Positions 1 to 64,000 of a stretch of 64,000 nucleotides of DNA are shown piece after piece. The notes under the pieces were generated by a model, which searched no databases, was not told the origin of the DNA, and worked only from the letters and a program-made list of their open reading frames with translations. Both the position numbers and the translations under genes were made by a program. How positions within the stretch are numbered: the first letter of the stretch is position 1; every line of letters starts with the position of its first letter. The stretch comes from Candidatus Methylomirabilota bacterium (GTDB lineage: Bacteria; Methylomirabilota; Methylomirabilia; Methylomirabilales; Methylomirabilaceae), in NCBI GenBank assembly GCA_003104975.1, contig PQAM01000002.1, forward strand, positions 1 through 64,000, written 5' to 3'.

Positions 1-171
1 AGACAGGTGTCGTGGGACAGATGTACTATCTATAAACAAATAGAGTTTGTAAATTGGAGCTTGAAGAATTATGACGATGGTAAAATCGGCTGATTTTGAA
101 CCACAAATGGAGTTTTATTTTATGATTGGGGGGACGATCACATCTTACCAACTACCAAGGGGAGGTGAACG

Positions 172-1074
172 GTGAAAATCTGGGGGAGGTATTCGGGCAA
201 GGTGAACTGGACTGTATTCGCACTATTATTGTCGATGCCATTGTTTCTTCCCTTCACACGTCACGCCGACGCACAGATGCGCAGTGAATTGAACCAGCTC
301 AAGCAGGAACTGCAGGCGTTACGGGACGAGGTTCAGACAAAGAACAACATGATCAAACGAATGCAGGATCGTCTGGATGCGCTCGAAACCAAGATGCAGG
401 CCGAGGTTCCGCGCCCCGTAGAAGAAAAGATGACAGCGTTGAAGCAGGAGATGAAGATCGAGATGGCTGCGAAGGCCGCAAGCTCCGCCCTGTCGGGAGG
501 GCAGGTCTTTTTCAAGGGCGGCTTTGTCCGCATGGATCATCCGAGGACCAACTCACTATTAACAACTCAGAGTGATTCCAACGATAAAGACGGTTGGCAA
601 GTCGGTGGCGGCGTGGACCTGCCGATCATGACGATCTTCAACAGTACACTGCTTGGAGAGATCTACGTTGAGTACATCCAGACACAGAAGACAGCAGGTG
701 ATTCAGACGCTACGGTTGAAGGTCCAACGGCTCCCAACAAGAAACTCGCGGAGAAAAGGGGATTGGAGAACATTCTGACCGTAGGCATCGCCCCTAAGAT
801 CCGGTTCGACAACCTCGGCTCTTACAGCCCCCTGCTCGCCCCGTATCGGCCATGGATTATCCCTGTGGGGTTAACCTTCAACGTCAATACTCCTGTCAAC
901 AAGGCCATTACCAACATCAGCGTCGGCGGGGTCAGCGGATTTGGCATTGAACGGCTGTTCTGGAATAATCGAGTCAGCCTTGGCGTCGACTTCCGCTACT
1001 ATTGGGGTCCCGATATCCCGGATGAAAATCTGCGACATTTCACAACTGGTGGCTATGTCGGCCTCAATTTCTAA
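172..1074 (+). CDS. Coiled-coil plus outer-membrane beta-barrel-like protein
   Basis: GTG start placed by a strong ribosome site (ggggaggtg, just upstream). Residues 1-35 look like a signal peptide ending near ADA/Q. Residues 36-95 form a heptad-rich coiled coil (QLKQELQALRDEV). The remainder is rich in alternating hydrophobic/aromatic strands with many Gly and Asn and ends in Phe (GLNF), as outer-membrane beta-barrel proteins often do. I do not recognise a named family. A trimeric-coil/porin-like surface protein or a barrel tethered to peptidoglycan is a reasonable inference. It precedes the alternative complex III operon by about 250 bases, so it is probably a separate transcription unit. 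The 171 bases before it are AT-rich and show no gene. Confidence 0.6.
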   Translation: MKIWGRYSGKVNWTVFALLLSMPLFLPFTRHADAQMRSELNQLKQELQALRDEVQTKNNMIKRMQDRLDALETKMQAEVPRPVEEKMTALKQEMKIEMAAKAASSALSGGQVFFKGGFVRMDHPRTNSLLTTQSDSNDKDGWQVGGGVDLPIMTIFNSTLLGEIYVEYIQTQKTAGDSDATVEGPTAPNKKLAEKRGLENILTVGIAPKIRFDNLGSYSPLLAPYRPWIIPVGLTFNVNTPVNKAITNISVGGVSGFGIERLFWNNRVSLGVDFRYYWGPDIPDENLRHFTTGGYVGLNF

Positions 1075-1324
1075 CGGAACAATTGTCGCATCTCTCGCCA
1101 ATTGAGACACGACATGCTGCAAAATGATATAGCTATTCGCAACAGTGATGAGGGAGGCGATCCTGCGGTCGCCTCCCCCTTTTCACAGCCCGATTGCGAC
1201 CCGCCTCGGCCACTGGTCGCGCGTTCCCGTCCTCTCAGCTCAACAGACCCCTGAAACCGATACGCCGACCAGCCGGAACAGTGCCTCGGCAACGAGCCCG
1301 ACGATGGGGAGGGGGCCAGCACTG

Positions 1325-1822
1325 GTGAAGCGGATCATGATGGTTTTGCTTGGGCTTGTGATTTTTGTCACCATTCTTGGATTCACAGCTCTTCGTTCCG
1401 AGAGCACGCCGCCTGTCCAACCTGTCGACTTCAGCCATAAGGTCCACACCAGTGTCCATCAGATCCCTTGCCTGTACTGCCATACGAATGCCAGGCGATC
1501 CCCTGTTGCCGGCATCCCATCCGTCCAACTCTGCATGGGATGCCACAAGATCACCGCCGCCAATCGCCCGGAGATCCAAAAACTGAAAGGGTATTGGGAC
1601 CGGCAGGAATCGATCCCGTGGGTCAAGATCTTCGGTCAACCGGATTTTGTGGCGTTCTCGCATGTGGCCCATGTCCGGGCTCACATCAACTGCGAGAAGT
1701 GTCATGGCTCGATTCAGACGATGGATCGCGTTTACAGAGCGGTAGACCTGACCATGAATCGATGTCTTGACTGCCATCGCAATCGACAAGCGAGCATCGA
1801 TTGCGTGACCTGTCATAAGTGA
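1325..1822 (+). CDS. actA: Alternative complex III subunit A, pentaheme cytochrome c
   Basis: Five CxxCH haem-binding motifs are visible (CLYCH, CMGCH, CEKCH, CLDCH, CVTCH), matching the pentahaem ActA subunit that passes electrons from the quinol-oxidising complex toward periplasmic acceptors. The N-terminus is a single hydrophobic signal/anchor (MMVLLGLVIFVTILGF). The open frame extends upstream to 1145, but that stretch is low-complexity and lacks a ribosome site. A GTG at 1325 has ggaggggg about nine bases upstream and gives a 165-residue product beginning directly with the anchor. First gene of actABCDEF. The gap to actB contains a short 7-bp tandem repeat. Confidence 0.85.
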   Translation: MKRIMMVLLGLVIFVTILGFTALRSESTPPVQPVDFSHKVHTSVHQIPCLYCHTNARRSPVAGIPSVQLCMGCHKITAANRPEIQKLKGYWDRQESIPWVKIFGQPDFVAFSHVAHVRAHINCEKCHGSIQTMDRVYRAVDLTMNRCLDCHRNRQASIDCVTCHK

Positions 1823-1829
1823 AGAGACA

Positions 1830-1846
1830 GTGTTGAGTGTTGAGTG
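1830..1846 (+). repeat. Heptanucleotide tandem repeat (GTGTTGA)
   Basis: Two full GTGTTGA units and a third partial unit occupy the short gap between actA and actB. Same 7-bp periodicity as the arrays at 4075, 4826, 15689, 21895, 23236, 39025 and 45939. Confidence 0.75.
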
Positions 1847-1865
1847 AAGGAATCGGGAAAGAAGA

Positions 1866-4838
1866 GTGAATAGGCGCGAGTTCTTCAAGTGGCTTGGAAT
1901 CGGCGGAACGGCGACCCTCACGGGCTGCTCCAACCAGGTCCCGGAGAAGCTGATCCCGTATCTGATCCCGCCGGAGGAGATTATTCCTGGCCGAGCGACG
2001 TGGTATGCCACGGTCTGCCGCGAATGCCCGGCCGGGTGCGGGATGCTGGTCAAGACACTGGAGGGACGCGCCGTCACGGTCGAGGGTAACCCCGACCATC
2101 CGGTCAACCGGGGTCGTCTGTGTGCCCGCGGCCAGGCCTCTCTCCAGGGACTGTACAATCCGGATCGGATCAGCCGACCGCTGCTCAAGAACGCGTCAGG
2201 TCAATTCAAGCCACTGAGCTGGAACGAAGCCGAAGGATGGCTGGTGAATCGCCTGGAGGAGCTACGTGAGCGGAAGCGGGGGATCGTCTGGCTGACACCG
2301 CATCTCACAGGAACCTTGGACCAATTGATCGATCGATGGCTTCAGGCGTTCGGCTCAAGCCGGCGGCTACGCTATGAGCCGTTTACATACGAGGCGATCA
2401 AGCGTGCTGCGGGGCTCATGTTCGGGCTCGAAGCGATCCCCACCTACGACCTCCAATCCTCTCAACTCATCCTGTCGTTCGGATCGGACTTTCTGGAGAC
2501 CTGGATCTCGCCCGTGATGTATGCGCGCGAATTCGCCGCAATGCGCACATACCAGGAGGGCCGCATGGGGCGTTTTATCTTCGTCGGGCCACGACGCTCA
2601 CTGACGGCGGCCAACGCCGACCGGTGGGTCTCGATCCCGCCCGGCACCGAAGGCATCATGGCGTTAGGGGTGGTCCGGGTGATCATTGCAGAAGGGCTCT
2701 ACAGGGGAGTCCCCGGGGATCAGATCGAACGGATCAAGGATCTGGTTGATCGTTACACGCCCCAACGGGTCTCGCGGGCTACAGGGGTTACGACGGAGGA
2801 TCTGGAGACACTTGCCCGCCTATTCGCCCAGTCCGATCCCGGGCTCGCCTTGGGCGGCGGGAGCATTGGAAGCGACCAACACGCAACAGCAACAGTGGCT
2901 GCGGTAAACCTGTTGAACTACGTCACCGGGAATATCGGCCGGACTGTCCGCTTCGGTCCCCTGTCCGGTCTTGGCCGGCTGTCCGCCTATCACGAGTTGA
3001 TTTCGCTCATCGAGGGGATGAACAACGGCGAGATCTCCGCCCTCTTTTTCTCTGATGTCAACCCGCTCTTCACACTCCCCAAGTCGGCGGGCCTCGATCA
3101 GGCGCTGGAAAAGGTACCGCTAGTGGTCGGTTGTTCCAGCTTCATGGATGAGACGACGGCGAGGGCTACCCTCATCCTGCCGATCCATACCCCTCTCGAA
3201 AGCTGGGGGGACGAGGAACCGTGGGAAGGGATGTACGGCCTGATGCAGCCCGCTATGGAACCGATCTTCGACACGAAACCGCTCGGCGATCTCTTGCTGT
3301 CGCTGGCGAAGCGATCGGGCGACCCACAGACGCAGGCCTTCACGGAAGCGAGCTTTTACGAACGGCTTCGCAATCGATGGCGAGCGCTGCATCGGCAGGT
3401 CGGATCGAAGACCGACTTTGAGCTATTCTGGGGCGACGCACTGCAGCGCGGCGGCGTCTTTCAAGAGGTGCGTCCTCGACCTATTGGTCTGAATTTCAAG
3501 GGTCTGTCAGACGTATTGCAAACGCTTCAGGTTCTCGATCAGCCCAAGTCCCTGATCCTCCTCCCCTACCCATCGATCAATCATTTTGATGGCCGCGGAT
3601 CCAACAGGCCATGGCTCCAGGAACTCCCCGATCCGATGACCCAGCTCGCCTGGGACGGTTGGCTCGACATCCATCCGGAGGATGCACAACACCAGGCCAT
3701 CGGCGAAGGCGATCTTTTGAACGTCACATCGTCGTACGGAGAAATCGAGCTACCCGCCCACCTCTCTCCCGGGGTCAGGCGAGGGACAGTGGCCGCCCCA
3801 ATCGGTCAGGGTCACACCGCCTTTGGTCGTTACGCCAATCCACAAGATCCCAACGCGATCGGGCTTGGCGAGACGCGACGGGGCGGCAACCCTTTTATGT
3901 TGCTGCACTCGAAGTCGGGGTCGGGCTCCGAGGGCCGGTCAGATTTCTCGGTGGTGACCCTTACCAACACCGGCCTCAGGTATCCTCTGGCGTCGGTCTC
4001 GGGAAGTACCCGCCAATACGACCGAGGGATTGCCCAGGCGATCTCGCCGGGGGAGTTACAACCGAGTGAGCCTGCACTCAACACTCAACACTCAACACCC
4101 AACACTCGGCAGATGTACCCGCCTCATGAGCACCCCATCCACCGGTGGGGCATGGCCATCGACCTCAACGCGTGCACCGGCTGCGCCGCCTGCGTCGTGG
4201 CCTGCTATGCGGAGAACAATATCCCGGTGGTCGGCAAGGCGCAATTAATGAAGGGCCGCGAGATGTCGTGGATCCGGATTGAGCGATTTGAAGAGGGACC
4301 TGCAGATCAACCAGGGACCCGGTTTATTCCAATGCTCTGCCAGCAGTGCGATAATGCGCCCTGCGAGCCGGTCTGTCCCGTGTATGCCACACTGCACAAC
4401 TCCGAAGGGTTGAATATCCAGGTCTATAACCGCTGTGTCGGAACTCGATATTGCTCCAACAACTGCCCGTACAAGGTCCGCCGTTTTAACTGGTTTACCT
4501 ATCCATGGCCGGAGCCGCTCCACCTCCAACTCAATCCCGACGTGACGGTCCGCGAGAGCGGCGTGATGGAGAAATGCACCTTTTGCGTACAGCGGATCAC
4601 CGCCGGAAAAGCCAAGGCAAAAGAGGAAGGGCGGCCGGTCAGGGACGGCGAGATCGTACCGGCCTGCGCCCAGACCTGTCCCACACGGGCGATCGTATTC
4701 GGCGATCTGAAGGACCCGGCCAGTGAGGTATCACAACTCAGCCGCAGCCCGCGTCGCTACCGGGTTCTGGAACATCTGAATACGCAACCGGCGATCACCT
4801 ATCTGAAAAAAATCGTCATCGCCGGCACTGAACACTGA
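1866..4838 (+). CDS. actB: Alternative complex III subunit B, molybdopterin-like plus ferredoxin-like fusion
   Basis: 990 residues. The N-terminus has a twin-arginine motif (NRREFFKWLG) followed by a lipobox-like LTGC, so export by Tat and lipid anchoring are likely. Residues about 45-700 are a molybdopterin oxidoreductase-type domain. It starts with a Cys cluster signature, CRECPAGC and a later CARG, typical of a [4Fe-4S] site; ActB domains of Bacteroidetes are known to have lost it. Residues about 755-985 form a four-cluster ferredoxin domain (CTGCAACVVAC, CQQCDNAPCEPVCP, CTFC, CAQTCP). GTG start with a weak purine-rich site. The linker between the domains (from base 4075) is encoded by a 7-bp repeat array, and the stop codon lies in another. 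Confidence 0.88.
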   Translation: MNRREFFKWLGIGGTATLTGCSNQVPEKLIPYLIPPEEIIPGRATWYATVCRECPAGCGMLVKTLEGRAVTVEGNPDHPVNRGRLCARGQASLQGLYNPDRISRPLLKNASGQFKPLSWNEAEGWLVNRLEELRERKRGIVWLTPHLTGTLDQLIDRWLQAFGSSRRLRYEPFTYEAIKRAAGLMFGLEAIPTYDLQSSQLILSFGSDFLETWISPVMYAREFAAMRTYQEGRMGRFIFVGPRRSLTAANADRWVSIPPGTEGIMALGVVRVIIAEGLYRGVPGDQIERIKDLVDRYTPQRVSRATGVTTEDLETLARLFAQSDPGLALGGGSIGSDQHATATVAAVNLLNYVTGNIGRTVRFGPLSGLGRLSAYHELISLIEGMNNGEISALFFSDVNPLFTLPKSAGLDQALEKVPLVVGCSSFMDETTARATLILPIHTPLESWGDEEPWEGMYGLMQPAMEPIFDTKPLGDLLLSLAKRSGDPQTQAFTEASFYERLRNRWRALHRQVGSKTDFELFWGDALQRGGVFQEVRPRPIGLNFKGLSDVLQTLQVLDQPKSLILLPYPSINHFDGRGSNRPWLQELPDPMTQLAWDGWLDIHPEDAQHQAIGEGDLLNVTSSYGEIELPAHLSPGVRRGTVAAPIGQGHTAFGRYANPQDPNAIGLGETRRGGNPFMLLHSKSGSGSEGRSDFSVVTLTNTGLRYPLASVSGSTRQYDRGIAQAISPGELQPSEPALNTQHSTPNTRQMYPPHEHPIHRWGMAIDLNACTGCAACVVACYAENNIPVVGKAQLMKGREMSWIRIERFEEGPADQPGTRFIPMLCQQCDNAPCEPVCPVYATLHNSEGLNIQVYNRCVGTRYCSNNCPYKVRRFNWFTYPWPEPLHLQLNPDVTVRESGVMEKCTFCVQRITAGKAKAKEEGRPVRDGEIVPACAQTCPTRAIVFGDLKDPASEVSQLSRSPRRYRVLEHLNTQPAITYLKKIVIAGTEH
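4075..4109 (+). repeat. Translated heptanucleotide array (CACTCAA x5) inside actB
   Basis: Five consecutive 7-bp units: CACTCAA three times, then CACCCAA and CACTCGG. The array lies in frame in actB between the molybdopterin-like and ferredoxin-like domains and is read as the Asn/Thr/His/Pro-rich linker LNTQHSTPNT. Confidence 0.9.
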
Positions 4839-4853
4839 CCACTCAGCACTCGA
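4826..4853 (+). repeat. Heptanucleotide array at the actB stop / actC start
   Basis: Four 7-bp units (CACTGAA, CACTGAC, CACTCAG, CACTCGA). The actB TGA stop (4836-4838) lies inside the second unit and the actC ATG follows one base after the array. Confidence 0.88.
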
Positions 4854-4854
4854 C

Positions 4855-6216
4855 ATGGCCGACTACAAACTCAGCTATAGCCGGGTCGACCGGGATCTGC
4901 TGAAGACAATGCAGGCGCCCGGGCGCACCTGGTATCTCCTCCTAACCATTGCGATTGCGCTTGTGGCGCTGGGCGTATTCGCCTTCAGCCGTCAGATCCG
5001 GTATGGGATGGGGGTTTGGGGCCTCACGCACCCGACCATGTGGGCCATCGACATCACCAACTTCGTCTTCTGGGTCGGGATCGCCCACTCCGGGACGCTC
5101 ATCTCGGCCGTCCTGTTTCTCTTCCGCGTCCGCTGGCGCGCCTCGATCTACAGGGCGGCGGAGGCAGTCACCGTCTTCGCCCTGATGACCGCGGCCCTCT
5201 TTCCGATCATCCACCTGGGGCGTCCATGGTACGTCTACTGGCTTCTCCCCTACCCGCAGGTGGGCGGGCTGTGGCCCAACTTCCGCTCCCCGCTCATCTG
5301 GGACGTCTTCGCGGTCTTGACCTACATGCTGGTAAGCATGGTCTTCTTCTTCACCGGCCTGGTTCCTGACTTAGCCGTCGTTCGAAACCAGTCGACCGGG
5401 TGGCGGCGTCGCGTCTACGGGTTTTTAGCCCAGGGCTGGCAGGGGACCGACCGACAGTGGCGGCATTACACCAGCGCCTATCTGTTCCTGGCCGCCTTGG
5501 CGACACCCCTGGTCATCTCGGTCCACAGCGTCGTCTCGTGGGACTTTGCCATGTCGATGGTCCCCGGCTGGCACTCGACCATCTTCGCCCCCTACTTCGT
5601 GGCGGGGGCCATCCATTCGGGCCTCGCGATGGTGATTACGCTCCTGATCCCGCTCCGACGGGTCTTCCGCCTCGATGCGTACCTCACGCAGACACATCTG
5701 GAAAACCTGGCGAAGCTGATCGTCCTCACCGGCATGATCGTCGGCTACTCCTATGCGACCGAGTATTTCATCGCCTGGTACAGCGCCAACAACTTCGAAT
5801 GGGAGACCTTCCGCTACCGGGCGCTGGGCGATTACGCCTGGGGGTTCTGGATCATGATCGTCTTCAACTCGCTGATCCCCCTCCTCTTCTTCATCAAGCG
5901 GATCAGGACAAGTACGCCATGGCTGATCGTCATCTGTCTCCTCATCAACGTGGGGATGTGGTTCGAGCGATTCGTCATTATCGTCACCTCGCTGGCGCGC
6001 GACTACGATCCGTACACCTGGGGCCTCTACACACCGACGTGGGTCGATCTCAGCATCACGGCCGGCAGCTTCGGATGGTTCTTCCTCTGGTTTCTCCTCT
6101 TTGCGAAACTGCTGCCGGTTGTCTCGATCGTAGAGGTCAAGGAACAGCTTCCGCCGCCCGTGATGAACGAAGCAGAAGGCGATAGGCGGAAGGCGGAAAG
6201 GGAGGAGGACTGTTGA
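4855..6216 (+). CDS. actC: Alternative complex III subunit C, NrfD-like membrane protein
   Basis: 453 residues with about ten hydrophobic transmembrane segments in the NrfD/PsrC arrangement. The family member in this complex holds the quinol site and makes the proton path across the inner membrane. Sequence features include an N-terminal soluble stretch, then alternating segments with conserved His and charged residues (VISVHSVVSWDFAMS, LARDYDPYTWG). The C-terminal tail is charged and cytoplasmic-looking. ATG 4855 directly follows the heptad array at the end of actB. The gene end overlaps the start of actD (TGATG), indicating translational coupling. Confidence 0.9.
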   Translation: MADYKLSYSRVDRDLLKTMQAPGRTWYLLLTIAIALVALGVFAFSRQIRYGMGVWGLTHPTMWAIDITNFVFWVGIAHSGTLISAVLFLFRVRWRASIYRAAEAVTVFALMTAALFPIIHLGRPWYVYWLLPYPQVGGLWPNFRSPLIWDVFAVLTYMLVSMVFFFTGLVPDLAVVRNQSTGWRRRVYGFLAQGWQGTDRQWRHYTSAYLFLAALATPLVISVHSVVSWDFAMSMVPGWHSTIFAPYFVAGAIHSGLAMVITLLIPLRRVFRLDAYLTQTHLENLAKLIVLTGMIVGYSYATEYFIAWYSANNFEWETFRYRALGDYAWGFWIMIVFNSLIPLLFFIKRIRTSTPWLIVICLLINVGMWFERFVIIVTSLARDYDPYTWGLYTPTWVDLSITAGSFGWFFLWFLLFAKLLPVVSIVEVKEQLPPPVMNEAEGDRRKAEREEDC

Positions 6217-6743
6217 TGAACGGGCGAGCGGTCGGGGTGGTGGGGCATTTCGATCAGCTCGATCGATTTCTCGCCGCCATCCGAGAGCTGCGCGTCTCCG
6301 GTTTCGACAACCTCCGGGTCGCGTCGCCTGTCCCCCGCCATGAGATCGATGAGGCGCTGGGTCGCCGCGAGAGCCCCGTCCGCGTGTTCACCCTCGTCGG
6401 TGGGATTGTCGGCGCAATCTTCGGACTGGGCTTGACCATCAACACCTCCATCGGCTATCCGCACATCGTCGGAGGCAAGCCGATCGTCTCGATGCCGGCC
6501 TTTATCGTGATCGCCTTCGAGCTGACGATTCTCTTCGGGGCGATCGGAACCCTGCTGGGGTTGCTGATCAATGCGCGTTTCCCAAGACTCCACATCGGTC
6601 CCGCGTTTCACCCTCGCTTCTGTCAGGACCAGTTCGGCCTCTTTGTCTTCTGCGCGCCGAACGATATCGAGGCTACGGCACAGATTCTCCGCCATGCGGG
6701 AGCGGCCGCGGTCCGTCAGGTGGAAGGCGATGTTGAAGTGTAG
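6216..6743 (+). CDS. actD: Alternative complex III subunit D, DUF3341 membrane protein
   Basis: About 175 residues with a short soluble N-terminal ferredoxin-fold-like part and two transmembrane segments (VFTLVGGIVGAIFGLGL and IVIAFELTILFGAIGTLLGL). This is the DUF3341 layout of ActD, a small subunit of alternative complex III. A TTG at 6213 is also in frame, but ATG 6216 sits better behind ggaggagg and overlaps the actC stop as TGATG. The 3' end overlaps actE by 14 bases. Its specific role in the family is structural. Confidence 0.85.
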   Translation: MNGRAVGVVGHFDQLDRFLAAIRELRVSGFDNLRVASPVPRHEIDEALGRRESPVRVFTLVGGIVGAIFGLGLTINTSIGYPHIVGGKPIVSMPAFIVIAFELTILFGAIGTLLGLLINARFPRLHIGPAFHPRFCQDQFGLFVFCAPNDIEATAQILRHAGAAAVRQVEGDVEV

Positions 6744-7224
6744 GTGTACAGGTCTATGGGCGGTGACCGCTCTGTTGTTCTGGGCCGGCTCGGCGTATGG
6801 TTTCCCGTGGAGCCGAGACATGAAGGACCAGCCCTCCATCAAGCCGCAGGAAGCGCCACGACGTCCTGCAGCAGGAACCATCCCACGAGACGGGTGGGAG
6901 CGCCCGATGACACGCGAGGAGATGGATAAGAGCCTCGTCAATCCGGTGCCGGTCACCGAACAATCCGTGGAGAACGGGCGGCGGCTGTTCGAGATCTACT
7001 GTGTCCACTGCCACGGCGCCGACGGTAAAGGGATGGGTCCGGTAGCCGCCAAGTTTATTCCTCCACCAGACCTGACCCTTCCGTTCTTTCAACAGAAGAG
7101 CGATGGCTATCTCTATGGGACGATCCGAAACGGCGGTCCGATTATGCCCGCCCATGGCGACTTGATCGCCCCCAGGGAGCGGTGGGAGATCGTCAACTTT
7201 CTCAGGAGCCTCCGGCAACCATGA
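6730..7224 (+). CDS. actE: Alternative complex III subunit E, monoheme cytochrome c
   Basis: About 164 residues: signal sequence (GLWAVTALLFWAGSAYG), one CVHCH haem motif in a cytochrome c class I fold, and a candidate Met axial ligand in GGPIMPAHG. The frame is open back to 6571 but overlaps actD there. ATG 6730, preceded by ggtggaagg, gives a signal peptide at the right place. The stop overlaps the actF start as ATGA. In the family ActE is a membrane-attached periplasmic cytochrome that accepts electrons with ActA. Confidence 0.87.
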   Translation: MLKCRCTGLWAVTALLFWAGSAYGFPWSRDMKDQPSIKPQEAPRRPAAGTIPRDGWERPMTREEMDKSLVNPVPVTEQSVENGRRLFEIYCVHCHGADGKGMGPVAAKFIPPPDLTLPFFQQKSDGYLYGTIRNGGPIMPAHGDLIAPRERWEIVNFLRSLRQP

Positions 7225-8504
7225 ACGTTACGACCGAACTCGCCGACTTGGAGGAGAGTATCCGCAGGATTCCGCGTCGGAGTCCTCGCGCCGTCGCCGG
7301 GATTCTCACGGGACTACTGATCGCAGGCTTACTTACCTTCTTGCTCGGTATCTCCGCCGAACAGCCGGTCCGGGCGTGGGAGATCTATCTGGTCAACTTT
7401 CTTTTCTGGACCGGCCTGGCTCAGGCTGGCGTGGTCTTTGGAGCGATCTACGATCTGTGCAATGCCCGTTGGGGTCCCGTCATCAAACGGGTTGCCATCG
7501 GGATGGGATCGTTCCTCCCGATCACTCTACTCCTTTACGTCCCGCTCTTCTTTGGTCGCTCCTGGCTCTACCCCTGGGTGCGCCATCCGATCCCCGAGAA
7601 GGCGGCGTGGCTGAACGTTCCCTTCTTCTTCTCCCGAAACGGTCTCGGCCTGGCAATGATGGTCGTCCTCAGCCTGCTGTATCTGTACTACAATCTCCGC
7701 CCGCAGCTCGGACGCGCGCTACAACGGTCGCTGATCCCGGCCACTCCGCTCTACGCCCGGCTGACGCGCGGCTGGCAGGGATTTGAGGCAGAACACCAAC
7801 GTTCGCGCCGGGTGCTCGGCGTGCTCGGACCGGCCATCCTGGTCGCCTATGCGGTCGTCTTCAGCCTGCTGGGGTTCGACCTGATCATGTCGTTGGACCC
7901 CCACTGGTACAGCAGCCTGTTCGGCGGCTACTTCTTCATGAGCAGCCTGTATCTCGGCCTGGCAGGCATCGCCGTCGTGACCATCGTACTCCGAATGACC
8001 CTCGGATTGGAGCGATGGATCACCGCCACGCATTTCCATGACCTCGGCAAGTTGCTGTTCGGCTTCGATATGCTGGTCATCGGCCTGGTCTGGGCCCAGT
8101 ACATTGTCATCTGGTACGGCAACATCACCGAAGAGACCCAATATGTGATTCTGAGAACGCAGGTACTCCCGTGGGCGCTTTTCTCCTGGGTCGCGCTGAT
8201 GGCGGGATTCGTGGGACCGTTGATCGTCTTCTTCAGTCGCCGCGCCAAGCAGGACCCCTTTGCCCTGCTGCCGATGGGCTTGGCCATCGCCGGCGGCATC
8301 TGGGTCGAGCGGTACGTGCTCGTCGTCCCGGCGCTCTGGACAGGCCCTGCCGCGCCCCTGGGTATCCCCGAGCTGTTGATCAGTCTGGGATTCGCCAGCG
8401 CAGCCATCCTGTCCTACCTGGCCTTTATTCGGCTCTTCCCGATCCTCCCCCTACCCGATCACCTGCCCGCGGCTTTAGAGTCTCCCCACTCGTCGCAAAG
8501 ATAG
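7221..8504 (+). CDS. actF: Alternative complex III subunit F, second NrfD-like membrane protein
   Basis: 427 residues with about ten transmembrane segments, homologous in layout to ActC (FLFWTGLAQAGVVFGAIYDL, DLIMSLDPHWYSSLFGGYFF). ATG 7221 overlaps the actE stop; the longer frame from 7182 lies inside actE. It ends the act operon: no actG or actH reading frame and no cytochrome oxidase genes follow, and a toxin-antitoxin module begins 75 bases later. The terminal oxidase partner must be encoded elsewhere. Confidence 0.87.
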   Translation: MNVTTELADLEESIRRIPRRSPRAVAGILTGLLIAGLLTFLLGISAEQPVRAWEIYLVNFLFWTGLAQAGVVFGAIYDLCNARWGPVIKRVAIGMGSFLPITLLLYVPLFFGRSWLYPWVRHPIPEKAAWLNVPFFFSRNGLGLAMMVVLSLLYLYYNLRPQLGRALQRSLIPATPLYARLTRGWQGFEAEHQRSRRVLGVLGPAILVAYAVVFSLLGFDLIMSLDPHWYSSLFGGYFFMSSLYLGLAGIAVVTIVLRMTLGLERWITATHFHDLGKLLFGFDMLVIGLVWAQYIVIWYGNITEETQYVILRTQVLPWALFSWVALMAGFVGPLIVFFSRRAKQDPFALLPMGLAIAGGIWVERYVLVVPALWTGPAAPLGIPELLISLGFASAAILSYLAFIRLFPILPLPDHLPAALESPHSSQR

Positions 8505-8545
8505 ACGAGAGATCCCCCTGTTCAAGGTATCGAACAAAATCGCTG

Positions 8546-8574
8546 TTGAATCATTACCCTCTGAGGGTTATAGT
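8546..8574 (+). promoter_or_regulatory. mqsRA promoter with operator palindrome in the spacer
   Basis: -35 TTGAAT (8546-8551), exactly 17 bases of spacer, -10 TATAGT (8569-8574). The spacer contains ACCCT-CTG-AGGGT (8556-8568), an arm-N3-arm palindrome of the same architecture as the E. coli MqsA operator (AACCT-N3-AGGTT). MqsA bound here would block RNA polymerase. The expected transcription start falls on or beside the mqsR ATG at 8580, implying a leaderless mRNA. Confidence 0.72.
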
Positions 8575-8579
8575 GATGT

Positions 8580-8879
8580 ATGGAAAAACGCCGCCCTCAT
8601 TATGGCCTGAAGGCGATTCAGGCTCAGATACGCTCTGTCGAGACTATGAATCTGACGGTGACAGCCCGACACGGCATTAAGGCGGCAGGGATATCTCTGG
8701 CACATGCCCTGACCGTAATTCAACGACTGTCTCCAGGAAACCTTTATAAGTCCATGACGGTCCATACAGATAGCCGGGTATGGCAGGATGTGTACCATGC
8801 TGAATGGAAGAAGCGAGCCCTATATATCAAGTTTCAACAATACGGGGATTACTTTATCGTGTCGTTCAAGGAGAGATAA
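8580..8879 (+). CDS. mqsR: MqsR-family mRNA interferase toxin
   Basis: 99 residues, the usual length of the MqsR RelE-fold endoribonuclease, which cleaves mRNA (GCU-preferring in E. coli). Family-like features are the N-terminal MEKRRPHYGLKAIQAQI and the C-terminal YIKFQQYGDYFIVSFKER. The ATG has no ribosome site and lies where transcription should start. The antitoxin gene follows after three bases, in the toxin-first order typical of mqsRA. Confidence 0.9.
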   Translation: MEKRRPHYGLKAIQAQIRSVETMNLTVTARHGIKAAGISLAHALTVIQRLSPGNLYKSMTVHTDSRVWQDVYHAEWKKRALYIKFQQYGDYFIVSFKER

Positions 8880-8882
8880 CTA

Positions 8883-9305
8883 ATGAGCCGGCAATGGGAT
8901 GGAAAGAGATGTCCCGCCTGTTTTCAGGGAACATTAGAACAGCGGACGAAACAGACAAGGTTCGAATACCGTGGCCATCTCCTCGAATACGAACAGGAAG
9001 GGGCCTGGTGTGCTGTATGCGGTGAAGGCATCCTAACCGGAAAAGAAGCGACTGCCTCCGAATCGCTACTTGATAATTTTATGGCCCGCGTTGACCGGCA
9101 AGAAGCCTTTGAACTTGCTCGCATTAGAAAAAAGCTCGGATTAACTCAAAAGGAAGCGGCGACCATAGCTGGTGGCGGTCACAACGCCTTTTCTCGCTAC
9201 GAAAGAGGTGAAGCCAAACCGGTGGCGGCGGTGGTAAATCTCTTTCGATTGCTGGATCGACATCCTGAATTACTGAATGAACTGAAGAAGCGTAAAGTCG
9301 CTTAA
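8883..9305 (+). CDS. mqsA: MqsA-family antitoxin and transcriptional repressor
   Basis: 140 residues in two parts: an N-terminal zinc-binding domain with paired CPAC and CAVC motifs that neutralises the toxin, and a C-terminal helix-turn-helix (LGLTQKEAATIAGGGHNAFSRYERG) that dimerises and binds the operator. The zinc ligands and the helix-turn-helix are intact, so autoregulation through the palindrome at 8556 is expected. Co-transcribed with mqsR. Confidence 0.9.
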   Translation: MSRQWDGKRCPACFQGTLEQRTKQTRFEYRGHLLEYEQEGAWCAVCGEGILTGKEATASESLLDNFMARVDRQEAFELARIRKKLGLTQKEAATIAGGGHNAFSRYERGEAKPVAAVVNLFRLLDRHPELLNELKKRKVA

Positions 9306-9401
9306 GCCGAACCCATAGAGATAGCGATAAACTGCTTCCGCGAAAAGTAAGTCGCGGCTTGACAAGGGTCGAAGACCCCATTCCGGGAGAGGAGAGGTTC
9401 G

Positions 9402-9836
9402 ATGCACGTAACGCTTGAACAGGCTGAGCAGGCAATCGAAGTGGCCATTGAGAAGGCTAAGGAGCTGGGAACGTGTATGGATATCGCCGTCGTGGACTCA
9501 GGCGCCAACCTGAAGGCGTTCGTCCGGATGGACGATGCATGGGTCGGAAGCATCGACATCGCCTTTAAGAAGGCGAAAACCGCCTGCTTCTTTGCGATGC
9601 CGACGGGACAGATCGGCAAGCTGTCCCAGCCCGGCGGTCCGCTCTACGGGATTGAGCACAGCAACGAAGGGCTCATCACCTTTCCGGGCGGGCTGCCGAT
9701 CGTCAATATGGAGGGAATTCTCATCGGGGCGATCGGCGTGAGCGGCAGCACTGTGGAAAACGATCATCTTGTGGCCAAGGCCGGCGCTGAGGCCATCGGC
9801 CTCGCCGACCTCCCGGTCCACCCCTGGCGGACCTAG
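9402..9836 (+). CDS. GlcG/HbpS (DUF336) family haem-binding-like protein
   Basis: 144 residues, full length for the DUF336 fold. Recognisable segments are the N-terminal [36 protein letters not shown] and the C-terminal [22 protein letters not shown] purine-rich ribosome site (gggagaggagagg) precedes ATG. Relatives bind haem or corrinoids, or sit near glycolate and diol metabolism genes; the substrate here cannot be deduced. It stands alone, with a palindromic repeat after it. Confidence 0.82.
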
Positions 9837-9867
9837 CGTAGTGTCCCATAAGTCTCTTTATAGTGAT

Positions 9868-9935
9868 CGTCATTCCGGGCTTGACCCGGAATCCAGTCTT
9901 GCTGCGCTGGATTCCCGCTTTCGCGGGAATGACGG
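9868..9935. repeat. Dispersed palindromic element, family A (CGTCATTCC...GGAATGACGG)
   Basis: Inverted repeat with cgtcattccgggcttgac on the left and the complementary cgggaatgacgg on the right, plus ATCCAG/CTGGAT inner arms. Related copies are at 31150-31218, 40969-41015 and 47376-47443. Confidence 0.85.
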
Positions 9936-9968
9936 CTCCAGAATGAATGTGAAGAAGCGTCAGACGCA

Positions 9969-11030
9969 CTACACTAGCAGGGGGATGGTGACGGCAACTG
10001 TTGTCCCCTGCTGCGGGAAGCCTTTGATCGTCACCTGACCCTTCAAAAAGAGGACACGCTCCTGTATGCCGATCAAACCGAAGGAATGAGGGTCGTCGAG
10101 CTTTTCTTCATTGAATCCCACCCCATTGTCTTCGATCCTCAACGTCATCGAGTCCTCGTTCCTTGACACCTCCACGGTGACCCGGGATGCCTTCGAATGG
10201 CGGGCCACGTTGGTCAGGGCTTCCTGCACAATGCGGAAGACCGCAAGATCCCGGTCTTTATCCAAAGGGATCTCCCCAGTACATAATGTCCATTGACACT
10301 GAATCCCGGTCCGTTTTTGGAATTCCTGAATATGCCACTGGATCGCAGGCATGAGGCCCAAGTGGTCTAATAGGGGCGGCCTCAGATCGGAGGAGATCCG
10401 CTGGACGGTTTCAATCCCCGTATCGATGAGCTTCGTCAGGGACTTTTCCGTCTCAGAAAGGAGACTGGGGCGTTCGGCGAGTTGCTTGACTGCAAAGGAT
10501 AATTCCGTTTTCATCGCCGTAAAGAGCCCCCCAAGCTCATCGTGAAGCTCTCTAGCGAGCCACCTTCTTTCCTCCTCCCGCAGATGCTGCAGATGTGCCG
10601 AGAGGCTATAAAACTTCTGATACGATTTTTCCAGATCTTCCAGGAGACGCGTACGCTCGATAGCATGCTGGATCGTATTGATAAGAAGACCCCCCGGTAT
10701 ACCCGCTTTACTTAGGTAATAGCCGCCCTTCTTGGCGGCCCTCATGCCCAACTCCTCATCCTCCAGACCGGTCAGGACCACAACAGGAACCGAGGGAAAT
10801 TGCGAATGGACGCGCTCGAATGTGTCGAACCCCCAACTATCCGGTAGATTGAGGTCCAGCAGCACCACGTCAAATTCCTCTTTGCCCAGCAACTCCGTGG
10901 CCTCATTGAGTCTTTTCACATAGGTCAACGCACATCTGGCCCGGCTGGGCTCCTTTAGGACCTCCTCTATGAACCGAACATAGGGCAGATCGTCCTCGAT
11001 CATGAGGACACGAATGGCGTCACCTTTCAT
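9969..11030 (-). CDS. Receiver domain fused to NarX/DesK-type histidine kinase
   Basis: 353 residues. Residues 5-125 are a receiver domain with acidic pocket EDD and phospho-acceptor Asp in [13 protein letters not shown]; the usual conserved Lys region reads YYLSKAG. It is followed by a short coil, a HisKA_3 dimerisation domain ([17 protein letters not shown], His in the ARELHDE motif) and an ATPase domain ([15 protein letters not shown]). No membrane segment, so it is cytoplasmic. The 5' end overlaps the upstream response regulator by 11 bases. The receiver-first, kinase-second order suggests it acts as a phosphorelay intermediate. Confidence 0.88.
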
Positions 11031-11484
11031 GGACCTCCTCCTTTGGAGGCAGCTTCACGATGCTGAACCAGAAATCTTCGATCGACTGTGTCACCCTGAT
11101 GAACTGGTCGAGGTCCACCGGCTTGGTAATGTAACAGTTGGCGTGCAGCTTATAGGTCTTCAGGATATCCTCTTCGGCCTTGGAGACCGTCAAGACGACG
11201 ACGGGGATGCTCTTTAACCGCTCGTCGGTTTTGAGCTCCGCCAGCACCTCCCGGCCATCCTTTTTGGGGAGATTCAGGTCGAGGAGGATCAGGTCGGGGC
11301 GCGGGGCGTCCTTGTACTTCCCCTGGCCCCGCAGAAAGGCCAGCGCTTCCACCCCATCCCCGACCACGCTGAGATGATTGAGGAGCTTTCCGTCCTTGAG
11401 GGCCTCCTTGGTGAGGCGCACATCGGCCGGATTATCCTCCACCAGCAGGATCTCGATCAGTGTACCGTTGTCTCGCTTCTTCAT
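11020..11484 (-). CDS. Rcp1-like single-domain response regulator
   Basis: 154 residues, receiver domain only: acidic pocket VEDNPADV, phospho-acceptor Asp in [17 protein letters not shown], conserved Lys in CYITKPVD. No output domain. Of the type that pairs with phytochrome-like kinases (Rcp1). It overlaps the upstream kinase by four bases and the downstream receiver-kinase by 11, so all three proteins are translationally coupled and likely form one relay. Confidence 0.9.
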
Positions 11485-12587
11485 GTCGAATTGCCTCCTG
11501 TGCTTGGGATTGTAAAATAAAAGGTGGAGCCCTTTCCAGGCTCTGACTCCATCCAGATCCGACCGCCATGCCGTTCCACAATCCTTCGGCAGATGGCCAG
11601 GCCGATGCCGGTGCCCGGGTACTCATCTCGACCGTGCAGTCTCTGAAAGATGACGAAGATACGCTCTTTGTATTGCGGCTCAACGCCGATCCCGTTGTCC
11701 CGCACCGAGAAAAGCCATTCTCCATCCTTTTGTTCCGCGGCAATGTGAACACGGGGGGCCTCTTCCCCCGCAAACTTGATGGCATTATCGATCAGGTTCT
11801 GAAATAGCCGCATCAGTTGTGACGCATCGCCCATGACCGCCGGAAGGGAACGGTTGGTGACCATGGCGCCGCGTTGCTCTATGGCCACTTGAAGATTGGC
11901 GCGTGCCTGACCCAGGATCTCCTCGCAGTCGACCGCTTCGAAGGGCCTGCCCTTGGTGTGGATCCTGGAATAGCTCAGCAGGTCATTGATCAATCGCTGC
12001 ATGCGGTTCGCGCCTTCTACGGCATAAGAGATGAATTCATGCGCGTCGGCATCGAGTTGGTCTTTGTAGCGTCGTTGCAGGAGTTGCGTGAAACTGGCCA
12101 CCATCCGCAACGGCTCCTGAAGATCGTGGGAGGCCACATAGGCGAACTGCTCCAGCTCCGCATTGGAACGCTTCAACTCCTCAGTATATTTTTTTAAATT
12201 GATGTTAGCCTGCCTCAGCGCCGCTTCCTCCTTTTCCAACAGCTCCTTCTGCGCCGTTATGGTGTTCAGAGAACGCCTGTACGCCGAAACGCCAACGACG
12301 GCCGCCCAGATCCCGAGGAGGGAGAGGGATCGGTTGACAACAACGATCCATACCTTTTCTATGGGGGGAGGTGCCAACACCACACCGACGACCGTCAATA
12401 TGGACACAGTCATTCCGGTGATCAGGGTGTGTTTGCGATCCGGCAACCACAGGGAGAGCAGTACGACGCCGATATACGGGACGGCGGCGGCCACACCCAG
12501 CGGCATAAACAGACCAAAGATAAATATGCCGAGGGACGACAGGATACATGCCACAAGGACCGTGTTATTCGTTTCTTTTTTGTTCAA
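11481..12587 (-). CDS. Membrane sensor histidine kinase
   Basis: About 368 residues from a TTG start at 12587, preceded by aggaag at good spacing. The frame continues to 12764, but that would begin upstream of a near-consensus promoter (12651-12679), so the longer start is rejected. Residues 8-100 hold about four hydrophobic segments ([19 protein letters not shown] and others) without a large periplasmic loop. Next come a coiled coil, a HisKA domain ([13 protein letters not shown]) of the Cph1/phytochrome class and an ATPase domain ([20 protein letters not shown]). The first gene of the three-gene relay operon. Confidence 0.87.
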
Positions 12588-12650
12588 TGATGAACTTCCT
12601 ATTCTTGTCGCTGATCTATAGCACGCCGTATAGTCCCAATATAGGACAAC

Positions 12651-12679
12651 ATAATATTCGTAAGCCCCTATTATGTCAA
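12651..12679 (-). promoter_or_regulatory. Sigma-70-type promoter for the histidine kinase operon
   Basis: On the minus strand: TTGACA (12674-12679), 17-base spacer, TATTAT (12651-12656). Perfect -35 and a 5/6 -10. Predicted start near 12644 leaves a leader of about 55 bases before the TTG codon. Confidence 0.75.
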
Positions 12680-12796
12680 TCTTGCGTAGGGCTCGCTCAT
12701 TTGCTTGCCAACTGGCGCCTAAGTGTGGATAATCGCACCGCTGGCCGATGAGGAGTTGGCACAAGGTACCCGATGGTCTGTTGAGGAGGAGCGTAC

Positions 12797-14050
12797 GTGA
12801 CCGTTCTGGGGATGATTATGGCGGGGGGGAGGGGCGAACGGCTGTATCCGTTGACGAAGGACCGCGCCAAGCCGGCGGTTCCGTTCGGCGGCAAGTATCG
12901 GATCATCGACGTGGTCCTCTCTAACTTCGTGAACTCCGGTATCTACTCCATCTATGTCCTGACGCAGTTCAAGGCCCAGTCGCTGGTGGAGCATCTGCAG
13001 GAAGGCTGGCAAGTCACCAGCGTCTCCCGCAATCACTTCGTCGTGCCGGTCCCCGCCCAGATGCGGACCGGCCAAGAGTGGTACCAGGGTACGGCGGATG
13101 CCGTCTATCAGAACCTGCACCTGATCAAGCGGGTCCACCCGCGCGTGGTCGCGGTCTTCGGTGCGGATCACATCTACAAAATGAATATCCGCCAGATGAT
13201 AGATTTTCACCTGCGACGTGAGGCGGAGGTGACCGTCGCCGCCCTTCCGGTCGCCATTCAGGAGGCGTCGCTTTACGGCGTGATGGAGGCGGACCAGAAC
13301 TGGCGGCTGCTCGGCTTCGAGGAAAAGCCCGCACAGCCAAAATCGATCCCGGGCGAGTCGGATCACGCCCTCGTCTCGATGGGCAACTATCTGTTCGAAA
13401 CCGACCTGCTGCTTCGGGCGGTAGAGGAGGATGCGCATAACCCACACAGCGCCCACGACTTCGGGCGGGACGTCCTGCCACGCCTGATCGCAGAGAGCCG
13501 AAAGGTGTACGCCTACGACTTCAGAAGGAACCGGATCCCGACCCTGTTACGGGGGGAAGAGCCGAGCTACTGGCGGGATGTCGGGACCATCGAGGCGTAT
13601 TACGAAGCGAATCTGGACCTGCGCGCGGTCCACCCGACCTTTAATCTGTATAACCGGAGCTGGCCGATTCGTACCGTCAGCTACAGCGACCCGCCCGCCA
13701 AATTCGTCTTTGACGACGACGTGCGGCGCGGCATGGCATTGGACTCAATCGTCGCCGAGGGAACCATCATCAGCGGAAGCACAGTCCGGAATTCAGTCAT
13801 CGGCCGGAATGTCCGCATCCACAGTCACTGCCAGATTGAGGAATCGGTGATCATGAATCGGGTGGAGATCGGCAGGGGCTGTCGGATTCGGCGGGCGATT
13901 ATCGACAAGAATGTCTTCATCAAACCGGGAACCGAGATCGGCTACCATATAGAGGCGGACCGTGAACGCTATCATGTGTCCGAGTCCGGCATTGTGGTCA
14001 TTGCCCGGGAAGAGCCGGATCAGGCCTGGTCCATGACCCCGCCCGATTAA
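12797..14050 (+). CDS. glgC: Glucose-1-phosphate adenylyltransferase
   Basis: 417 residues. Makes ADP-glucose from glucose-1-phosphate and ATP for glycogen synthesis. Visible motifs: nucleotide-binding GGRGERLYPLTKDRAKPAVPFGG, a catalytic-core GADHIYKMN, sugar-binding GFEEKPAQP, and a C-terminal left-handed beta-helix with hexapeptide character (IVAEGTIISGSTVRNSVIG). GTG start with gaggaggag upstream. No other glycogen gene is adjacent. It converges on cysE, with a palindromic terminator-like element between. Confidence 0.94.
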   Translation: MTVLGMIMAGGRGERLYPLTKDRAKPAVPFGGKYRIIDVVLSNFVNSGIYSIYVLTQFKAQSLVEHLQEGWQVTSVSRNHFVVPVPAQMRTGQEWYQGTADAVYQNLHLIKRVHPRVVAVFGADHIYKMNIRQMIDFHLRREAEVTVAALPVAIQEASLYGVMEADQNWRLLGFEEKPAQPKSIPGESDHALVSMGNYLFETDLLLRAVEEDAHNPHSAHDFGRDVLPRLIAESRKVYAYDFRRNRIPTLLRGEEPSYWRDVGTIEAYYEANLDLRAVHPTFNLYNRSWPIRTVSYSDPPAKFVFDDDVRRGMALDSIVAEGTIISGSTVRNSVIGRNVRIHSHCQIEESVIMNRVEIGRGCRIRRAIIDKNVFIKPGTEIGYHIEADRERYHVSESGIVVIAREEPDQAWSMTPPD

Positions 14051-14055
14051 AAACA

Positions 14056-14148
14056 GCCCCCTCACCTCAGTCCTCTCCCCCTGGAAGGGGAGAGGAGGTT
14101 TTTCTTGTTGCCCCTCGCCCCTTTGGGGAGAGGGTGCGGGTGAGGGGA
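14056..14148. repeat. Dispersed CT/GA-rich palindromic element, family C
   Basis: Outer arms ccccctcacc and ggtgagggg, with inner palindromes tcctctcccc/ggggagagga and cgcccctttggggag. Related copies at 41121-41173 and 49191-49326. Confidence 0.8.
14071..14103. terminator. Terminator-like hairpin after glgC
   Basis: Perfect 10-bp stem tcctctcccc / ggggagagga with a six-base loop, followed on the plus strand by gg and a run of five T. Located 20 bases after the glgC stop, inside the family C repeat. Confidence 0.6.
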
Positions 14149-14198
14149 CCTTCTGGACAATGCCGAAAAGAATGTGGGACTACTCGAGAGGTGGCGGG

Positions 14199-14903
14199 CT
14201 ATTCGTTGCGCGTCGAGTGGTACCGGGAGGACGACGTATAGGGGGCATGGGCAGCCGGTAACTCCTTTTTGAGGGTTTCGACCTCCTTTTCCAGTTCCTG
14301 CAGGCGCTCCACAACACATCGAATCGCCTTCTCTGCCGGGTTCGGCAGGTCGGTCATCTCCAGATCGACGGACGGGGGCACCCGCTTGCCGTCGCGATAG
14401 ATAACCTGACCGGGGACGCCCACCACCAGCGAGTTCGGCGGGACCTCCTTGACGACCACGGAGCCTGAGCCGATGCGGCTGTTGTCGCCTATCTTGATCG
14501 GTCCGAGGATAGTGGCGCCCGCACCGATCACGACGCCGTTACCGATCGTCGGGTGGCGTTTCTTTTTCTCCAGGCTGGTGCCGCCGAGCGTGACACCCTG
14601 ATAGATGGTGACATTTTCGCCGATTTCGGTGGTCTCGCCGATGACGACCCCGTTGCCGTGATCGATGAACAGCCCCTGGCCGAGACGCGCGCCGGGGTGG
14701 ATCTCAATCGCGGTCAGGAATCGGCCTACGTGCGACATGATACGACCGAGGGTCTTCAGATTATGGTTCCAGAACCAGTGGGCGAGGCGATGAACATACA
14801 GGGCATGCAGGCCGGGATAGCAGACGAGCACCTCCAGCGCGTTGCGGGCCGCCGGATCTCGGTCGAGGGCCGCTTGGATATCCCGTTTGAGCGTTGTGAA
14901 CAC
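14199..14903 (-). CDS. cysE: Serine O-acetyltransferase
   Basis: 234 residues. Acetylates serine with acetyl-CoA as the first step of cysteine synthesis. N-terminal helical domain ([21 protein letters not shown]), then a hexapeptide-repeat beta-helix with [39 protein letters not shown] and the [16 protein letters not shown] motif. The C-terminal tail is longer than in short-type CysE and carries a coil ([17 protein letters not shown]). A small DUF1858 protein is encoded 14 bases upstream in the same direction, probably in the same operon. Confidence 0.93.
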
Positions 14904-14917
14904 GCGATGTGTGCGAT

Positions 14918-15124
14918 TCAGTTTCGAACGGCGACGGTCTCGTTCAGCTCCCGCAGGAGTTGATCGAGGTTGACACCATGGACCTGGGCGCTGACGGCGA
15001 TGTTGTCATACTCGGCCGCAGAGCACCCCAGGCAGGCGACGCCATAGCGATTGAAGACCTGGACGGTCTCCGGGTATTGCCGTACCACATTGTCAATCTT
15101 CATCTCTGCGGTAATCCTCATCAT
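14918..15124 (-). CDS. DUF1858 hybrid-cluster-associated redox disulfide protein
   Basis: 68 residues, full length for DUF1858. The family pattern [28 protein letters not shown] carries the conserved CxxC (CLGC). Such proteins are predicted redox-active disulfide or iron-sulfur partners. The gene lies directly upstream of cysE on the same strand, so a link to cysteine or sulfur handling is plausible but not shown. Confidence 0.85.
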
Positions 15125-15220
15125 ACTGCTTCCTTCTCACTCGTATTCATGTCATTATGGTATTGACACGGGGGCTGCATCTTGGTCACCCTCATCGATT
15201 GTCGATTGTTACCTGGAAGA

Positions 15221-15245
15221 AGGGCAGGCGACCGAGGCCTGCCCT
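15221..15245. other. Perfect 9-bp hairpin upstream of cca
   Basis: AGGGCAGGC / GCCTGCCCT arms around a seven-base loop in the 177-base divergent gap between the DUF1858 gene and cca. No T-run follows. It would lie in the cca leader if transcription starts before it; function unknown. Confidence 0.4.
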
Positions 15246-15301
15246 ATGCATTAACGCTATCATAAAGGTCAGGAATCGGGAATGGCAAGGGAATTTTTCG
15301 G

Positions 15302-16834
15302 ATGAGTGAGGCATCGGACATTCATCCGGATCAGTTGCAGCGCAACCCGTGCGTTCGGGTTATAGAGGCGGTCGCGACGGCCGGCGGGACCGGTCCCCTC
15401 TACCTGGTTGGCGGATATCTGCGCGACCTTTTGCTTGGTTCCGGCAGGACAGGACGCGCCGATCTTGATCTGGTGATCTGGGAGAATCCGGATCGATTCG
15501 GTCGGGATCTGGCTGCCGCCCTCAACGGGAGTCTGGTTCGTCTCGATCCGGCGACGATGCGCGTCGTTGTCGGATCAGCAGAAGGTATGACCCAGATCGA
15601 CATCAGCCGACCGAAGGGCGAGACGATCGAGGCCGATCTGGCCGCCCGCGACTTTACCGTGAACGCACTCGCCCTCCGCCTCGACATTCCCCACACCCCA
15701 CACCCCACACCCCACACCCTCTCCGTGATTGATCCCACCCGCGGGCTGATCGATCTCAGGGACAAACGCCTGCGGGCCATCGCCCCGTCGGCATTCGATC
15801 GTGATCCGCTTCGCCTCATTCGGGCGGTTCGCCTGGCGGCAGAGCTTGATTTTACTATCGAGGAGGCCACCAGGGGATGGATCATCGAGTGTGCAGCGCG
15901 TCTCGGAACGATCGCCGGTGAGCGTCTGCGCGAGGAGCTGTTCAGGATACTCGATACGGTCCCCGCAGCGCCATGGCTCGAACAGCTCGATACCCTGGGG
16001 CTTCTGAGGGTACTGGTCCCGAAGGTCGAGGCGCTCAAGTCGGTCCCGGCGAGCAGGCCGCATCGCCTGCCCCTCTGGGACCACTCACTGCAGACCCTGT
16101 CGTCTGTCGAACGGCTGCTCACCGACCTTCGACGCTTCTTCCCGGATGATGCAATCTGGTTGCGCGAGCGGCTCGACCGGGAGATCGAGGCAGGCGTCAC
16201 CGAGACGGCCATCCTGAAGCTGCTGGGGTTTCTGCATGACGTCGGCAAACCGGAGACCCGGAGCGTCGAACCGAACGGTCGAGTCCGGTTCATCGGGCAC
16301 GAGCAGGCCGGTCTGCCGATCCTCGCCCGTCTGTGTGACCGCCTTCGGCTGGGTCGCACGGCGACGAACCTGGTAGCCGGCATCGAGCAGCATCATGTAC
16401 GGCCGATCCACCTGTCGAGCGCCCCGACCGTGACCGCCAGGGCGCGGTACCGTTTCTTTAGGGAGGCGGGCGATGCGGCTCCCCTGGTGTTGCTGCACTC
16501 GTGGGCGGACCTGCGGGCCACGATCGGCGAGGAGGCGGAGGCATTTTCCCGACATCAGCAGTTCCTGCGCGAGGCCCTCCGTTTCTATCGTACCGAGTTT
16601 CTCGCCAGTCAGGCCACGCCTCTTTTGCGGGGAGACGATCTGATCGATCTTTTCGGCGTCACGCCGGGTCCTTTCCTGGGATTTATCATCGAGCACCTGC
16701 AAGAGGCCCAGGCAACGGGGGCTATGACCGATCGCCAGGAGGCGCTCACCTACGTCCGGGCGCATCTGGAGTCGTGGCAGCAACTCTTCGACGCGACGAC
16801 CAACTCACTGCACCTGCGCGTCGAAAGCAATTGA
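15302..16834 (+). CDS. cca: CCA-adding tRNA nucleotidyltransferase / poly(A) polymerase family with HD domain
   Basis: 510 residues. Class II nucleotidyltransferase head: GGYLRDLLLG, catalytic DLDLV, RDFTVNALALRL and the DPLRLIRAVRLAAELDF helix. An HD phosphohydrolase domain follows (FLHDVGKPETRS, IEQHHV). The family repairs or adds the 3' CCA of tRNAs. The tRNA-Gly just downstream already encodes CCA. A 28-bp heptad array is translated in the head domain (from 15689), inserting a Pro/His/Thr stretch (PHTPHPTPHT) right after RLDI. Calling it CCA-adding rather than poly(A)-adding rests on family resemblance only. Confidence 0.85.
   Translation: MSEASDIHPDQLQRNPCVRVIEAVATAGGTGPLYLVGGYLRDLLLGSGRTGRADLDLVIWENPDRFGRDLAAALNGSLVRLDPATMRVVVGSAEGMTQIDISRPKGETIEADLAARDFTVNALALRLDIPHTPHPTPHTLSVIDPTRGLIDLRDKRLRAIAPSAFDRDPLRLIRAVRLAAELDFTIEEATRGWIIECAARLGTIAGERLREELFRILDTVPAAPWLEQLDTLGLLRVLVPKVEALKSVPASRPHRLPLWDHSLQTLSSVERLLTDLRRFFPDDAIWLRERLDREIEAGVTETAILKLLGFLHDVGKPETRSVEPNGRVRFIGHEQAGLPILARLCDRLRLGRTATNLVAGIEQHHVRPIHLSSAPTVTARARYRFFREAGDAAPLVLLHSWADLRATIGEEAEAFSRHQQFLREALRFYRTEFLASQATPLLRGDDLIDLFGVTPGPFLGFIIEHLQEAQATGAMTDRQEALTYVRAHLESWQQLFDATTNSLHLRVESN
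15689..15716 (+). repeat. Translated heptanucleotide array (CCCCACA x4) inside cca
   Basis: Four perfect CCCCACA units, 28 bp, within the coding sequence and read as PHTPHPTPHT. It lies between the RDFTVNALAL strand and SVIDPTRG, where family members have a short turn. Confidence 0.9.
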
Positions 16835-16867
16835 CAACAACGAGCGCTTTTGTTAGACAGAAGAGGG

Positions 16868-16943
<76 letters not shown>

Positions 16944-17006
16944 TCCTGTTCAGCATCCACACGTTGCCCATGGCTAACCGCTTGTTTCTCACCGCGGAGG
17001 GATCGC

Positions 17007-18257
17007 ATGAAAACGCTGGCCATGTTGGTTGGAGGAGGTCCCGCCCCCGGCATCAACGGCGTCATCGCGGCGGCCACCATCGAGGCGCGCAATCATGGGG
17101 TGCGCGTGCTCGGCCTCTATGACGGATTCAAGTGGCTTGCGCGAGGCGACACCGCCCACGTCACGGAGCTTGAAATCGCTGGGATCTCCCGCATCCATTT
17201 TGAGGGGGGGTCGATCCTGCGGACGTCCAGGACGAATCCGACCAGGTCGCCCGAGACGCTCCGCAATACGGTCGAGGCGCTGGATAAACTCGGGATCTCA
17301 TGCCTGTTGACGATCGGGGGCGATGATACCGCCTTCGCCGTGCATCGGCTGGCGGAGGCCGCACAGGGGCGGATCGCCCTTGCGCATGTGCCGAAGACCA
17401 TCGACAACGACCTTCCGCTCCCGCACGAGGTGCCGACGTTCGGCTTCACGACGGCCTGTAACCTCGGGAAAGAGATCGTCGAAAACCTGATGGGGGACGC
17501 AGAAACGACGGATCGATGGTTTTTTGTCACCGTGATGGGACGGCGCGCCGGTCATCTGGCGCTGGGTATCGGAGGCGCTGTCGGTGCTACGCTCACCGTC
17601 ATTGGAGAAGAATTTCCGGAACCGACGATCCCCCTTCAGATGTTGGTCGACACCCTGGAAGGGGCGGTGATCAAGCGGCGCGGCCAGGGAAAGGGGCACG
17701 GGGTCGCCATTCTGAGCGAAGGGCTGGCCGATAAGCTGGATCCGACAGAGCTCGGATCGGTTGAACGTGACGGCTACGGCAATGTCCGCCTCTCGGAACT
17801 GGTATTGGGACGAGTCCTGAAAGAGCGGGTCGCGGAGAGCCTCAAGGCGCGGGAGATCGACGTCACGATTGCGGCCAAGGATGTCGGCTATGAACTACGC
17901 TGCGCGCCACCCGGTGCGCTGGACATCCAGTATTGTCGCAGCCTCGGTTACTGGGCAACCCGTTTCCTGTTGGACGGTCGGACAGAGGCCATGGTGACCA
18001 TCCAGGGCGGAAAGATGGTTCCGATCCCGTTTGCCGAGATGCTGGATCCCCAGACGGGGAAGATCCGCGTCCGCTACGTCGATATGGGCTCGGAAGCGTA
18101 TCAGACGCTTCGGGCCTATATGATCCGCCTGGAGCCCCAGGACTTTGCAACATCAGGACAGATCGAGGCGCTGGCGCGTAGCGGCCACTTCGAACCGACG
18201 GCATTCGTAGACCGTTTTGGCTATCTCGGCCGCCGCGGGAAAGGATCATCAGAATGA
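17007..18257 (+). CDS. pfp: PPi-type 6-phosphofructokinase
   Basis: 416 residues, phosphofructokinase fold. Nucleotide/phosphate loop GGGPAPGINGVI, active site PKTIDND and GGDDT, substrate-binding MGRRAGHLA. The second Asp of GGDD and the Lys of PKTIDND are the established markers of pyrophosphate rather than ATP as phosphoryl donor, so a reversible PPi-dependent fructose-6-phosphate/fructose-1,6-bisphosphate step is inferred. ATG preceded by gcggaggga. The stop overlaps the following gene as ATGA. Confidence 0.9.
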   Translation: MKTLAMLVGGGPAPGINGVIAAATIEARNHGVRVLGLYDGFKWLARGDTAHVTELEIAGISRIHFEGGSILRTSRTNPTRSPETLRNTVEALDKLGISCLLTIGGDDTAFAVHRLAEAAQGRIALAHVPKTIDNDLPLPHEVPTFGFTTACNLGKEIVENLMGDAETTDRWFFVTVMGRRAGHLALGIGGAVGATLTVIGEEFPEPTIPLQMLVDTLEGAVIKRRGQGKGHGVAILSEGLADKLDPTELGSVERDGYGNVRLSELVLGRVLKERVAESLKAREIDVTIAAKDVGYELRCAPPGALDIQYCRSLGYWATRFLLDGRTEAMVTIQGGKMVPIPFAEMLDPQTGKIRVRYVDMGSEAYQTLRAYMIRLEPQDFATSGQIEALARSGHFEPTAFVDRFGYLGRRGKGSSE

Positions 18258-18859
18258 GCGAGGGCAGGCGAAGTATTCGATGTGTGATCGTGGCCGTCAT
18301 GATCGCGTTGGTTATGTTGATGTCCGGACGCAGTCCTTCGACCTGGCTCAGGGCAGGCGTGGCGGATGCGCAGGAGTTGGTCTTTATGAAGGCATTGGAG
18401 GATGCGGAGAAGGCGATCCGGGAGGCCAGGGATTACGAGGCGGAAATCTATGCGCCTGAGGAGTTCTCGCTGGCGCTGGAGTATTTGGCACAGGCGAAGG
18501 ACGAAGCGAAGCTGTTCAGGGCTGCGACGCAGGAGAAGGGCGGGCACCTGTTCAGCGCAAGGACCTCAGGAGAAGCGGTCAGCCTGCTTGCCGAGAAGGC
18601 TCAGTATCAGGCGAAGGTCGCCGGCACCAAGGCAATAGAGGTTAAAGCAACGGATGAGATTACGACAATTAAGGCCCTGATTACCGACACCTTCAATACT
18701 ACTGTCGACCGGCGCTTTACCCCGACGCGAGAGCGACTGTTCGGCGAGCTGAGCACAAAGGAAGCCGTCAGGAGCGAGGCCAGGAAGGCGCGCGCGCAGG
18801 CCGAGTCCGAGCTTCGCAGACTCACGCTGGAGGGGCAGACGACCCCTGCACCCCAATAG
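18254..18859 (+). CDS. DUF4398-like exported protein
   Basis: 201 residues. Hydrophobic N-terminal export signal (VIVAVMIALVMLM), then a highly helical Ala/Glu/Lys-rich body with the DUF4398 pattern ARDYEAEIYAPEEFSLALEYL. Such proteins are periplasmic or lipoprotein helical-repeat proteins of unknown function. The start overlaps the pfp stop by four bases. Residues just after the signal (SPSTWLRAG) are encoded by a copy of a dispersed repeat. It converges on cofE with only 14 bases between. Confidence 0.7.
   Translation: MSEGRRSIRCVIVAVMIALVMLMSGRSPSTWLRAGVADAQELVFMKALEDAEKAIREARDYEAEIYAPEEFSLALEYLAQAKDEAKLFRAATQEKGGHLFSARTSGEAVSLLAEKAQYQAKVAGTKAIEVKATDEITTIKALITDTFNTTVDRRFTPTRERLFGELSTKEAVRSEARKARAQAESELRRLTLEGQTTPAPQ
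18335..18360 (+). repeat. Translated TTCGAC..GCTCAGGGCAGG repeat in the DUF4398 gene
   Basis: ccttcgacctggctcagggc and the following aggcgt match, with few changes, the segment at 52264-52290 in rplM (cccttcgaccccgctcaggg). A short palindromic-type dispersed element that has become coding in both places. Confidence 0.6.
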
Positions 18860-18873
18860 ACACGGTACGGGGA

Positions 18874-19635
18874 CTATCTGAACAGATCACGATCGGATGG
18901 GCGGACCAGCATTGACGCCCGTCCCTCTCCTCTTACGCATCGATAGCCACGGACCAGGACCACAGGGATCCGCTCGGTCTTCCCCATTACCAGCTCTGCG
19001 GCGGCGGCCAATTCATCGGCAACGGCCGTACATGTCGCCTTGAGAGGCCGGCCGAAGTCATCGGTCGTCTCGCGGTAATCGACCAGCGGGATCAGACCGC
19101 TTACGCCGATAGCGATGTTGGTCAACCCATCACGCCAGGGGCGGCCGAAGGTATCGGAGATCAGGATCGCCGGATCAGCGCCACAGAAGACCCGGATCCT
19201 GTCGCGGATCGCCGTGGCCGAGCCGTCCGGATCGAGCGGCAACAGCGACGCGGTCTCCTCGCCGGGCAGATTTGATCGGTCAACCCCAGCGTTGGCGCAG
19301 ACGAAGCCGTGCCTGGTTTCGGCCAGGAGAAGTCGTTGGTCCATCCTGACGATCCGTCGGCTCTCGCTGAGAATCAGCTCTACCAGGCGCGGGTCCTTGT
19401 CGAGGTACGCGGCCCAGGTCACAGAGGCGGGTGAGGGGATCACGTCCCGAAGGCGTACAACCCGACCCTCGCTCTTGGACACGACCTTCTGCGTTACGAC
19501 CAGGACATCGCTCGATTGAATAGCAAGCGACCGCCTTGCCGCCGCATCGACGATCATGGCGGCCAGGTCATCGCCGGCCTGCACCTCCGGAATACCGGTC
19601 AGGCCGATCAGCGTCAGTTCAGGCGCCTGTTCCAC
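18874..19635 (-). CDS. cofE: Coenzyme F420-0:L-glutamate ligase
   Basis: 253 residues, full-length single-domain CofE without the C-terminal nitroreductase-like part of actinobacterial FbiB. Adds glutamate(s) to F420-0 using GTP. Motifs: LIGLTGIPEVQAGDDLA at the N-terminus, VVTQKVVSKSEGR, CGADPAILISDTFGRPWRDG and the C-terminal ERIPVVLVRGYR. Last gene of the F420 operon; it overlaps cofC by 17 bases. Confidence 0.94.
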   Translation of the reverse strand: MEQAPELTLIGLTGIPEVQAGDDLAAMIVDAAARRSLAIQSSDVLVVTQKVVSKSEGRVVRLRDVIPSPASVTWAAYLDKDPRLVELILSESRRIVRMDQRLLLAETRHGFVCANAGVDRSNLPGEETASLLPLDPDGSATAIRDRIRVFCGADPAILISDTFGRPWRDGLTNIAIGVSGLIPLVDYRETTDDFGRPLKATCTAVADELAAAAELVMGKTERIPVVLVRGYRCVRGEGRASMLVRPSDRDLFR

Positions 19636-20284
19636 GTCCGAGTCGCTCGCCTATTCCAAGACGATGCAGCAGCGCATCCGTCCGAGTCCGACCCGGTTGC
19701 GCCAAGAAGCATCGGAGATCGTCGATCTCGTCGATATCCAGCCCGAGGTTGGGGAGGTCGCAGACCACACACGGCAGATCTCTGGCCTCGGCCTCGCGGC
19801 GGTGCGCGCGAAAGCTGTCGTGCCCAAAGCGAAAGGGGATCGCCTCGGGCGGTCGGGCGAGTAGGGCGTTGGTCCCGAGGGCATCCCGCGCCGGGCTGAG
19901 CACCACCCCCTTGGGCACAGGCCCACACCCTACGATCCGGTACAGGTCGTCGGTCATCATCCGTGGGACATCGAGCGGGACGGTCAGCATCGCCCCGGCC
20001 CCGACCTCGCGACAGTAGGCGGCGGCCGTCTGCACCGACCGGCTGTGCCTGATCTGCTGCCGTTCACCAATCACCTCAACCCCGTGCTGCCGCGCCGACG
20101 CCGCAGCCTCGGCATCCGACGTGATGACCAGCACGCGATCAAACAGGGGAGCGGAGGCCACAACGGTCAATACGTCCTCCAGCATCGTCTTGCAGAGGAG
20201 GTATCGTTCCTCAGCGGAGAGGAGCGGCGCAAGTCGCACCTTGCCTCGCCTCAACGCCTTGACCGGGATGACGGCGACCAGCAT
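19619..20284 (-). CDS. cofC: 2-phospho-L-lactate (or phosphoenolpyruvate) guanylyltransferase
   Basis: About 221 residues from ATG 20284 (MLVAVIPVKAL), eight bases after the cofD stop. The frame is open further upstream but runs through cofD. Nucleotidyltransferase fold: VIPVKALRRGKVRLAPLLSAEER, DVLTVVASAPLFDRVLVIT and PLDVPRMM. Activates phospholactate or phosphoenolpyruvate with GTP for CofD; bacterial homologues (FbiD) use phosphoenolpyruvate, but the donor cannot be read from sequence alone. Confidence 0.9.
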   Translation of the reverse strand: MLVAVIPVKALRRGKVRLAPLLSAEERYLLCKTMLEDVLTVVASAPLFDRVLVITSDAEAAASARQHGVEVIGERQQIRHSRSVQTAAAYCREVGAGAMLTVPLDVPRMMTDDLYRIVGCGPVPKGVVLSPARDALGTNALLARPPEAIPFRFGHDSFRAHRREAEARDLPCVVCDLPNLGLDIDEIDDLRCFLAQPGRTRTDALLHRLGIGERLGRGTGA

Positions 20285-20292
20285 CGGCCTGT

Positions 20293-21228
20293 TTACCCGG
20301 CCAAAGATGCCAGGCAGGCGAGGGTCTCTGTGGCCAAGGCGATCTTCTGCTCCAGATTGTTCATAATCGTCTCCATCGTACGGACCCTCAGCGGCAGTCC
20401 CTCGATAGCGGAACACAGGTCGGCATCGAGGCGATCCACGATGAGCAGGTCCAGGACATCATGATAGAGCCGGGCCACCGACAGGGCCGACACCTCATGA
20501 CCGAGACCGGCCAGGAATTTGTCCGTGGGACCCTTCAGAGACCGGCCGCCCACGACCGGGCTGATCGCCACAAGAGGCGCCGTGGCGGTCCTCAGCGCTT
20601 CGCGGATACCCGGGACGGCCAGAATTGGCCCGATGCTGATGATCGGGTTACTGGGGCAGATGATGATCCCGTCCGCTCCTGCAATCGCCTCCAGCACACC
20701 GGGCGCCGGCCTGGACCGCTCGATCCCGTCGAAGGTAACCCCTCTCACTGCGTGCCGGGCCCCGTCGCGGACGAGGTAGGTCTGAAAGGGCTGCGGTCCA
20801 TATTCGGTGAGGACGATCGTCGAGACCCGCTCATTCGACATCGGCAGGATCGTTGACCGGACAGCGAGCGCCCGTCGGATATGGTCGGTAACCTGGGCGA
20901 GTGTCATCCCCTCTTTCAATAAGGCGCTTCGATGCAGGTGGGTGGCCAGGTCGCGATCGCCGAGATGAAACCAGCCCTCTCGACCGTAGCGGCCAAGCCA
21001 CTCCAGGGCATTGAAGCTGTCGCCCGTAATGCCCCATCCCCGCTCCTGATCGGCTACACCGCCCAGGGTATAGGCGACGGTATCGAGATCCGGGCAGAGG
21101 GTCAGATCGTGTAGGATCAGATCATCCGCCGTATTGACGACGACGGTCAGCTCGGTCGGATCCATCACCTGCGTCAGCCCAAGGAGCAGCTTCGAGCCGC
21201 CGATCCCGCCTGTCAGTGCCAGGATCAT
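20293..21228 (-). CDS. cofD: 2-phospho-L-lactate transferase
   Basis: 311 residues. Transfers the activated phospholactyl (or enolpyruvyl) group to the deazaflavin FO, giving (dehydro-)F420-0. N-terminal LTGGIGGSKLLLGL, then NTADDLILHDLTLCPDLDTVAYTLGG and CPSNPIISIGPILAVPGI are characteristic. ATG overlaps the npdG stop by four bases (ATGA). Confidence 0.95.
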   Translation of the reverse strand: MILALTGGIGGSKLLLGLTQVMDPTELTVVVNTADDLILHDLTLCPDLDTVAYTLGGVADQERGWGITGDSFNALEWLGRYGREGWFHLGDRDLATHLHRSALLKEGMTLAQVTDHIRRALAVRSTILPMSNERVSTIVLTEYGPQPFQTYLVRDGARHAVRGVTFDGIERSRPAPGVLEAIAGADGIIICPSNPIISIGPILAVPGIREALRTATAPLVAISPVVGGRSLKGPTDKFLAGLGHEVSALSVARLYHDVLDLLIVDRLDADLCSAIEGLPLRVRTMETIMNNLEQKIALATETLACLASLAG

Positions 21229-21887
21229 GACATGTGCTCCGGGAGGCCGGTAATCCTGATCCCTATCTCCTTCGCTCGATAGCGGCGCTTCAGGTCCAAC
21301 AGCAGCACGGTCAGCCCCTCAACGGTTCCGGCATGGCGCGACGAACCGGCATCGATGGCGCGCAGACCGGCCTTCACCACCAGTTGGGCGGCAGCCCGCC
21401 TCGCCTCTGCATCATTGCCACAGATCAGGACATCGCAGTCAATCACCCGTCCCACGTCTTTCAACAGGTCAAAGCCGATATCCTGGAAGGCCGCCACCAC
21501 CTTCACATTCGGCCCAAGAACCTCCTGCGCCTCCTGGAGAGCGGAATCGTAGTGCGGGGAAATCAGTCGTTCGCCGCTCCTGAGATCTCGTGCCACCGTG
21601 GTATCAATCAGGAGTTTGCCGCGCAACGCCTCCTTCACCTGTACCAACACAGTCTGGTGTGCGGTGCAGGGGACGGTGAGGACCGCAACCTCCGCTTCAT
21701 GCGCGGCCTGCTCATTCGAGGTGCCACGGATGGTGGCTGCAGAAAGCAAGCAGTTGAAACGCTGCGCCGCGGCAGCCGCCCGTTCCGCATCCCGTGATCC
21801 GATGATGACCTCTTCGCCGGATGCGCCCCAGCGTAACGCCAGTCCGGACCCCTCTCGCCCTGTACCTCCAAGGATGGCGATCTTCAC
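21225..21887 (-). CDS. npdG: NADPH-dependent F420 reductase
   Basis: 220 residues. N-terminal Rossmann motif AILGGTGREGSGLALRW and GSRDAERA, as in F420H2:NADP oxidoreductase (Fno/NpdG). Exchanges hydride between NADP(H) and F420. Its place within the biosynthetic operon means the cofactor is made together with the enzyme that connects it to the NADPH pool. Translationally coupled to cofD. A degenerate heptad array lies between it and cofH. Confidence 0.92.
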   Translation of the reverse strand: MKIAILGGTGREGSGLALRWGASGEEVIIGSRDAERAAAAAQRFNCLLSAATIRGTSNEQAAHEAEVAVLTVPCTAHQTVLVQVKEALRGKLLIDTTVARDLRSGERLISPHYDSALQEAQEVLGPNVKVVAAFQDIGFDLLKDVGRVIDCDVLICGNDAEARRAAAQLVVKAGLRAIDAGSSRHAGTVEGLTVLLLDLKRRYRAKEIGIRITGLPEHMS

Positions 21888-21894
21888 GTCGTTT

Positions 21895-21929
21895 CCCCTA
21901 TCCTACCCCCTACACCCGACACCCTCGTC
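21895..21929. repeat. Degenerate heptanucleotide array at the cofH stop
   Basis: Period-7 units CCCCTAT, CCTACCC, CCTACAC, CCGACAC, CCTCGTC. The cofH TAG stop (complement of 21910-21912) lies within it, and the last cofH codons are encoded by it. Confidence 0.6.
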
Positions 21930-23226
21930 TCATACGTTCATACCTGAACGCATGAGAGGCGATCAGCGTCCGGTAGGAACCGAAGCGCGCCTCCGGATCG
22001 GCAAGGCGATCGAGTGGATCCACCGCTTCATCCACATCATCATAGCGTCGAAGACACTGGTATGTCGTGCTTCGCTGGGCCGGGGCGCGCCCGATCTCTC
22101 GAATCAGACGGCGCAATGCGGCAGGCAACATAAATTCTCCATACCGTGCGCCTGCCGACATCGAGATACTTTCGTTCATCAGCGTCCCGCCAACATCATT
22201 GGCCCCTGCCGTCAGCAGGTATTGAGCAAACCGCGGACCCTCCTTGACCCAGGATGCCTGGATATTCCTGAAGGTGGCGCCCAGCATCAGACGCGCCAGC
22301 GCATGCGCCTTCACCACCTCAGTACGTGTGGCGCCCTGGCGGACTCCCTGCACCACCCGATAACGCCAGATCGGCGCCTCATGATGGACCAGCGAGAGCG
22401 GCACAAATTCGGTAAACCCGCCGGTCGCCTTCTGGATGTCGCGCAGCAGCGCCATATGTCGGATCCAGTGGATCGGTTGCTCGATGTGGCCGTACATCAT
22501 CGTCGCGCTGGTCCGGATCCCGAGGGCGTGAGCCGTCGTTACCACATCGATCCACTGGCGGGTCGAGATGCGACCGTGAGAGATGATGTCGCGGATCTCG
22601 TCGTCCAGAATTTCGGCCGCAGTCCCGGGAAGCGTATCCAGACCCGCCTCCTTGAGGGCCGAAAGATACGGCGCAATGGGGATGCCGGATTGTCTGGAGC
22701 CGTACAGGATCTCCTCGGGCGAGAAGGCGTGGAGGTGGATCGGAGGTACCGCCTGTCTGATGGTACGGCATAACTCGATATAGAACCGGCCGCCCGGTTG
22801 CGGCGGTAAGCCGCCTTGCACGCAGACCTCGGTAGCGCCAAGCCCCCAGGCCTCCTGCGTCCTTCGCGCAATCTCTGCGTGGGGCAGGAAGTAGGCGCTC
22901 GCGTCGTGGGGGTTCCGGCTGAAGGCGCAGAAGGCGCAGCGCTTGATGCAGATGTTGGTGAAGTTGATATTCCGGTTGACTACATAAGTGACGACATCCC
23001 CCACCTGACATTGCCGCATCGCATCGGCCGTCATAACCAGCGCGCGCAACTCGGGTCCTTGCGCCAGGGCGAGCCGTACTCCCCCATCAACAGAGAGCTC
23101 TCGCCCCTCCAGGACCCCCTCCAGCAGACGCGCCACATCCCGCTCAATCCGATCCAACGTCCTGGTCAGATCTTGATCGTCCGTACCAGGATCGTCAGGA
23201 TTCACCCTGCTCGCCAGCATCTCCAC
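21910..23226 (-). CDS. cofH: FO synthase subunit 2 (radical SAM)
   Basis: 438 residues. Radical-SAM iron-sulfur motif CIKRCAFCAF (Cx3Cx2C) preceded by NRNINFTNI, and the conserved GLDTLPGTAAEILDDEIR and HIEQPIHWIRH. Works with CofG to join a tyrosine-derived fragment to the diaminouracil to make FO. Separated from cofG by a 13-base gap occupied by a heptad array; its own stop lies in another array. Confidence 0.95.
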   Translation of the reverse strand: MEMLASRVNPDDPGTDDQDLTRTLDRIERDVARLLEGVLEGRELSVDGGVRLALAQGPELRALVMTADAMRQCQVGDVVTYVVNRNINFTNICIKRCAFCAFSRNPHDASAYFLPHAEIARRTQEAWGLGATEVCVQGGLPPQPGGRFYIELCRTIRQAVPPIHLHAFSPEEILYGSRQSGIPIAPYLSALKEAGLDTLPGTAAEILDDEIRDIISHGRISTRQWIDVVTTAHALGIRTSATMMYGHIEQPIHWIRHMALLRDIQKATGGFTEFVPLSLVHHEAPIWRYRVVQGVRQGATRTEVVKAHALARLMLGATFRNIQASWVKEGPRFAQYLLTAGANDVGGTLMNESISMSAGARYGEFMLPAALRRLIREIGRAPAQRSTTYQCLRRYDDVDEAVDPLDRLADPEARFGSYRTLIASHAFRYERMRRGCRV

Positions 23227-23235
23227 TCCCGCTCC

Positions 23236-23263
23236 CCCCTAACCCCTAACCCCTAACCCCTGC
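23236..23263. repeat. Heptanucleotide array (CCCCTAA) at the cofG stop / cofH start
   Basis: Three CCCCTAA units plus CCCCTGC. Read on the minus strand it encodes the last residues of CofG (GQGLGVRG) and supplies its TAG stop at 23239-23241. The cofH start codon is ten bases further. Confidence 0.9.
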
Positions 23264-24552
23264 CCTTTCGCGTATCCCGCCTCATCTACCAGCCCCATGA
23301 TCCTGGATGCCAACGGCGCAGGGACGAAGCCATCTTTATGGACGATATATTCCGGATAGATCGGAAGCCGCTCCCGCAGCCGGTATCCGAGCATCGCCAT
23401 CTCGTGACGCAGCGCCTCAATACTGGGCCACGGCGCCTCAGGGTTAATCTGGTCCGGCGTCACAGGTGAAATGCCGCCCCAGTCGTTGATCCCCGCAGAC
23501 AACAGCAACGGATAGACGCCGGGGCTCAGATTCGGCGGCGCCTGCAGGTTCATATCCTGGCCGAAGAGCAACCGTGCGACCGCGACGGTCCTGAGCAGGT
23601 CAAAAACCGTCGGCTCAGGATGGTCTCGCATCGGGGTAGAGGGTTTCGCGCGGAAGTTCTGGATAATGACCTCCTGGATATGACCGAATCTCTCATGCAG
23701 CGCCCTGATAGCACACAGGGCATCGATCCGCTCCTCCAGGCGCTCGCCGATGCCGATCAGGATCCCGGTGGTAAAGGCGATCCGCAGGCGGCCTGCGTCC
23801 TCGATGGTCTTCAGTCGATGCAAGGGGTGTTTGTCTGGCGAGGCATGGTGCGGGCCCCCAGCCTGCATAAGCCGCGTACTCACCGACTCCAGCATGAGAC
23901 CCATGCTGGCGGTCGAGTCCCTCAGGATGGCCATCTCCGCCGTATCCAGCGTCCCGGGATTGACATGGGGCAGCAGACCGGTCTCCGTCATCACCCGATC
24001 ACACATCCGCGCCACGTACTCGATCGTCGTACGATATCCGCGCTCGGCCAGCGCCCGCCTTGCCTCCGTGAAGGCCAGTTCCGGCCGCTCGCCGAGGCTG
24101 AAGAGCGCCTCGGTGCATCCAAGGGCGGCGCCGGCAGCGGCAATGGTCAGGACCTCATCCGCCGTCATAAAGCCGTCGCCGAGTTCGCCGGGATCCCGGC
24201 GAAAGGCGCAATAGCCGCACCGATCGCGGCACAGACGGGTGAGCGGGATGAAGACCTTTTTCGAGAAGGTGAGTGTCCGCCCTTTGCCGTGGTCGCGCAC
24301 GGCGGAGGCCAGCTCCAGGAGTCGCCGCAGGTGGTCCCCTTCGGCGCGAAGTAAGGAGACAGCCTGCTCGCCGGTAAGCGGCCGGCCGCCGTACGCCTCA
24401 TCGAGGCAGGCCTGAATAGCCGACCTGGCCCCTTCTGACGACAATTGCCGATACGGGCGATCCCGCAGATCCTGATCTTTTTCCGGAAAGGGGGTCGGCC
24501 TGACGGTCGGTGACGCGTGCATCGGCCTCAGGACCCCTTGGGACGGCATCAT
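23239..24552 (-). CDS. cofG: FO synthase subunit 1 (radical SAM)
   Basis: About 437 residues from ATG 24552, which has gtggag just upstream; an alternative in-frame ATG at 24597 adds 15 residues. Radical-SAM motif CRDRCGYCAF (Cx3Cx2C), then ALGCTEALFSLGERPE and the HVNPGTLDTAEM segment. N-terminal extension of about 85 residues before the radical-SAM core is longer than the minimum CofG. First gene of the cofGH-npdG-cofDCE operon. The C-terminus is supplied by the heptad array. Confidence 0.94.
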   Translation of the reverse strand: MMPSQGVLRPMHASPTVRPTPFPEKDQDLRDRPYRQLSSEGARSAIQACLDEAYGGRPLTGEQAVSLLRAEGDHLRRLLELASAVRDHGKGRTLTFSKKVFIPLTRLCRDRCGYCAFRRDPGELGDGFMTADEVLTIAAAGAALGCTEALFSLGERPELAFTEARRALAERGYRTTIEYVARMCDRVMTETGLLPHVNPGTLDTAEMAILRDSTASMGLMLESVSTRLMQAGGPHHASPDKHPLHRLKTIEDAGRLRIAFTTGILIGIGERLEERIDALCAIRALHERFGHIQEVIIQNFRAKPSTPMRDHPEPTVFDLLRTVAVARLLFGQDMNLQAPPNLSPGVYPLLLSAGINDWGGISPVTPDQINPEAPWPSIEALRHEMAMLGYRLRERLPIYPEYIVHKDGFVPAPLASRIMGLVDEAGYAKGQGLGVRG

Positions 24553-24719
24553 AGGCAACTCCACGTTCGACGCGGCGTAGGCGCGCGGGAAGACCAAACG
24601 CGGACCTTATAGCATCGGAGATCGATTGCCGTCAATGCTGATCTGGGGACTTAGAACAGCAACAGACTTCGCAATCATGCGATGCTCCTGGTCATGCCTC
24701 GAAAGTCCCTCTCACGACC

Positions 24720-24818
24720 GTCATTGTGAGGGAGCGTAGCGATCGAAGCAATCCCACCGTTCTTCGCAACCTCAAGAACGCTGAGATTGCCGCGCTCCCT
24801 TCGGTCGCTCGCAATGAC
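24720..24818. repeat. Dispersed palindromic element, family B (GTCATTGYGAG...CTCGCAATGAC)
   Basis: Inverted arms gtcattgtgagggagcg and cggtcgctcgcaatgaca with internal gcaatccc/gattgc arms. It fills much of the 400-base gap between cofG and folE, where I see no gene. Relatives at 32745-32834, 41209-41292 and 57380-57486. Confidence 0.82.
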
Positions 24819-24952
24819 ACATTCCTATCGCTGTTGTTGAAGGCGGAGGTTTTCCTTGCACATCCCGGTAGGCTCATTTAGAATTTCACAGAGGGTCTGA
24901 TTGTGGTGACAGGTCAACATCACGCATTGCGGTCGCAATAAGGAAAAGGCGT

Positions 24953-25507
24953 ATGATCCAGCAGTTAGTCAGAGATCTCCTGAAAGAGATCGGCGAAGAT
25001 CCGGATCGAGAAGGACTGATCAAAACACCCGAACGGGTGGAGCGGATGTACGAGTTCTTGACGTCCGGTTACAGCAAACAGGTCGACCAGGTCCTGAATG
25101 AGGCGGTCTTCCAGGATAACTATGATGAGATCGTCCTGGTCAAAGATATCGATTTCTTCTCGCTGTGTGAACACCATCTGCTCCCCTTTTTCGGCAAGTG
25201 CCACGTCGGCTACCTGCCGAACGGCAGGATCGTAGGATTGAGCAAGCTGGTTCGGCTCGTGGAGATGTACAGTCGCCGACTCCAGGTGCAGGAGCGTCTG
25301 ACCTCGGAGATCGCCAATGCGTTGCTCACGGCGCTGCGGCCGCGAGGGGTGGCCGTCGTCATGGAGGCCTATCACCTCTGCATGATGATGCGCGGCGTCG
25401 AGAAACAGAACAGCAGGGCCGTGACCTCCTCGATGCATGGAATCTTCCGAGAGCGGATCGAGAGCCGGAATGAGTTCATGCAGTTGATCCGGTCGCACGC
25501 GACATAA
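24953..25507 (+). CDS. folE: GTP cyclohydrolase I
   Basis: 184 residues. Converts GTP to dihydroneopterin triphosphate for folate-type cofactors. Zinc/active-site segments [19 protein letters not shown] and [36 protein letters not shown] is the standard core. Lies just after the F420 operon (another GTP-derived pterin/deazaflavin route) on the opposite strand and upstream of a molybdopterin gene. Confidence 0.96.
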
Positions 25508-25661
25508 TACGCCCTGAGTCCTTGTTGAAGTTCGCAGGGGGTCGATAACGGAGCGCTGCACGGTGCGGCTGTCCAGATTGACCGGAACCGCGTATTCCAG
25601 TATCATACGTATAAGATAACGAACCTTGGTGGGACAGGACCTACAACACATCGAGGGGTGT

Positions 25662-26168
25662 ATGGGCGTTCACGATCATCATGCAGAGGCCAGGAAGGTG
25701 GGACCGGTCCGGTACGTACGGCTCAGTATTACCGATAGCCGCAAGTCGGAAGACGATCATTCGGGTCGACTGATTGAATCGCTCCTGAACGAGGCCGGGC
25801 ACAGTCAGGTCGCGTCGATGATCCTGAAGAACGATTCCAAGGGACTGCGGGAGGTTATCAAGAAGTTGTGCGAAGAGGAGGTTGATCTGATCGTCATGAC
25901 CGGAGGGACCGGGCTCAGCAAAAAAGATCAGACGATCGAAGCAGTCACCCCTCTGCTGGACAAGACGCTGCCCGGTTTCGGCGAGCTGTTCCGGAGCCTC
26001 AGCTTTCAAGAGGTCGGGAGCGCAGCCCTGATGAGCCGCGCGTTGTGCGGGACAATCAAAGGAAAGGTGGTCGTATGCCTGCCCGGTTCAGAGGATGCCG
26101 TCCGGCTCGCCCTGACGAAACTCCTGGTCCCGGAGGCACGACACCTCGTCTGGCAGGCAGCTCGGTAA
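25662..26168 (+). CDS. moaB: MoaB/Mog-family molybdopterin protein
   Basis: 168 residues from ATG 25662, preceded by cgaggggtg; the frame is open to 25626. Core motifs VRLSITDSRKSEDDHSG, VMTGGTGLSKKDQTIEAV and the CLPGSEDAVRLAL segment. MoaB/Mog proteins bind or adenylylate molybdopterin; MoaB and Mog are not separable here. The window contains a molybdo/tungsto-enzyme candidate (aldehyde oxidoreductase at 28194) that would need this cofactor. The pup gene begins 20 bases downstream in the same direction. Confidence 0.88.
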   Translation: MGVHDHHAEARKVGPVRYVRLSITDSRKSEDDHSGRLIESLLNEAGHSQVASMILKNDSKGLREVIKKLCEEEVDLIVMTGGTGLSKKDQTIEAVTPLLDKTLPGFGELFRSLSFQEVGSAALMSRALCGTIKGKVVVCLPGSEDAVRLALTKLLVPEARHLVWQAAR

Positions 26169-26188
26169 GACGGACGAAGGAGTAGGAA

Positions 26189-26386
26189 ATGGCAGAACAG
26201 GAACGGAAACAAAAGCGCGAAACCGGCGGTAGCCCACCGGAGGCGACAGCGCCGAATCCCGAAACGGTGAAAAAGGGGAAGAAGCTCAAGGAGGATCTCG
26301 ACAAACTGATGGATGAGGTCGATGAGGTCCTCGAGGAAAACGCCGAAGAGTTTGTGAAGAGCTACGTCCAGCGGGGCGGCGAATAA
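26189..26386 (+). CDS. pup: Prokaryotic ubiquitin-like protein Pup, ending in Glu
   Basis: 65 residues, the usual Pup length. Disordered charged N-terminus, then the helical recognition region KLKEDLDKLMDEVDEVLEE and the conserved end NAEEFVKSYVQRGGE; mycobacterial Pup ends in GGQ. Pup is ligated through its C-terminal Glu side chain to substrate lysines and targets them to the Mpa/ARC-20S proteasome. Because Glu is encoded, deamidation by Dop should not be needed before ligation (as in Corynebacterium). Very good ribosome site (aaggagtagg). No pafA, dop, mpa or prcBA is in the window. Confidence 0.92.
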   Translation: MAEQERKQKRETGGSPPEATAPNPETVKKGKKLKEDLDKLMDEVDEVLEENAEEFVKSYVQRGGE

Positions 26387-26406
26387 ACCCGGAGGGTAGT
26401 CTCGGT

Positions 26407-26613
26407 ATGCCGATCTATGAATATCTTTGTTCGAACTGCGGCCGGGTGTTCGAAAAACTTGTTTTGAGTCGCAACGCCGTCGTCGAATGTCCGCATTGCC
26501 CAGGGGCGGCCGTCGAAAAGCAGTTTTCCGCCTTCAGCTTCAAAGGGGAACCGGGAAGCGTCGGTTCCGGTACGACGAGTGGCGGGGGCGGCGGCTGCGC
26601 GCCGGGCGGGTGA
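26407..26613 (+). CDS. FmdB-family zinc ribbon protein
   Basis: 68 residues: MPIYEYLCSNCGRVFE with CSNC and a second pair CPHC form a zinc ribbon, followed by a Ser/Gly-rich tail (GGGGGCAPGG). FmdB-type ribbons are regulatory or accessory proteins of unknown role. It lies 20 bases after pup on the same strand, so moaB-pup-fmdB may be one transcript. Confidence 0.88.
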   Translation: MPIYEYLCSNCGRVFEKLVLSRNAVVECPHCPGAAVEKQFSAFSFKGEPGSVGSGTTSGGGGGCAPGG

Positions 26614-26624
26614 GCGTGCGCCTA

Positions 26625-26643
26625 ACCTCGGCGTGACCGAGGT
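26625..26643. terminator. Possible bidirectional terminator hairpin
   Basis: Perfect 7-bp stem ACCTCGG / CCGAGGT with a five-base loop between the convergent fmdB-like and DUF1015 genes. No T-run on either side, so only weak support. Confidence 0.35.
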
Positions 26644-26674
26644 CTAATCGTCTACGAATTCGACACCCTGTGTA

Positions 26675-28027
26675 CTACGCCTCGACCACCTCATCGGACC
26701 TGATAGGGTGAATCACCAGGCCGGTCAGGAGCTTGGGATAGAAAAAGGTTGATTTAGGCGGCATTCGAAGGCCGGCCCCGGCCACCGTCTGAACCTCAGC
26801 AATCTTCGTGGGATTGAGCAGGATCGCCGCTGCCCACTCATCTTTCTGAACCATTCGAACGGCCTCTGCGGCATCATGATGATAGCTGAGTCCATCTTCC
26901 GAAAGCTCACCCAGCCCATGCCGCGTCCACGGCCCCTCAATCAGCAGTCGCTGAACGATTGTGACATCCAATCGCCTGTAGACCGGGGGCTTATCGTCTT
27001 CCACATCCAACGCCCGTTCATCGGTGAGCGTGAGAAGGTAGGCGCGCTCCTCTCCACCGTACAGGCCGAAACAGTGGCTCCCCTCCTTCGCCTGTCGAAG
27101 ACGGCTGAGCAGTGTCGACGCGGCGGCCTCGGGATCACGGGACACATCCACCCTTTCGACGGTGAATTGTGGGGATAGCTGGGCCAGGTATCCGTCCAGG
27201 CTACCGTCAGGCAGGTGTTTCAGCACGCGATGGATCGGAAGGATGACCAGCCCGTGGTCTTCGGCGCTGACCAGCGTCATCATGACATAGTTATACGGCC
27301 GTCGCTGAATCTGAAGAGGATCGCCCTGATCTTTCGCCCGCATGAGATCGCGGAAGGCCAGCGCCGTCTCATACCGATGATGACCATCCGCGATGAAAAG
27401 GGGCGTCGACGCACACTCCGCCTGAAGTCTGTTGATCACCGCGCGATCCTGGCAGATCCAGACGCGATGCCGAATCCCGTCCCAATCACACAGATCAATG
27501 GCCGGTTTCGACTCCTTGGCGACAGCCGCCAGCCGATTCAACTCGTGGAAACGACCAGGATAGATGCCGAAGACCGAGCTCAAGTTCGCGTGGCAGGCCT
27601 GCATCAGACGCAGCCGATCCGCCTTGGCGGCCCCCAGGGTTCGCTCATGCGGGAAGACCGTACGACTATCGAACTCCTCCAGGCGAACCAGTGTGATCAG
27701 CCCGGATCGCACAAATTCTCCAACGCCGGCAAGCCGAAAGTTCTGTTGATAGAGGTAGAGGGCGGGGGCAGGGTCACGAACCAGCGCCTGCTCGGCTTGC
27801 CACCGGCGGAGGTAGTCGCCCGCGCGACTGTATTGGTTCCGTACGGCGTCGTCGTCCGGCAGCGTCTCGCCAAGAATCAAGCGGATGACATTGTGCGTAT
27901 GGCGGGCGTGAAAGGCTTGTTGTCCTTCCGGTGAGATGACATCGTACGGCGGAGCCATCACCTGGCTCAGCTCTCCTACACGCTCAGGATTGTATCGTAA
28001 TCCCCTGAAGGGCGCGATCACGGCCAT
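26675..28027 (-). CDS. DUF1015 family protein
   Basis: 450 residues, full length. N-terminal APFRGLRYNPERVGELSQVMAPPYDVISPEGQ is the DUF1015 signature; further segments LFIADGHHRYETAL and YNYVMMTLVS are typical. The HHRYETA block, with conserved His and Arg, resembles the nucleotide/phosphate region of SerK-type serine kinases in this superfamily, but the substrate is unknown. Monocistronic by context: convergent with fmdB and divergent from the aldehyde oxidoreductase. Confidence 0.88.
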   Translation of the reverse strand: MAVIAPFRGLRYNPERVGELSQVMAPPYDVISPEGQQAFHARHTHNVIRLILGETLPDDDAVRNQYSRAGDYLRRWQAEQALVRDPAPALYLYQQNFRLAGVGEFVRSGLITLVRLEEFDSRTVFPHERTLGAAKADRLRLMQACHANLSSVFGIYPGRFHELNRLAAVAKESKPAIDLCDWDGIRHRVWICQDRAVINRLQAECASTPLFIADGHHRYETALAFRDLMRAKDQGDPLQIQRRPYNYVMMTLVSAEDHGLVILPIHRVLKHLPDGSLDGYLAQLSPQFTVERVDVSRDPEAAASTLLSRLRQAKEGSHCFGLYGGEERAYLLTLTDERALDVEDDKPPVYRRLDVTIVQRLLIEGPWTRHGLGELSEDGLSYHHDAAEAVRMVQKDEWAAAILLNPTKIAEVQTVAGAGLRMPPKSTFFYPKLLTGLVIHPIRSDEVVEA

Positions 28028-28082
28028 AGGTTCCTCCCGATCTTCATCATCGAGGTGAGGCGAGTGGGTTTCGAACGCCCTT

Positions 28083-28110
28083 CTATTAGCATGGCCACCG
28101 TCGTTGTCAA
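28083..28110 (-). promoter_or_regulatory. Possible promoter for the DUF1015 gene
   Basis: Minus strand TTGACA (28105-28110), 16-base spacer, TAATAG (28083-28088). Perfect -35 but poor -10. About 55 bases before the DUF1015 start codon. Confidence 0.4.
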
Positions 28111-28193
28111 GTCAAAACCGACGTGCTACCCTCGACCGGATGGATGGGCTTCAAGATACGCGACCAGAACGCCAAGGGGGTGGGCAAGAACAG

Positions 28194-30041
28194 ATGCAAC
28201 ATGCGCGATACGCGACCGTACTGTTCGTAAATCTGAGCACAGGCAGGATCACAACCCATCGTCTCCGGCCTGAGATTCCCACACGCTACCTGGGCGGAAG
28301 CGGGCTTGGGGTCAGGCTTTTGATGGAGCTGTGCGATCCGGTGATCGATCCTTTCGATCCGCACAATCCCCTGATCTTTGTCCCGGGCCTGTTGACCGGG
28401 ACGTTGATCCCTGGCGCGACCAAGACCTCGGTCGTTGCCAAATCGCCCCTGACCGGGATCTTCGGCGAGTCCTCGGTCGGCGGATCGTGGGGGGCCGAGT
28501 ACCGCTTTACCGGATTCGATGCCCTGGTCATCAACGGCGCCGCCCATGAGCCGGTCTATCTCTGGATCAACGATGATCAGATCCAGATTCGCCCGGCCGG
28601 ACACCTGTGGGGAAAGGACACCTTCGAGACCAATGCGGCCGTCCTCGCTGAAACCGACCCTGAGGCCAAGGTCGGATGCATCGGGCCGGCCGGTGAGGCC
28701 CTGTCCTGGTTGGCAAGCATTCTGTTCGAAGGCGAGATGGCCCGCGCCGCAGGCCGGACCGGTATGGGCGCCGTCATGGGCAGCAAACGTCTGAAGGCCA
28801 TAGCGGTCAAAGGCACCCGCGGGGCGCCGGTCGCCGAACCACGAGCGCTTCTCGAATGGTCGGCGTCGGAACATCACAACCTTCCGGCCAAGTTCGGTCA
28901 CTTTACCCGGTACGGGACGTCGGCCTCGATTGAGGTCCATGAGGAGCGTGGCGCCGTCGGAATCAAGAACTTTGCCTCCGGCGATTTCAAGGCGCAGGCA
29001 GCCCGCATCAGCAGCCCCGCCATTCGGCAACCATACGCGCATAAGCCGGCATCATGCATCGGCTGTCCGATTCACTGCTGGGTGACGCTCGCGTCCGAGA
29101 CCACGTTCAGCCGCAGCCCCGAGTACGAGACCGCCGGATCGTTCGGCGCCATGTTGCTGAACGATGATCCCGATTCGATTATCAGGGCAAACGAGTCAGC
29201 CAACCGGCTTGGTCTTGATACCCTCTCGCTCGGCAACACCATCGCCTTCGCCATCGAGGCGTTCGAGCGCGGACTGATCGACCGAACGCTGACGGGCGGT
29301 CTCGATCTGAAGTGGGGGGATCCGAAGACACTCCTCGTCCTCATCGAGCAGGCGGGTCGACGGGAAGGGATCGGCCGCCTCCTGGCAGACGGATCGCGCG
29401 CCGCCGCGCGGCAACTCGGCCCGGACGCGCTCGCGCTGACCGTCGAGGTCAAGGGGTTGGAGGTGCCGATGCACGACCCCAGGGCCTTCTGGTCGAGTGC
29501 GCTGAACTATGCCTGTGCCAGTCGGGGCGCCTGCCACCTGGAGGCGGTCGCCTTCGCCGTGGAAAGCGGCGTCCCCCTCCCGGAGTTCGGATACAGCAGT
29601 CGATTGAGCCCCTACTCGCCTGACGGCAAGGCCGTGCTGGTCTCTCAGATGCACGACCTGATGGCGCTGTACAATGCCACAGGGATGTGCAAATTCTTTC
29701 TCCGGGCGATCGGCGGGCCGGTCTGGCTCGCGAAGGCGCTTAATATGGCGACCGGCCGGGAGCTGTCATGGCAGGAGTTGATGACGATCGGCGACCGGAT
29801 CTTTACGCTGAAGCGCCTCTTCAACGTCAGGGCAGGTATCAGCCGAGCCGACGATACGCTTCCGGAACGGATCGCCACATTAGATCGAAACAGCAGGCAC
29901 CAGGCTGTACCCGTGGACGCATTTCAGCAGATGCGCACAGAGTATTACAGCCTTCGAGGATGGGATCAGGACGGCCGTCCGACGGCACAACGACTGGCCG
30001 CCCTGGGTCTGCTGGAACCTGAGGGGCTCTTCATTGACTGA
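28194..30041 (+). CDS. Aldehyde:ferredoxin oxidoreductase (tungsten/molybdenum)
   Basis: 615 residues from ATG 28194, the typical size; the frame is open to 28104 but that extension is low-complexity. Pterin-binding core GGSGLGVRLLMELCDP, SPLTGIFGESSVGGSWGAE and GRTGMGAVMGSKRLKAIAV. The [4Fe-4S] ligands are visible as CIGCPIHC (CxxCxxxC) and a later Cys in NATGMCKF. Oxidises aldehydes to acids with ferredoxin, or the reverse. The substrate is not deducible. A MoaD-like gene overlaps its 3' end by eight bases, as often seen for this enzyme family. Confidence 0.93.
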   Translation: MQHARYATVLFVNLSTGRITTHRLRPEIPTRYLGGSGLGVRLLMELCDPVIDPFDPHNPLIFVPGLLTGTLIPGATKTSVVAKSPLTGIFGESSVGGSWGAEYRFTGFDALVINGAAHEPVYLWINDDQIQIRPAGHLWGKDTFETNAAVLAETDPEAKVGCIGPAGEALSWLASILFEGEMARAAGRTGMGAVMGSKRLKAIAVKGTRGAPVAEPRALLEWSASEHHNLPAKFGHFTRYGTSASIEVHEERGAVGIKNFASGDFKAQAARISSPAIRQPYAHKPASCIGCPIHCWVTLASETTFSRSPEYETAGSFGAMLLNDDPDSIIRANESANRLGLDTLSLGNTIAFAIEAFERGLIDRTLTGGLDLKWGDPKTLLVLIEQAGRREGIGRLLADGSRAAARQLGPDALALTVEVKGLEVPMHDPRAFWSSALNYACASRGACHLEAVAFAVESGVPLPEFGYSSRLSPYSPDGKAVLVSQMHDLMALYNATGMCKFFLRAIGGPVWLAKALNMATGRELSWQELMTIGDRIFTLKRLFNVRAGISRADDTLPERIATLDRNSRHQAVPVDAFQQMRTEYYSLRGWDQDGRPTAQRLAALGLLEPEGLFID

Positions 30042-30288
30042 GGACGTTCGACCTATTCGGATTACCCTGCGCATTCCCAGGGGTGTCGGCCGCTGCCACC
30101 AGCTCACAGACGAGCGCGTCGCCGTTGAGGCGCTATCCGGCGTCACCGTCTTAGATCTGATCAGGCAAGCGGGGCTTCCGGAGTTCGAATTCGGAATTGC
30201 CGTGGTCAACGGCAGCCGTGAACTGCTCAGCTACCGACCCATGGACGGTGAGACGATCGAACTGCTGCCGATCATCTCAGGCGGGTGA
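30034..30288 (+). CDS. MoaD/ThiS-like sulfur carrier protein
   Basis: 84 residues ending in Gly-Gly (LPIISGG), the thiocarboxylate-forming tail of MoaD-type carriers, and the beta-grasp segment AVEALSGVTVLDLIRQAGLPE. Probably supplies sulfur for the molybdo/tungstopterin of the preceding aldehyde oxidoreductase. TTG start overlapping that gene. The 3' end overlaps the convergent nitrilase-fold gene by 12 bases. Confidence 0.87.
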   Translation: MTEDVRPIRITLRIPRGVGRCHQLTDERVAVEALSGVTVLDLIRQAGLPEFEFGIAVVNGSRELLSYRPMDGETIELLPIISGG

Positions 30289-31119
30289 GGCCAGCCCGGT
30301 GTACAGTTCCGGTCGGCGTTCTTGCAGGAAGGGCCAGATCCCCCTGACGGTCTTTACCCACTGCAGGTCGATCTCTGCCAGGACGATCCCCTCGTCGGCG
30401 CCACTCGGCTCCACCACAAAGTCGCCGTTCGGATCGACGCAAAAGCTCTTGCCATAAAACGGTAACTCGCCGTCTCCGGCCACGCGGTTGACCCGGAAGA
30501 CAAAGACGCCGTTGTAGACCGCGCTCCCGACAAGCGCCCGCTCCCATTTGGCGTGTGACGCAACGATCGAGGCGGAGGTCGGCGCACAGATCACCTCGGC
30601 GCCCTGAAGCGCCAGCAGCCGCGACCCTTCGGGAAAGAAATTGTCCCATGAGATCTGGACACCGATGGTCGCATATCGGGTATGGAACACGGGAAATCCC
30701 TGGTTCCCAGGCTGGAAATAGAACCGTTCCTGATAGTTCGAAAGCTGCGGGAGGTGATTTTTCCGGTATCGACCGATCAGCGTCCCGTCGGCATCATACA
30801 CGAGGGCGGTATTATAGTGGGCCCCGTCGGTCCCACGCTCAAAGATCGGCGCAACCACCGCCACCTGATGCTCGCGAGCGAATGCGGCGATCTTTTCACT
30901 CAACGATCCCGGAACCGGCTCGGCCGTCGCGAAGTGCGACGGATCGACCTCGTAAGGAAACCAGGGCCAGGCAAAGCATTCCGGAAAACAGACGATCTGC
31001 GCCCCCCGTTCGGCGGCGATCCTCCCTAACCCGACCGCTCGCTCCAGATTTGTGCCAGGATCGGGCCCGCCGGCCATCTGGATGCCGGCCATCGTCAGTA
31101 TGCTGTCATTCATTCCCAT
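30277..31119 (-). CDS. Nitrilase-fold (carbon-nitrogen hydrolase) protein with Ser at the nucleophile position
   Basis: 280 residues, closest in appearance to N-carbamoylputrescine amidase/omega-amidase relatives. The catalytic Glu (CFPECFAWPWFP) and Lys (YRKNHLP) are present. The third triad residue, normally Cys in IGVxICWDxxFPE, reads IGVQISWDNFFPE: Ser, codon TCA on the minus strand. It may be inactive on amides, act as a binding protein, or use Ser. A second in-frame ATG lies at 31113. Stands alone between the MoaD-like gene and a palindromic repeat. Confidence 0.85.
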   Translation of the reverse strand: MGMNDSILTMAGIQMAGGPDPGTNLERAVGLGRIAAERGAQIVCFPECFAWPWFPYEVDPSHFATAEPVPGSLSEKIAAFAREHQVAVVAPIFERGTDGAHYNTALVYDADGTLIGRYRKNHLPQLSNYQERFYFQPGNQGFPVFHTRYATIGVQISWDNFFPEGSRLLALQGAEVICAPTSASIVASHAKWERALVGSAVYNGVFVFRVNRVAGDGELPFYGKSFCVDPNGDFVVEPSGADEGIVLAEIDLQWVKTVRGIWPFLQERRPELYTGLASPA

Positions 31120-31149
31120 TCCGAGTGCTTGATTGGATTAATACCCGGA

Positions 31150-31218
31150 CGTCATTCCCGCAGTCTTTAAGCGGGAATCCATTGATTGTACTGGATACCC
31201 GCTTTCGCGGGTATGACG
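31150..31218. repeat. Dispersed palindromic element, family A
   Basis: cgtcattcccgcagtctttaagcgggaatcc left part and ctggatacccgctttcgcgg with gtatgacgg on the right; same family as 9868-9935. It occupies most of the gap between the nitrilase-fold and DUF35 genes. Confidence 0.8.
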
Positions 31219-31249
31219 GCTTATGTACGCTAACTTTCGCAATGAAGCA

Positions 31250-31573
31250 CTAGACCAACCGAAAAATCGGCCCATACGGCCGCATCGCGTCAAAGATCAC
31301 CGGATCATCGATCGCCGCCTCTCGTCCCTCCGGAACGACGAGACGGGCGGTAATCCTCAGCCCCTCATCCAGGTCGATGACGGCGATATGGTACGGCTCC
31401 TGTCCTTGAAACACCGTCGGCGGTACCCGGATGATCGTAAAGGAGACGAGGGTGCCTCGACCGATCAGATTCACCGACCGGATCGCGGACGACCCACAGC
31501 GCCAGCAGCGGCGTTGCGGTCGCGTCGACAGGCTGTGGCAGTCGTCGCACGCAAACGCCTCGAATGAGGCCAT
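31250..31573 (-). CDS. DUF35 OB-fold zinc-ribbon thiolase partner
   Basis: 107 residues. N-terminal zinc ribbon with CDDC and CWRC pairs, then an OB-fold (GRGTLVSFTIIRVPPTVFQGQEPYHIAVIDLDEG). DUF35 proteins form complexes with thiolases or thiolase-like enzymes and shape their active site. The gene starts one base after the thiolase stop, on the same strand, which supports a two-subunit enzyme. Confidence 0.88.
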   Translation of the reverse strand: MASFEAFACDDCHSLSTRPQRRCWRCGSSAIRSVNLIGRGTLVSFTIIRVPPTVFQGQEPYHIAVIDLDEGLRITARLVVPEGREAAIDDPVIFDAMRPYGPIFRLV

Positions 31574-31574
31574 C

Positions 31575-32732
31575 TCATCGCCGCTTCAGGATATGGACCG
31601 TACTGACCGCCCCGGTTCCACCAAGGTTGTGGGCCAGGCCGATCTCGGCACCCTTGACCTGATTGACAGCATCGCCCCGCAGTTGCGCAACGATTTCATA
31701 GATCTGGGCAAGGCCGGTCGCGCCTACCGGATGCCCCTTGCTGAGCAGGCCGCCGCTCGGATTGGTGGGAAGTGTGCCGTCGAGTGCTGTCAACCCTTCG
31801 GCGACGGCCGCCCCTCCCTTTCCCTTTGCGACGAACCCGAGATCTTCGATGGCCGTGATCTCGGCGATGGTAAAGCAGTCGTGGACCTCGGCCACATCGA
31901 TATCGCCGGGCGCAACGCCGGCCTGTCGGTAGGCCTGCTGTCCGGCGACCACTGAAGCCTCAAAGGTCGTCAGATCCGCCATCTCAAACAGCGTGGCGGG
32001 GCCTGTGGCATGCCCTGAGCCGATGACATCGACCGATCGATCGGTGAACTCGGCCGCCAGATCGGCCGCGCACAGAACCGCGGCGGCTGCGCCATCGCTG
32101 ATCGGGGTACAGTCGTACAATCGAAGGGGATCGCAGATCAGTCTCGATTCCAGCACCTCCGCCATGGCCACCGGTTTCTGAAAGTGGGCCTTCGGATTCA
32201 CGGCGCCGTTGGACCGATTCTTGACCGACACCATCGCCACCTGCTCGCGCGTTGTCCCATGCTGATACATATGCCGCCGCATGACGATCCCGAAGGTGCC
32301 TGGGAAGGTGAGACCCAGCCGCATTTCGCTGTCGGCGTCGCCGGCCGATGCCAGCGCCTCGGTCACCGCCCCGGTCTCCGCCGACGTCATCTTCTCAACG
32401 CCCGCAACCAGGACAATGTCACACAGACCGGATGCGATCATCAGCACGCCGTGGCGGAATGCAATCCCGGATGAGGCGCAGGCCCCCTCGACCTTCGTGC
32501 ATGGAATCGGCCCAAGACCGAGTCGATGTGCAACGATCGGGGCCAACGATCCCTGATGGGCCAAGGCCTCAGAGACAAAGTTCCCGAGGTAGAATGCGTC
32601 GATCGGGCGACCGGGAACCTGTGCGTCGCTCAGAGCCCCCTCACAGGCCTGCAAGGCGAGGTCGATGATGCCGATGCTGTTCTGCTTTCCAAACGGCGTA
32701 CAGCCGATGCCGATGACCGACACCTTGCGCAT
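31575..32732 (-). CDS. SCP-x-type thiolase (acetyl-CoA acyltransferase family)
   Basis: 385 residues from ATG 32732 (MRKVSVIGIGCTPFGK). The frame continues to 32762 inside a repeat element, so the shorter start is preferred. Nucleophile Cys in VEGACASSGIAFRHG, then EVHDCFTIAEI and SKGHPVGATGLAQ with the catalytic His. Forms or cleaves beta-ketoacyl-CoA. This class needs a DUF35 partner, and one is encoded immediately downstream. Confidence 0.9.
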   Translation of the reverse strand: MRKVSVIGIGCTPFGKQNSIGIIDLALQACEGALSDAQVPGRPIDAFYLGNFVSEALAHQGSLAPIVAHRLGLGPIPCTKVEGACASSGIAFRHGVLMIASGLCDIVLVAGVEKMTSAETGAVTEALASAGDADSEMRLGLTFPGTFGIVMRRHMYQHGTTREQVAMVSVKNRSNGAVNPKAHFQKPVAMAEVLESRLICDPLRLYDCTPISDGAAAAVLCAADLAAEFTDRSVDVIGSGHATGPATLFEMADLTTFEASVVAGQQAYRQAGVAPGDIDVAEVHDCFTIAEITAIEDLGFVAKGKGGAAVAEGLTALDGTLPTNPSGGLLSKGHPVGATGLAQIYEIVAQLRGDAVNQVKGAEIGLAHNLGGTGAVSTVHILKRR

Positions 32733-32744
32733 CACGATTCCAAT

Positions 32745-32834
32745 GTCATTGCGAGCGACCAACGGGAGCGCGACAATCTCACCGTCGTTGTCTTGAAAGA
32801 CTGTGAGATTGCTTCGGCTACGCCTCGCAATGAC
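32745..32834. repeat. Dispersed palindromic element, family B
   Basis: gtcattgcgagcgacc ... gcctcgcaatgacgtc with internal gacaatctc / gagattgc arms. Lies between the thiolase start and the secA stop. No gene is visible in this 159-base gap. Confidence 0.82.
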
Positions 32835-32891
32835 GTCGGTAGGGGGGACGTCCTAAACAAACGATCTTATACAGTCTTGAGACTATCACCG

Positions 32892-35723
<2,832 letters not shown>

Positions 35724-35867
35724 CGTTGAGTCCTCTCCTCCTGAATGATCGGAATTTCACGCGGATGGTACCATAGAAGCGGCATGCCTTCAATCCGAAA
35801 GCGACGCGTCATCCGGGGGGTACGTAGACGATGTCGGGGGGAGGGATGTGTAAATCGCCAATAGAAA

Positions 35868-35894
35868 ACCCCTGGAGAATCGATCTCCAGGGGT
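35868..35894 (-). terminator. Rho-independent terminator of the M23 peptidase gene
   Basis: Perfect 11-bp stem ACCCCTGGAGA / TCTCCAGGGGT with a five-base loop, followed in the minus direction by TTTTCTATT. Located 35 bases past the peptidase stop. Confidence 0.8.
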
Positions 35895-35929
35895 ATATAC
35901 GCGTAGGCCGCCGCCAAAGAATCGGGGCG

Positions 35930-36895
35930 CTATCCGGCCGACTCACCGCTTCCGAGCGATTTCACCGTCTCCGAATCGATGACATACTTGGTCGGATCAA
36001 CAGACACCTCGTTGACCTGAATCTCATAGTGCAGGTGAGGCCCGGTCGCGCGGCCCGTTGCCCCCACCAGGCCGATCACATCGCCTCTTCTCACCCGCTG
36101 GCCCTGCGTAACCTTTTCCTGTTGCAGGTGAGCGTAGAAGGTAGAGATCTTGTTGCCGTGGTTGATTGAGACGGCGTTGCCGAAACCGCCAAGCGGCCCT
36201 GTGTACGTGACGACCCCGTCGGCGGGGGCGATAATCGGTGTCCCAAGGCTGTTTGCGATGTCGACGCCTTCATGGATCTCTCGCCGCCCGGTAAAGGGCG
36301 ACCGTCGCTCGCCGAACCCGGTCGTCAGCCACCCCTTGACCGGCCAGATCGTCGGGGTAGAGGCCAACAGACTCCGTTTCGCCTCGAGCGCCCCCAGGAG
36401 ACCCCGAAAGCTCTTGTTGCGGTCATGCATTTCACGGCTGAGGCGGTCAATCTCGCCACCCAGATCGTCGGCCCTGACCTTTGTTGTCGAGCCGACCGGT
36501 GAGGTCTGCTGTACAAGCGCCGCCGTCATAAGGGCGCGCGAACTCACGGTATCCGCCCCGCCCATGCTGAACACCGCGTTCTCTACGCTCTTCACCTCCA
36601 ACCCGGCAGCCGTTCGTAAACGGACGTCGAATTCCCGGAGTTGCGCCATTTGATTCTGGAGTCGTTCAAACCTCTGCAGGAGGTCCACCTGCTCGCTTGA
36701 TATTGTTCGGAGCTGTCGGAGCTCCAGTATCTGACCGGTACGGCTGACCGTTTGATAAATCAGAAACAAGAAGGTCACAAAGAACAGGCCTGCGGTGACG
36801 GCCAGCGCACCGAGAAGCGGTTTCGCGATATGAAATCTTCGGATATGGGAACCGGCGTCGGGAAGGACAAGGACGGTATAACACTTCTTTGCCAT
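35930..36895 (-). CDS. Membrane-anchored M23 (LytM-type) metallopeptidase
   Basis: 321 residues. One N-terminal transmembrane segment (LLGALAVTAGLFFVTFLFLIY), a coiled coil (residues about 65-160), then an M23 domain with zinc ligands in HEGVDIANS and GPHLHYEIQV. Cleaves peptidoglycan cross-links or, if degenerate, activates amidases. The zinc-binding His and Asp are present, so it is probably active. Near-consensus promoter and a strong terminator isolate it as a single-gene unit. Confidence 0.92.
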   Translation of the reverse strand: MAKKCYTVLVLPDAGSHIRRFHIAKPLLGALAVTAGLFFVTFLFLIYQTVSRTGQILELRQLRTISSEQVDLLQRFERLQNQMAQLREFDVRLRTAAGLEVKSVENAVFSMGGADTVSSRALMTAALVQQTSPVGSTTKVRADDLGGEIDRLSREMHDRNKSFRGLLGALEAKRSLLASTPTIWPVKGWLTTGFGERRSPFTGRREIHEGVDIANSLGTPIIAPADGVVTYTGPLGGFGNAVSINHGNKISTFYAHLQQEKVTQGQRVRRGDVIGLVGATGRATGPHLHYEIQVNEVSVDPTKYVIDSETVKSLGSGESAG

Positions 36896-36971
36896 CGTGC
36901 CGAATCCTTTCCTGTGTTATTCCAGTGATGATCCGCAGAGAAACGATGAACAGGGAGGGGAGAAACGCCTT

Positions 36972-37001
36972 TTTATATCAGGGACAACGGGTAGGTGTCA
37001 A
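36972..37001 (-). promoter_or_regulatory. Sigma-70-type promoter for the M23 peptidase
   Basis: Minus strand TTGACA (36996-37001), 18-base spacer, TATAAA (36972-36977). Predicted start near 36965, about 70 bases before the ATG. Confidence 0.72.
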
Positions 37002-37052
37002 GCGTTTTTCGTTCCTCAGCGAACATGCCTTGACGGGGTCTCGACCTCGGAA

Positions 37053-37394
37053 TTACGACCGAAAGATGAAATAGACCGCGCCGCACAGGCATAACGCCGC
37101 CCACAGGTAATCGAGTTTAAGCGGCTGGTTCATGTACAGGACGGCGAACGGCGCAAACACCGATAACGCAATCACCTCCTGCATGATCTTGAGCTGCGAT
37201 ATGCTCAGTTGCGTATAGCCGATACGATTCGCGGGGACCTGGAGCATATACTCAAAGAGCGCAATGCCCCAACTCACCAACGCGGCGATATACCACTGAC
37301 GATCGTGCAGGTTTTTCAGATGGCCGTACCACGCGAATGTCATGAAGACATTAGAAAGCGCCAGTAACAGCCCCGTACGAAGAAGCACCGGCAT
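37053..37394 (-). CDS. DMT-superfamily small membrane protein (DUF486)
   Basis: 113 residues with four hydrophobic segments. The pattern FMTFAWYGHLK and NRIGYTQLSISQLKIMQEVI is DUF486. The family belongs to the drug/metabolite transporter superfamily but no substrate is known. It marks the end of the housekeeping part before the decayed accessory region. Confidence 0.9.
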   Translation of the reverse strand: MPVLLRTGLLLALSNVFMTFAWYGHLKNLHDRQWYIAALVSWGIALFEYMLQVPANRIGYTQLSISQLKIMQEVIALSVFAPFAVLYMNQPLKLDYLWAALCLCGAVYFIFRS

Positions 37395-37430
37395 ACAGTC
37401 TGTCCCTCCACAAAGTCATGATTAACACAA

Positions 37431-37652
37431 TTAGGTATTCTCTCTTAGCTCTTCTACTGTACTCTGCATCAGAATATCTCGAATCTCCCCCGGCTGACGG
37501 GCCATTGCCCAGCGCCAGCGTCCAAACCCGCCGTGCGCGTTGACGGCCTGCGCCGTGTGCAGGTTCTTGAACTCGCGCTCGGCGAACGGCGCTAGCCCCT
37601 GACGGACCAGCTCCATCGCCTTGCCGACACGTTCCTGGTTCGTGATGGCCAT
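37431..37652 (-). pseudogene. Fused remnant: Swt1-HEPN-type N-terminus joined to a restriction/helicase-type C-terminus
   Basis: 73 codons. Residues 1-28 (MAITNQERVGKAMELVRQG to EREFK) resemble the start of large Swt1-HEPN/DUF499-type ATPases found with defence genes. From about residue 31 the sequence switches to AVNAHGGFGRWRWAMARQPGEIRDIL, which looks like a C-terminal tail and resembles the tail of the remnant at 39074 (GGRWRVAVVQRPGDIRDIL). The two parts are joined in frame, consistent with a deletion of about a kilobase or more. A true small protein cannot be excluded. Confidence 0.55.
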
Positions 37653-37664
37653 TGGGCGACTCCC

Positions 37665-38102
37665 TTATCCCAGATGGGCGACATCGACGTCACCCCAGTG
37701 TTGTTTGAGGTACTCCGCCACGAGCCGGCGATGACAATGGTGTGGCTTGTCCTCGCTGCACAGCAGGCAGCCATCCGCAACCACGTCCTTGGGCACCGAG
37801 TCTTCGATGCGCCGCTGTGTCATCAACTCAAGGAAGCGCGCCTCATAGGTTTTCCAGTCGCCACGCTGCTTCTTGTACGCGTCCAGCATCTCCTGGGTCG
37901 GCGCCAGCTCCGGCAGATGAACATAGTCCATCCCGCAGATCTCCTTCAGGAAATAGGCGAGGTCATCCTTCTTCGCGAAGCCGGCAAGCTGCGACACCTT
38001 GTTGAGGCGGACATCCACGATGCGCTTGGCTCCCGACGCACGCAGCAGCTCGAAGAAGCGCCGGGCCGTCTTCTTGGTGAACCCGATGGTGAACAGCCTC
38101 AT
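37665..38102 (-). CDS. DUF488 family protein (short)
   Basis: 145 residues from ATG 38102; the open frame continues upstream but lies within the next DUF488 gene. Core motifs LFTIGFTKKTARRFFELL, DVRLNKVSQLAGFAK and the C-terminal CLLCSEDKPHHCHRRLVAEYL. DUF488 proteins are common in defence and stress loci, with unknown activity; the conserved Cys/His end suggests a catalytic or metal site. ATG overlaps the stop of the longer DUF488 gene by four bases. Confidence 0.9.
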   Translation of the reverse strand: MRLFTIGFTKKTARRFFELLRASGAKRIVDVRLNKVSQLAGFAKKDDLAYFLKEICGMDYVHLPELAPTQEMLDAYKKQRGDWKTYEARFLELMTQRRIEDSVPKDVVADGCLLCSEDKPHHCHRRLVAEYLKQHWGDVDVAHLG

Positions 38103-38722
38103 TGCCCTTCTCTCGCAGCTCCGGCAGCCAGTTTCTCGTCCACGTACGCAACCCGCGCTTCCTGGCGTGCAAGAGCCTCGGCGAGCAGTTGCTGTCTTGA
38201 TCGGAAGAGGTCCTGACGAGGCACTCCAACCAAGTCCAGCAGCCTCGACATCGCGTCCCCGTGCGCTTCCAGTCGGCCATCGGCCAGTATGTGCGCTACC
38301 GGGACACCGAGGTCGTCGAGAGTACGCGCCACCAGCAGTGTGCGGTGACACTCTAACGGTTCCTTCTCGGCGCACATGAGCGCAATGCGGTGCTCCTGCG
38401 CCCCGCGGATGACGCGTTCGATGCCGCAGCGAAACAGCTCCGTCCGCGCCAGCCGCTCATACTGCACGCGGCCGTGCTCGTAGCACGACGGATCGTCCGA
38501 TCGTGCACCAAGTTCGCGACCCAGGAACACGTACATGATACCTTCCGCCTTCAAGCTGCGTTGGAGGGCGTCCTTGTTGTACTGGGGATTGAAACGACTG
38601 AAGGGCGCTGAGCGTACGTCGGCCAACGCGGTCACGCCGTGCAGCTTCAGCAGTGCCACAAACGCCTCCAGAGAGTGCGTGGAGTGCCCAATCGTGAGCA
38701 CCGGATATTGCATTTCGCTCAC
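38099..38722 (-). CDS. DUF488 family protein (long)
   Basis: 207 residues from GTG 38722 with ggagga eight bases upstream. Motifs LTIGHSTHSLEAFVALL, DVRSAPFSRFNPQYN, LGRELGARSDD and MCAEKEPLECHRTLLVA. Same fold as the following shorter gene but not closely similar, so not a recent duplication. The start overlaps the stop of a truncated dual-OB fragment (GTGA). Co-oriented with all other genes and remnants of the accessory region. Confidence 0.9.
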   Translation of the reverse strand: MSEMQYPVLTIGHSTHSLEAFVALLKLHGVTALADVRSAPFSRFNPQYNKDALQRSLKAEGIMYVFLGRELGARSDDPSCYEHGRVQYERLARTELFRCGIERVIRGAQEHRIALMCAEKEPLECHRTLLVARTLDDLGVPVAHILADGRLEAHGDAMSRLLDLVGVPRQDLFRSRQQLLAEALARQEARVAYVDEKLAAGAAREGQ

Positions 38723-38898
38723 GCTGCAGTTCCTCCGCCGTGCTCGATGATGGCCGCAATGAGCTCGTAGCAGGCGTCGTTGTGCGGCTCGCCGAGGCTG
38801 ACCGTCAAGAAACACTCACCGAGCTCGGTACCAGCAACGCAGCGGCCCTGGAGCTTGCGTGAGTTGGCAAGGCACACGATGCGTTTGACTGTCGCCAT
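38719..38898 (-). pseudogene. Internally deleted dual-OB-domain protein
   Basis: 59 codons. The beginning, MATVKRIVCLANSRKLQGRC, matches the start of dual-OB proteins that accompany DUF488 genes; the end (ECFLTVSLGEPHNDACYELI) looks like their C-terminal end. The roughly 150 residues expected between are absent, so an in-frame internal deletion is inferred from memory of the family. The frame is still open. Confidence 0.5.
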
Positions 38899-38901
38899 GA
38901 G

Positions 38902-39027
38902 CTACTCCTCCATCTCACCGAACAGGCCGGCCTGCTCGGGTCTCGGCTTGCCGCCCTCGCGCGCGAGACGGACGATCTCGGGCCAGCTCTGCACGAGGCC
39001 GTCGTAGCTGAGAGCCCCCTGCAAGTG
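38902..39027 (-). pseudogene. C-terminal remnant of a DUF1156/methyltransferase-type defence protein
   Basis: An open stretch of 41 codons without a start: LVQSWPEIVRLAREGGKPR and QAGLFGEMEE then a stop. This resembles the C-terminus of large DUF1156 putative DNA methyltransferases of defence cassettes. Its 5' edge coincides with the start of the heptad array at 39025. Family assignment is from memory and tentative. Confidence 0.4.
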
Positions 39028-39087
39028 ACGAGTAACCAGTGGCGAGTGACTGGTGGTTACTAACCATTATCTGCTAGCCACTCACAA
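39025..39087. repeat. Heptanucleotide array, nine units, with internal inverted symmetry
   Basis: Nine degenerate 7-bp units starting GTGACGA, GTAACCA, GTGGCGA, GTGACTG, GTGGTTA and ending CTAGCCA, CTCACAA. GTAACCA near the left and TGGTTAC near the middle can pair into a hairpin. It sits between two gene remnants and supplies the TAG stop of the right-hand one (39074-39076). Confidence 0.8.
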
Positions 39088-39259
39088 GGATGTCGCGAAT
39101 GTCCCCAGGCCGCTGGACCACCGCCACGCGCCAGCGCCCACCGCCAGACGCCAGCACATAGCCTGCCAAGCGGCGACCTTCCGCCAGATCAAAAGCCTTT
39201 GTCTCGCGGTCGTAGCGCCAGTGGCGCGCGGGCCCTTCGTAGGGGGAGTGAATGATCAG
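39074..39259 (-). pseudogene. Remnant of a helicase/restriction endonuclease: N-terminus joined to C-terminus
   Basis: 62 open codons. The first part (IIHSPYEGPARHWRYDRET, EGRRLAGYV) looks like the N-terminus of BPTD_3080-type restriction/helicase proteins. It then passes at once to GGRWRVAVVQRPGDIRDIL, similar to the tail at 37431. Stop codon in the heptad array. No good start codon in frame. Confidence 0.45.
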
Positions 39260-39304
39260 GCGTGTCGATGATAGTCCGAGGCATCGCGGTTGCGGTTTCC
39301 TGCC

Positions 39305-39505
39305 TCAGGCCGCCTGTGGGACCGACTCGAACAGCAGCCGGCAAATGTCGATCTCCGGCGCCCGCTTTGAGAGGTATAGCATCTCGATTCCGATAACGCG
39401 ATCCTGCTCGTCGTAATCCACGATGATCCCGGGCGAGACCTCATCGGAACGGCTGGCGGGCGCTTCACTGAGGGTCAGGTATAGCGCGTCAGCGTGTTGA
39501 TCCAC
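39305..39505 (-). CDS. DUF2283 family protein
   Basis: 66 residues from a GTG. Pattern VDQHADALYLTLSEAP, VSPGIIVDYDEQDRVIGIEML is DUF2283, a small beta-rich family frequent near toxin-antitoxin and defence genes; function unknown. No clear ribosome site. It overlaps a methyltransferase remnant at its 5' end in another frame. Confidence 0.82.
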   Translation of the reverse strand: MDQHADALYLTLSEAPASRSDEVSPGIIVDYDEQDRVIGIEMLYLSKRAPEIDICRLLFESVPQAA

Positions 39506-39692
39506 TTTGAGTCTTCATGGGATGCTCCAGCACCTTCAGGCTCTCGATGCCCCGGTCGTCCACGATCTTGACGGCCACGCGCTTGTGGTCGCCCGCCTCG
39601 CAGGGCAGCGAGACCGTTCCCCGGTAGGTTTTGATCCGCTCTTCGTCAATCTCGGCCTTAAGGTTCTTGGCAAGTTTCGCCCAGCCGATGTT
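39489..39692 (-). pseudogene. C-terminal remnant of a type III-like DNA methyltransferase
   Basis: 68 open codons ending in a stop at 39489. NIGWAKLAKNLKAEIDEE, YRGTVSLPCEAGDHKRVAVK and IVDDRGIESLKVLE resemble the C-terminal end of site-specific (type III-type) DNA methyltransferases. No catalytic motifs (DPPY, FxGxG) remain. The final residues run into DUF2283 sequence in another frame. Confidence 0.5.
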
Positions 39693-39728
39693 CCTCGCCC
39701 GCGCTGAGCGGCGTGCCAGTGAAGCCGC

Positions 39729-40136
39729 TCAGCGCATTGCCTTCAGTAGCTCACGCAGACTCAACACACGTGGGTAAGCTGAGGTTCTGCCGAGCGACCC
39801 AACCTTCCGATAGCTGCGACGGGACTCGAAGTCTTTAAGGACGCCTTGTAATTTCGCCCCATCGGCGGGCAGGTAGAGGATGCCCTCGGCGTGGTAGGCG
39901 GCGGGTTCATCCACTCGGCTGCCGCGCCGGGCCGATGTCCCAGCTTTCTCCAACATGGTGTGCTGCGCGGTGAACCGGACTTCGGCAAAGCGCAGGAAGA
40001 TGAGGCCAAGAATCGGGCCTGAGTATTCCTGCGCCTTGAGGCCCGAGTTCGCGCGGAACTGCTCGGCGGAATTCCAGAGGCGCTTTTTGAGTGTCGCGGC
40101 GGCGGTGTCTTTCTCGGAAGGAGCTATCCAGAACAT
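39729..40136 (-). pseudogene. Truncated type I restriction-modification HsdM N-terminus with aberrant end
   Basis: 135 codons. Residues 1-92 (MFWIAPSEKDTAAATLKKRL, FRANSGLKAQEYSGPILGLI, RGSRVDEPAAYHAEGILYLP) are a well-preserved HsdM N-terminal helical domain. The catalytic domain with NPPF is missing. Residues from about 95 on (LQGVLKDFESRRSYRKVG) appear unrelated, as if fused by deletion. The intact enzyme is about 500 residues. The 146 bases upstream show nothing. Confidence 0.7.
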
Positions 40137-40282
40137 GAAGTCAGGGGTTCCATTCTAGAGTCACGTAAGTTGGAGTGAGTGGGCTGCGCCATGATGCAGG
40201 CCACTCTGTCGATCTCGCTCTCTCGTACCCGCGCGGGATTCGCCGAACGCCTCCCTGTGTTGCCAAGCGTGCTAATGCAAAG

Positions 40283-40537
40283 CTAATCAGCGCGCGCTGT
40301 TTTTGCGCGCGGCCGTGTTGAGCGACGCGTTATGCGTGATGTCTTCTGGGCCAGTGCGAGCAGACCGGCAAGCGCTTCGTTTACTGCTTGCGACGTGGGA
40401 AATGCCTTAGCGATGGCCGGTTCTAAGAGTGCCACAGAAGTTCCTGCGGCAACTTCCGCGTAGAATTTTCCTCGTTCCAGTCTTGCGAAATCGGAACGCT
40501 TGTACTCGGAACGCATTTCGTCTTTAACCTTCTTCAT
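40283..40537 (-). CDS. Antitoxin candidate paired with BrnT
   Basis: 84 residues from ATG 40537, with aaagga upstream; an in-frame ATG lies at 40552. Begins MKKVKDEMRSEYKRSDFARL and contains AFPTSQAVNEALAGLLAL, a form often found after BrnT toxins. Basic C-terminal tail (RITRRSTRPRAK). The start overlaps the toxin gene by 14 bases, the usual arrangement for this module, in which the antitoxin binds the toxin and represses the promoter. Confidence 0.72.
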   Translation of the reverse strand: MKKVKDEMRSEYKRSDFARLERGKFYAEVAAGTSVALLEPAIAKAFPTSQAVNEALAGLLALAQKTSRITRRSTRPRAKTARAD

Positions 40538-40796
40538 AGAGTGTCCTTTCACCGCGTGTTACGCGGCGTGCGGTGATGATTCGAATCGCCCCGGGCCGAT
40601 ACGTATGAGACACCGCAAGCAGGCGGCCCAGACTCGACGTTCCAAACGTAATGTACCGCGATTCCCCGACCGAGTGTTCAGGGTCCGGGCCTGACAGCGC
40701 AAGCCGATCTAGGAATACCGAGCCAGCTTCGTCAAAGGATACGCCGTGCTTGCGAAAATTAATCACGGCGTTATGCGGATCCCACTCGAGCTTCAT
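40524..40796 (-). CDS. brnT: BrnT-family toxin
   Basis: 90 residues, typical BrnT length: EWDPHNAVINFRKHGVSFDEA, VFLDRLAL, and the C-terminal IRIITARRVTRGERTLYEE. RelE-fold ribonuclease family; basic and aromatic residues of the active surface are present. Toxin-first order with the antitoxin candidate directly after it. Intact, in contrast to the surrounding remnants. Confidence 0.9.
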   Translation of the reverse strand: MKLEWDPHNAVINFRKHGVSFDEAGSVFLDRLALSGPDPEHSVGESRYITFGTSSLGRLLAVSHTYRPGAIRIITARRVTRGERTLYEEG

Positions 40797-40968
40797 AGCG
40801 ATTCGCGGCTCCGAGAGCTACGCATAGCTATGGAGTAGATTAGTTAGCCTCTTCCCGCTAATGAGTTTTGCATGTATGGGCGGATTCTATAATCGTATTC
40901 AGCAGTTAGCAAGCGATTTATGGACTACGCGTACTCAAATAAACACTTCGAGGCTTATCGGCATATTT

Positions 40969-41015
40969 CCTGGATTCCGGCTCGCGCCCGCTTTGCGGGC
41001 TTGGCCGGAATGACG
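40969..41015. repeat. Dispersed palindromic element, family A (diverged copy)
   Basis: cctggattccggctcgcgcc ... gcgggcttggccggaatgacgg. Only the right half matches the other family A copies well. It lies in a 550-base gene-free stretch (40797-41352) that also holds family C and B copies. Confidence 0.65.
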
Positions 41016-41120
41016 GCAAAGGTATGTAATGAATTCCGGGAGGAGGGCACTATTACTACTCACACCTTCGGGCTGTCCGTGAGGATGCCAGGCATCGCAC
41101 AGGTATCACTGCGCCGAAAG

Positions 41121-41173
41121 CCCCCCTCACCCACACCCTCTCCCGCAAGTGGGGGCGAGGGGAAAAGGGGGGG
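41121..41173. repeat. Dispersed palindromic element, family C (single copy)
   Basis: ccccctcacccacaccctct and cccgcaagtgggggcgaggg with complementary CCCGC/GCGGG-like inner arms; same family as 14056-14148. Confidence 0.65.
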
Positions 41174-41208
41174 CATGCTCATCCCCACATCCCGGACGCC
41201 TGGATATT

Positions 41209-41292
41209 GCGAGGAGAAGTCGAAGCAATCTCATGATCTTTCAGGACAACAACGGTGAGATCGCCGCGCTCCCAGTGGTCACTCGCAATGAT
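41209..41292. repeat. Dispersed palindromic element, family B (partial)
   Basis: gcgaggagaagtcgaagcaa at the left, ggtgagatcgccgcgctccc and actcgcaatgatag at the right; right end matches family B, left end degenerate. Confidence 0.6.
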
Positions 41293-41352
41293 AGAGTCGG
41301 GAGGCTATTATGACCATGGGTACGGTGCCAGTATATGGGGTGGCTGGACGAA

Positions 41353-41586
41353 CTATCTGTGTTTAAGTAGTTCTTCAACGGTGAGACCGATGTCCTTTGC
41401 TATTTGCCGTAACAGGATGGGAGAGATGTCTCGACCTGCATGGAATTATACGGTCGTACATCGTCCATCCGGGTGCCGATACTGCTTATGCGATCCCCTT
41501 TGGCGTACCTCCACAAACCCCAGCCGCTCCAAGATTGCGGCCACTTCTCTGGATTTCAGAACCGGGGACTTCCCCTTGTCAGGCAA
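41353..41586 (-). pseudogene. hicA: hicA toxin gene broken by an in-frame stop
   Basis: Read from a TTG at 41586 that overlaps the end of hic[39 protein letters not shown], then TAA (41446-41448), then FHAGRDISPILLRQIAKDI and GLTVEELLKH. Intact HicA has Pro between TTV and FH, so the stop replaces one codon of an otherwise full-length frame. The toxin's catalytic His (GSHKQYRHP) lies before the stop. The product would lose its last 30 residues or so. Confidence 0.78.
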
Positions 41587-41788
41587 TCACGACCTCTTGC
41601 GTGCCGACAAACTCCGCCTCCAACCTCGGCTCGCCGTCTTCGAGCAGCATTGTGATAACTTCGCGCAGATCGCGACGCAACTCATCGAGGGTTTCTGCCT
41701 GTGTATGAGCGCCAGGGAAACCTGGCACGTAGCCGACATACAAGCCCGTGTCGGGACACCTTTCCACAATTGCCGTAAAAGTTCTCAT
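41579..41788 (-). CDS. hicB: HicB-family antitoxin
   Basis: 69 residues: [42 protein letters not shown] is the HicB RNase H-like fold. No helix-turn-helix is attached, as in short HicB forms. Ribosome site ggagcagaggtaggg. It precedes hicA (antitoxin-first order). With hicA broken, the antitoxin may be a leftover or may still act in trans. Confidence 0.88.
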
Positions 41789-41898
41789 CCCTACCTCTGC
41801 TCCAATTTAATCATATTGTTATTGGGCCATCTCATGCCTAATAAAAGCGCGAGCCGACTGGTCATCGGTGAGCGTCGGCTTCTTCGGCGACCTCCGTG

Positions 41899-41955
41899 TC
41901 ATAGGAACTCCTCGCGCAGCAACTCTCCGGGCGTCACAGGGTTGAGCTTACGCAT
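41899..41955 (-). pseudogene. 18-codon stub of a HigA-type antitoxin
   Basis: MRKLNPVTPGELLREEFL followed directly by TGA. This matches the first 18 residues of HigA/VapI-type helix-turn-helix antitoxins; the DNA-binding part is missing. Confidence 0.5.
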
Positions 41956-42010
41956 GGTTTCCTCGGTTGATGGCAGCTCACAGTCTCGGAATTATACCAC
42001 GCAAGCCGCC

Positions 42011-42376
42011 CTAAAGCTGGACCCCCAGTTTTTGCAACGCCAGCACCATCAGGAGATAGCCGGCCACCGTCAAACCGATGGAAACAGACAGGCCGACAAA
42101 GAAGTTGATGCCGCTTCGCAGCAGAATCGGGAGAGTGACAAACAGCAACATCGAGGGGATAACCAGCCAGAAGATGCTGTGCACAAGCCCTGCCACCTTG
42201 TCGACATCTCGGGTATCCAGGTACAGCCAGACCATGGCCAAGACCGACACCAGCGGGACCGAGGCCAACACCGCCGCAGCCAAGGAACTTCGCTTGGCCA
42301 CTTCGGAGATGGCGACGACCAACGCGCAGGTCACGATCAGTTTCGTCAGATAGTACACAGCGCCGCCTCCGATCAA
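42011..42376 (-). CDS. DUF3147 family membrane protein
   Basis: 121 residues, four transmembrane segments (YYLTKLIVTCALVVAISEVAK, SLAAAVLASVPLVSVLAMVWLY, LVHSIFWLVIPSMLLFVTL). The pattern ISEVAKRSSLAAAVLASVPLVS is DUF3147. Function unknown. The gene begins four bases after the prfB stop on the same strand, so it may be the last gene of the cdsA-lnt-prfB transcript. Confidence 0.88.
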   Translation of the reverse strand: MIGGGAVYYLTKLIVTCALVVAISEVAKRSSLAAAVLASVPLVSVLAMVWLYLDTRDVDKVAGLVHSIFWLVIPSMLLFVTLPILLRSGINFFVGLSVSIGLTVAGYLLMVLALQKLGVQL

Positions 42377-42379
42377 CGC

Positions 42380-43496
42380 TCACTTCGCGGCGCCGGTCGA
42401 GGTTCGGCCTTTCATGAGAAAGGCATCGATGAACGGCTCGATCTCGCCGTCCAGGACCTTATCGACATTGGAGGTCTCCAGCCCTGTCCGATGGTCCTTA
42501 ATGAGTTGGTACGGCGCGAGGACGTAGGATCGGATCTGACTACCCCAGGCAATCTCTTTCTTTTCGCCTTCAAGCTTGGCCAGGTCCTTTTCCTGCTCCC
42601 GTCGATAATGGTCGTACAGCCGCGCGCGGAGGACCTTCATCGCCATCGCCTTGTTCTTGTGCTGCGACCGCTCATTCTGACAGGAGACGACGATCCCCGT
42701 CGGCAGGTGCGTGATCCGCACCGCCGAGTCGGTGACATTCACATGCTGCCCGCCGGCCCCGCTGGAGCGGTAGGTGTCGATGCGCAAGTCCTTGTCGTCG
42801 ATCGCCACCTCGATGGTGTCATCAATCTCGGGAAACACGAACACCGACGCAAAGGAAGTGTGACGCCGATGGCTGGCATCGAACGGCGAGATCCGCACCA
42901 GACGGTGAACCCCGATCTCCGCTTTCAGACGGCCGTAAGCATACCGGCCCGTCACCGTCACCGTGGCGCTCTTGATCCCCGCCTCTTCTGCAGGGAGCAG
43001 GTCGATGATCTCGGTCTTGTAGCCGCCGGCCTCCGCCCAGCGCAGGTACATCCGCAGCAGCATCTGCGCCCAATCCTGCGACTCGGTCCCGCCGGCGCCG
43101 GGATTGATCGAGAGGATCGCATTGCCGGCGTCGTATTCTCCGGCCATAAAGGTCGTGAGTTCGAGCCCGGCAATCCGGCGTTCAAGATTCTCGAGCGAAC
43201 TTCCGAGCTCCTTCATCGCCTCCGGGTCTTCTTCCTCCCGCAGCAGTCCTAGCAAGACCGTCAGCTCGTCGAGTTCGCCCCCTATCGTCTCCAGTTGGTC
43301 GACCGTATCCTTGAGCGCGCGTTGCTCCTTCATGATCTCCCGGGCCCGTGAGGCATCGGCCCAGAATTCCTGCGAATGGAGCATCTCTTCGATCGCGGCC
43401 AGGCGCGACTGTTTTCCCGTCACGTCAAAGATAGTCTCGAAGATTGTGCAACTTGTCCTTCAGACCATCAAGCGTACGCGCGAACTCCGCAATCAT
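42380..43496 (-). CDS. prfB: Peptide chain release factor 2, with programmed +1 frameshift
   Basis: Start ATG 43496 with gaggagga upstream; 23 codons (MIAEFARTLDGLKDKL to LRDYL) lead to CTT TGA C, where ribosomes must slip +1 and continue as L-D-V-T-G-K to the long frame ending at 42380. Total about 371 residues. GGQ motif in SSGAGGQHVNVTDSAVR and UGA-recognition RISPFD are intact. Recognises UGA and UAA. The UGA at the shift site gives the classic autoregulation. It overlaps the lnt stop by four bases. Confidence 0.96.
43424..43430 (-). promoter_or_regulatory. prfB programmed frameshift site (CTT TGA C)
   Basis: On the minus strand CTT TGA C with the UGA at 43425-43427, in the context GACTATCTTTGAC, as in E. 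coli TATCTTTGAC. The internal Shine-Dalgarno-like stretch of E. coli (AGGGGG) is here only CGAGA, so stimulation may be weaker. Confidence 0.93.
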
Positions 43497-45073
43497 CGTA
43501 TCCTCCTCTGTGAAGTGACAGCCGAGATCGAAGCGATCCCGACGGTGTTTCTGGTCCACGCGACCAGGAATACGGCCGCAACAAAGATGATACAGATCCA
43601 CGCAAAGAGATCGCCATAGCGAGTGTAAAACGTTTGCGCCCGCTCTGCGCGAATCTGCTCTGCAATGACGGCAGGCGCAAAGATATCCGAGGCGCGCACG
43701 ATCCGACCGTTCGGATCCACAATAGCGGAAATGCCCGTATTGGCCGCTCGAACCAGATAGCGACGGTTCTCGACGGCTCGAAGGACGGCCATCGCCAGGT
43801 GCTGGACCGGGGCAGCCGATCGACCGAACCACGCATCGTTGGTAATGTTGACGAGAAACTCCGCCCCCTCAACGACGTATCGTCGAACCTGATCCGGAAA
43901 GATCACCTCATAACAGATCGTCGTTCCGAACCGGCCGCCCGGAATGTCAAACACGGTGTAGGACCGACCCCCTTCGAAGTCACCGATTCCATACGCCAGT
44001 TTGTTGACAAAAAACAGAAGCGATTTGAGGGGGACATACTCCCCAAAGGGTACCATATGTATCTTATCGTATCTACCGAGGAGTTCCCGACGTGGCGAGA
44101 TCAGAAACGCGCTGTTGCGATATCGTGTCCCTCCGTCGGCGGCCGTAGAGGGCTCTGCGTCCGGGCTGCCCACCAGGAGATAACTTCCGGTTTCAGCCGC
44201 GATATCCATGACGCGGTTCAGCAATACCGGTTCGTATCGAAGAAAGAATGGAACGGCGGTTTCGGGCCATACAATGAGGGTTGGGGCGGCCTTTGCCGCC
44301 TCCTGACTGAGACGACGATACTGCTCGATGGTGGCGGCCTGCATCGCCGGATCCCATTTCAGCGCCTGGTCGATATTCCCTTGAACGACGGCAACATCAA
44401 GTGTCGGCTCGACATTGTCCGGCGCGGAACGTCCTGTGCCGAGCGCCGTCGAAGCCGGCGAAAGGAGTCTGGGGGATCCCCACAGGGCCAGGACAACGAT
44501 ACCGGCCACGCCGATGGCTTGCAGACGGTGTGATGCGCCTCCAACCGTCTGGGTCAACAGGGTGTTGATAAGCGCGACAATAAACGACAGGCCGTATACG
44601 CCTGCAACCGTGGCAATCGGCAAGAGTACACCGTGCCGGTATTGCGTGTAGCCAAGAAGGATCCAGGGAACACCCGTCAGCGCGTAGGTCCGCAGGTATT
44701 CCAAACCGACCCAGAAGGCCGGCAGAACCAGCAGGTACAGGGGCCACGGTGCCCTCGACAACCAGGCGGCACCCATCGCGAATACGCCAAGGTACAGGGC
44801 AAGGTAGGCCGCCAGTAGAACCAGCGCGAGCATACTGATCGCAAACGGCACACCACCATATGCCATCATCGAATTCGTTACCCAGGAAATGCTGATCAGA
44901 TAAAAGAGTAACCCCGTTAGCGTCCCCAGATAGAAGGCTCGAGCCGGCGGCCGGCCTCGAACAGCCCACAGTAATGGGACCAGGGCGACGAACGCCAGCC
45001 ATCCGAGATCCGGCGTGGGAAACGCAAGGATGAGGAATCCTCCGGACAGTGCGGCCAGCAAGATCGATATCAT
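43493..45073 (-). CDS. lnt: Apolipoprotein N-acyltransferase
   Basis: 526 residues from ATG 45073; the longer frame lies in cdsA. Six to eight N-terminal membrane segments, then a nitrilase-fold periplasmic domain with catalytic Glu (VWPETAVPF), Lys (YDKIHMVPFGEY) and Cys (TTICYEVIFPD), and a final membrane segment. Adds the third acyl chain to lipoproteins. Overlaps cdsA upstream and prfB downstream by four bases each, so the three are translationally coupled. Its intact Cys contrasts with the Ser in the nitrilase-fold protein at 30277. Confidence 0.95.
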   Translation of the reverse strand: MISILLAALSGGFLILAFPTPDLGWLAFVALVPLLWAVRGRPPARAFYLGTLTGLLFYLISISWVTNSMMAYGGVPFAISMLALVLLAAYLALYLGVFAMGAAWLSRAPWPLYLLVLPAFWVGLEYLRTYALTGVPWILLGYTQYRHGVLLPIATVAGVYGLSFIVALINTLLTQTVGGASHRLQAIGVAGIVVLALWGSPRLLSPASTALGTGRSAPDNVEPTLDVAVVQGNIDQALKWDPAMQAATIEQYRRLSQEAAKAAPTLIVWPETAVPFFLRYEPVLLNRVMDIAAETGSYLLVGSPDAEPSTAADGGTRYRNSAFLISPRRELLGRYDKIHMVPFGEYVPLKSLLFFVNKLAYGIGDFEGGRSYTVFDIPGGRFGTTICYEVIFPDQVRRYVVEGAEFLVNITNDAWFGRSAAPVQHLAMAVLRAVENRRYLVRAANTGISAIVDPNGRIVRASDIFAPAVIAEQIRAERAQTFYTRYGDLFAWICIIFVAAVFLVAWTRNTVGIASISAVTSQRRIR

Positions 45074-45870
45074 ACCCACCCTGCAAGGGCCGCCACATAG
45101 AGGATCGGCGCGGTAAAGAGGAGGCTGTCGATTCGATCCAACAGACCGCCATGACCAGGGATCAGCGCGCCGGTATCCTTCACCCCGAAACTTCGCTTCA
45201 GCATCGATTCGCACAGATCACCGAGCTGACCCATAACCCCCAGCCCTACGCCCATTCCCACCACCTCAACAATTCCCAACCCCTCCCAGAACCAGAACGC
45301 GACCAGACCGGAGGCCAATACCGAACAGAGCAGTCCGCCTACGCCCCCCTCTACGGTCTTGCGCGGGCTGATCGAGGGGCAAAGCAGCCGCTTGCCCATC
45401 ATTGAACCGACATAGAACGCCCCCGTGTCCCCCGCCCAGGTGACGAACACGAGATAGAAGATATAGATTCGTCCCAGTTCCATGCTCCGCAGGAGCGCCG
45501 GAAAGCTCAGGAGCCCCGCGACATACATCAGGCCGAACAGCGTGATGGCCCCCCGCGACACGGCCTGCTTCTGGTCCGCCCCGCCCAGGAGTCCGATGAG
45601 CAGCAGAACAATCATCCCCGCGAAGGCCGCGATCAACCAGGGCGCCGGCGCTCCGAAAAACTGCAGGCAACTCAGCGCAACACCGCATCCCATCCCGAGG
45701 ACCGTGAACGGCTGCCAACCGCCGGCCCTGGCCATCCCGTAGAACTCATACAGTCCAACCAGGATCGCACACACCACCAGGACAAAGAAGTGCAGGGCGG
45801 TTCCGAACTGGACCAGCAGAAGAAAAGCCGGAAGGAGGACGGCAGCGCTGAGGATCCTTTTCAGATGCAT
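45070..45870 (-). CDS. cdsA: Phosphatidate cytidylyltransferase
   Basis: 266 residues, about eight membrane segments. Signature region VTWAGDTGAFYVGSMMGKRL, SPRKTVEGGVGG and GHGGLLDRIDSLLFTAP. Makes CDP-diacylglycerol for phospholipid synthesis. The usual upstream neighbour uppS is missing between frr and cdsA; instead there is a 190-base gap with an inverted pair of heptad arrays. Confidence 0.94.
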   Translation of the reverse strand: MHLKRILSAAVLLPAFLLLVQFGTALHFFVLVVCAILVGLYEFYGMARAGGWQPFTVLGMGCGVALSCLQFFGAPAPWLIAAFAGMIVLLLIGLLGGADQKQAVSRGAITLFGLMYVAGLLSFPALLRSMELGRIYIFYLVFVTWAGDTGAFYVGSMMGKRLLCPSISPRKTVEGGVGGLLCSVLASGLVAFWFWEGLGIVEVVGMGVGLGVMGQLGDLCESMLKRSFGVKDTGALIPGHGGLLDRIDSLLFTAPILYVAALAGWV

Positions 45871-45938
45871 CCACCGACCTTGAACGCCTGTGTTCGCTCT
45901 CTGGATCGTCGCGCCGCCCTGGCGGGCATATCGGTATA

Positions 45939-46031
45939 GTGATGAGTGGTTAGTGGATAGTAGATAGTGGATAGTGATCGGCAGCTATGACCGAACGTAC
46001 GATCACTGGCCACTAGCCGCTCATCACTCAA
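45939..46031. repeat. Inverted pair of heptanucleotide arrays
   Basis: Left array of six units (GTGATGA, GTGGTTA, GTGGATA, GTAGATA, GTGGATA, GTGATCG) and right array of four (CACTGGC, CACTAGC, CGCTCAT, CACTCAA) on the opposite strand. gtgatgagtggttagtgg pairs with ccactagccgctcatcac with two G-T-type mismatches, so a long hairpin can form between frr and cdsA. Confidence 0.85.
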
Positions 46032-46060
46032 TTCAGTGGGCCGGGTTCGCTGATCCGGCC

Positions 46061-47451
<1,391 letters not shown>

Positions 47452-47483
47452 TTAACGTAACCACCTGATGCTAGACTTATAAC

Positions 47484-48101
47484 TTATGCGCCGCACTCCA
47501 CCTTCTCGCCCAGTTGGTATCTGCAAAAGCGTCGAACGACCACGTTCTCGCCGACCTTGGCGATCACTTCCTTGATCCGGTCCTCAACCTTTACCTCGGG
47601 CGTCTTGATAAAGGGCTGCTCCAGGAGGCAGACCTCGCCGAAGAACTTGGCCAGCCGACCCTGGACGATCTGCTCGATCACCTTTTCGGGCTTGCCGGAT
47701 CCCTTCACCTGGGCCAGGAGGATCGCCCGCTCCTTTTCAAGCAGATCGCCAGACACCTCTTCCCGCCGCACATACTGCGGGTTCGCCGCCGCCACCTGCA
47801 TCGCCAGGTCTCTGGCAAGTGTCCCGAACTCCTCGGTCCGGGCGACAAAATCGGTTTCACAATTCAGCTCCAACAGGACGCCGATCTTCCCACCGCCATG
47901 AATGTACGAGATCACCAGGCCGTCGGAGGCCGTTCGCCCCATCTTCTTCGACGCCGACGCCAGCCCCTTTTCGCGAAGGAGGGTCGTCGCCTTCTCCAGG
48001 TCTCCTGCCGCTTCGGCTAACGCGGTCTTACACTCCATAAAGCCGACACCTGTCTTTTCCCGTAACTCTCTTACCAATGTCGCCGGAATTGTCGCTGACA
48101 T
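47484..48101 (-). CDS. tsf: Elongation factor Ts
   Basis: 205 residues, the short form without the extended coiled coil. LVRELREKTGVGFMECKTAL, LLREKGLASASKKMGR and GVLLELNCETDFVAR are diagnostic. Nucleotide exchange factor of EF-Tu. Second gene of rpsB-tsf. Confidence 0.96.
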   Translation of the reverse strand: MSATIPATLVRELREKTGVGFMECKTALAEAAGDLEKATTLLREKGLASASKKMGRTASDGLVISYIHGGGKIGVLLELNCETDFVARTEEFGTLARDLAMQVAAANPQYVRREEVSGDLLEKERAILLAQVKGSGKPEKVIEQIVQGRLAKFFGEVCLLEQPFIKTPEVKVEDRIKEVIAKVGENVVVRRFCRYQLGEKVECGA

Positions 48102-48146
48102 CCTTATCCTCTATCCTCGTTCCTTATTTCATGAAGTCGTCGCGTC

Positions 48147-48974
48147 TCAGATCTCCTGAAGGGCCTCCAGTGCCTCTTCAGAAGCGCTCACCTCTTCTGC
48201 TGCTGCTGGTTCTACCTCTGCTGTTGCGGGGGCCGACTCGACCTGTGCTGCAGCCACCTCCTGGGTGGCGGCATCCTCGGCCGTCTTCAGCCGTATTGCT
48301 CGGCCCTCCTGGATGACATCGGCCATCCGCGAGGCCATCAGTCGAATGGCCCGAATCGCGTCGTCATTTCCAGGAATCGGGTAATCGACCTCGTCAGGGT
48401 CGCAGTTGGTGTCCACAACGGCGACAATCGGGATTCCAAGACGCCGAGCCTCAGATACGGCAATCCGCTCCTTCTTGGTGTCAATGACAAAGATTGCGCC
48501 GGGCAGGCGTTCCATCCCCTTGATCCCGCCCAGGGCGTACTCAAGCTTCTCCCGCTCACGCTGCAGCTTGGCGACCTCCTTCTTCGTCAAACGCTCCCAG
48601 TCGCCCTTGGCCTCCATCTCGTCAATGTGGCGCAGCCGGCTCACGCTCTTCCTGATCGTCTGAAAGTTGGTGAGGGTCCCGCCCAACCAGCGATGGTTCA
48701 CAAAGAACTGCTCACAGCGATTGGCCTCCTGCTCCATCACGTCGGCAGCCTGCTTCTTTGTGCCGACAAACACGACCGGCAGACCTTCGGCGGCCACATC
48801 CTGCACAAACCCGACCGCCTCGTGAAATTTCTTCAGGGTTTTTTGCAGGTCGATGATGTAGATCCCGTTCTGCTCCCCAAAGAGATATTTCTTCATCTTC
48901 GGGTTCCACCGCTTGGTCTGATGACCAAAGTGAACCCCGGCCTCCAGTAGCTCCTTGATTGTTACCGTTGCCAC
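48147..48974 (-). CDS. rpsB: Ribosomal protein S2
   Basis: 275 residues from GTG 48974 with ggagga upstream; the open frame to 49049 runs through a structured leader and is rejected. [56 protein letters not shown] are diagnostic. The C-terminal 45 residues are an Ala/Glu-rich extension. A large hairpin at 49041-49086 in the leader may be its regulatory site. Confidence 0.96.
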
Positions 48975-49040
48975 ATCGTTCCTCCGTTCGGCTGACCGTG
49001 TTGTACGGCCACCTGGGTTGTGTCCTCCGCCCTCGTCACC

Positions 49041-49086
49041 TTTCTGCACGGCCCCACCATGATCGGTTGGGGCACCCGTGCAGAAA
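49041..49086 (-). promoter_or_regulatory. Structured leader hairpin upstream of rpsB
   Basis: TTTCTGCACGG (49041-49051) pairs perfectly with CCGTGCAGAAA (49076-49086); an inner CCCCA/TGGGG stem (49052-49056 with 49068-49072) extends it. It lies about 70-110 bases before the rpsB start. Several phyla autoregulate rpsB-tsf through S2-binding leaders; whether this is one is inference. Confidence 0.55.
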
Positions 49087-49190
49087 TCAGCGGGCGTGTG
49101 AAATTGATACGCGTTCTTTATTCGTCAACGGTTGCATTTATACCACGTGCGAATAGATCGAAACAAGCGAAAACCGGACGTATATCGAAA

Positions 49191-49326
49191 CCCTCCTCAC
49201 CTCAATCCTCTCCCCCACTTGTGGGAGAGGAGGTCTTTTTTGGTTCCCCTCACTCTTCAAGCCAGAGGGCAGTTTCTTGTTATGTTCCCCTCGCCCCCTT
49301 TGGGGGAGAGGGCGGGGGTGAGGGGG
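49191..49326. repeat. Dispersed CT/GA-rich palindromic element, family C (two tandem parts)
   Basis: First part: tcctctcccccacttgtggg with agaggagg and a T-run; second part: ccctcgcccc and tttgggggagagggcggggg. It lies between argJ and the rpsB leader and may terminate argJ transcription. Confidence 0.78.
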
Positions 49327-49327
49327 G

Positions 49328-50545
49328 TCAGCTCCGATAGCCGGCATTGATCCTGACATACGCCTCGGTCAGATCGGTGGTCAGGACCACGGCTTCTGCG
49401 GCCCCGCCGTGCAGGTTAATGGTTACGCCGAATTCCGGTCGGCGCATCCGTACGGCCGCCCGTCGCTCTGCCGCCGCCCCCAGACCAAGCCCATGACGGA
49501 CCACTGGAATCCGGTCCACACTGATCTCCACACGATCGGGATCAAATCGGATCCCGGACGCGCCGATGGCCGACACGATCCGCCCCCAGTTACAATCCTC
49601 CCCGAAGAAGGCCGTCTTCACAAGCGGGGAGTTGGCGACCGCCTTGGCCGCCGCCTTGGCATCATCGACCGTCTGCGCGCCGATGACCGCTATCCGAATC
49701 AGTTTGGTCGCCCCCTCGCCATCCTGTACGATCATCCTGGCCAGGCGAGAGAGGACCTGAAGCATCGCCTCTTCAAACAGGACCAACTGGGGGGTGCCGG
49801 CCTTCAGGGGCGGCGCATCACTCACCCCATTGGCAAACAGTAAGACGGTGTCGTTCGTGCTCATACAGCCGTCTACCGTAATGGCATTAAACGAACGGTC
49901 GACCGTCCGCCTCAGCACCCGGCGCAACAGCGGGGCGGAGATCCTGGCGTCGGTCCCAACGAAGCACAGCATCGTCGCAAGATCCGGCGCGATCATCCCG
50001 GATCCCTTGGCTATGCCGCCGATAACGACGGGTTGGCCGTCCAGCTCCACCCTGACCGCCGCCTCCTTGGGACGGGTATCGGTCGTCATGATCGCCCGGG
50101 CGGCCGTCTCGCCGCCGTCCACCGACAAGCGGTCGATGCCATTCCGAATGCCGGATAGAATCTTGGCCATCGGCAGGCGTTTGCCGATCACCCCGGTAGA
50201 GGCGACGAATACCTCGCCTGCAGGACAGTCGAGGAGTCGGGCGAGCCGATCCCGCATCCGCAGTGCGTCGCGTTCACCTTGGGGTCCGGTGCAGGCGTTG
50301 GCGTTGCCGCTGTTCGCCACAATGGCGGTCAAGCGGCTACCCTTCAGTTGACGCTCACACAGCAGCACCGGCGCGGCCTTGGACCGATTGCGTGTCGTGA
50401 CCCCGGCGACAGTAGCCGGTCGATCCGACACAATCAGCGCAAGGTCAAGCGCGCTCTTTTTGATCCCGCAGAAGATGCCGGCAGCCCTGATCCCCTTGGC
50501 CGCCGTAATCCCACCCGAGATATCCCGTATCGTTGACTGTTTCAC
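49328..50545 (-). CDS. argJ: Glutamate N-acetyltransferase / amino-acid acetyltransferase
   Basis: 405 residues. Self-cleavage site KGSGMIAPDLATML with the nucleophilic Thr of ATML; also NSGNANACTGPQGERDA and EDCNWGRI. In the cyclic arginine pathway it recycles acetyl groups from acetylornithine to glutamate. The C-terminus INAGYRS matches the family end. argC lies 62 bases upstream on the same strand. Confidence 0.96.
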   Translation of the reverse strand: MKQSTIRDISGGITAAKGIRAAGIFCGIKKSALDLALIVSDRPATVAGVTTRNRSKAAPVLLCERQLKGSRLTAIVANSGNANACTGPQGERDALRMRDRLARLLDCPAGEVFVASTGVIGKRLPMAKILSGIRNGIDRLSVDGGETAARAIMTTDTRPKEAAVRVELDGQPVVIGGIAKGSGMIAPDLATMLCFVGTDARISAPLLRRVLRRTVDRSFNAITVDGCMSTNDTVLLFANGVSDAPPLKAGTPQLVLFEEAMLQVLSRLARMIVQDGEGATKLIRIAVIGAQTVDDAKAAAKAVANSPLVKTAFFGEDCNWGRIVSAIGASGIRFDPDRVEISVDRIPVVRHGLGLGAAAERRAAVRMRRPEFGVTINLHGGAAEAVVLTTDLTEAYVRINAGYRS

Positions 50546-50607
50546 TCAAGTGCAGCGGTCAGATGTCCGTACCAGCATCGCGCTGAAAGCGGATCGCTCG
50601 TCAGAGG

Positions 50608-51678
50608 TTAAGGATAGAGCGGAGCGAGTTGCAGCCCCGTCCGCTCGTCGAACCCCATCATCACATTCATGGCCTGGATCGCCTGTCCCGAGGCGCCCTT
50701 TACCAGATTGTCGATCGCCGTCACGACGATCACCCGCCGTGTCCTGCCATCGACGGCGAGGCCGATGTCGCAGAAGTTGGAACCGCGCACCTGTTTCGTT
50801 TCGGGCAGCCGACCCTCGGGCAGGATCCGCACGAACGGCTCGTTGCGATACCAGTCCCGGTAGAGTGCGCGGAGCTGGTCTGCATCCTTGGAGGTCACGA
50901 GCGTGGCGGTCATCGTCGCCAGGATCCCTCGGACGGTTCCGACCAGGTGCGGGGTAAACGTCACCGAGACCTCCCGGCCGATGCAGCGACCCAGCTCCTG
51001 CTCAATCTCCGGCGTATGTCGATGGCACGCGATCCCATATGCTTTGCAATTCCCGTCCAACTCGCTGAAATGGAGCGGCAGGTCCGGCTTCCGCCCGGCG
51101 CCGGAGGCGCCGGAGATGGCGTCGATCACCAGGGAGTCCGGATCAATGATCTCCCGTGTGACCAGGGGGAGCAGTCCCAGCAGGACCGCAGTAGGATAAC
51201 AGCCCGGCGCCGCCGCCAATCGCGTCGTGGCAAGCTGCTGACGATAAAGTTCCGGAAGGGCATAGACCGCCTCTTTCAGCAGTTCCGGCGCGACGTGCTC
51301 CGTGCCATACCACTGGCGATAGAGGGCCGCATCGCGGAGACGGAAATCGGCGCTCAGATCGACAATCTTTTTGCCGAAAGGACGCAACTCGACGGCTGCA
51401 GCCATGGCCGTCTTGTGAGGAACCGCCAGAAAGATCAGGTCGGTATGCCGCGCCACCTCCCGTGCGTCCAATTTATTGCAGGTCAACGTGACCATGCCAT
51501 AGAGGCTCGGGAATATCGTATCGATCGGCGTGTCCGCATAACTCTCTGAGGTCAGGGCGGTAATCTCCACGGCGGGATGGTTGATGAGAAGCCGGAGAAG
51601 CTCTACGCCCGTATATCCGCTCGCTCCGACAACCGCCACCCGGATCTTGTGTCCTGTATCGTTCATCTTTTTGTTCAT
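50608..51678 (-). CDS. argC: N-acetyl-gamma-glutamyl-phosphate reductase
   Basis: 356 residues (a second in-frame ATG is four codons in). Rossmann motif VGASGYTGVELLRLL, catalytic Cys in AAPGCYPTAVLLGL, C-terminal NLVKGASGQAIQAMNVM. NADPH-dependent third step of arginine synthesis. In an operon with argJ; located after rpsI on the same strand with a repeat between. Confidence 0.96.
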   Translation of the reverse strand: MNKKMNDTGHKIRVAVVGASGYTGVELLRLLINHPAVEITALTSESYADTPIDTIFPSLYGMVTLTCNKLDAREVARHTDLIFLAVPHKTAMAAAVELRPFGKKIVDLSADFRLRDAALYRQWYGTEHVAPELLKEAVYALPELYRQQLATTRLAAAPGCYPTAVLLGLLPLVTREIIDPDSLVIDAISGASGAGRKPDLPLHFSELDGNCKAYGIACHRHTPEIEQELGRCIGREVSVTFTPHLVGTVRGILATMTATLVTSKDADQLRALYRDWYRNEPFVRILPEGRLPETKQVRGSNFCDIGLAVDGRTRRVIVVTAIDNLVKGASGQAIQAMNVMMGFDERTGLQLAPLYP

Positions 51679-51706
51679 AACAATCGCCGTCAGGTTTTTC
51701 AGCGAC

Positions 51707-51759
51707 GTAGGGGCGCTGCTTGCTGCGCCCCTGTTGGGCAGGGCAAGCCTTGCCCCTAC
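51707..51759. repeat. Inverted repeat GTAGGGGC...GCCCCTAC
   Basis: Arms gtaggggc (51707-51714) and gcccctac (51752-51759) with inner gcagggcaagccttgc-type sequence. Lies in the 160-base gap between rpsI and argC. Confidence 0.65.
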
Positions 51760-51840
51760 ACCGATCCCTCAAAACAGAAACGGCCAGCCATCAGCAAGAG
51801 CTGCCTGCTGAAAGCTGACCGCCGATCGCTTCAGATAGAA

Positions 51841-52236
51841 TTAGCGCTTTGAGAATTGGAAGCGTGCGCGTGCTCCCTTTTGACCGTACTTTTTCCGCTC
51901 TTTCACGCGGGGATCCCGCGTCAGGAATCCCGCCTTGCGAAGCGCCGGCCGCAAGGAGGCATCGACAACCAGGAGGGCTCGGGCGATGCCCAGTCGAACG
52001 GCGCCGGCCTGACCGGTCAATCCTCCACCGGCCACGTTGGCGCGCAGATCGAACTTCCCCTCTATCCCGGCCGCCTTCAGAGGCTGAACCGCTATGATCT
52101 GATGGGTCGGTCGGTTGAAATAGTCCTGCAGAGACCGCCGGTTCACTGTCATCTTCCCGTCACCCGGCGCCAACCATACCCTTGCTACCGACGACTTTCG
52201 TCGGCCCGTCCCGTACAACGCACCCTCTGCTGGCAT
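51841..52236 (-). CDS. rpsI: Ribosomal protein S9
   Basis: 131 residues. [36 protein letters not shown] and the basic end RARFQFSKR, whose final Lys-Arg contacts P-site tRNA. Follows rplM by nine bases, the usual L13-S9 pair. Confidence 0.97.
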
Positions 52237-52245
52237 AGCTGAGAT

Positions 52246-52719
52246 TTATCCCTCCTTCACTGTCCCTTCGACCCCGCTCAGGGCAGGCTGCTTGACAAAC
52301 GGTGTCGGCTGCTGCGACGCGTGCGGGTGCGTGGGCCCGGCGTAGACCTTGAGCTTACGGAACAGCGCATCACCCAGCTTCGTTCTCGGCAACATTCCGC
52401 GAATAGCCGCCTCCAACACTCGCGTGGGGTGGCTCTTCAACATCTGTTCAGCCGTTGTGGTCTTTAGCCCACCCGGATAGCCGGAATGGCGGTGATACTG
52501 CTTATCCTTTATCTTCTTGCCCGTCAATACCACCCGCTCGGCATTCACAATAACCACAAAGTCTCCGGTGTCCAGGTGGGGGCTGAAGATCGGCTTGTGT
52601 TTGCCTCGCAAAAGTACCGCCACCTCTGTGGCGAGCCGTCCCAGCACCTGTCCCGACGCATCGATCAGATGCCAACGCTTATCGATCTCGTTCTCATTGC
52701 AATGTATGGTCTTTGACAT
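52246..52719 (-). CDS. rplM: Ribosomal protein L13 with repeat-derived C-terminal extension
   Basis: 157 residues from ATG 52719 (MSKTIHCNENEIDKRWHLID). HRHSGYPGGLKTTTAEQML, RVLEAAIRGMLPRTKLG and LKVYAGPTHPHASQQP are diagnostic. L13 is normally about 142 residues; the extra end, FVKQPALSGVEGTVKEG, is encoded by a dispersed palindromic repeat (52264-52290). Confidence 0.96.
   Translation of the reverse strand: MSKTIHCNENEIDKRWHLIDASGQVLGRLATEVAVLLRGKHKPIFSPHLDTGDFVVIVNAERVVLTGKKIKDKQYHRHSGYPGGLKTTTAEQMLKSHPTRVLEAAIRGMLPRTKLGDALFRKLKVYAGPTHPHASQQPTPFVKQPALSGVEGTVKEG
52264..52290 (-). repeat. Translated CCCTTCGACCCCGCTCAGGG repeat at the rplM 3' end
   Basis: cccttcgaccccgctcaggg followed by caggctg; on the minus strand it encodes QPALSGVEG of the L13 tail. 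Related to 18335-18360. Confidence 0.68.
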
Positions 52720-52815
52720 AACGCACACGACTCCTCTTAGTGTACCACCCCACAACCGCTAGACAATAGTCGCTAGAGCCAGAAGTGTCAAGAAAAAAAT
52801 AGGAGGCTCGGACGG

Positions 52816-55800
52816 CTACGCACCCAGCGCCACGAGCCTTGCCTGAAGTCGCGCGTTCTCCAGCGAAATCACCGCCTGCGAGGTCACCAGTTCTATCGCC
52901 TGGGTCTTTTCAGGGGTAAACATCGCATCCGCCAGACGGTTTTCCAGGTACACCGCACCTACTATCTTCGATTGCCTGACCACCGGCAGACACAGGACAG
53001 AGCGCAATTGCAAGCGCTGCGCCTCAGGATCGTCCCGGAACCCGCTGTCTTGCGCGGCGTTCTGCAGGCTGATCTTCTCCCCGGTCCGGTAGACATAGCG
53101 GACGATCGCTTTACAGATGGCGGTGGTCTCCCCAAGCTCCTGGTTCAGTGCGCCGATCGCTCCACCGTGGCTGACGTGGCCCTCTCCGCGGACCAGCAGT
53201 TTGCCTTCCTCGTCCATCAACAGATAGCCGTGCTGGGCCCCGGAGATTTCGATCAGCGCGTTCATGATCCTTCTGAGCAGAGCATCCTGCTCGGTTTCGG
53301 CCGCAATGGCGAGCGACGACTTCAGGATGTAGTCGATCTCGAGCTCGCGTAGCGTCGCGGATGCTGCGGCTTCAGTTTGCGCGTGGGGATACAAAGATTG
53401 CTCTTCCTCACAATACTCCGGATATTTTTCGATAAGCTGGGTCTCCTTACGCTCCGTCCGGCATTTCCGATATAGGCGTACCGCCTCGATAAAGTAGACC
53501 CGCTCGGTCCCTTTGCCCTGCTGCAGCAGCAGCTCGCCCAAACATTCGTTGAGATGCCCTTCCAGAAATGTATAGTGCTGTTCATGGGCGACCTCGATCG
53601 CCTCCAGGTATCGGCTTCGGGCCTCCCTGAATTCGCCGGTGACCCGTTCCAACTCCGCATACAGAAGGGCGAGATACGGCTTCAACAGCGGACCCAAGGC
53701 CGCCCACGTCTCAACCTTGTTAATGATGGGCCGGATCTCCGCCAGCAGCGCCTCCCGATTGGTCAGGCCCAGCCCCTTTTCATACCGTTTCAACGCATTC
53801 AACACCAGGAAGACGTGCCATTGTCGCTTCAGGACGTTGTCCGTCAGACCGGACAGATAGCGACGGACCCCGATCAGATACCGGTCGGCCTCGGCATAGT
53901 CACCCAGGTAGTAATGAGCCAGCCCCATGTGAACATAATAACTTCCGGCGCACGCGACGTGATTTTCCCGCTCCCAGTGCCGCAGCTTCTCATCAATGGG
54001 GATCTGCGACCCATTCCGCTTCATCGGCTCGATCCACCCCGCCTGCATCGCCTCGGCCAGCCCAACGGAGAAGGAGAGGTGGTACCGATGGGAGAATTGC
54101 AGGCACTCTTTGGCGGCATCCTCGATAATGGAGAGATCGGCCCCCTGGACCTGGAGGTTCCACATCAGGGGGCCGTAGGACAGACCGGCGTTATACAGAT
54201 CGCCACAGTTTTTCCCGCACTGGATCGACTTGAGGCAGTAGTCCACGATCTGTCGCGGGTGGCTTCGCGAGTGCATATTGCACCAGACGATCCCGTTCAT
54301 CCCCCGCGTGGCGCCGAAGGTGTTGGGGTATTGTGCCGAGAGGTCGCGGGCCAGGTCTTCATATTTGAAGGCCTGCTCGAACTCCTCCTGTTCGCCAAGC
54401 TGCAGCCCCATAATGCTGAACGAATAGATGGTCGATTCGTCCATCCCCCCCGACAGACAATGCTGGGTCGACTGGGCGGCCGAAAGGTATAGTTGCGGCA
54501 CCAGGCCGGACATGTACAGATCGGGGATCAACTCGCTGTAGAAGGCCAGCTCGATCTTGCGCTTCCGGTCGGTGGTAAAGGGCATATTCAGGATGGTGTT
54601 CCAGATATCGATCCCCTGTGAGGCGATCTCGGTCATCAATGCCCTTCTTCGCCGGTCGGCTTCCTCAGCGTGATCGGGAATCGCCTTGCCGAAATAGGCC
54701 AGGCCCCGGTTGGCCGTCTCGATCGCCTTGATGAAATTGCCTACGGATGAGAGCGAGGTGGTCTGCTCGGCCAGACACTCCGCCTTGTCCAGATCGGCCT
54801 GGGCATGGTCAAGGAGGCGGGCAAGCAGTCGCTCGGAGTTTTCGTAGTTGCCACACATCAGCTCGGTCTTGGCCGCCTTCTGGTAGATCCGGAACGTGCG
54901 CTCATAGTGGTCCGCCTCCCAGCAGTCGTCCGGCAAGAGCTCTTTGCCGAGATTGAAGTACTCATTGGCCGCTTTGGTGGCCAGCGAACTGAGCGCCTTG
55001 TTGCCGGCATGGTAGTTGACATCCGACAGGAAATAAGCCGCCTCGGCGCCCGGATTTTCTTCCCGTCCCAGATTGAGATGGGAGACGATGGTAAAGAGGT
55101 TTTCGAGAGCTTCGAGCTCCGCACCCTCTGGGACCGTGGCGAGAAGATAGTACCCAACCTGTCGGTGGATCGACCGGCGCACCTCGGCCGGGACGGCGGC
55201 GAGCACCGCCTCTTGAACCCGATCGTGGATGAACTGCAGGTTGTTCTTGCTCTCGGTCAGCAGTCCCTGCCTGAGGGCCGGCTTCAAGCACTCGAAGGTC
55301 TCCACCAGCGTCGTCCCCCTGATCGCGGAGATCTCGGTGGAGGAAAAGGTGTTGCCCATGCAGGCGCAGTATTTCAGCAGCTCGATCAGGTCCGGCGGCA
55401 GCTTCTGGATCTTGGCGCTGAACAGGGCGACTACGGTGGTGGGCATGCGGGACTGCCTGATCTTATTGAGGTCCCATCGCCACTGCCCGTCGGAGTCGAG
55501 GAAGAGGAGATTCTCGTTATGCAGGTATGACAGGCTTTCGCTCACAAACAGGGGGTTACCTTCGCTGAGCGTGGTGATAAAGTCCGCGAGCGCCTTGGTC
55601 TGCGAGCGGGGGAAGTCGAGGATGTAGGAGACCATCTCGTGGCAGTGCTGCGGCTTCAGCGGCTCGAGCCTGATCTCCTTCAGCGGCCACCCTCCCTCGC
55701 TGGCGGCCCCGATCAACTTGGACAGGGGATGACTCGGATCGACTTCGTTATGGCGATAGGCGCCCAGCAGGAACAGATACGGATGGTCTTTGTGGTTGGC

Positions 55801-57228
55801 CAGGATGTTGGTCAGAAAGTCGAAAGAGGCGACATCGCACCACTGCAGGTCGTCGATGAAGAGGGTCAACGGGTTTTCCTCGCTGGCCAGACAGGTCAAG
55901 AACCGGTCGAAGACATCATGGAACCGGTTGAGGGATTCCACAGGCGGCAGCGGTTTGACCCCCGGTTGCGGTCCGATCAAGCGCTCCAGTTCCGGGATCA
56001 CGTCGGTCAGGACCTTGCCGTTCCTGTCGACGGCTTGCATTATCTTGGTCTCCCAGAGCCCAGCCCGCTCGTCGCTTTCGGTCAGGAAGGTCCGCACCAG
56101 ATTCTTGAGCGCCTGGATCAGCGAGCTGTACGGGATATTTTTCTGGTAGACATCGAACTTTCCCGAGGTGAAATACCCTCGGTGCTCCACGATCGGCCGC
56201 TGCAGCTCCTGAATCAGGCGAGTCTTGCCGATGCCGGACAGGCCCGAGATAAAGAGCGACCGGAATCCCCCCCGGGCCACTCGCTCATACTCCCGCAGGA
56301 TCAGCTCGGCCTCTCGGTCGCGGCCTACCATCTTCGAGATGAATGTGACCCGCTGGGTGCATACCGTTTTTTCGAGCGGGAAGTCGCGGATAGTGCCGAT
56401 GGCGGAAAATTCATCCCGGCAGCGCACCAGATCGGCCAGCAGCCCGGTGGCGCTTTGGTAACGTTTTTCCGGTTGCTTGTGCATCAGTTTGGCCACGATC
56501 TTACTCAAGACAAGTGGGATGTGCGGATGGCCTTCGTGGATTTTGAGCGCTTCTTCGGCCAGATGGGAGTGGATCAGTTCAAGAGGATCATCGGAAACAA
56601 ACGGAAGCTGACCGGTCAACAGTTCATAGAAGATGATCCCGAGCGCATACAGATCTGAAGAGAAGCCCACCCGGTGGTTGATCCGTCCGGTCTGCTCCGG
56701 GGAGGTATAGGCGAGCGTACCCCTGATGAAGGAACGATCATAGATGAAGTGGCTGACATCCCGCACATCCACGGCACTGATGAAGTCCATCAGCCGCACG
56801 TCCAGCGTGCTGAAGTTGACGAGGATATTGTTGGGCTTGACGCCGCCATGGATGATCCCGGCTTCGTGGACGATCTCCAGTACCCGGGTGAGCTTGCTTG
56901 CCAGCGTAAAAAAATCCATCAGAGAAATCGGGGACTTCGCCTCCATCAGCCGGCTGAGGGTCACCCCGTCAAAATAGCTCTGGGTGATGAAGCAGATCCC
57001 TTCCGTGACACCGAAGCCGATAGGCGTAATTACCAACGGATCGTCCAGGACCTTGAGGTGGGCGATCTTCTGGGTGACTTGGGCCTGTTTGTAATCGGAC
57101 AGGCTGATGGCCTTGAGGATCTTGAGCACCAGCAGCCGGTCGGGATTTTTCTTGTGGCAGGCCTTAAAGACGGCAGACTGAGGAGCCTCGGAGATTTTTT
57201 CCAACAGCTCATAATTTAAAATCCGCAT
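52816..57228 (-). CDS. Degenerate protein kinase / AAA-STAND ATPase / GAF signalling protein
   Basis: 1470 residues. Residues 1-270: serine/threonine kinase fold with VLK Lys and MDF, but the catalytic loop reads IIHGGVKPNNIL instead of HRDxKPxN, so the catalytic Asp is lost, and the Gly-rich loop is degenerate (SEAPQSAVF). Residues about 300-600: ATPase with Walker A SGLSGIGKTRLIQEL and Walker B LTLFIDDLQWCD. Residues about 600-1270: helical repeats of TPR-like character. Residues about 1310-1465: GAF domain. No histidine kinase domain, unlike many relatives. Probably a scaffold or switch. It lies divergent to the 14-PAS kinase. Confidence 0.85.
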   Translation of the reverse strand: MRILNYELLEKISEAPQSAVFKACHKKNPDRLLVLKILKAISLSDYKQAQVTQKIAHLKVLDDPLVITPIGFGVTEGICFITQSYFDGVTLSRLMEAKSPISLMDFFTLASKLTRVLEIVHEAGIIHGGVKPNNILVNFSTLDVRLMDFISAVDVRDVSHFIYDRSFIRGTLAYTSPEQTGRINHRVGFSSDLYALGIIFYELLTGQLPFVSDDPLELIHSHLAEEALKIHEGHPHIPLVLSKIVAKLMHKQPEKRYQSATGLLADLVRCRDEFSAIGTIRDFPLEKTVCTQRVTFISKMVGRDREAELILREYERVARGGFRSLFISGLSGIGKTRLIQELQRPIVEHRGYFTSGKFDVYQKNIPYSSLIQALKNLVRTFLTESDERAGLWETKIMQAVDRNGKVLTDVIPELERLIGPQPGVKPLPPVESLNRFHDVFDRFLTCLASEENPLTLFIDDLQWCDVASFDFLTNILANHKDHPYLFLLGAYRHNEVDPSHPLSKLIGAASEGGWPLKEIRLEPLKPQHCHEMVSYILDFPRSQTKALADFITTLSEGNPLFVSESLSYLHNENLLFLDSDGQWRWDLNKIRQSRMPTTVVALFSAKIQKLPPDLIELLKYCACMGNTFSSTEISAIRGTTLVETFECLKPALRQGLLTESKNNLQFIHDRVQEAVLAAVPAEVRRSIHRQVGYYLLATVPEGAELEALENLFTIVSHLNLGREENPGAEAAYFLSDVNYHAGNKALSSLATKAANEYFNLGKELLPDDCWEADHYERTFRIYQKAAKTELMCGNYENSERLLARLLDHAQADLDKAECLAEQTTSLSSVGNFIKAIETANRGLAYFGKAIPDHAEEADRRRRALMTEIASQGIDIWNTILNMPFTTDRKRKIELAFYSELIPDLYMSGLVPQLYLSAAQSTQHCLSGGMDESTIYSFSIMGLQLGEQEEFEQAFKYEDLARDLSAQYPNTFGATRGMNGIVWCNMHSRSHPRQIVDYCLKSIQCGKNCGDLYNAGLSYGPLMWNLQVQGADLSIIEDAAKECLQFSHRYHLSFSVGLAEAMQAGWIEPMKRNGSQIPIDEKLRHWERENHVACAGSYYVHMGLAHYYLGDYAEADRYLIGVRRYLSGLTDNVLKRQWHVFLVLNALKRYEKGLGLTNREALLAEIRPIINKVETWAALGPLLKPYLALLYAELERVTGEFREARSRYLEAIEVAHEQHYTFLEGHLNECLGELLLQQGKGTERVYFIEAVRLYRKCRTERKETQLIEKYPEYCEEEQSLYPHAQTEAAASATLRELEIDYILKSSLAIAAETEQDALLRRIMNALIEISGAQHGYLLMDEEGKLLVRGEGHVSHGGAIGALNQELGETTAICKAIVRYVYRTGEKISLQNAAQDSGFRDDPEAQRLQLRSVLCLPVVRQSKIVGAVYLENRLADAMFTPEKTQAIELVTSQAVISLENARLQARLVALGA

Positions 57229-57293
57229 GCCCTCCTCCTTCAGTCGGTTCCCATCCGGTCCACATCGACGGTTCCGAGAGAGAACAAGGCATC

Positions 57294-57323
57294 ACCATAG
57301 AAAGCTTTTACCCATCCTGTCAA
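57294..57323 (-). promoter_or_regulatory. Possible promoter for the degenerate kinase-ATPase gene
   Basis: Minus strand TTGACA (57318-57323), 18-base spacer, TATGGT (57294-57299). Perfect -35, moderate -10; leader of about 60 bases. Confidence 0.5.
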
Positions 57324-57379
57324 GGGCAAATGAAGCCCGAGAACGGAGATCGATCATGCAACCCATTCGTTTGTCCGTC

Positions 57380-57486
57380 ATTGAGAGCACCCAAAGGGTG
57401 CGCGGCAATCTCACTGTCCTGTCCTCGTGAGCTTGGAGAAATAGTGGCAAAGAACGGGTGGATTGCTTCGCGACGCTCGCAATGAC
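57380..57486. repeat. Dispersed palindromic element, family B (diverged)
   Basis: gggtgcgcggcaatctcact in the left part and ggattgcttcgcgacgctcgcaatgacg at the right. Lies in the 538-base divergent gap (57229-57766), which contains no gene but two promoters. Confidence 0.65.
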
Positions 57487-57693
57487 GTATCCCGATGTCT
57501 ATTCTTGGGGACGCTTGCCACTCGCACCCACATGTAGGACAAACACTGACAGGCAAATCATCCTTTTGCTGACAGCCGTAGCCCCAGTGCGATGCTAGGA
57601 TAATCTGGTTTTTAAGCTCGTCAGAGCGCCGGCGAGACCGTTAAGATTTGGAGCCACGCCTAACATACCACTTGACTGAGAAGAATTGTTTGG

Positions 57694-57721
57694 TTGACAA
57701 TTCTATAGCCCCGATTATTAT
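57694..57721 (+). promoter_or_regulatory. Sigma-70-type promoter for the 14-PAS kinase
   Basis: TTGACA (57694-57699), 16-base spacer, TATTAT (57716-57721). Predicted start near 57728. The leader contains ggaggggatg before the ATG at 57767. Confidence 0.68.
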
Positions 57722-57766
57722 GGAGCATCGGCAAACGATTCGCGCGCCGGCGGAGGGGATGTATAG

Positions 57767-60700
57767 ATGAAGGCGGAGACCGCAAAGCTCTTCGATAGTT
57801 CTATCCTCGGCAACACCCAAGAAACCCTCGATTTCATCACCAACATCCTGGAATCGTCCACCGAGTACTCCATCATCGGCAAGGACCTGGACGGCACCAT
57901 CCTGCTCTGGAACGAGGGCGCGCGGCGGCTGTACGGCTACGACCCGGAGGAGGTCGTCGGCCGGGCCAACTCCTCCATCCTGCACACGCCCGAGGACGTG
58001 GCCGCGGGCATACCCCGCAAGGCCATGGAGAGCGCGCTATACATGGGCAAGTGGGAGGGGACGATTAAGCGGGTCCGCAAGAACGGTGAGCAGTTCAGCG
58101 CCCGCGTCGTCATCACGCCCCGCCACGACGCCCAGGGCCAAACCATCGGCTTCCTGCTGATCTCCAAAGACATCTCGGGCGAGCTCCGCTTCAGCCAGCA
58201 GGTCAGCGAGGCCAAGCTGTTCGACCGGGCTATCGTCGGCAACGCGCAGGAGGCGGTGGACTTTATCACCAACATCCTGGAGTCGTCCACCGAGTACTCC
58301 ATCATCGGCAAGGACCTGGACGGCACCATCCTGCTCTGGAACGAGGGCGCGAGGCGGCTGTACGGCTTCGAACCGGAGGAGGTCGTCGGCCGGGCCAACT
58401 CCTCCATCCTGCACACGCCGGAGGACGTCGCTACGGGCAAACCCCGCGAAATCCTGGACAGCGCGCTGCGCGACGGCAAGTGGGAGGGGACGATCAAGCG
58501 GGTCCGCAAGAACGGTGAGCAGTTCACCGCCCGCGTGGTCATCACGCCGCGCCACGACGGCGAGGGCGCACCCATCGGCTTCCTGCTGATCTCCAAAGAC
58601 ATCTCCGACGAAATCCGCCTGACCGAGGAGCTGAAGTCGACCCAGTTCTACACCCGATCGCTCATTGAATCGAACATGGACGCCCTGATGACGACCGATC
58701 CGCTGGGGCTGATCACCGACGTCAACCGGCAGATGGAGGCGCTCACCGGCTGCAGCCGGGATGAGCTGATCGGCACACCGTTCAAGCGGTTCTTCACCGA
58801 CGCGGAGCAGGCCGAAAAAGGGATCCATCTGGTGCTCCGCGAAGGGCGGGTGGCCAACTACGAGCTGACGGCACGGGCCAAGGACGGCCGGCGCACCGTC
58901 GTCTCGTACAACGCCTCCACCTTCCGCGACGCGCACGGGCGGCTGCAGGGCGTCTTCGCCGCGGCCCGCGACATCACCGAGCAGAAAAAGCTGGAGCAGC
59001 AACTGCGGGAATCGCAGTCGTATAACCGGGGTCTTATCGAGGCCTCGGTCGACGGCCTCATCACGGTCGATCCCACCGGGACGATCACCGACGTCAACGA
59101 GCAGATGTGCCGGATGACCGGCTATACCCGCGAGGAGCTGATCGGCACGCCGTTCGCCGACTATTTCGCCGACCCGGAGCGGGCTACCGCCGGCGTCAAC
59201 GAGACGTTCGACAAGGGGGTCGTCACCAACTACGTGCTGGTCTTACTCACGCGGCAGGCGAAGAAGCTGCGGGTCTCGTTTAACGCCTCGGTGTTCAAGG
59301 ACCCGTCGGGCAGCACCCGCGGCATCTTCGCCTCGGCCCGCGACATCACCGAGCAGTCGGCGCTGCAGACGCAGCTTGCCGAAGAGCGGGCCTACAACCG
59401 GGGTCTCATCGAGGCCTCCCTCGACGGCCTGATCACCGTCGATCCGATGCTGACCATTACCGACGTCAACGAGACGATGTGTCGCATGTCGGACTACACG
59501 CGAGACGAACTGATCGGGTCGCCGTTCTCGCAGTACTTTACCGATCCGAAGCGGGCGGCCGAAGGCGTTCGCCTCACGCTGGACAAGGGGGCGGTCACCA
59601 ACTACGAGTTGCTGCTCAAGACCAAGGACGGCCGCGAAAGCCTGGTCTCATTCAACGCCGCCATCTTCAAGGACCAGACCGGCGCCGTGCGCGGCATCTT
59701 CGCCTCGGCCCGCGACATCACCGATCAGGCAAAGCTGCAGGGCCAGTTGGGCGACGAGCGAACCTACAACCGCGGCCTGATCGAGGCCTCGGTGGACGGC
59801 CTGGTCACCGTCGATGACTCGATGATCATCATGGACGTCAACGAAACGATGTGCCGGATGGCCGGCCGGCCGCACAACCAGCTCGTCGGCTCGTCGTTCC
59901 CCGGCTATTTCGTCGAGCGCGAGCGGGCCGCCGAGGGCGTCCGGTTGACCTTCAACGAAGGGGCCGTCACCAACTATGTCCTGACGCTGCAGGCGGCAGA
60001 CGGGGCGCAGGTGCCGGTCTCGTTCAACGCCGCGGTGTTCAAGGACACGTCAGGCACAGTCCGCGGCATCTTCGCCTCGGCCCGCGACATCACCGCCCAG
60101 AAACGGCTGGAGGCTCAGCTCCAGGCGTCGCAGACCTATACGCGCTCCCTCATCGAATCCAACATCGACGCGCTGATGACCACCGACCCCCTGGGGATCA
60201 TCACCGACGTCAACCAGCAGATGGAGTCCCTCACCGGCTGCAGCCGCGACGAGCTGATCAGCACCCCCTTCAAGACCTACTTCACCGACCCGGATCGGGC
60301 GGAAGAGGGCATCCGCCTGGTGCTCCGGGAGGGGAAGGTCACCAACTACGAGCTGACCGCCCGCGCCAAGCACGGCAAGGAGACCGTCGTCTCGTACAAC
60401 GCTACCACCTTCGCCGACCGGGACGGCAAGCTCCAGGGCGTGTTCGCCGCCGCCCGCGACATCACCGAGGCGAAGAAGCTTGACCGGCAGTTGCGCGAGC
60501 AGCAGACCTACCTGCGCGGCCTCATCGAATCGTCGGTGGACGGGCTGGTGACCGTCGATCCGCACGGCACCATCACCGACGTCAACGATCGGATCTGCCA
60601 GATGACCGGCTACACCCGCGGCGAGCTGGTCGGCACCCCCTTTGCCGACTACTTCACCGAGCCGGACCGGGCGCGGGAGGGGGTCCAGCGGACGTTTGAG

Positions 60701-63700
60701 GCCGGCTTCGTCACCGAGTACGCGCTGACGCTCGTCGCCCGCACCCGGCGGCTCTTGCAGGTCTCATTCAACGCCTCGGTGTTCAAGGAGCCCACCGGCG
60801 CCGTGCGCGGTATCTTCGCCTCGGCCCGCGACATTACGGACCGCGTCCGGCTGGAGGAGCAGCTCCGCGAGCAACAGACCTACCTGCGCGGCCTCATCGA
60901 GTCCTCGGTGGACGGCCTGATCACGGTGGACCCCGAGGGGTTCATTACCGACGTGAACGAGCAGATGTGCCGCATGACCGGCTACACCCGGGCCGATCTG
61001 ATCGGCACCCCCTTCAAGCGCTACTTCATCGAGCCGGAGAAGGCGGATGCCGGCGTCAAGCGGACCTTCGCCGAAGGGGTGGTTACCAACTACGCCCTGG
61101 TGCTCGTGACCAAGGGCGGTCGCAAGGCGACCGTCTCCTTCAACGCCTCGATCTTCAGGGGCGGAGACGGGCGCGTGCAAGGTATCTTCGCCAGCGCCCG
61201 CGACATCTCTGAGCAGGCGAGGCTGCAGACCCAGCTCGCCGAACAGCAGGCCTACAACCGCTCGCTGATTGAGGCCTCGGCCGACGCCCTGTTCGCCATC
61301 GCCCCCGACGGCATCATCACCGACGTGAACGCCGAGGCCACGCGGCTGACCGGGTATACCCGCAAGCACCTGATCAACTCGACCTTCGGCACCTACTTCA
61401 CCCAGCCGGAGCTGGCCAGGTCCGGCGTACAGCAAACGCTGCGCGAGGGCCGCGTCATCGGCTACGAGCTGGTGCTGATCACCCGCCACGGGCGACGGAT
61501 CGCGGTCAGTTTCAACGCCGGCGTCTTCACCGACGCGGCCGGCGCGCCGCTGGGCATCCTGGCGGCCGCCCGCGACATCACCGAGCAGAAAACGCTCGAA
61601 CAGCAGTTGCGCGACCAGCAGTTCTACACCCGCTCCCTCATCGAATCCAACATCGACGCGCTGATGACCACCGATCCCCTGGGGATCATCACCGACGTCA
61701 ACCAGCAGATGGAGTCCCTCACCGGCTGCAGCCGCGACGAGCTGATCGGCACCCCCTTCAAGACCTACTTCACCGACCCGGATCGGGCGGAAGAGGGCAT
61801 CCGCCTGGTGCTCCGGGAGGGGAAGGTCACCAACTACGAACTGACCGCCCGCGCCAAGCACGGCAAGGAGACCGTCGTCTCGTACAACGCTACCACCTTC
61901 GCCGACCGGGACGGCAAGCTCCAGGGCGTGTTCGCCGCCGCCCGCGACATCACCCAGACCAAGCAGGCGTCGCAATACGCCCGGTCGCTGATCGAGTCGA
62001 GCTTGGACCCGCTGGTCACCATCAGCCCGGACGGCAAGATCACCGACGTCAACGAGGCCACGATGGCGGTCACCGGCGTGCCCCGCGAGAAGCTGATCGG
62101 GACCGACTTCTCGAGTTACTTCACCGAGCCGGGCAAGGCGCGCGAGGGGTACAAGCAGGTCTTCGAGAAGGGGATCGTCACCGACTACGCCCTCACGATC
62201 CGGAGCACCACCGGGACGCTCACCGACGTTCTGTACAACGCGACGGTCTATAAGGACGACAAAGGCAACGTCCTGGGCGTCTTCGCCGCCGCCCGCGACA
62301 TCACGCAACAGAAGAAGGCCGGCGAGGAGCGCTCACGGCTGGCCGCCATCGTCGACTCCTCGGCCGATGCCATCATCGGCAAGACGCTCGAGGGCGTCAT
62401 CACGAGCTGGAACCGGGGCGCCGAGCGGATGTACGGCTACGCCGCATCCGAGGCGATCGGCCGGCACATCTCGATCCTCCTGCCCGCGCACATGCGGCAG
62501 GAGGAGCAGCGCATCCTGCAGCGGCTCAGCCAGGGCGAGATCATCGAGCCGTACGAAACCGTGCGTATCCGCAAGGGGGGCGAGATCATCGAGGTCTCCG
62601 TCACGGTCTCTCCGGTGCGGGACGCTGAGGGCAAGATCGTGGGCGCCTCGAAGATCTCGCGCGACATCACCGCCCAGAAGCAGGCCTCTCAGTATGCCCG
62701 CAGCCTGATCGAGTCCAGCCTGGACCCGCTGGTCACCATCAGCCCGGACGGCAAGATCACCGACGTCAACGAGGCCACGGTCAAGGTCACCGGCTGCAGC
62801 CGGGAGACGCTCATCGGGACCGACTTCTCCAGCTACTTCACCGAGCCGGAGAAGGCGCGCGAGGGCTACCTCCGCGTCTTTGCCGAGGGGTTTGTGTCGG
62901 ACTACCCGCTGACGATCCGGGCCAAAGACGGACGGCTGACCGACGTCCTGTACAACGCGTCGGTCTACAAGGACGCGCGCGGCAACGTCCTGGGCGTCTT
63001 CGCCGCCGCCCGCGACGTGACCGAGCGCAAACGGTTCGAGGTGGCGCTTCAGGAAAAGAACGTCGAGCTGGAGCGCGCGAGCGTGGCCAAGGACCGGTTC
63101 CTGGCCAGCATGTCGCACGAGCTGCGGACGCCGCTCAACGCCATCATCGGCTTTACCGGAACGCTGTTGATGAGACTCCCCGGCCCGCTGACGGGCGATC
63201 AGACCGATCAGCTCCAGACGATTCAGTCCGCAGCCAAGCATCTGCGGTCGCTGATCAACGACCTGCTGGACCTCGCCAAGATCGAGTCTGGCAAGACGAA
63301 GATCACCATCGAGCCGGTGGATTGCGCCAGCATCCTGGACGAGGTGGCGACGACGCTCCGCCCGCTGGCCCTTGCGAAGGGCCTGCAGTTCGAGGTGAGC
63401 GCAGCGAAGCCGGACTGCGTCCTGCAGACCGACCGCCGGGCCCTCAGCCAGATCCTGTTGAACCTAACCAGCAACGCTATCAAGTTCACGGAGCAGGGCC
63501 AGGTGATCCTGCGGGCCGAGTGCACAAGATGCGACGGAGGCACCCAGGCCCGTATCAGCATACGCGATACGGGGATCGGCATCGCAGCCGAGGCCCAGGC
63601 CCGGCTGTTTCAGGCCTTCCAGCAGGTCCACGACCCCGACACCCGGCCTACCGAAGGGACCGGTCTAGGGCTGTACCTCAGCCAGCGCCTGGCCGAGCTG

Positions 63701-63772
63701 TTAAACGCCCGCATTGAGTTCCAGAGCGAGGAGGGCAAAGGCAGCACCTTCACCCTGGTCCTGAAGGCTTGA
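57767..63772 (+). CDS. Soluble histidine kinase with 14 tandem PAS domains
   Basis: 2001 residues, no signal or membrane segment. PAS1 (1-147) and PAS2 (148-293) are close copies (ESSTEYSIIGKDLDGTILLW). PAS3-PAS11 follow with a 124-residue period, starting near 294, 418, 542, 666, 790, 914, 1038, 1162 and 1286, each with the pattern ITDVN...GTPF..YF and a closing FAxARDIT. PAS12, 13 and 14 start near 1404, 1525 and 1643. PAS13 is of a different type (SWNRGAERMYGY). HisKA has SMSHELRTPLNAI near 1781; ATPase has NAIKF, DTGIGI and GTGLGLYLS. No Cys/His pattern indicating haem or flavin was recognised. A response regulator follows 13 bases later. Confidence 0.93.
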   Translation: MKAETAKLFDSSILGNTQETLDFITNILESSTEYSIIGKDLDGTILLWNEGARRLYGYDPEEVVGRANSSILHTPEDVAAGIPRKAMESALYMGKWEGTIKRVRKNGEQFSARVVITPRHDAQGQTIGFLLISKDISGELRFSQQVSEAKLFDRAIVGNAQEAVDFITNILESSTEYSIIGKDLDGTILLWNEGARRLYGFEPEEVVGRANSSILHTPEDVATGKPREILDSALRDGKWEGTIKRVRKNGEQFTARVVITPRHDGEGAPIGFLLISKDISDEIRLTEELKSTQFYTRSLIESNMDALMTTDPLGLITDVNRQMEALTGCSRDELIGTPFKRFFTDAEQAEKGIHLVLREGRVANYELTARAKDGRRTVVSYNASTFRDAHGRLQGVFAAARDITEQKKLEQQLRESQSYNRGLIEASVDGLITVDPTGTITDVNEQMCRMTGYTREELIGTPFADYFADPERATAGVNETFDKGVVTNYVLVLLTRQAKKLRVSFNASVFKDPSGSTRGIFASARDITEQSALQTQLAEERAYNRGLIEASLDGLITVDPMLTITDVNETMCRMSDYTRDELIGSPFSQYFTDPKRAAEGVRLTLDKGAVTNYELLLKTKDGRESLVSFNAAIFKDQTGAVRGIFASARDITDQAKLQGQLGDERTYNRGLIEASVDGLVTVDDSMIIMDVNETMCRMAGRPHNQLVGSSFPGYFVERERAAEGVRLTFNEGAVTNYVLTLQAADGAQVPVSFNAAVFKDTSGTVRGIFASARDITAQKRLEAQLQASQTYTRSLIESNIDALMTTDPLGIITDVNQQMESLTGCSRDELISTPFKTYFTDPDRAEEGIRLVLREGKVTNYELTARAKHGKETVVSYNATTFADRDGKLQGVFAAARDITEAKKLDRQLREQQTYLRGLIESSVDGLVTVDPHGTITDVNDRICQMTGYTRGELVGTPFADYFTEPDRAREGVQRTFEAGFVTEYALTLVARTRRLLQVSFNASVFKEPTGAVRGIFASARDITDRVRLEEQLREQQTYLRGLIESSVDGLITVDPEGFITDVNEQMCRMTGYTRADLIGTPFKRYFIEPEKADAGVKRTFAEGVVTNYALVLVTKGGRKATVSFNASIFRGGDGRVQGIFASARDISEQARLQTQLAEQQAYNRSLIEASADALFAIAPDGIITDVNAEATRLTGYTRKHLINSTFGTYFTQPELARSGVQQTLREGRVIGYELVLITRHGRRIAVSFNAGVFTDAAGAPLGILAAARDITEQKTLEQQLRDQQFYTRSLIESNIDALMTTDPLGIITDVNQQMESLTGCSRDELIGTPFKTYFTDPDRAEEGIRLVLREGKVTNYELTARAKHGKETVVSYNATTFADRDGKLQGVFAAARDITQTKQASQYARSLIESSLDPLVTISPDGKITDVNEATMAVTGVPREKLIGTDFSSYFTEPGKAREGYKQVFEKGIVTDYALTIRSTTGTLTDVLYNATVYKDDKGNVLGVFAAARDITQQKKAGEERSRLAAIVDSSADAIIGKTLEGVITSWNRGAERMYGYAASEAIGRHISILLPAHMRQEEQRILQRLSQGEIIEPYETVRIRKGGEIIEVSVTVSPVRDAEGKIVGASKISRDITAQKQASQYARSLIESSLDPLVTISPDGKITDVNEATVKVTGCSRETLIGTDFSSYFTEPEKAREGYLRVFAEGFVSDYPLTIRAKDGRLTDVLYNASVYKDARGNVLGVFAAARDVTERKRFEVALQEKNVELERASVAKDRFLASMSHELRTPLNAIIGFTGTLLMRLPGPLTGDQTDQLQTIQSAAKHLRSLINDLLDLAKIESGKTKITIEPVDCASILDEVATTLRPLALAKGLQFEVSAAKPDCVLQTDRRALSQILLNLTSNAIKFTEQGQVILRAECTRCDGGTQARISIRDTGIGIAAEAQARLFQAFQQVHDPDTRPTEGTGLGLYLSQRLAELLNARIEFQSEEGKGSTFTLVLKA
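60143..60466 (+). repeat. Near-identical internal duplication, copy 1 (PAS7)
   Basis: 324 bp that differ from 61631-61954 at only three positions by direct comparison (gac/gat for Asp, agc/ggc giving Ser/Gly, gag/gaa for Glu). All other PAS repeats of the gene are far more diverged. Confidence 0.93.
61631..61954 (+). repeat. Near-identical internal duplication, copy 2 (PAS11)
   Basis: Second copy of the 324-bp segment, offset by 1488 bp, which equals four PAS periods of 124 codons. Points to recent gene conversion or recombination between repeats. Confidence 0.93.
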
Positions 63773-63785
63773 CGGAGCAGCGGTC

Positions 63786-64000
63786 ATGCGCGGTAAAAAG
63801 AAGGGGATGGGCAAAGGGGGCGTTCAGGATAACGGCCGCCGTGCGGTGTCGCCCGGCACAAGGTCCCGCACGGCACGGGCGCCGGTCACGGCGCTCCGCA
63901 TCCTGATCGTGGAAGACGATCGCGCGAGCCTCAAGCTGATGAGTTACCTGGTGCGGGCCCTCGGCCACACGGCGCTGGAGGCGCGGGACGGCCGCGAGGG
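63786..64000 (+). CDS. Response regulator, cut by the window end
   Basis: ATG 63786 with ggagcag upstream. The first 35 residues are basic and Gly-rich, then a receiver domain begins (LRILIVEDDRASLKLMSYLV) with the acidic pair EDD. The frame is open to the last base, so the phospho-acceptor Asp and any output domain are outside the window. Immediately downstream of the 14-PAS kinase, so its likely partner. Confidence 0.85.
   Translation, partial: MRGKKKGMGKGGVQDNGRRAVSPGTRSRTARAPVTALRILIVEDDRASLKLMSYLVRALGHTALEARDGRE

Follow-up and report, generated by a model that had tools for sequence, protein, structure and literature searches.

A protein of 1470 amino acids, encoded on the reverse strand at positions 52816..57228 of the window (the whole stretch of 64,000 nucleotides from a Candidatus Methylomirabilota bacterium that was analysed here), carries a kinase domain that is, judged from its motifs, a long-established pseudokinase predicted to lack catalysis, and it probably works as a switch steering a histidine kinase (HK). 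The clade to which this protein belongs is placed within a known family, the HstK/cbSTKIII or 'CP1' kinases, and on balance we favour the view that its members are soluble switches of the HstK/CP1 type, in which the pseudokinase steers an HK phosphorelay.

Architecture, selection and family of the protein

The open reading frame is free of internal stops, and its product comprises a kinase fold, a STAND-type ATPase, helical repeats and a GAF domain. The Hanks-type kinase fold (residues 6-258; 56455..57213, reverse strand) was recognized both by Pfam (Pkinase, E 1.4e-29) and in an AlphaFold2 model with pLDDT of 89.4, for which the top PDB matches found by Foldseek were those of PknB (TM ~0.77). 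The ATPase (residues 300-487; 55768..56331, reverse strand) matches AAA_16 with E 2.5e-36 and has intact Walker A (GLSGIGKT) and Walker B (LFIDDLQW) motifs. It is followed towards the C-terminus by the GAF domain (residues 1312-1457; 52858..53295, reverse strand; Pfam GAF_2, E 2.5e-15), beyond which just 13 residues remain, and Pfam revealed no match to HisKA or HATPase in the protein. The original prediction of a pseudokinase joined to intact ATPase and GAF domains, with no HK domain of its own and a divergent 14-PAS HK as the neighbour, is borne out by the Pfam assignments and the motifs.

The gene is under purifying selection, with dN/dS of 0.09 over 1015 comparable codons against a 92% identical congener (0.11 for the kinase domain), and therefore it is not a decaying copy; these values and the existence of a full-length orthologue with 74% identity rule out a pseudogene. 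A sequencing oddity of the window is likewise ruled out, as the HGG loop is present in the congeneric genome G010 and throughout the clade. A promoter-like site of the gene (TTGACA-18-TATGGT, 57294..57323, reverse strand; a consensus match only) falls inside a 48-bp block conserved in G010.

Members of HstK/cbSTKIII (Anabaena Alr2258, Pkn40, Pkn41; PMC2176072) are characterized by an N-terminal kinase, a central ATPase region and a GAF domain, and the window protein is ~30% identical to the cyanobacterial ones across its full length. It shares their Hanks-type fold and GAF domain, but it has no fused HK, both the αC Glu and the DFG Gly are missing, and it exhibits HGG instead of the 'KD' catalytic loop found in all members of the family as of 2007 (PMC2176072). 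It also resembles CP1, soluble proteins in which the kinase is joined to a COG3899-type ATPase with GAF (FhlA) or PAS domains (PMC12599244): a GAF domain is attached here too, and for the ATPase part there is the AAA_16 match as well as the full-length similarity to the family. About 40% of the CP1 Ser/Thr kinase family are pseudokinases by motif (PMC12599244); however, motif loss is scattered there, whereas in the present clade a single pattern of substitutions has become fixed, and this clade, unlike CP1 as described in that study, has linked two-component and KaiB partners. The proteobacterial 'Trifunctional serine/threonine-protein kinase/ATP-binding protein/sensor histidine kinase' (L032 from Microvirga) has its kinase, ATPase, helical region and GAF domain arranged in the same way, but keeps HKD, has lost the VAIK Lys and the DFG Asp, and has its HK fused. 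A part for the gene in anti-phage defence, with a STAND or kinase protein as the effector, was rejected as extremely improbable: the PADLOC kinase models PD-T4-6 and mad6 do match the kinase domain, but they are generic models whose matches cover the kinase fold only, and the neighbours are two-component, kai and housekeeping genes.

Loss of catalytic residues throughout a clade

A pseudokinase is defined by the loss of at least one of the VAIK Lys, HRD Asp and DFG Asp, and in the window protein the HRD Asp is gone: the catalytic loop reads IIHGGVKPNN (residues 125-134; 56827..56856, reverse strand), with Gly129 at its position. As originally described, the VAIK-type Lys36 (in LVLK36; 57121..57123, reverse strand) and MDF (residues 147-149) are retained. 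That account of the degeneracy was right about the Asp but incomplete, since Lys54 (57067..57069, reverse strand) occupies the position of the αC Glu and Ile150 that of the DFG Gly, so that DFI replaces DFG at residues 148-150 (56779..56787, reverse strand).

The same pattern was found in all 51 sampled members of a clade that comprises proteins from Methylococcales, Desulfobacteria, Acidobacteria, a Bacteriovorax MAG and the genus of the window, which rules out a restriction to methane oxidisers, and which is monophyletic in the tree with support of 100. The HRD Asp is replaced by Gly, Ser or Asn in 51/51, and the αC Glu and DFG Gly are gone in 51/51 as well (at the αC position Lys in 41, Gln in 8 and Arg in 2, compared to Glu in 14 and Gln in 3 outgroup sequences). 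On the other hand, Lys131, Asn134 and Asp148 (the loop Lys, the loop Asn and the DFG Asp) are invariant, the VAIK Lys is kept in 47 members and the STAND Walker motifs in 49. The alignment and the tree indicate that the catalytic residues were lost before the family spread across several bacterial groups, which makes the loss ancient.

The domain could still be enzymatic if another acidic residue, e.g. Asp154, or AMPylation-like chemistry of the SelO type replaced the HRD Asp. Lys36, Asn134 and Asp148 are indeed kept, Asp154 (DFG+6) is specific to the clade and near-invariant (50/51), and SelO and SidJ are listed among pseudokinases with other chemistry (PMC12599244). However, Asp154 lies in the activation segment and not in the catalytic loop and is a His in L222, the αC Glu and DFG Gly have gone too, and the family alignment, on which the original prediction had made the matter depend, reveals no residue standing in for the catalytic Asp, and no compensating acidic residue was found in the loop; we regard continued enzymatic activity as very unlikely. 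Another explanation is that the kinase-like domain is a mere structural scaffold that binds no nucleotide and leaves all sensing to the ATPase and GAF domains. In proteobacterial members of the family outside the clade it is the VAIK Lys and DFG Asp that have disappeared, and therefore the loss of nucleotide ligands is tolerated in this family; besides, the αC Glu has changed to Lys or Gln in the clade. But if neither a nucleotide nor a metal were bound, it would be difficult to account for the invariance of Lys131, Asn134 and Asp148, and we consider the scaffold explanation unlikely. In the reading that we prefer, the pseudokinase may bind ATP/Mg by means of the kept Lys36, Asn134 and Asp148 without transferring phosphate, and as a conformational or protein-binding module it would control which state the neighbouring STAND ATPase, the helical repeats and the GAF domain adopt.

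Proposed histidine kinase output in cis and in trans

Nearly all members of the Asp-less clade retain a fused output, usually an HK, and outputs have been swapped among its members, which carry an HK, GGDEF-EAL, a multi-PAS HK-REC-Hpt or no output at all. The C-terminal HK present in most of them is absent from the window protein and from its orthologue in a Desulfobacteraceae MAG (L038), both of which terminate shortly after the GAF domain, and the HK-less members are nested among the fused-HK members on the tree. The loss of the Asp was therefore not tied to the loss of the HK; the order of events reconstructed from the tree is that the fused HK was lost late in the lineage of the window, after the ancient loss of catalysis. 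The output, presumably an HK phosphorelay under the control of the pseudokinase, would be provided in cis, by the fused HK, for the majority of clade members and in trans, by a separate multi-PAS HK and response regulators acting as putative physical partners, in the lineage of the window and its Desulfobacteraceae relative.

The candidate partner in the window is the divergent 14-PAS HK (2001 amino acids; 57767..63772, forward strand; Pfam PAS, HisKA and HATPase_c), which has a promoter-like site of its own (TTGACA-16-TATTAT, 57694..57721, forward strand; 11/12, a consensus match only). In L038 the orthologous PAS-HK gene adjoins the STAND gene, directly upstream on the same strand, and the module common to both loci comprises the STAND protein (74% identity), PAS-HK (79%), a response regulator (RR; 52%) and REC-HK (39%). 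The pairing is found in these two genomes only. Conservation of the divergent pair as a neighbourhood, which had been expected, does not hold even within the genus: in G010 (an 83% complete genome) PAS-HK was not detected and the STAND gene is inverted against rplM, and in G007 PAS-HK is present but the STAND gene is missing. This variation, together with the separate promoter-like sites (consensus matches only), would suit chance neighbours, the STAND protein being a truncated relic or having another partner. But the Desulfobacteraceae MAG has these genes side by side too, with 52-79% identity, the STAND gene is under purifying selection, and both HK-less orthologues end just past the GAF domain, so we find mere coincidence improbable and retain PAS-HK as the candidate partner. 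The idea that the two genes together replace the usual fused protein stands insofar as the same pairing recurs in L038, but the separate HK is not derived from the old fused one. In comparisons with fused HKs of the clade, its HK domain reached just 24-27% identity for most members and 37% for L044, and it did not match the fused HKs of the nearest Desulfobacteria, which rules out fission of an ancestral fused HK into a neighbouring gene.

Linkage to KaiB

The locus runs on into two receiver genes and kaiC-kaiB, which were overlooked originally because they lie past the edge of the window; this continuation and the linkage of REC-KaiB genes in Methylococcales are new in this analysis. In Methylococcales, 39 of the 44 REC-KaiB fusion genes come directly 3' of a gene of the clade, in the same orientation, in raw counts that include shared ancestry; this link is operon-like, although adjacency is no proof of interaction. 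The connection between kaiB and the STAND gene is weaker in the window's own cluster, because kaiB sits four genes past PAS-HK, and no KaiB was found near the Desulfobacteria members of the clade or near the HKS paralogues. The KaiB assignments are based on Pfam (92.9 bits for the window cluster and 32.5 bits for the REC-KaiB of L040, with a cut-off of 27) and on matches to KaiB structures (E 1.5e-29 and 4e-9); the structure model of the KaiB part of REC-KaiB is weak (pLDDT 69.5), yet Foldseek still places KaiB first. The KaiB of the window cluster misses the cut-offs of the NCBIfam circadian KaiB equivalog models (98.7 vs 110 and 96.5 vs 145.3 bits), and no match to these models is listed for REC-KaiB.

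KaiB has been described as occurring only together with full-length KaiC (PMC5520375). The REC-KaiB fusions are mostly found in genomes without detectable KaiC (31 REC-KaiB genomes were negative with one KaiC sequence as the query) and are a possible exception to this rule. The window cluster resembles KaiBC-linked two-component systems of non-cyanobacteria (PMC5520375, PMC6627678) in ending with kaiC-kaiB after an HK and receivers, but differs in having a STAND pseudokinase; in Methylococcales, unlike in those systems, KaiB is fused to a receiver, mostly without detectable KaiC. The cognate receiver in Methylococcales would most likely be the REC-KaiB fusion encoded next, and at the locus of the window the corresponding part may be played by what the cluster encodes: RR, REC-HK-REC and KaiC/KaiB. 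We tentatively propose, as a conjecture that may well prove wrong, that the pseudokinase-gated STAND HK of methanotrophs phosphorylates REC-KaiB as a KaiC-independent two-component output, and that the organism of the window has a dispersed version, with a detached multi-PAS kinase and attached to kaiC-kaiB.

Most bacterial pseudokinases are known from their sequences, with no function assigned. In the present case the catalytic loss is fixed in one multi-phylum clade, purifying selection is at work and partners can be identified, and therefore control by a pseudokinase can be directly tested in cultivable methanotrophs, e.g. Methylomonas. The REC-KaiB link also provides a concrete hypothesis for the role of KaiB outside clocks: if it is true, methane-oxidising bacteria would use a clock protein independently of KaiC, as the output of a phosphorelay.

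Catalytic loop and its loss across a clade

The gene at 52816-57228 (minus strand) encodes a protein of 1470 residues. It begins with a kinase-like domain (residues 6-258) and continues through an AAA_16/STAND-type ATPase (residues 300-487) and an extended helical stretch to a GAF domain (residues 1312-1457); it has no histidine kinase (HK) domain. In agreement with the original prediction, the catalytic loop is HGGVKPNN, with LVLK36 and MDF retained. Residues 1-292 yielded a confident AlphaFold2 model (pLDDT 89.4), whose best PDB match is PknB (TM about 0.77). A putative sigma-70-like site, a consensus match only, precedes the gene at 57294-57323 (minus strand). Short dispersed intergenic repeats, common to the window and its congener G010, lie near 24691-24834, 32745-32834, 41248-41291 and 57376-57420, and also near 14060, 14126, 41125, 49195 and 49304; a second repeat of CCTCACCC type is also present.

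The question of how common HGG is was addressed by scanning a species-genome collection for homologs, which gave, among the matches listed, at least 12 close loci (39-74% identity to the window protein) and at least 68 distant, mostly cyanobacterial ones (about 28-32%). Among the listed close loci, none that includes the kinase region has the HRD Asp; the loop is HGG nearly throughout, HGS in Bacteriovorax and HKS in Methylotuvimicrobium. Nearly all listed distant members retain HKD or HRD (exceptions: L099, L102 and L108). The outcome did not change when the survey was widened to Methylococcales, the order that includes Methylomonas lenta, and to the class to which the Desulfobacteraceae MAG belongs, with further gene regions added. 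The 40 Methylococcales loci comprise 35 HGG, one HGN and four HKS, and Desulfobacteria with a readable loop exhibit HGG, HGS, HKS, HKG or HCG.

When 51 members of this Asp-less clade were compared with 17 outgroup members, the HRD Asp position was found to be G42/S8/N1 versus D17, the αC Glu position K41/Q8/R2 versus E14/Q3, and the DFG Gly position I44/V4/L2/T1 versus G10/S6/E1. Loop Lys131, Asn134 and DFG Asp148 are invariant in the clade, and the VAIK Lys is retained in 47 of 51 members (two others have Arg and two have gaps). To judge from these residues, a nucleotide site may still exist, but ordinary phosphotransfer is unlikely. A new acidic residue in the activation segment, Asp154 (DFG+6), is near-invariant, but is replaced by His at locus L222. 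In proteobacterial members outside the clade (L032, L033, L035, L036, L037, L084), the HKD/HRD Asp is kept but neither the VAIK Lys nor the DFG Asp remains, a second and distinct course of degeneration within this family.

Order of events and the detached histidine kinase

In the tree, the clade has support of 100, and the stem leading to it is long, at 0.64 changes per site. L038, a Desulfobacteraceae MAG locus, groups with full support with the window protein and its 92% identical counterpart in G010, and this group is nested with Desulfobacteria that have a fused HK (support 91). Catalysis was lost first and the HK domain later, with the deep placements provisional because the tree was quick and used a simple model; L222 is a second HK-less case. 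Within the window's phylum, the clade gene is present in only two genomes out of 95, which suggests horizontal acquisition; a third match, L221, has an outgroup-like score. Kinase-domain dN/dS against G010 is 0.11, similar to the remainder of the protein.

Divergent to the STAND gene lies a 14-PAS HK gene (57767-63772, plus strand; putative sigma-70-like site at 57694-57721, plus strand, a consensus match only). L038 carries, on a single strand, a multi-PAS HK, the STAND gene, a response regulator and a receiver (REC)-HK gene, whose products are 79% (1403 aa), 74% (1461 aa), 52% (118 aa) and 39% (296 aa) identical to those of the window. The presence of this module in different phyla supports cooperation. 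The stricter proposal, that the two genes together replace a fused one, is weakened by divergence of the PAS kinase's HK domain, whose identity to fused clade HKs is mostly just 24-27% (37% for L044) and which finds no match among those of the nearest Desulfobacteria. Two further facts weaken it: the congener G007 has a PAS-HK 79% identical to the window's and no STAND gene, and in the 83% complete genome of G010 only the STAND gene was found. C-terminal outputs are exchanged within the clade: HK, GGDEF-EAL (L041), multi-PAS HK-REC-Hpt (L044), or none.

Within this G007 multi-PAS kinase (L127 985-5904, G007:C42) the HK domain is only 46% identical, an apparent HK domain swap; genes for several receivers come next. 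The orientation of the STAND gene relative to rplM-rpsI is inverted between two species of the genus (window 51841-57228 versus L002), with the breakpoint directly upstream of its promoter-like site; in G010 the inverted gene adjoins rplM.

Association with kai genes

Past the window edge, four more genes follow the 14-PAS kinase on the same contig (C2 63786-68085, L118); their products are a response regulator, a protein of REC-HK-REC architecture, KaiC (66206-67756) and KaiB (67780 to the contig end). Independently, in gammaproteobacterial methanotrophs a fused STAND-HK gene is followed by a REC-KaiB fusion gene (L040 14224-14925; L042 7522-8217; L043 14096-14797; and 41 further Methylococcales genomes). 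Among 251 Methylococcales genomes, 39 of the 44 fusions lie directly downstream of STAND-HK on the same strand, and the clade gene is present in 42 of these 44 genomes and in 37 of the remaining 207 (Fisher p 2.6e-23, ignoring shared ancestry). The KaiB part scores 32.5 bits in Pfam (cut-off 27) and resembles KaiB structures (E 4e-9); its AF2 model is weak, but Foldseek still ranked KaiB first. KaiB has been reported only alongside full-length KaiC (PMC5520375). A search with a single KaiC sequence (E up to 1e-15) detected KaiC in just 13 of these 44 genomes, and several of the negative ones are near-complete assemblies. No KaiB was seen in the neighborhoods of Desulfobacteria clade members or HKS paralogs, nor within the flanks examined of distant loci. 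Further kaiB genes lie at L223 6880-9102 (G060:C48) and G000:C14:100318-100560, by PAS/HK or LuxR-type regulator genes, with no KaiC in the fetched stretch around either.

Relationship to known families

The window protein belongs with the HstK/cbSTKIII proteins, for which a 2007 description gave a uniform 'KD' loop (PMC2176072), and with CP1, named in 2025, about 40% of which are pseudokinases (PMC12599244). Unlike cbSTKIII, it has neither the fused HK nor the KD loop, and is therefore better described as an HK-less pseudokinase branch related to HstK/cbSTKIII than as a typical member. Pseudokinases of this type are already known; no mention was found in the open-licence literature of inactivation fixed throughout a clade, of a module with a detached HK, or of the REC-KaiB operon, and these three features of the family appear to be novel.
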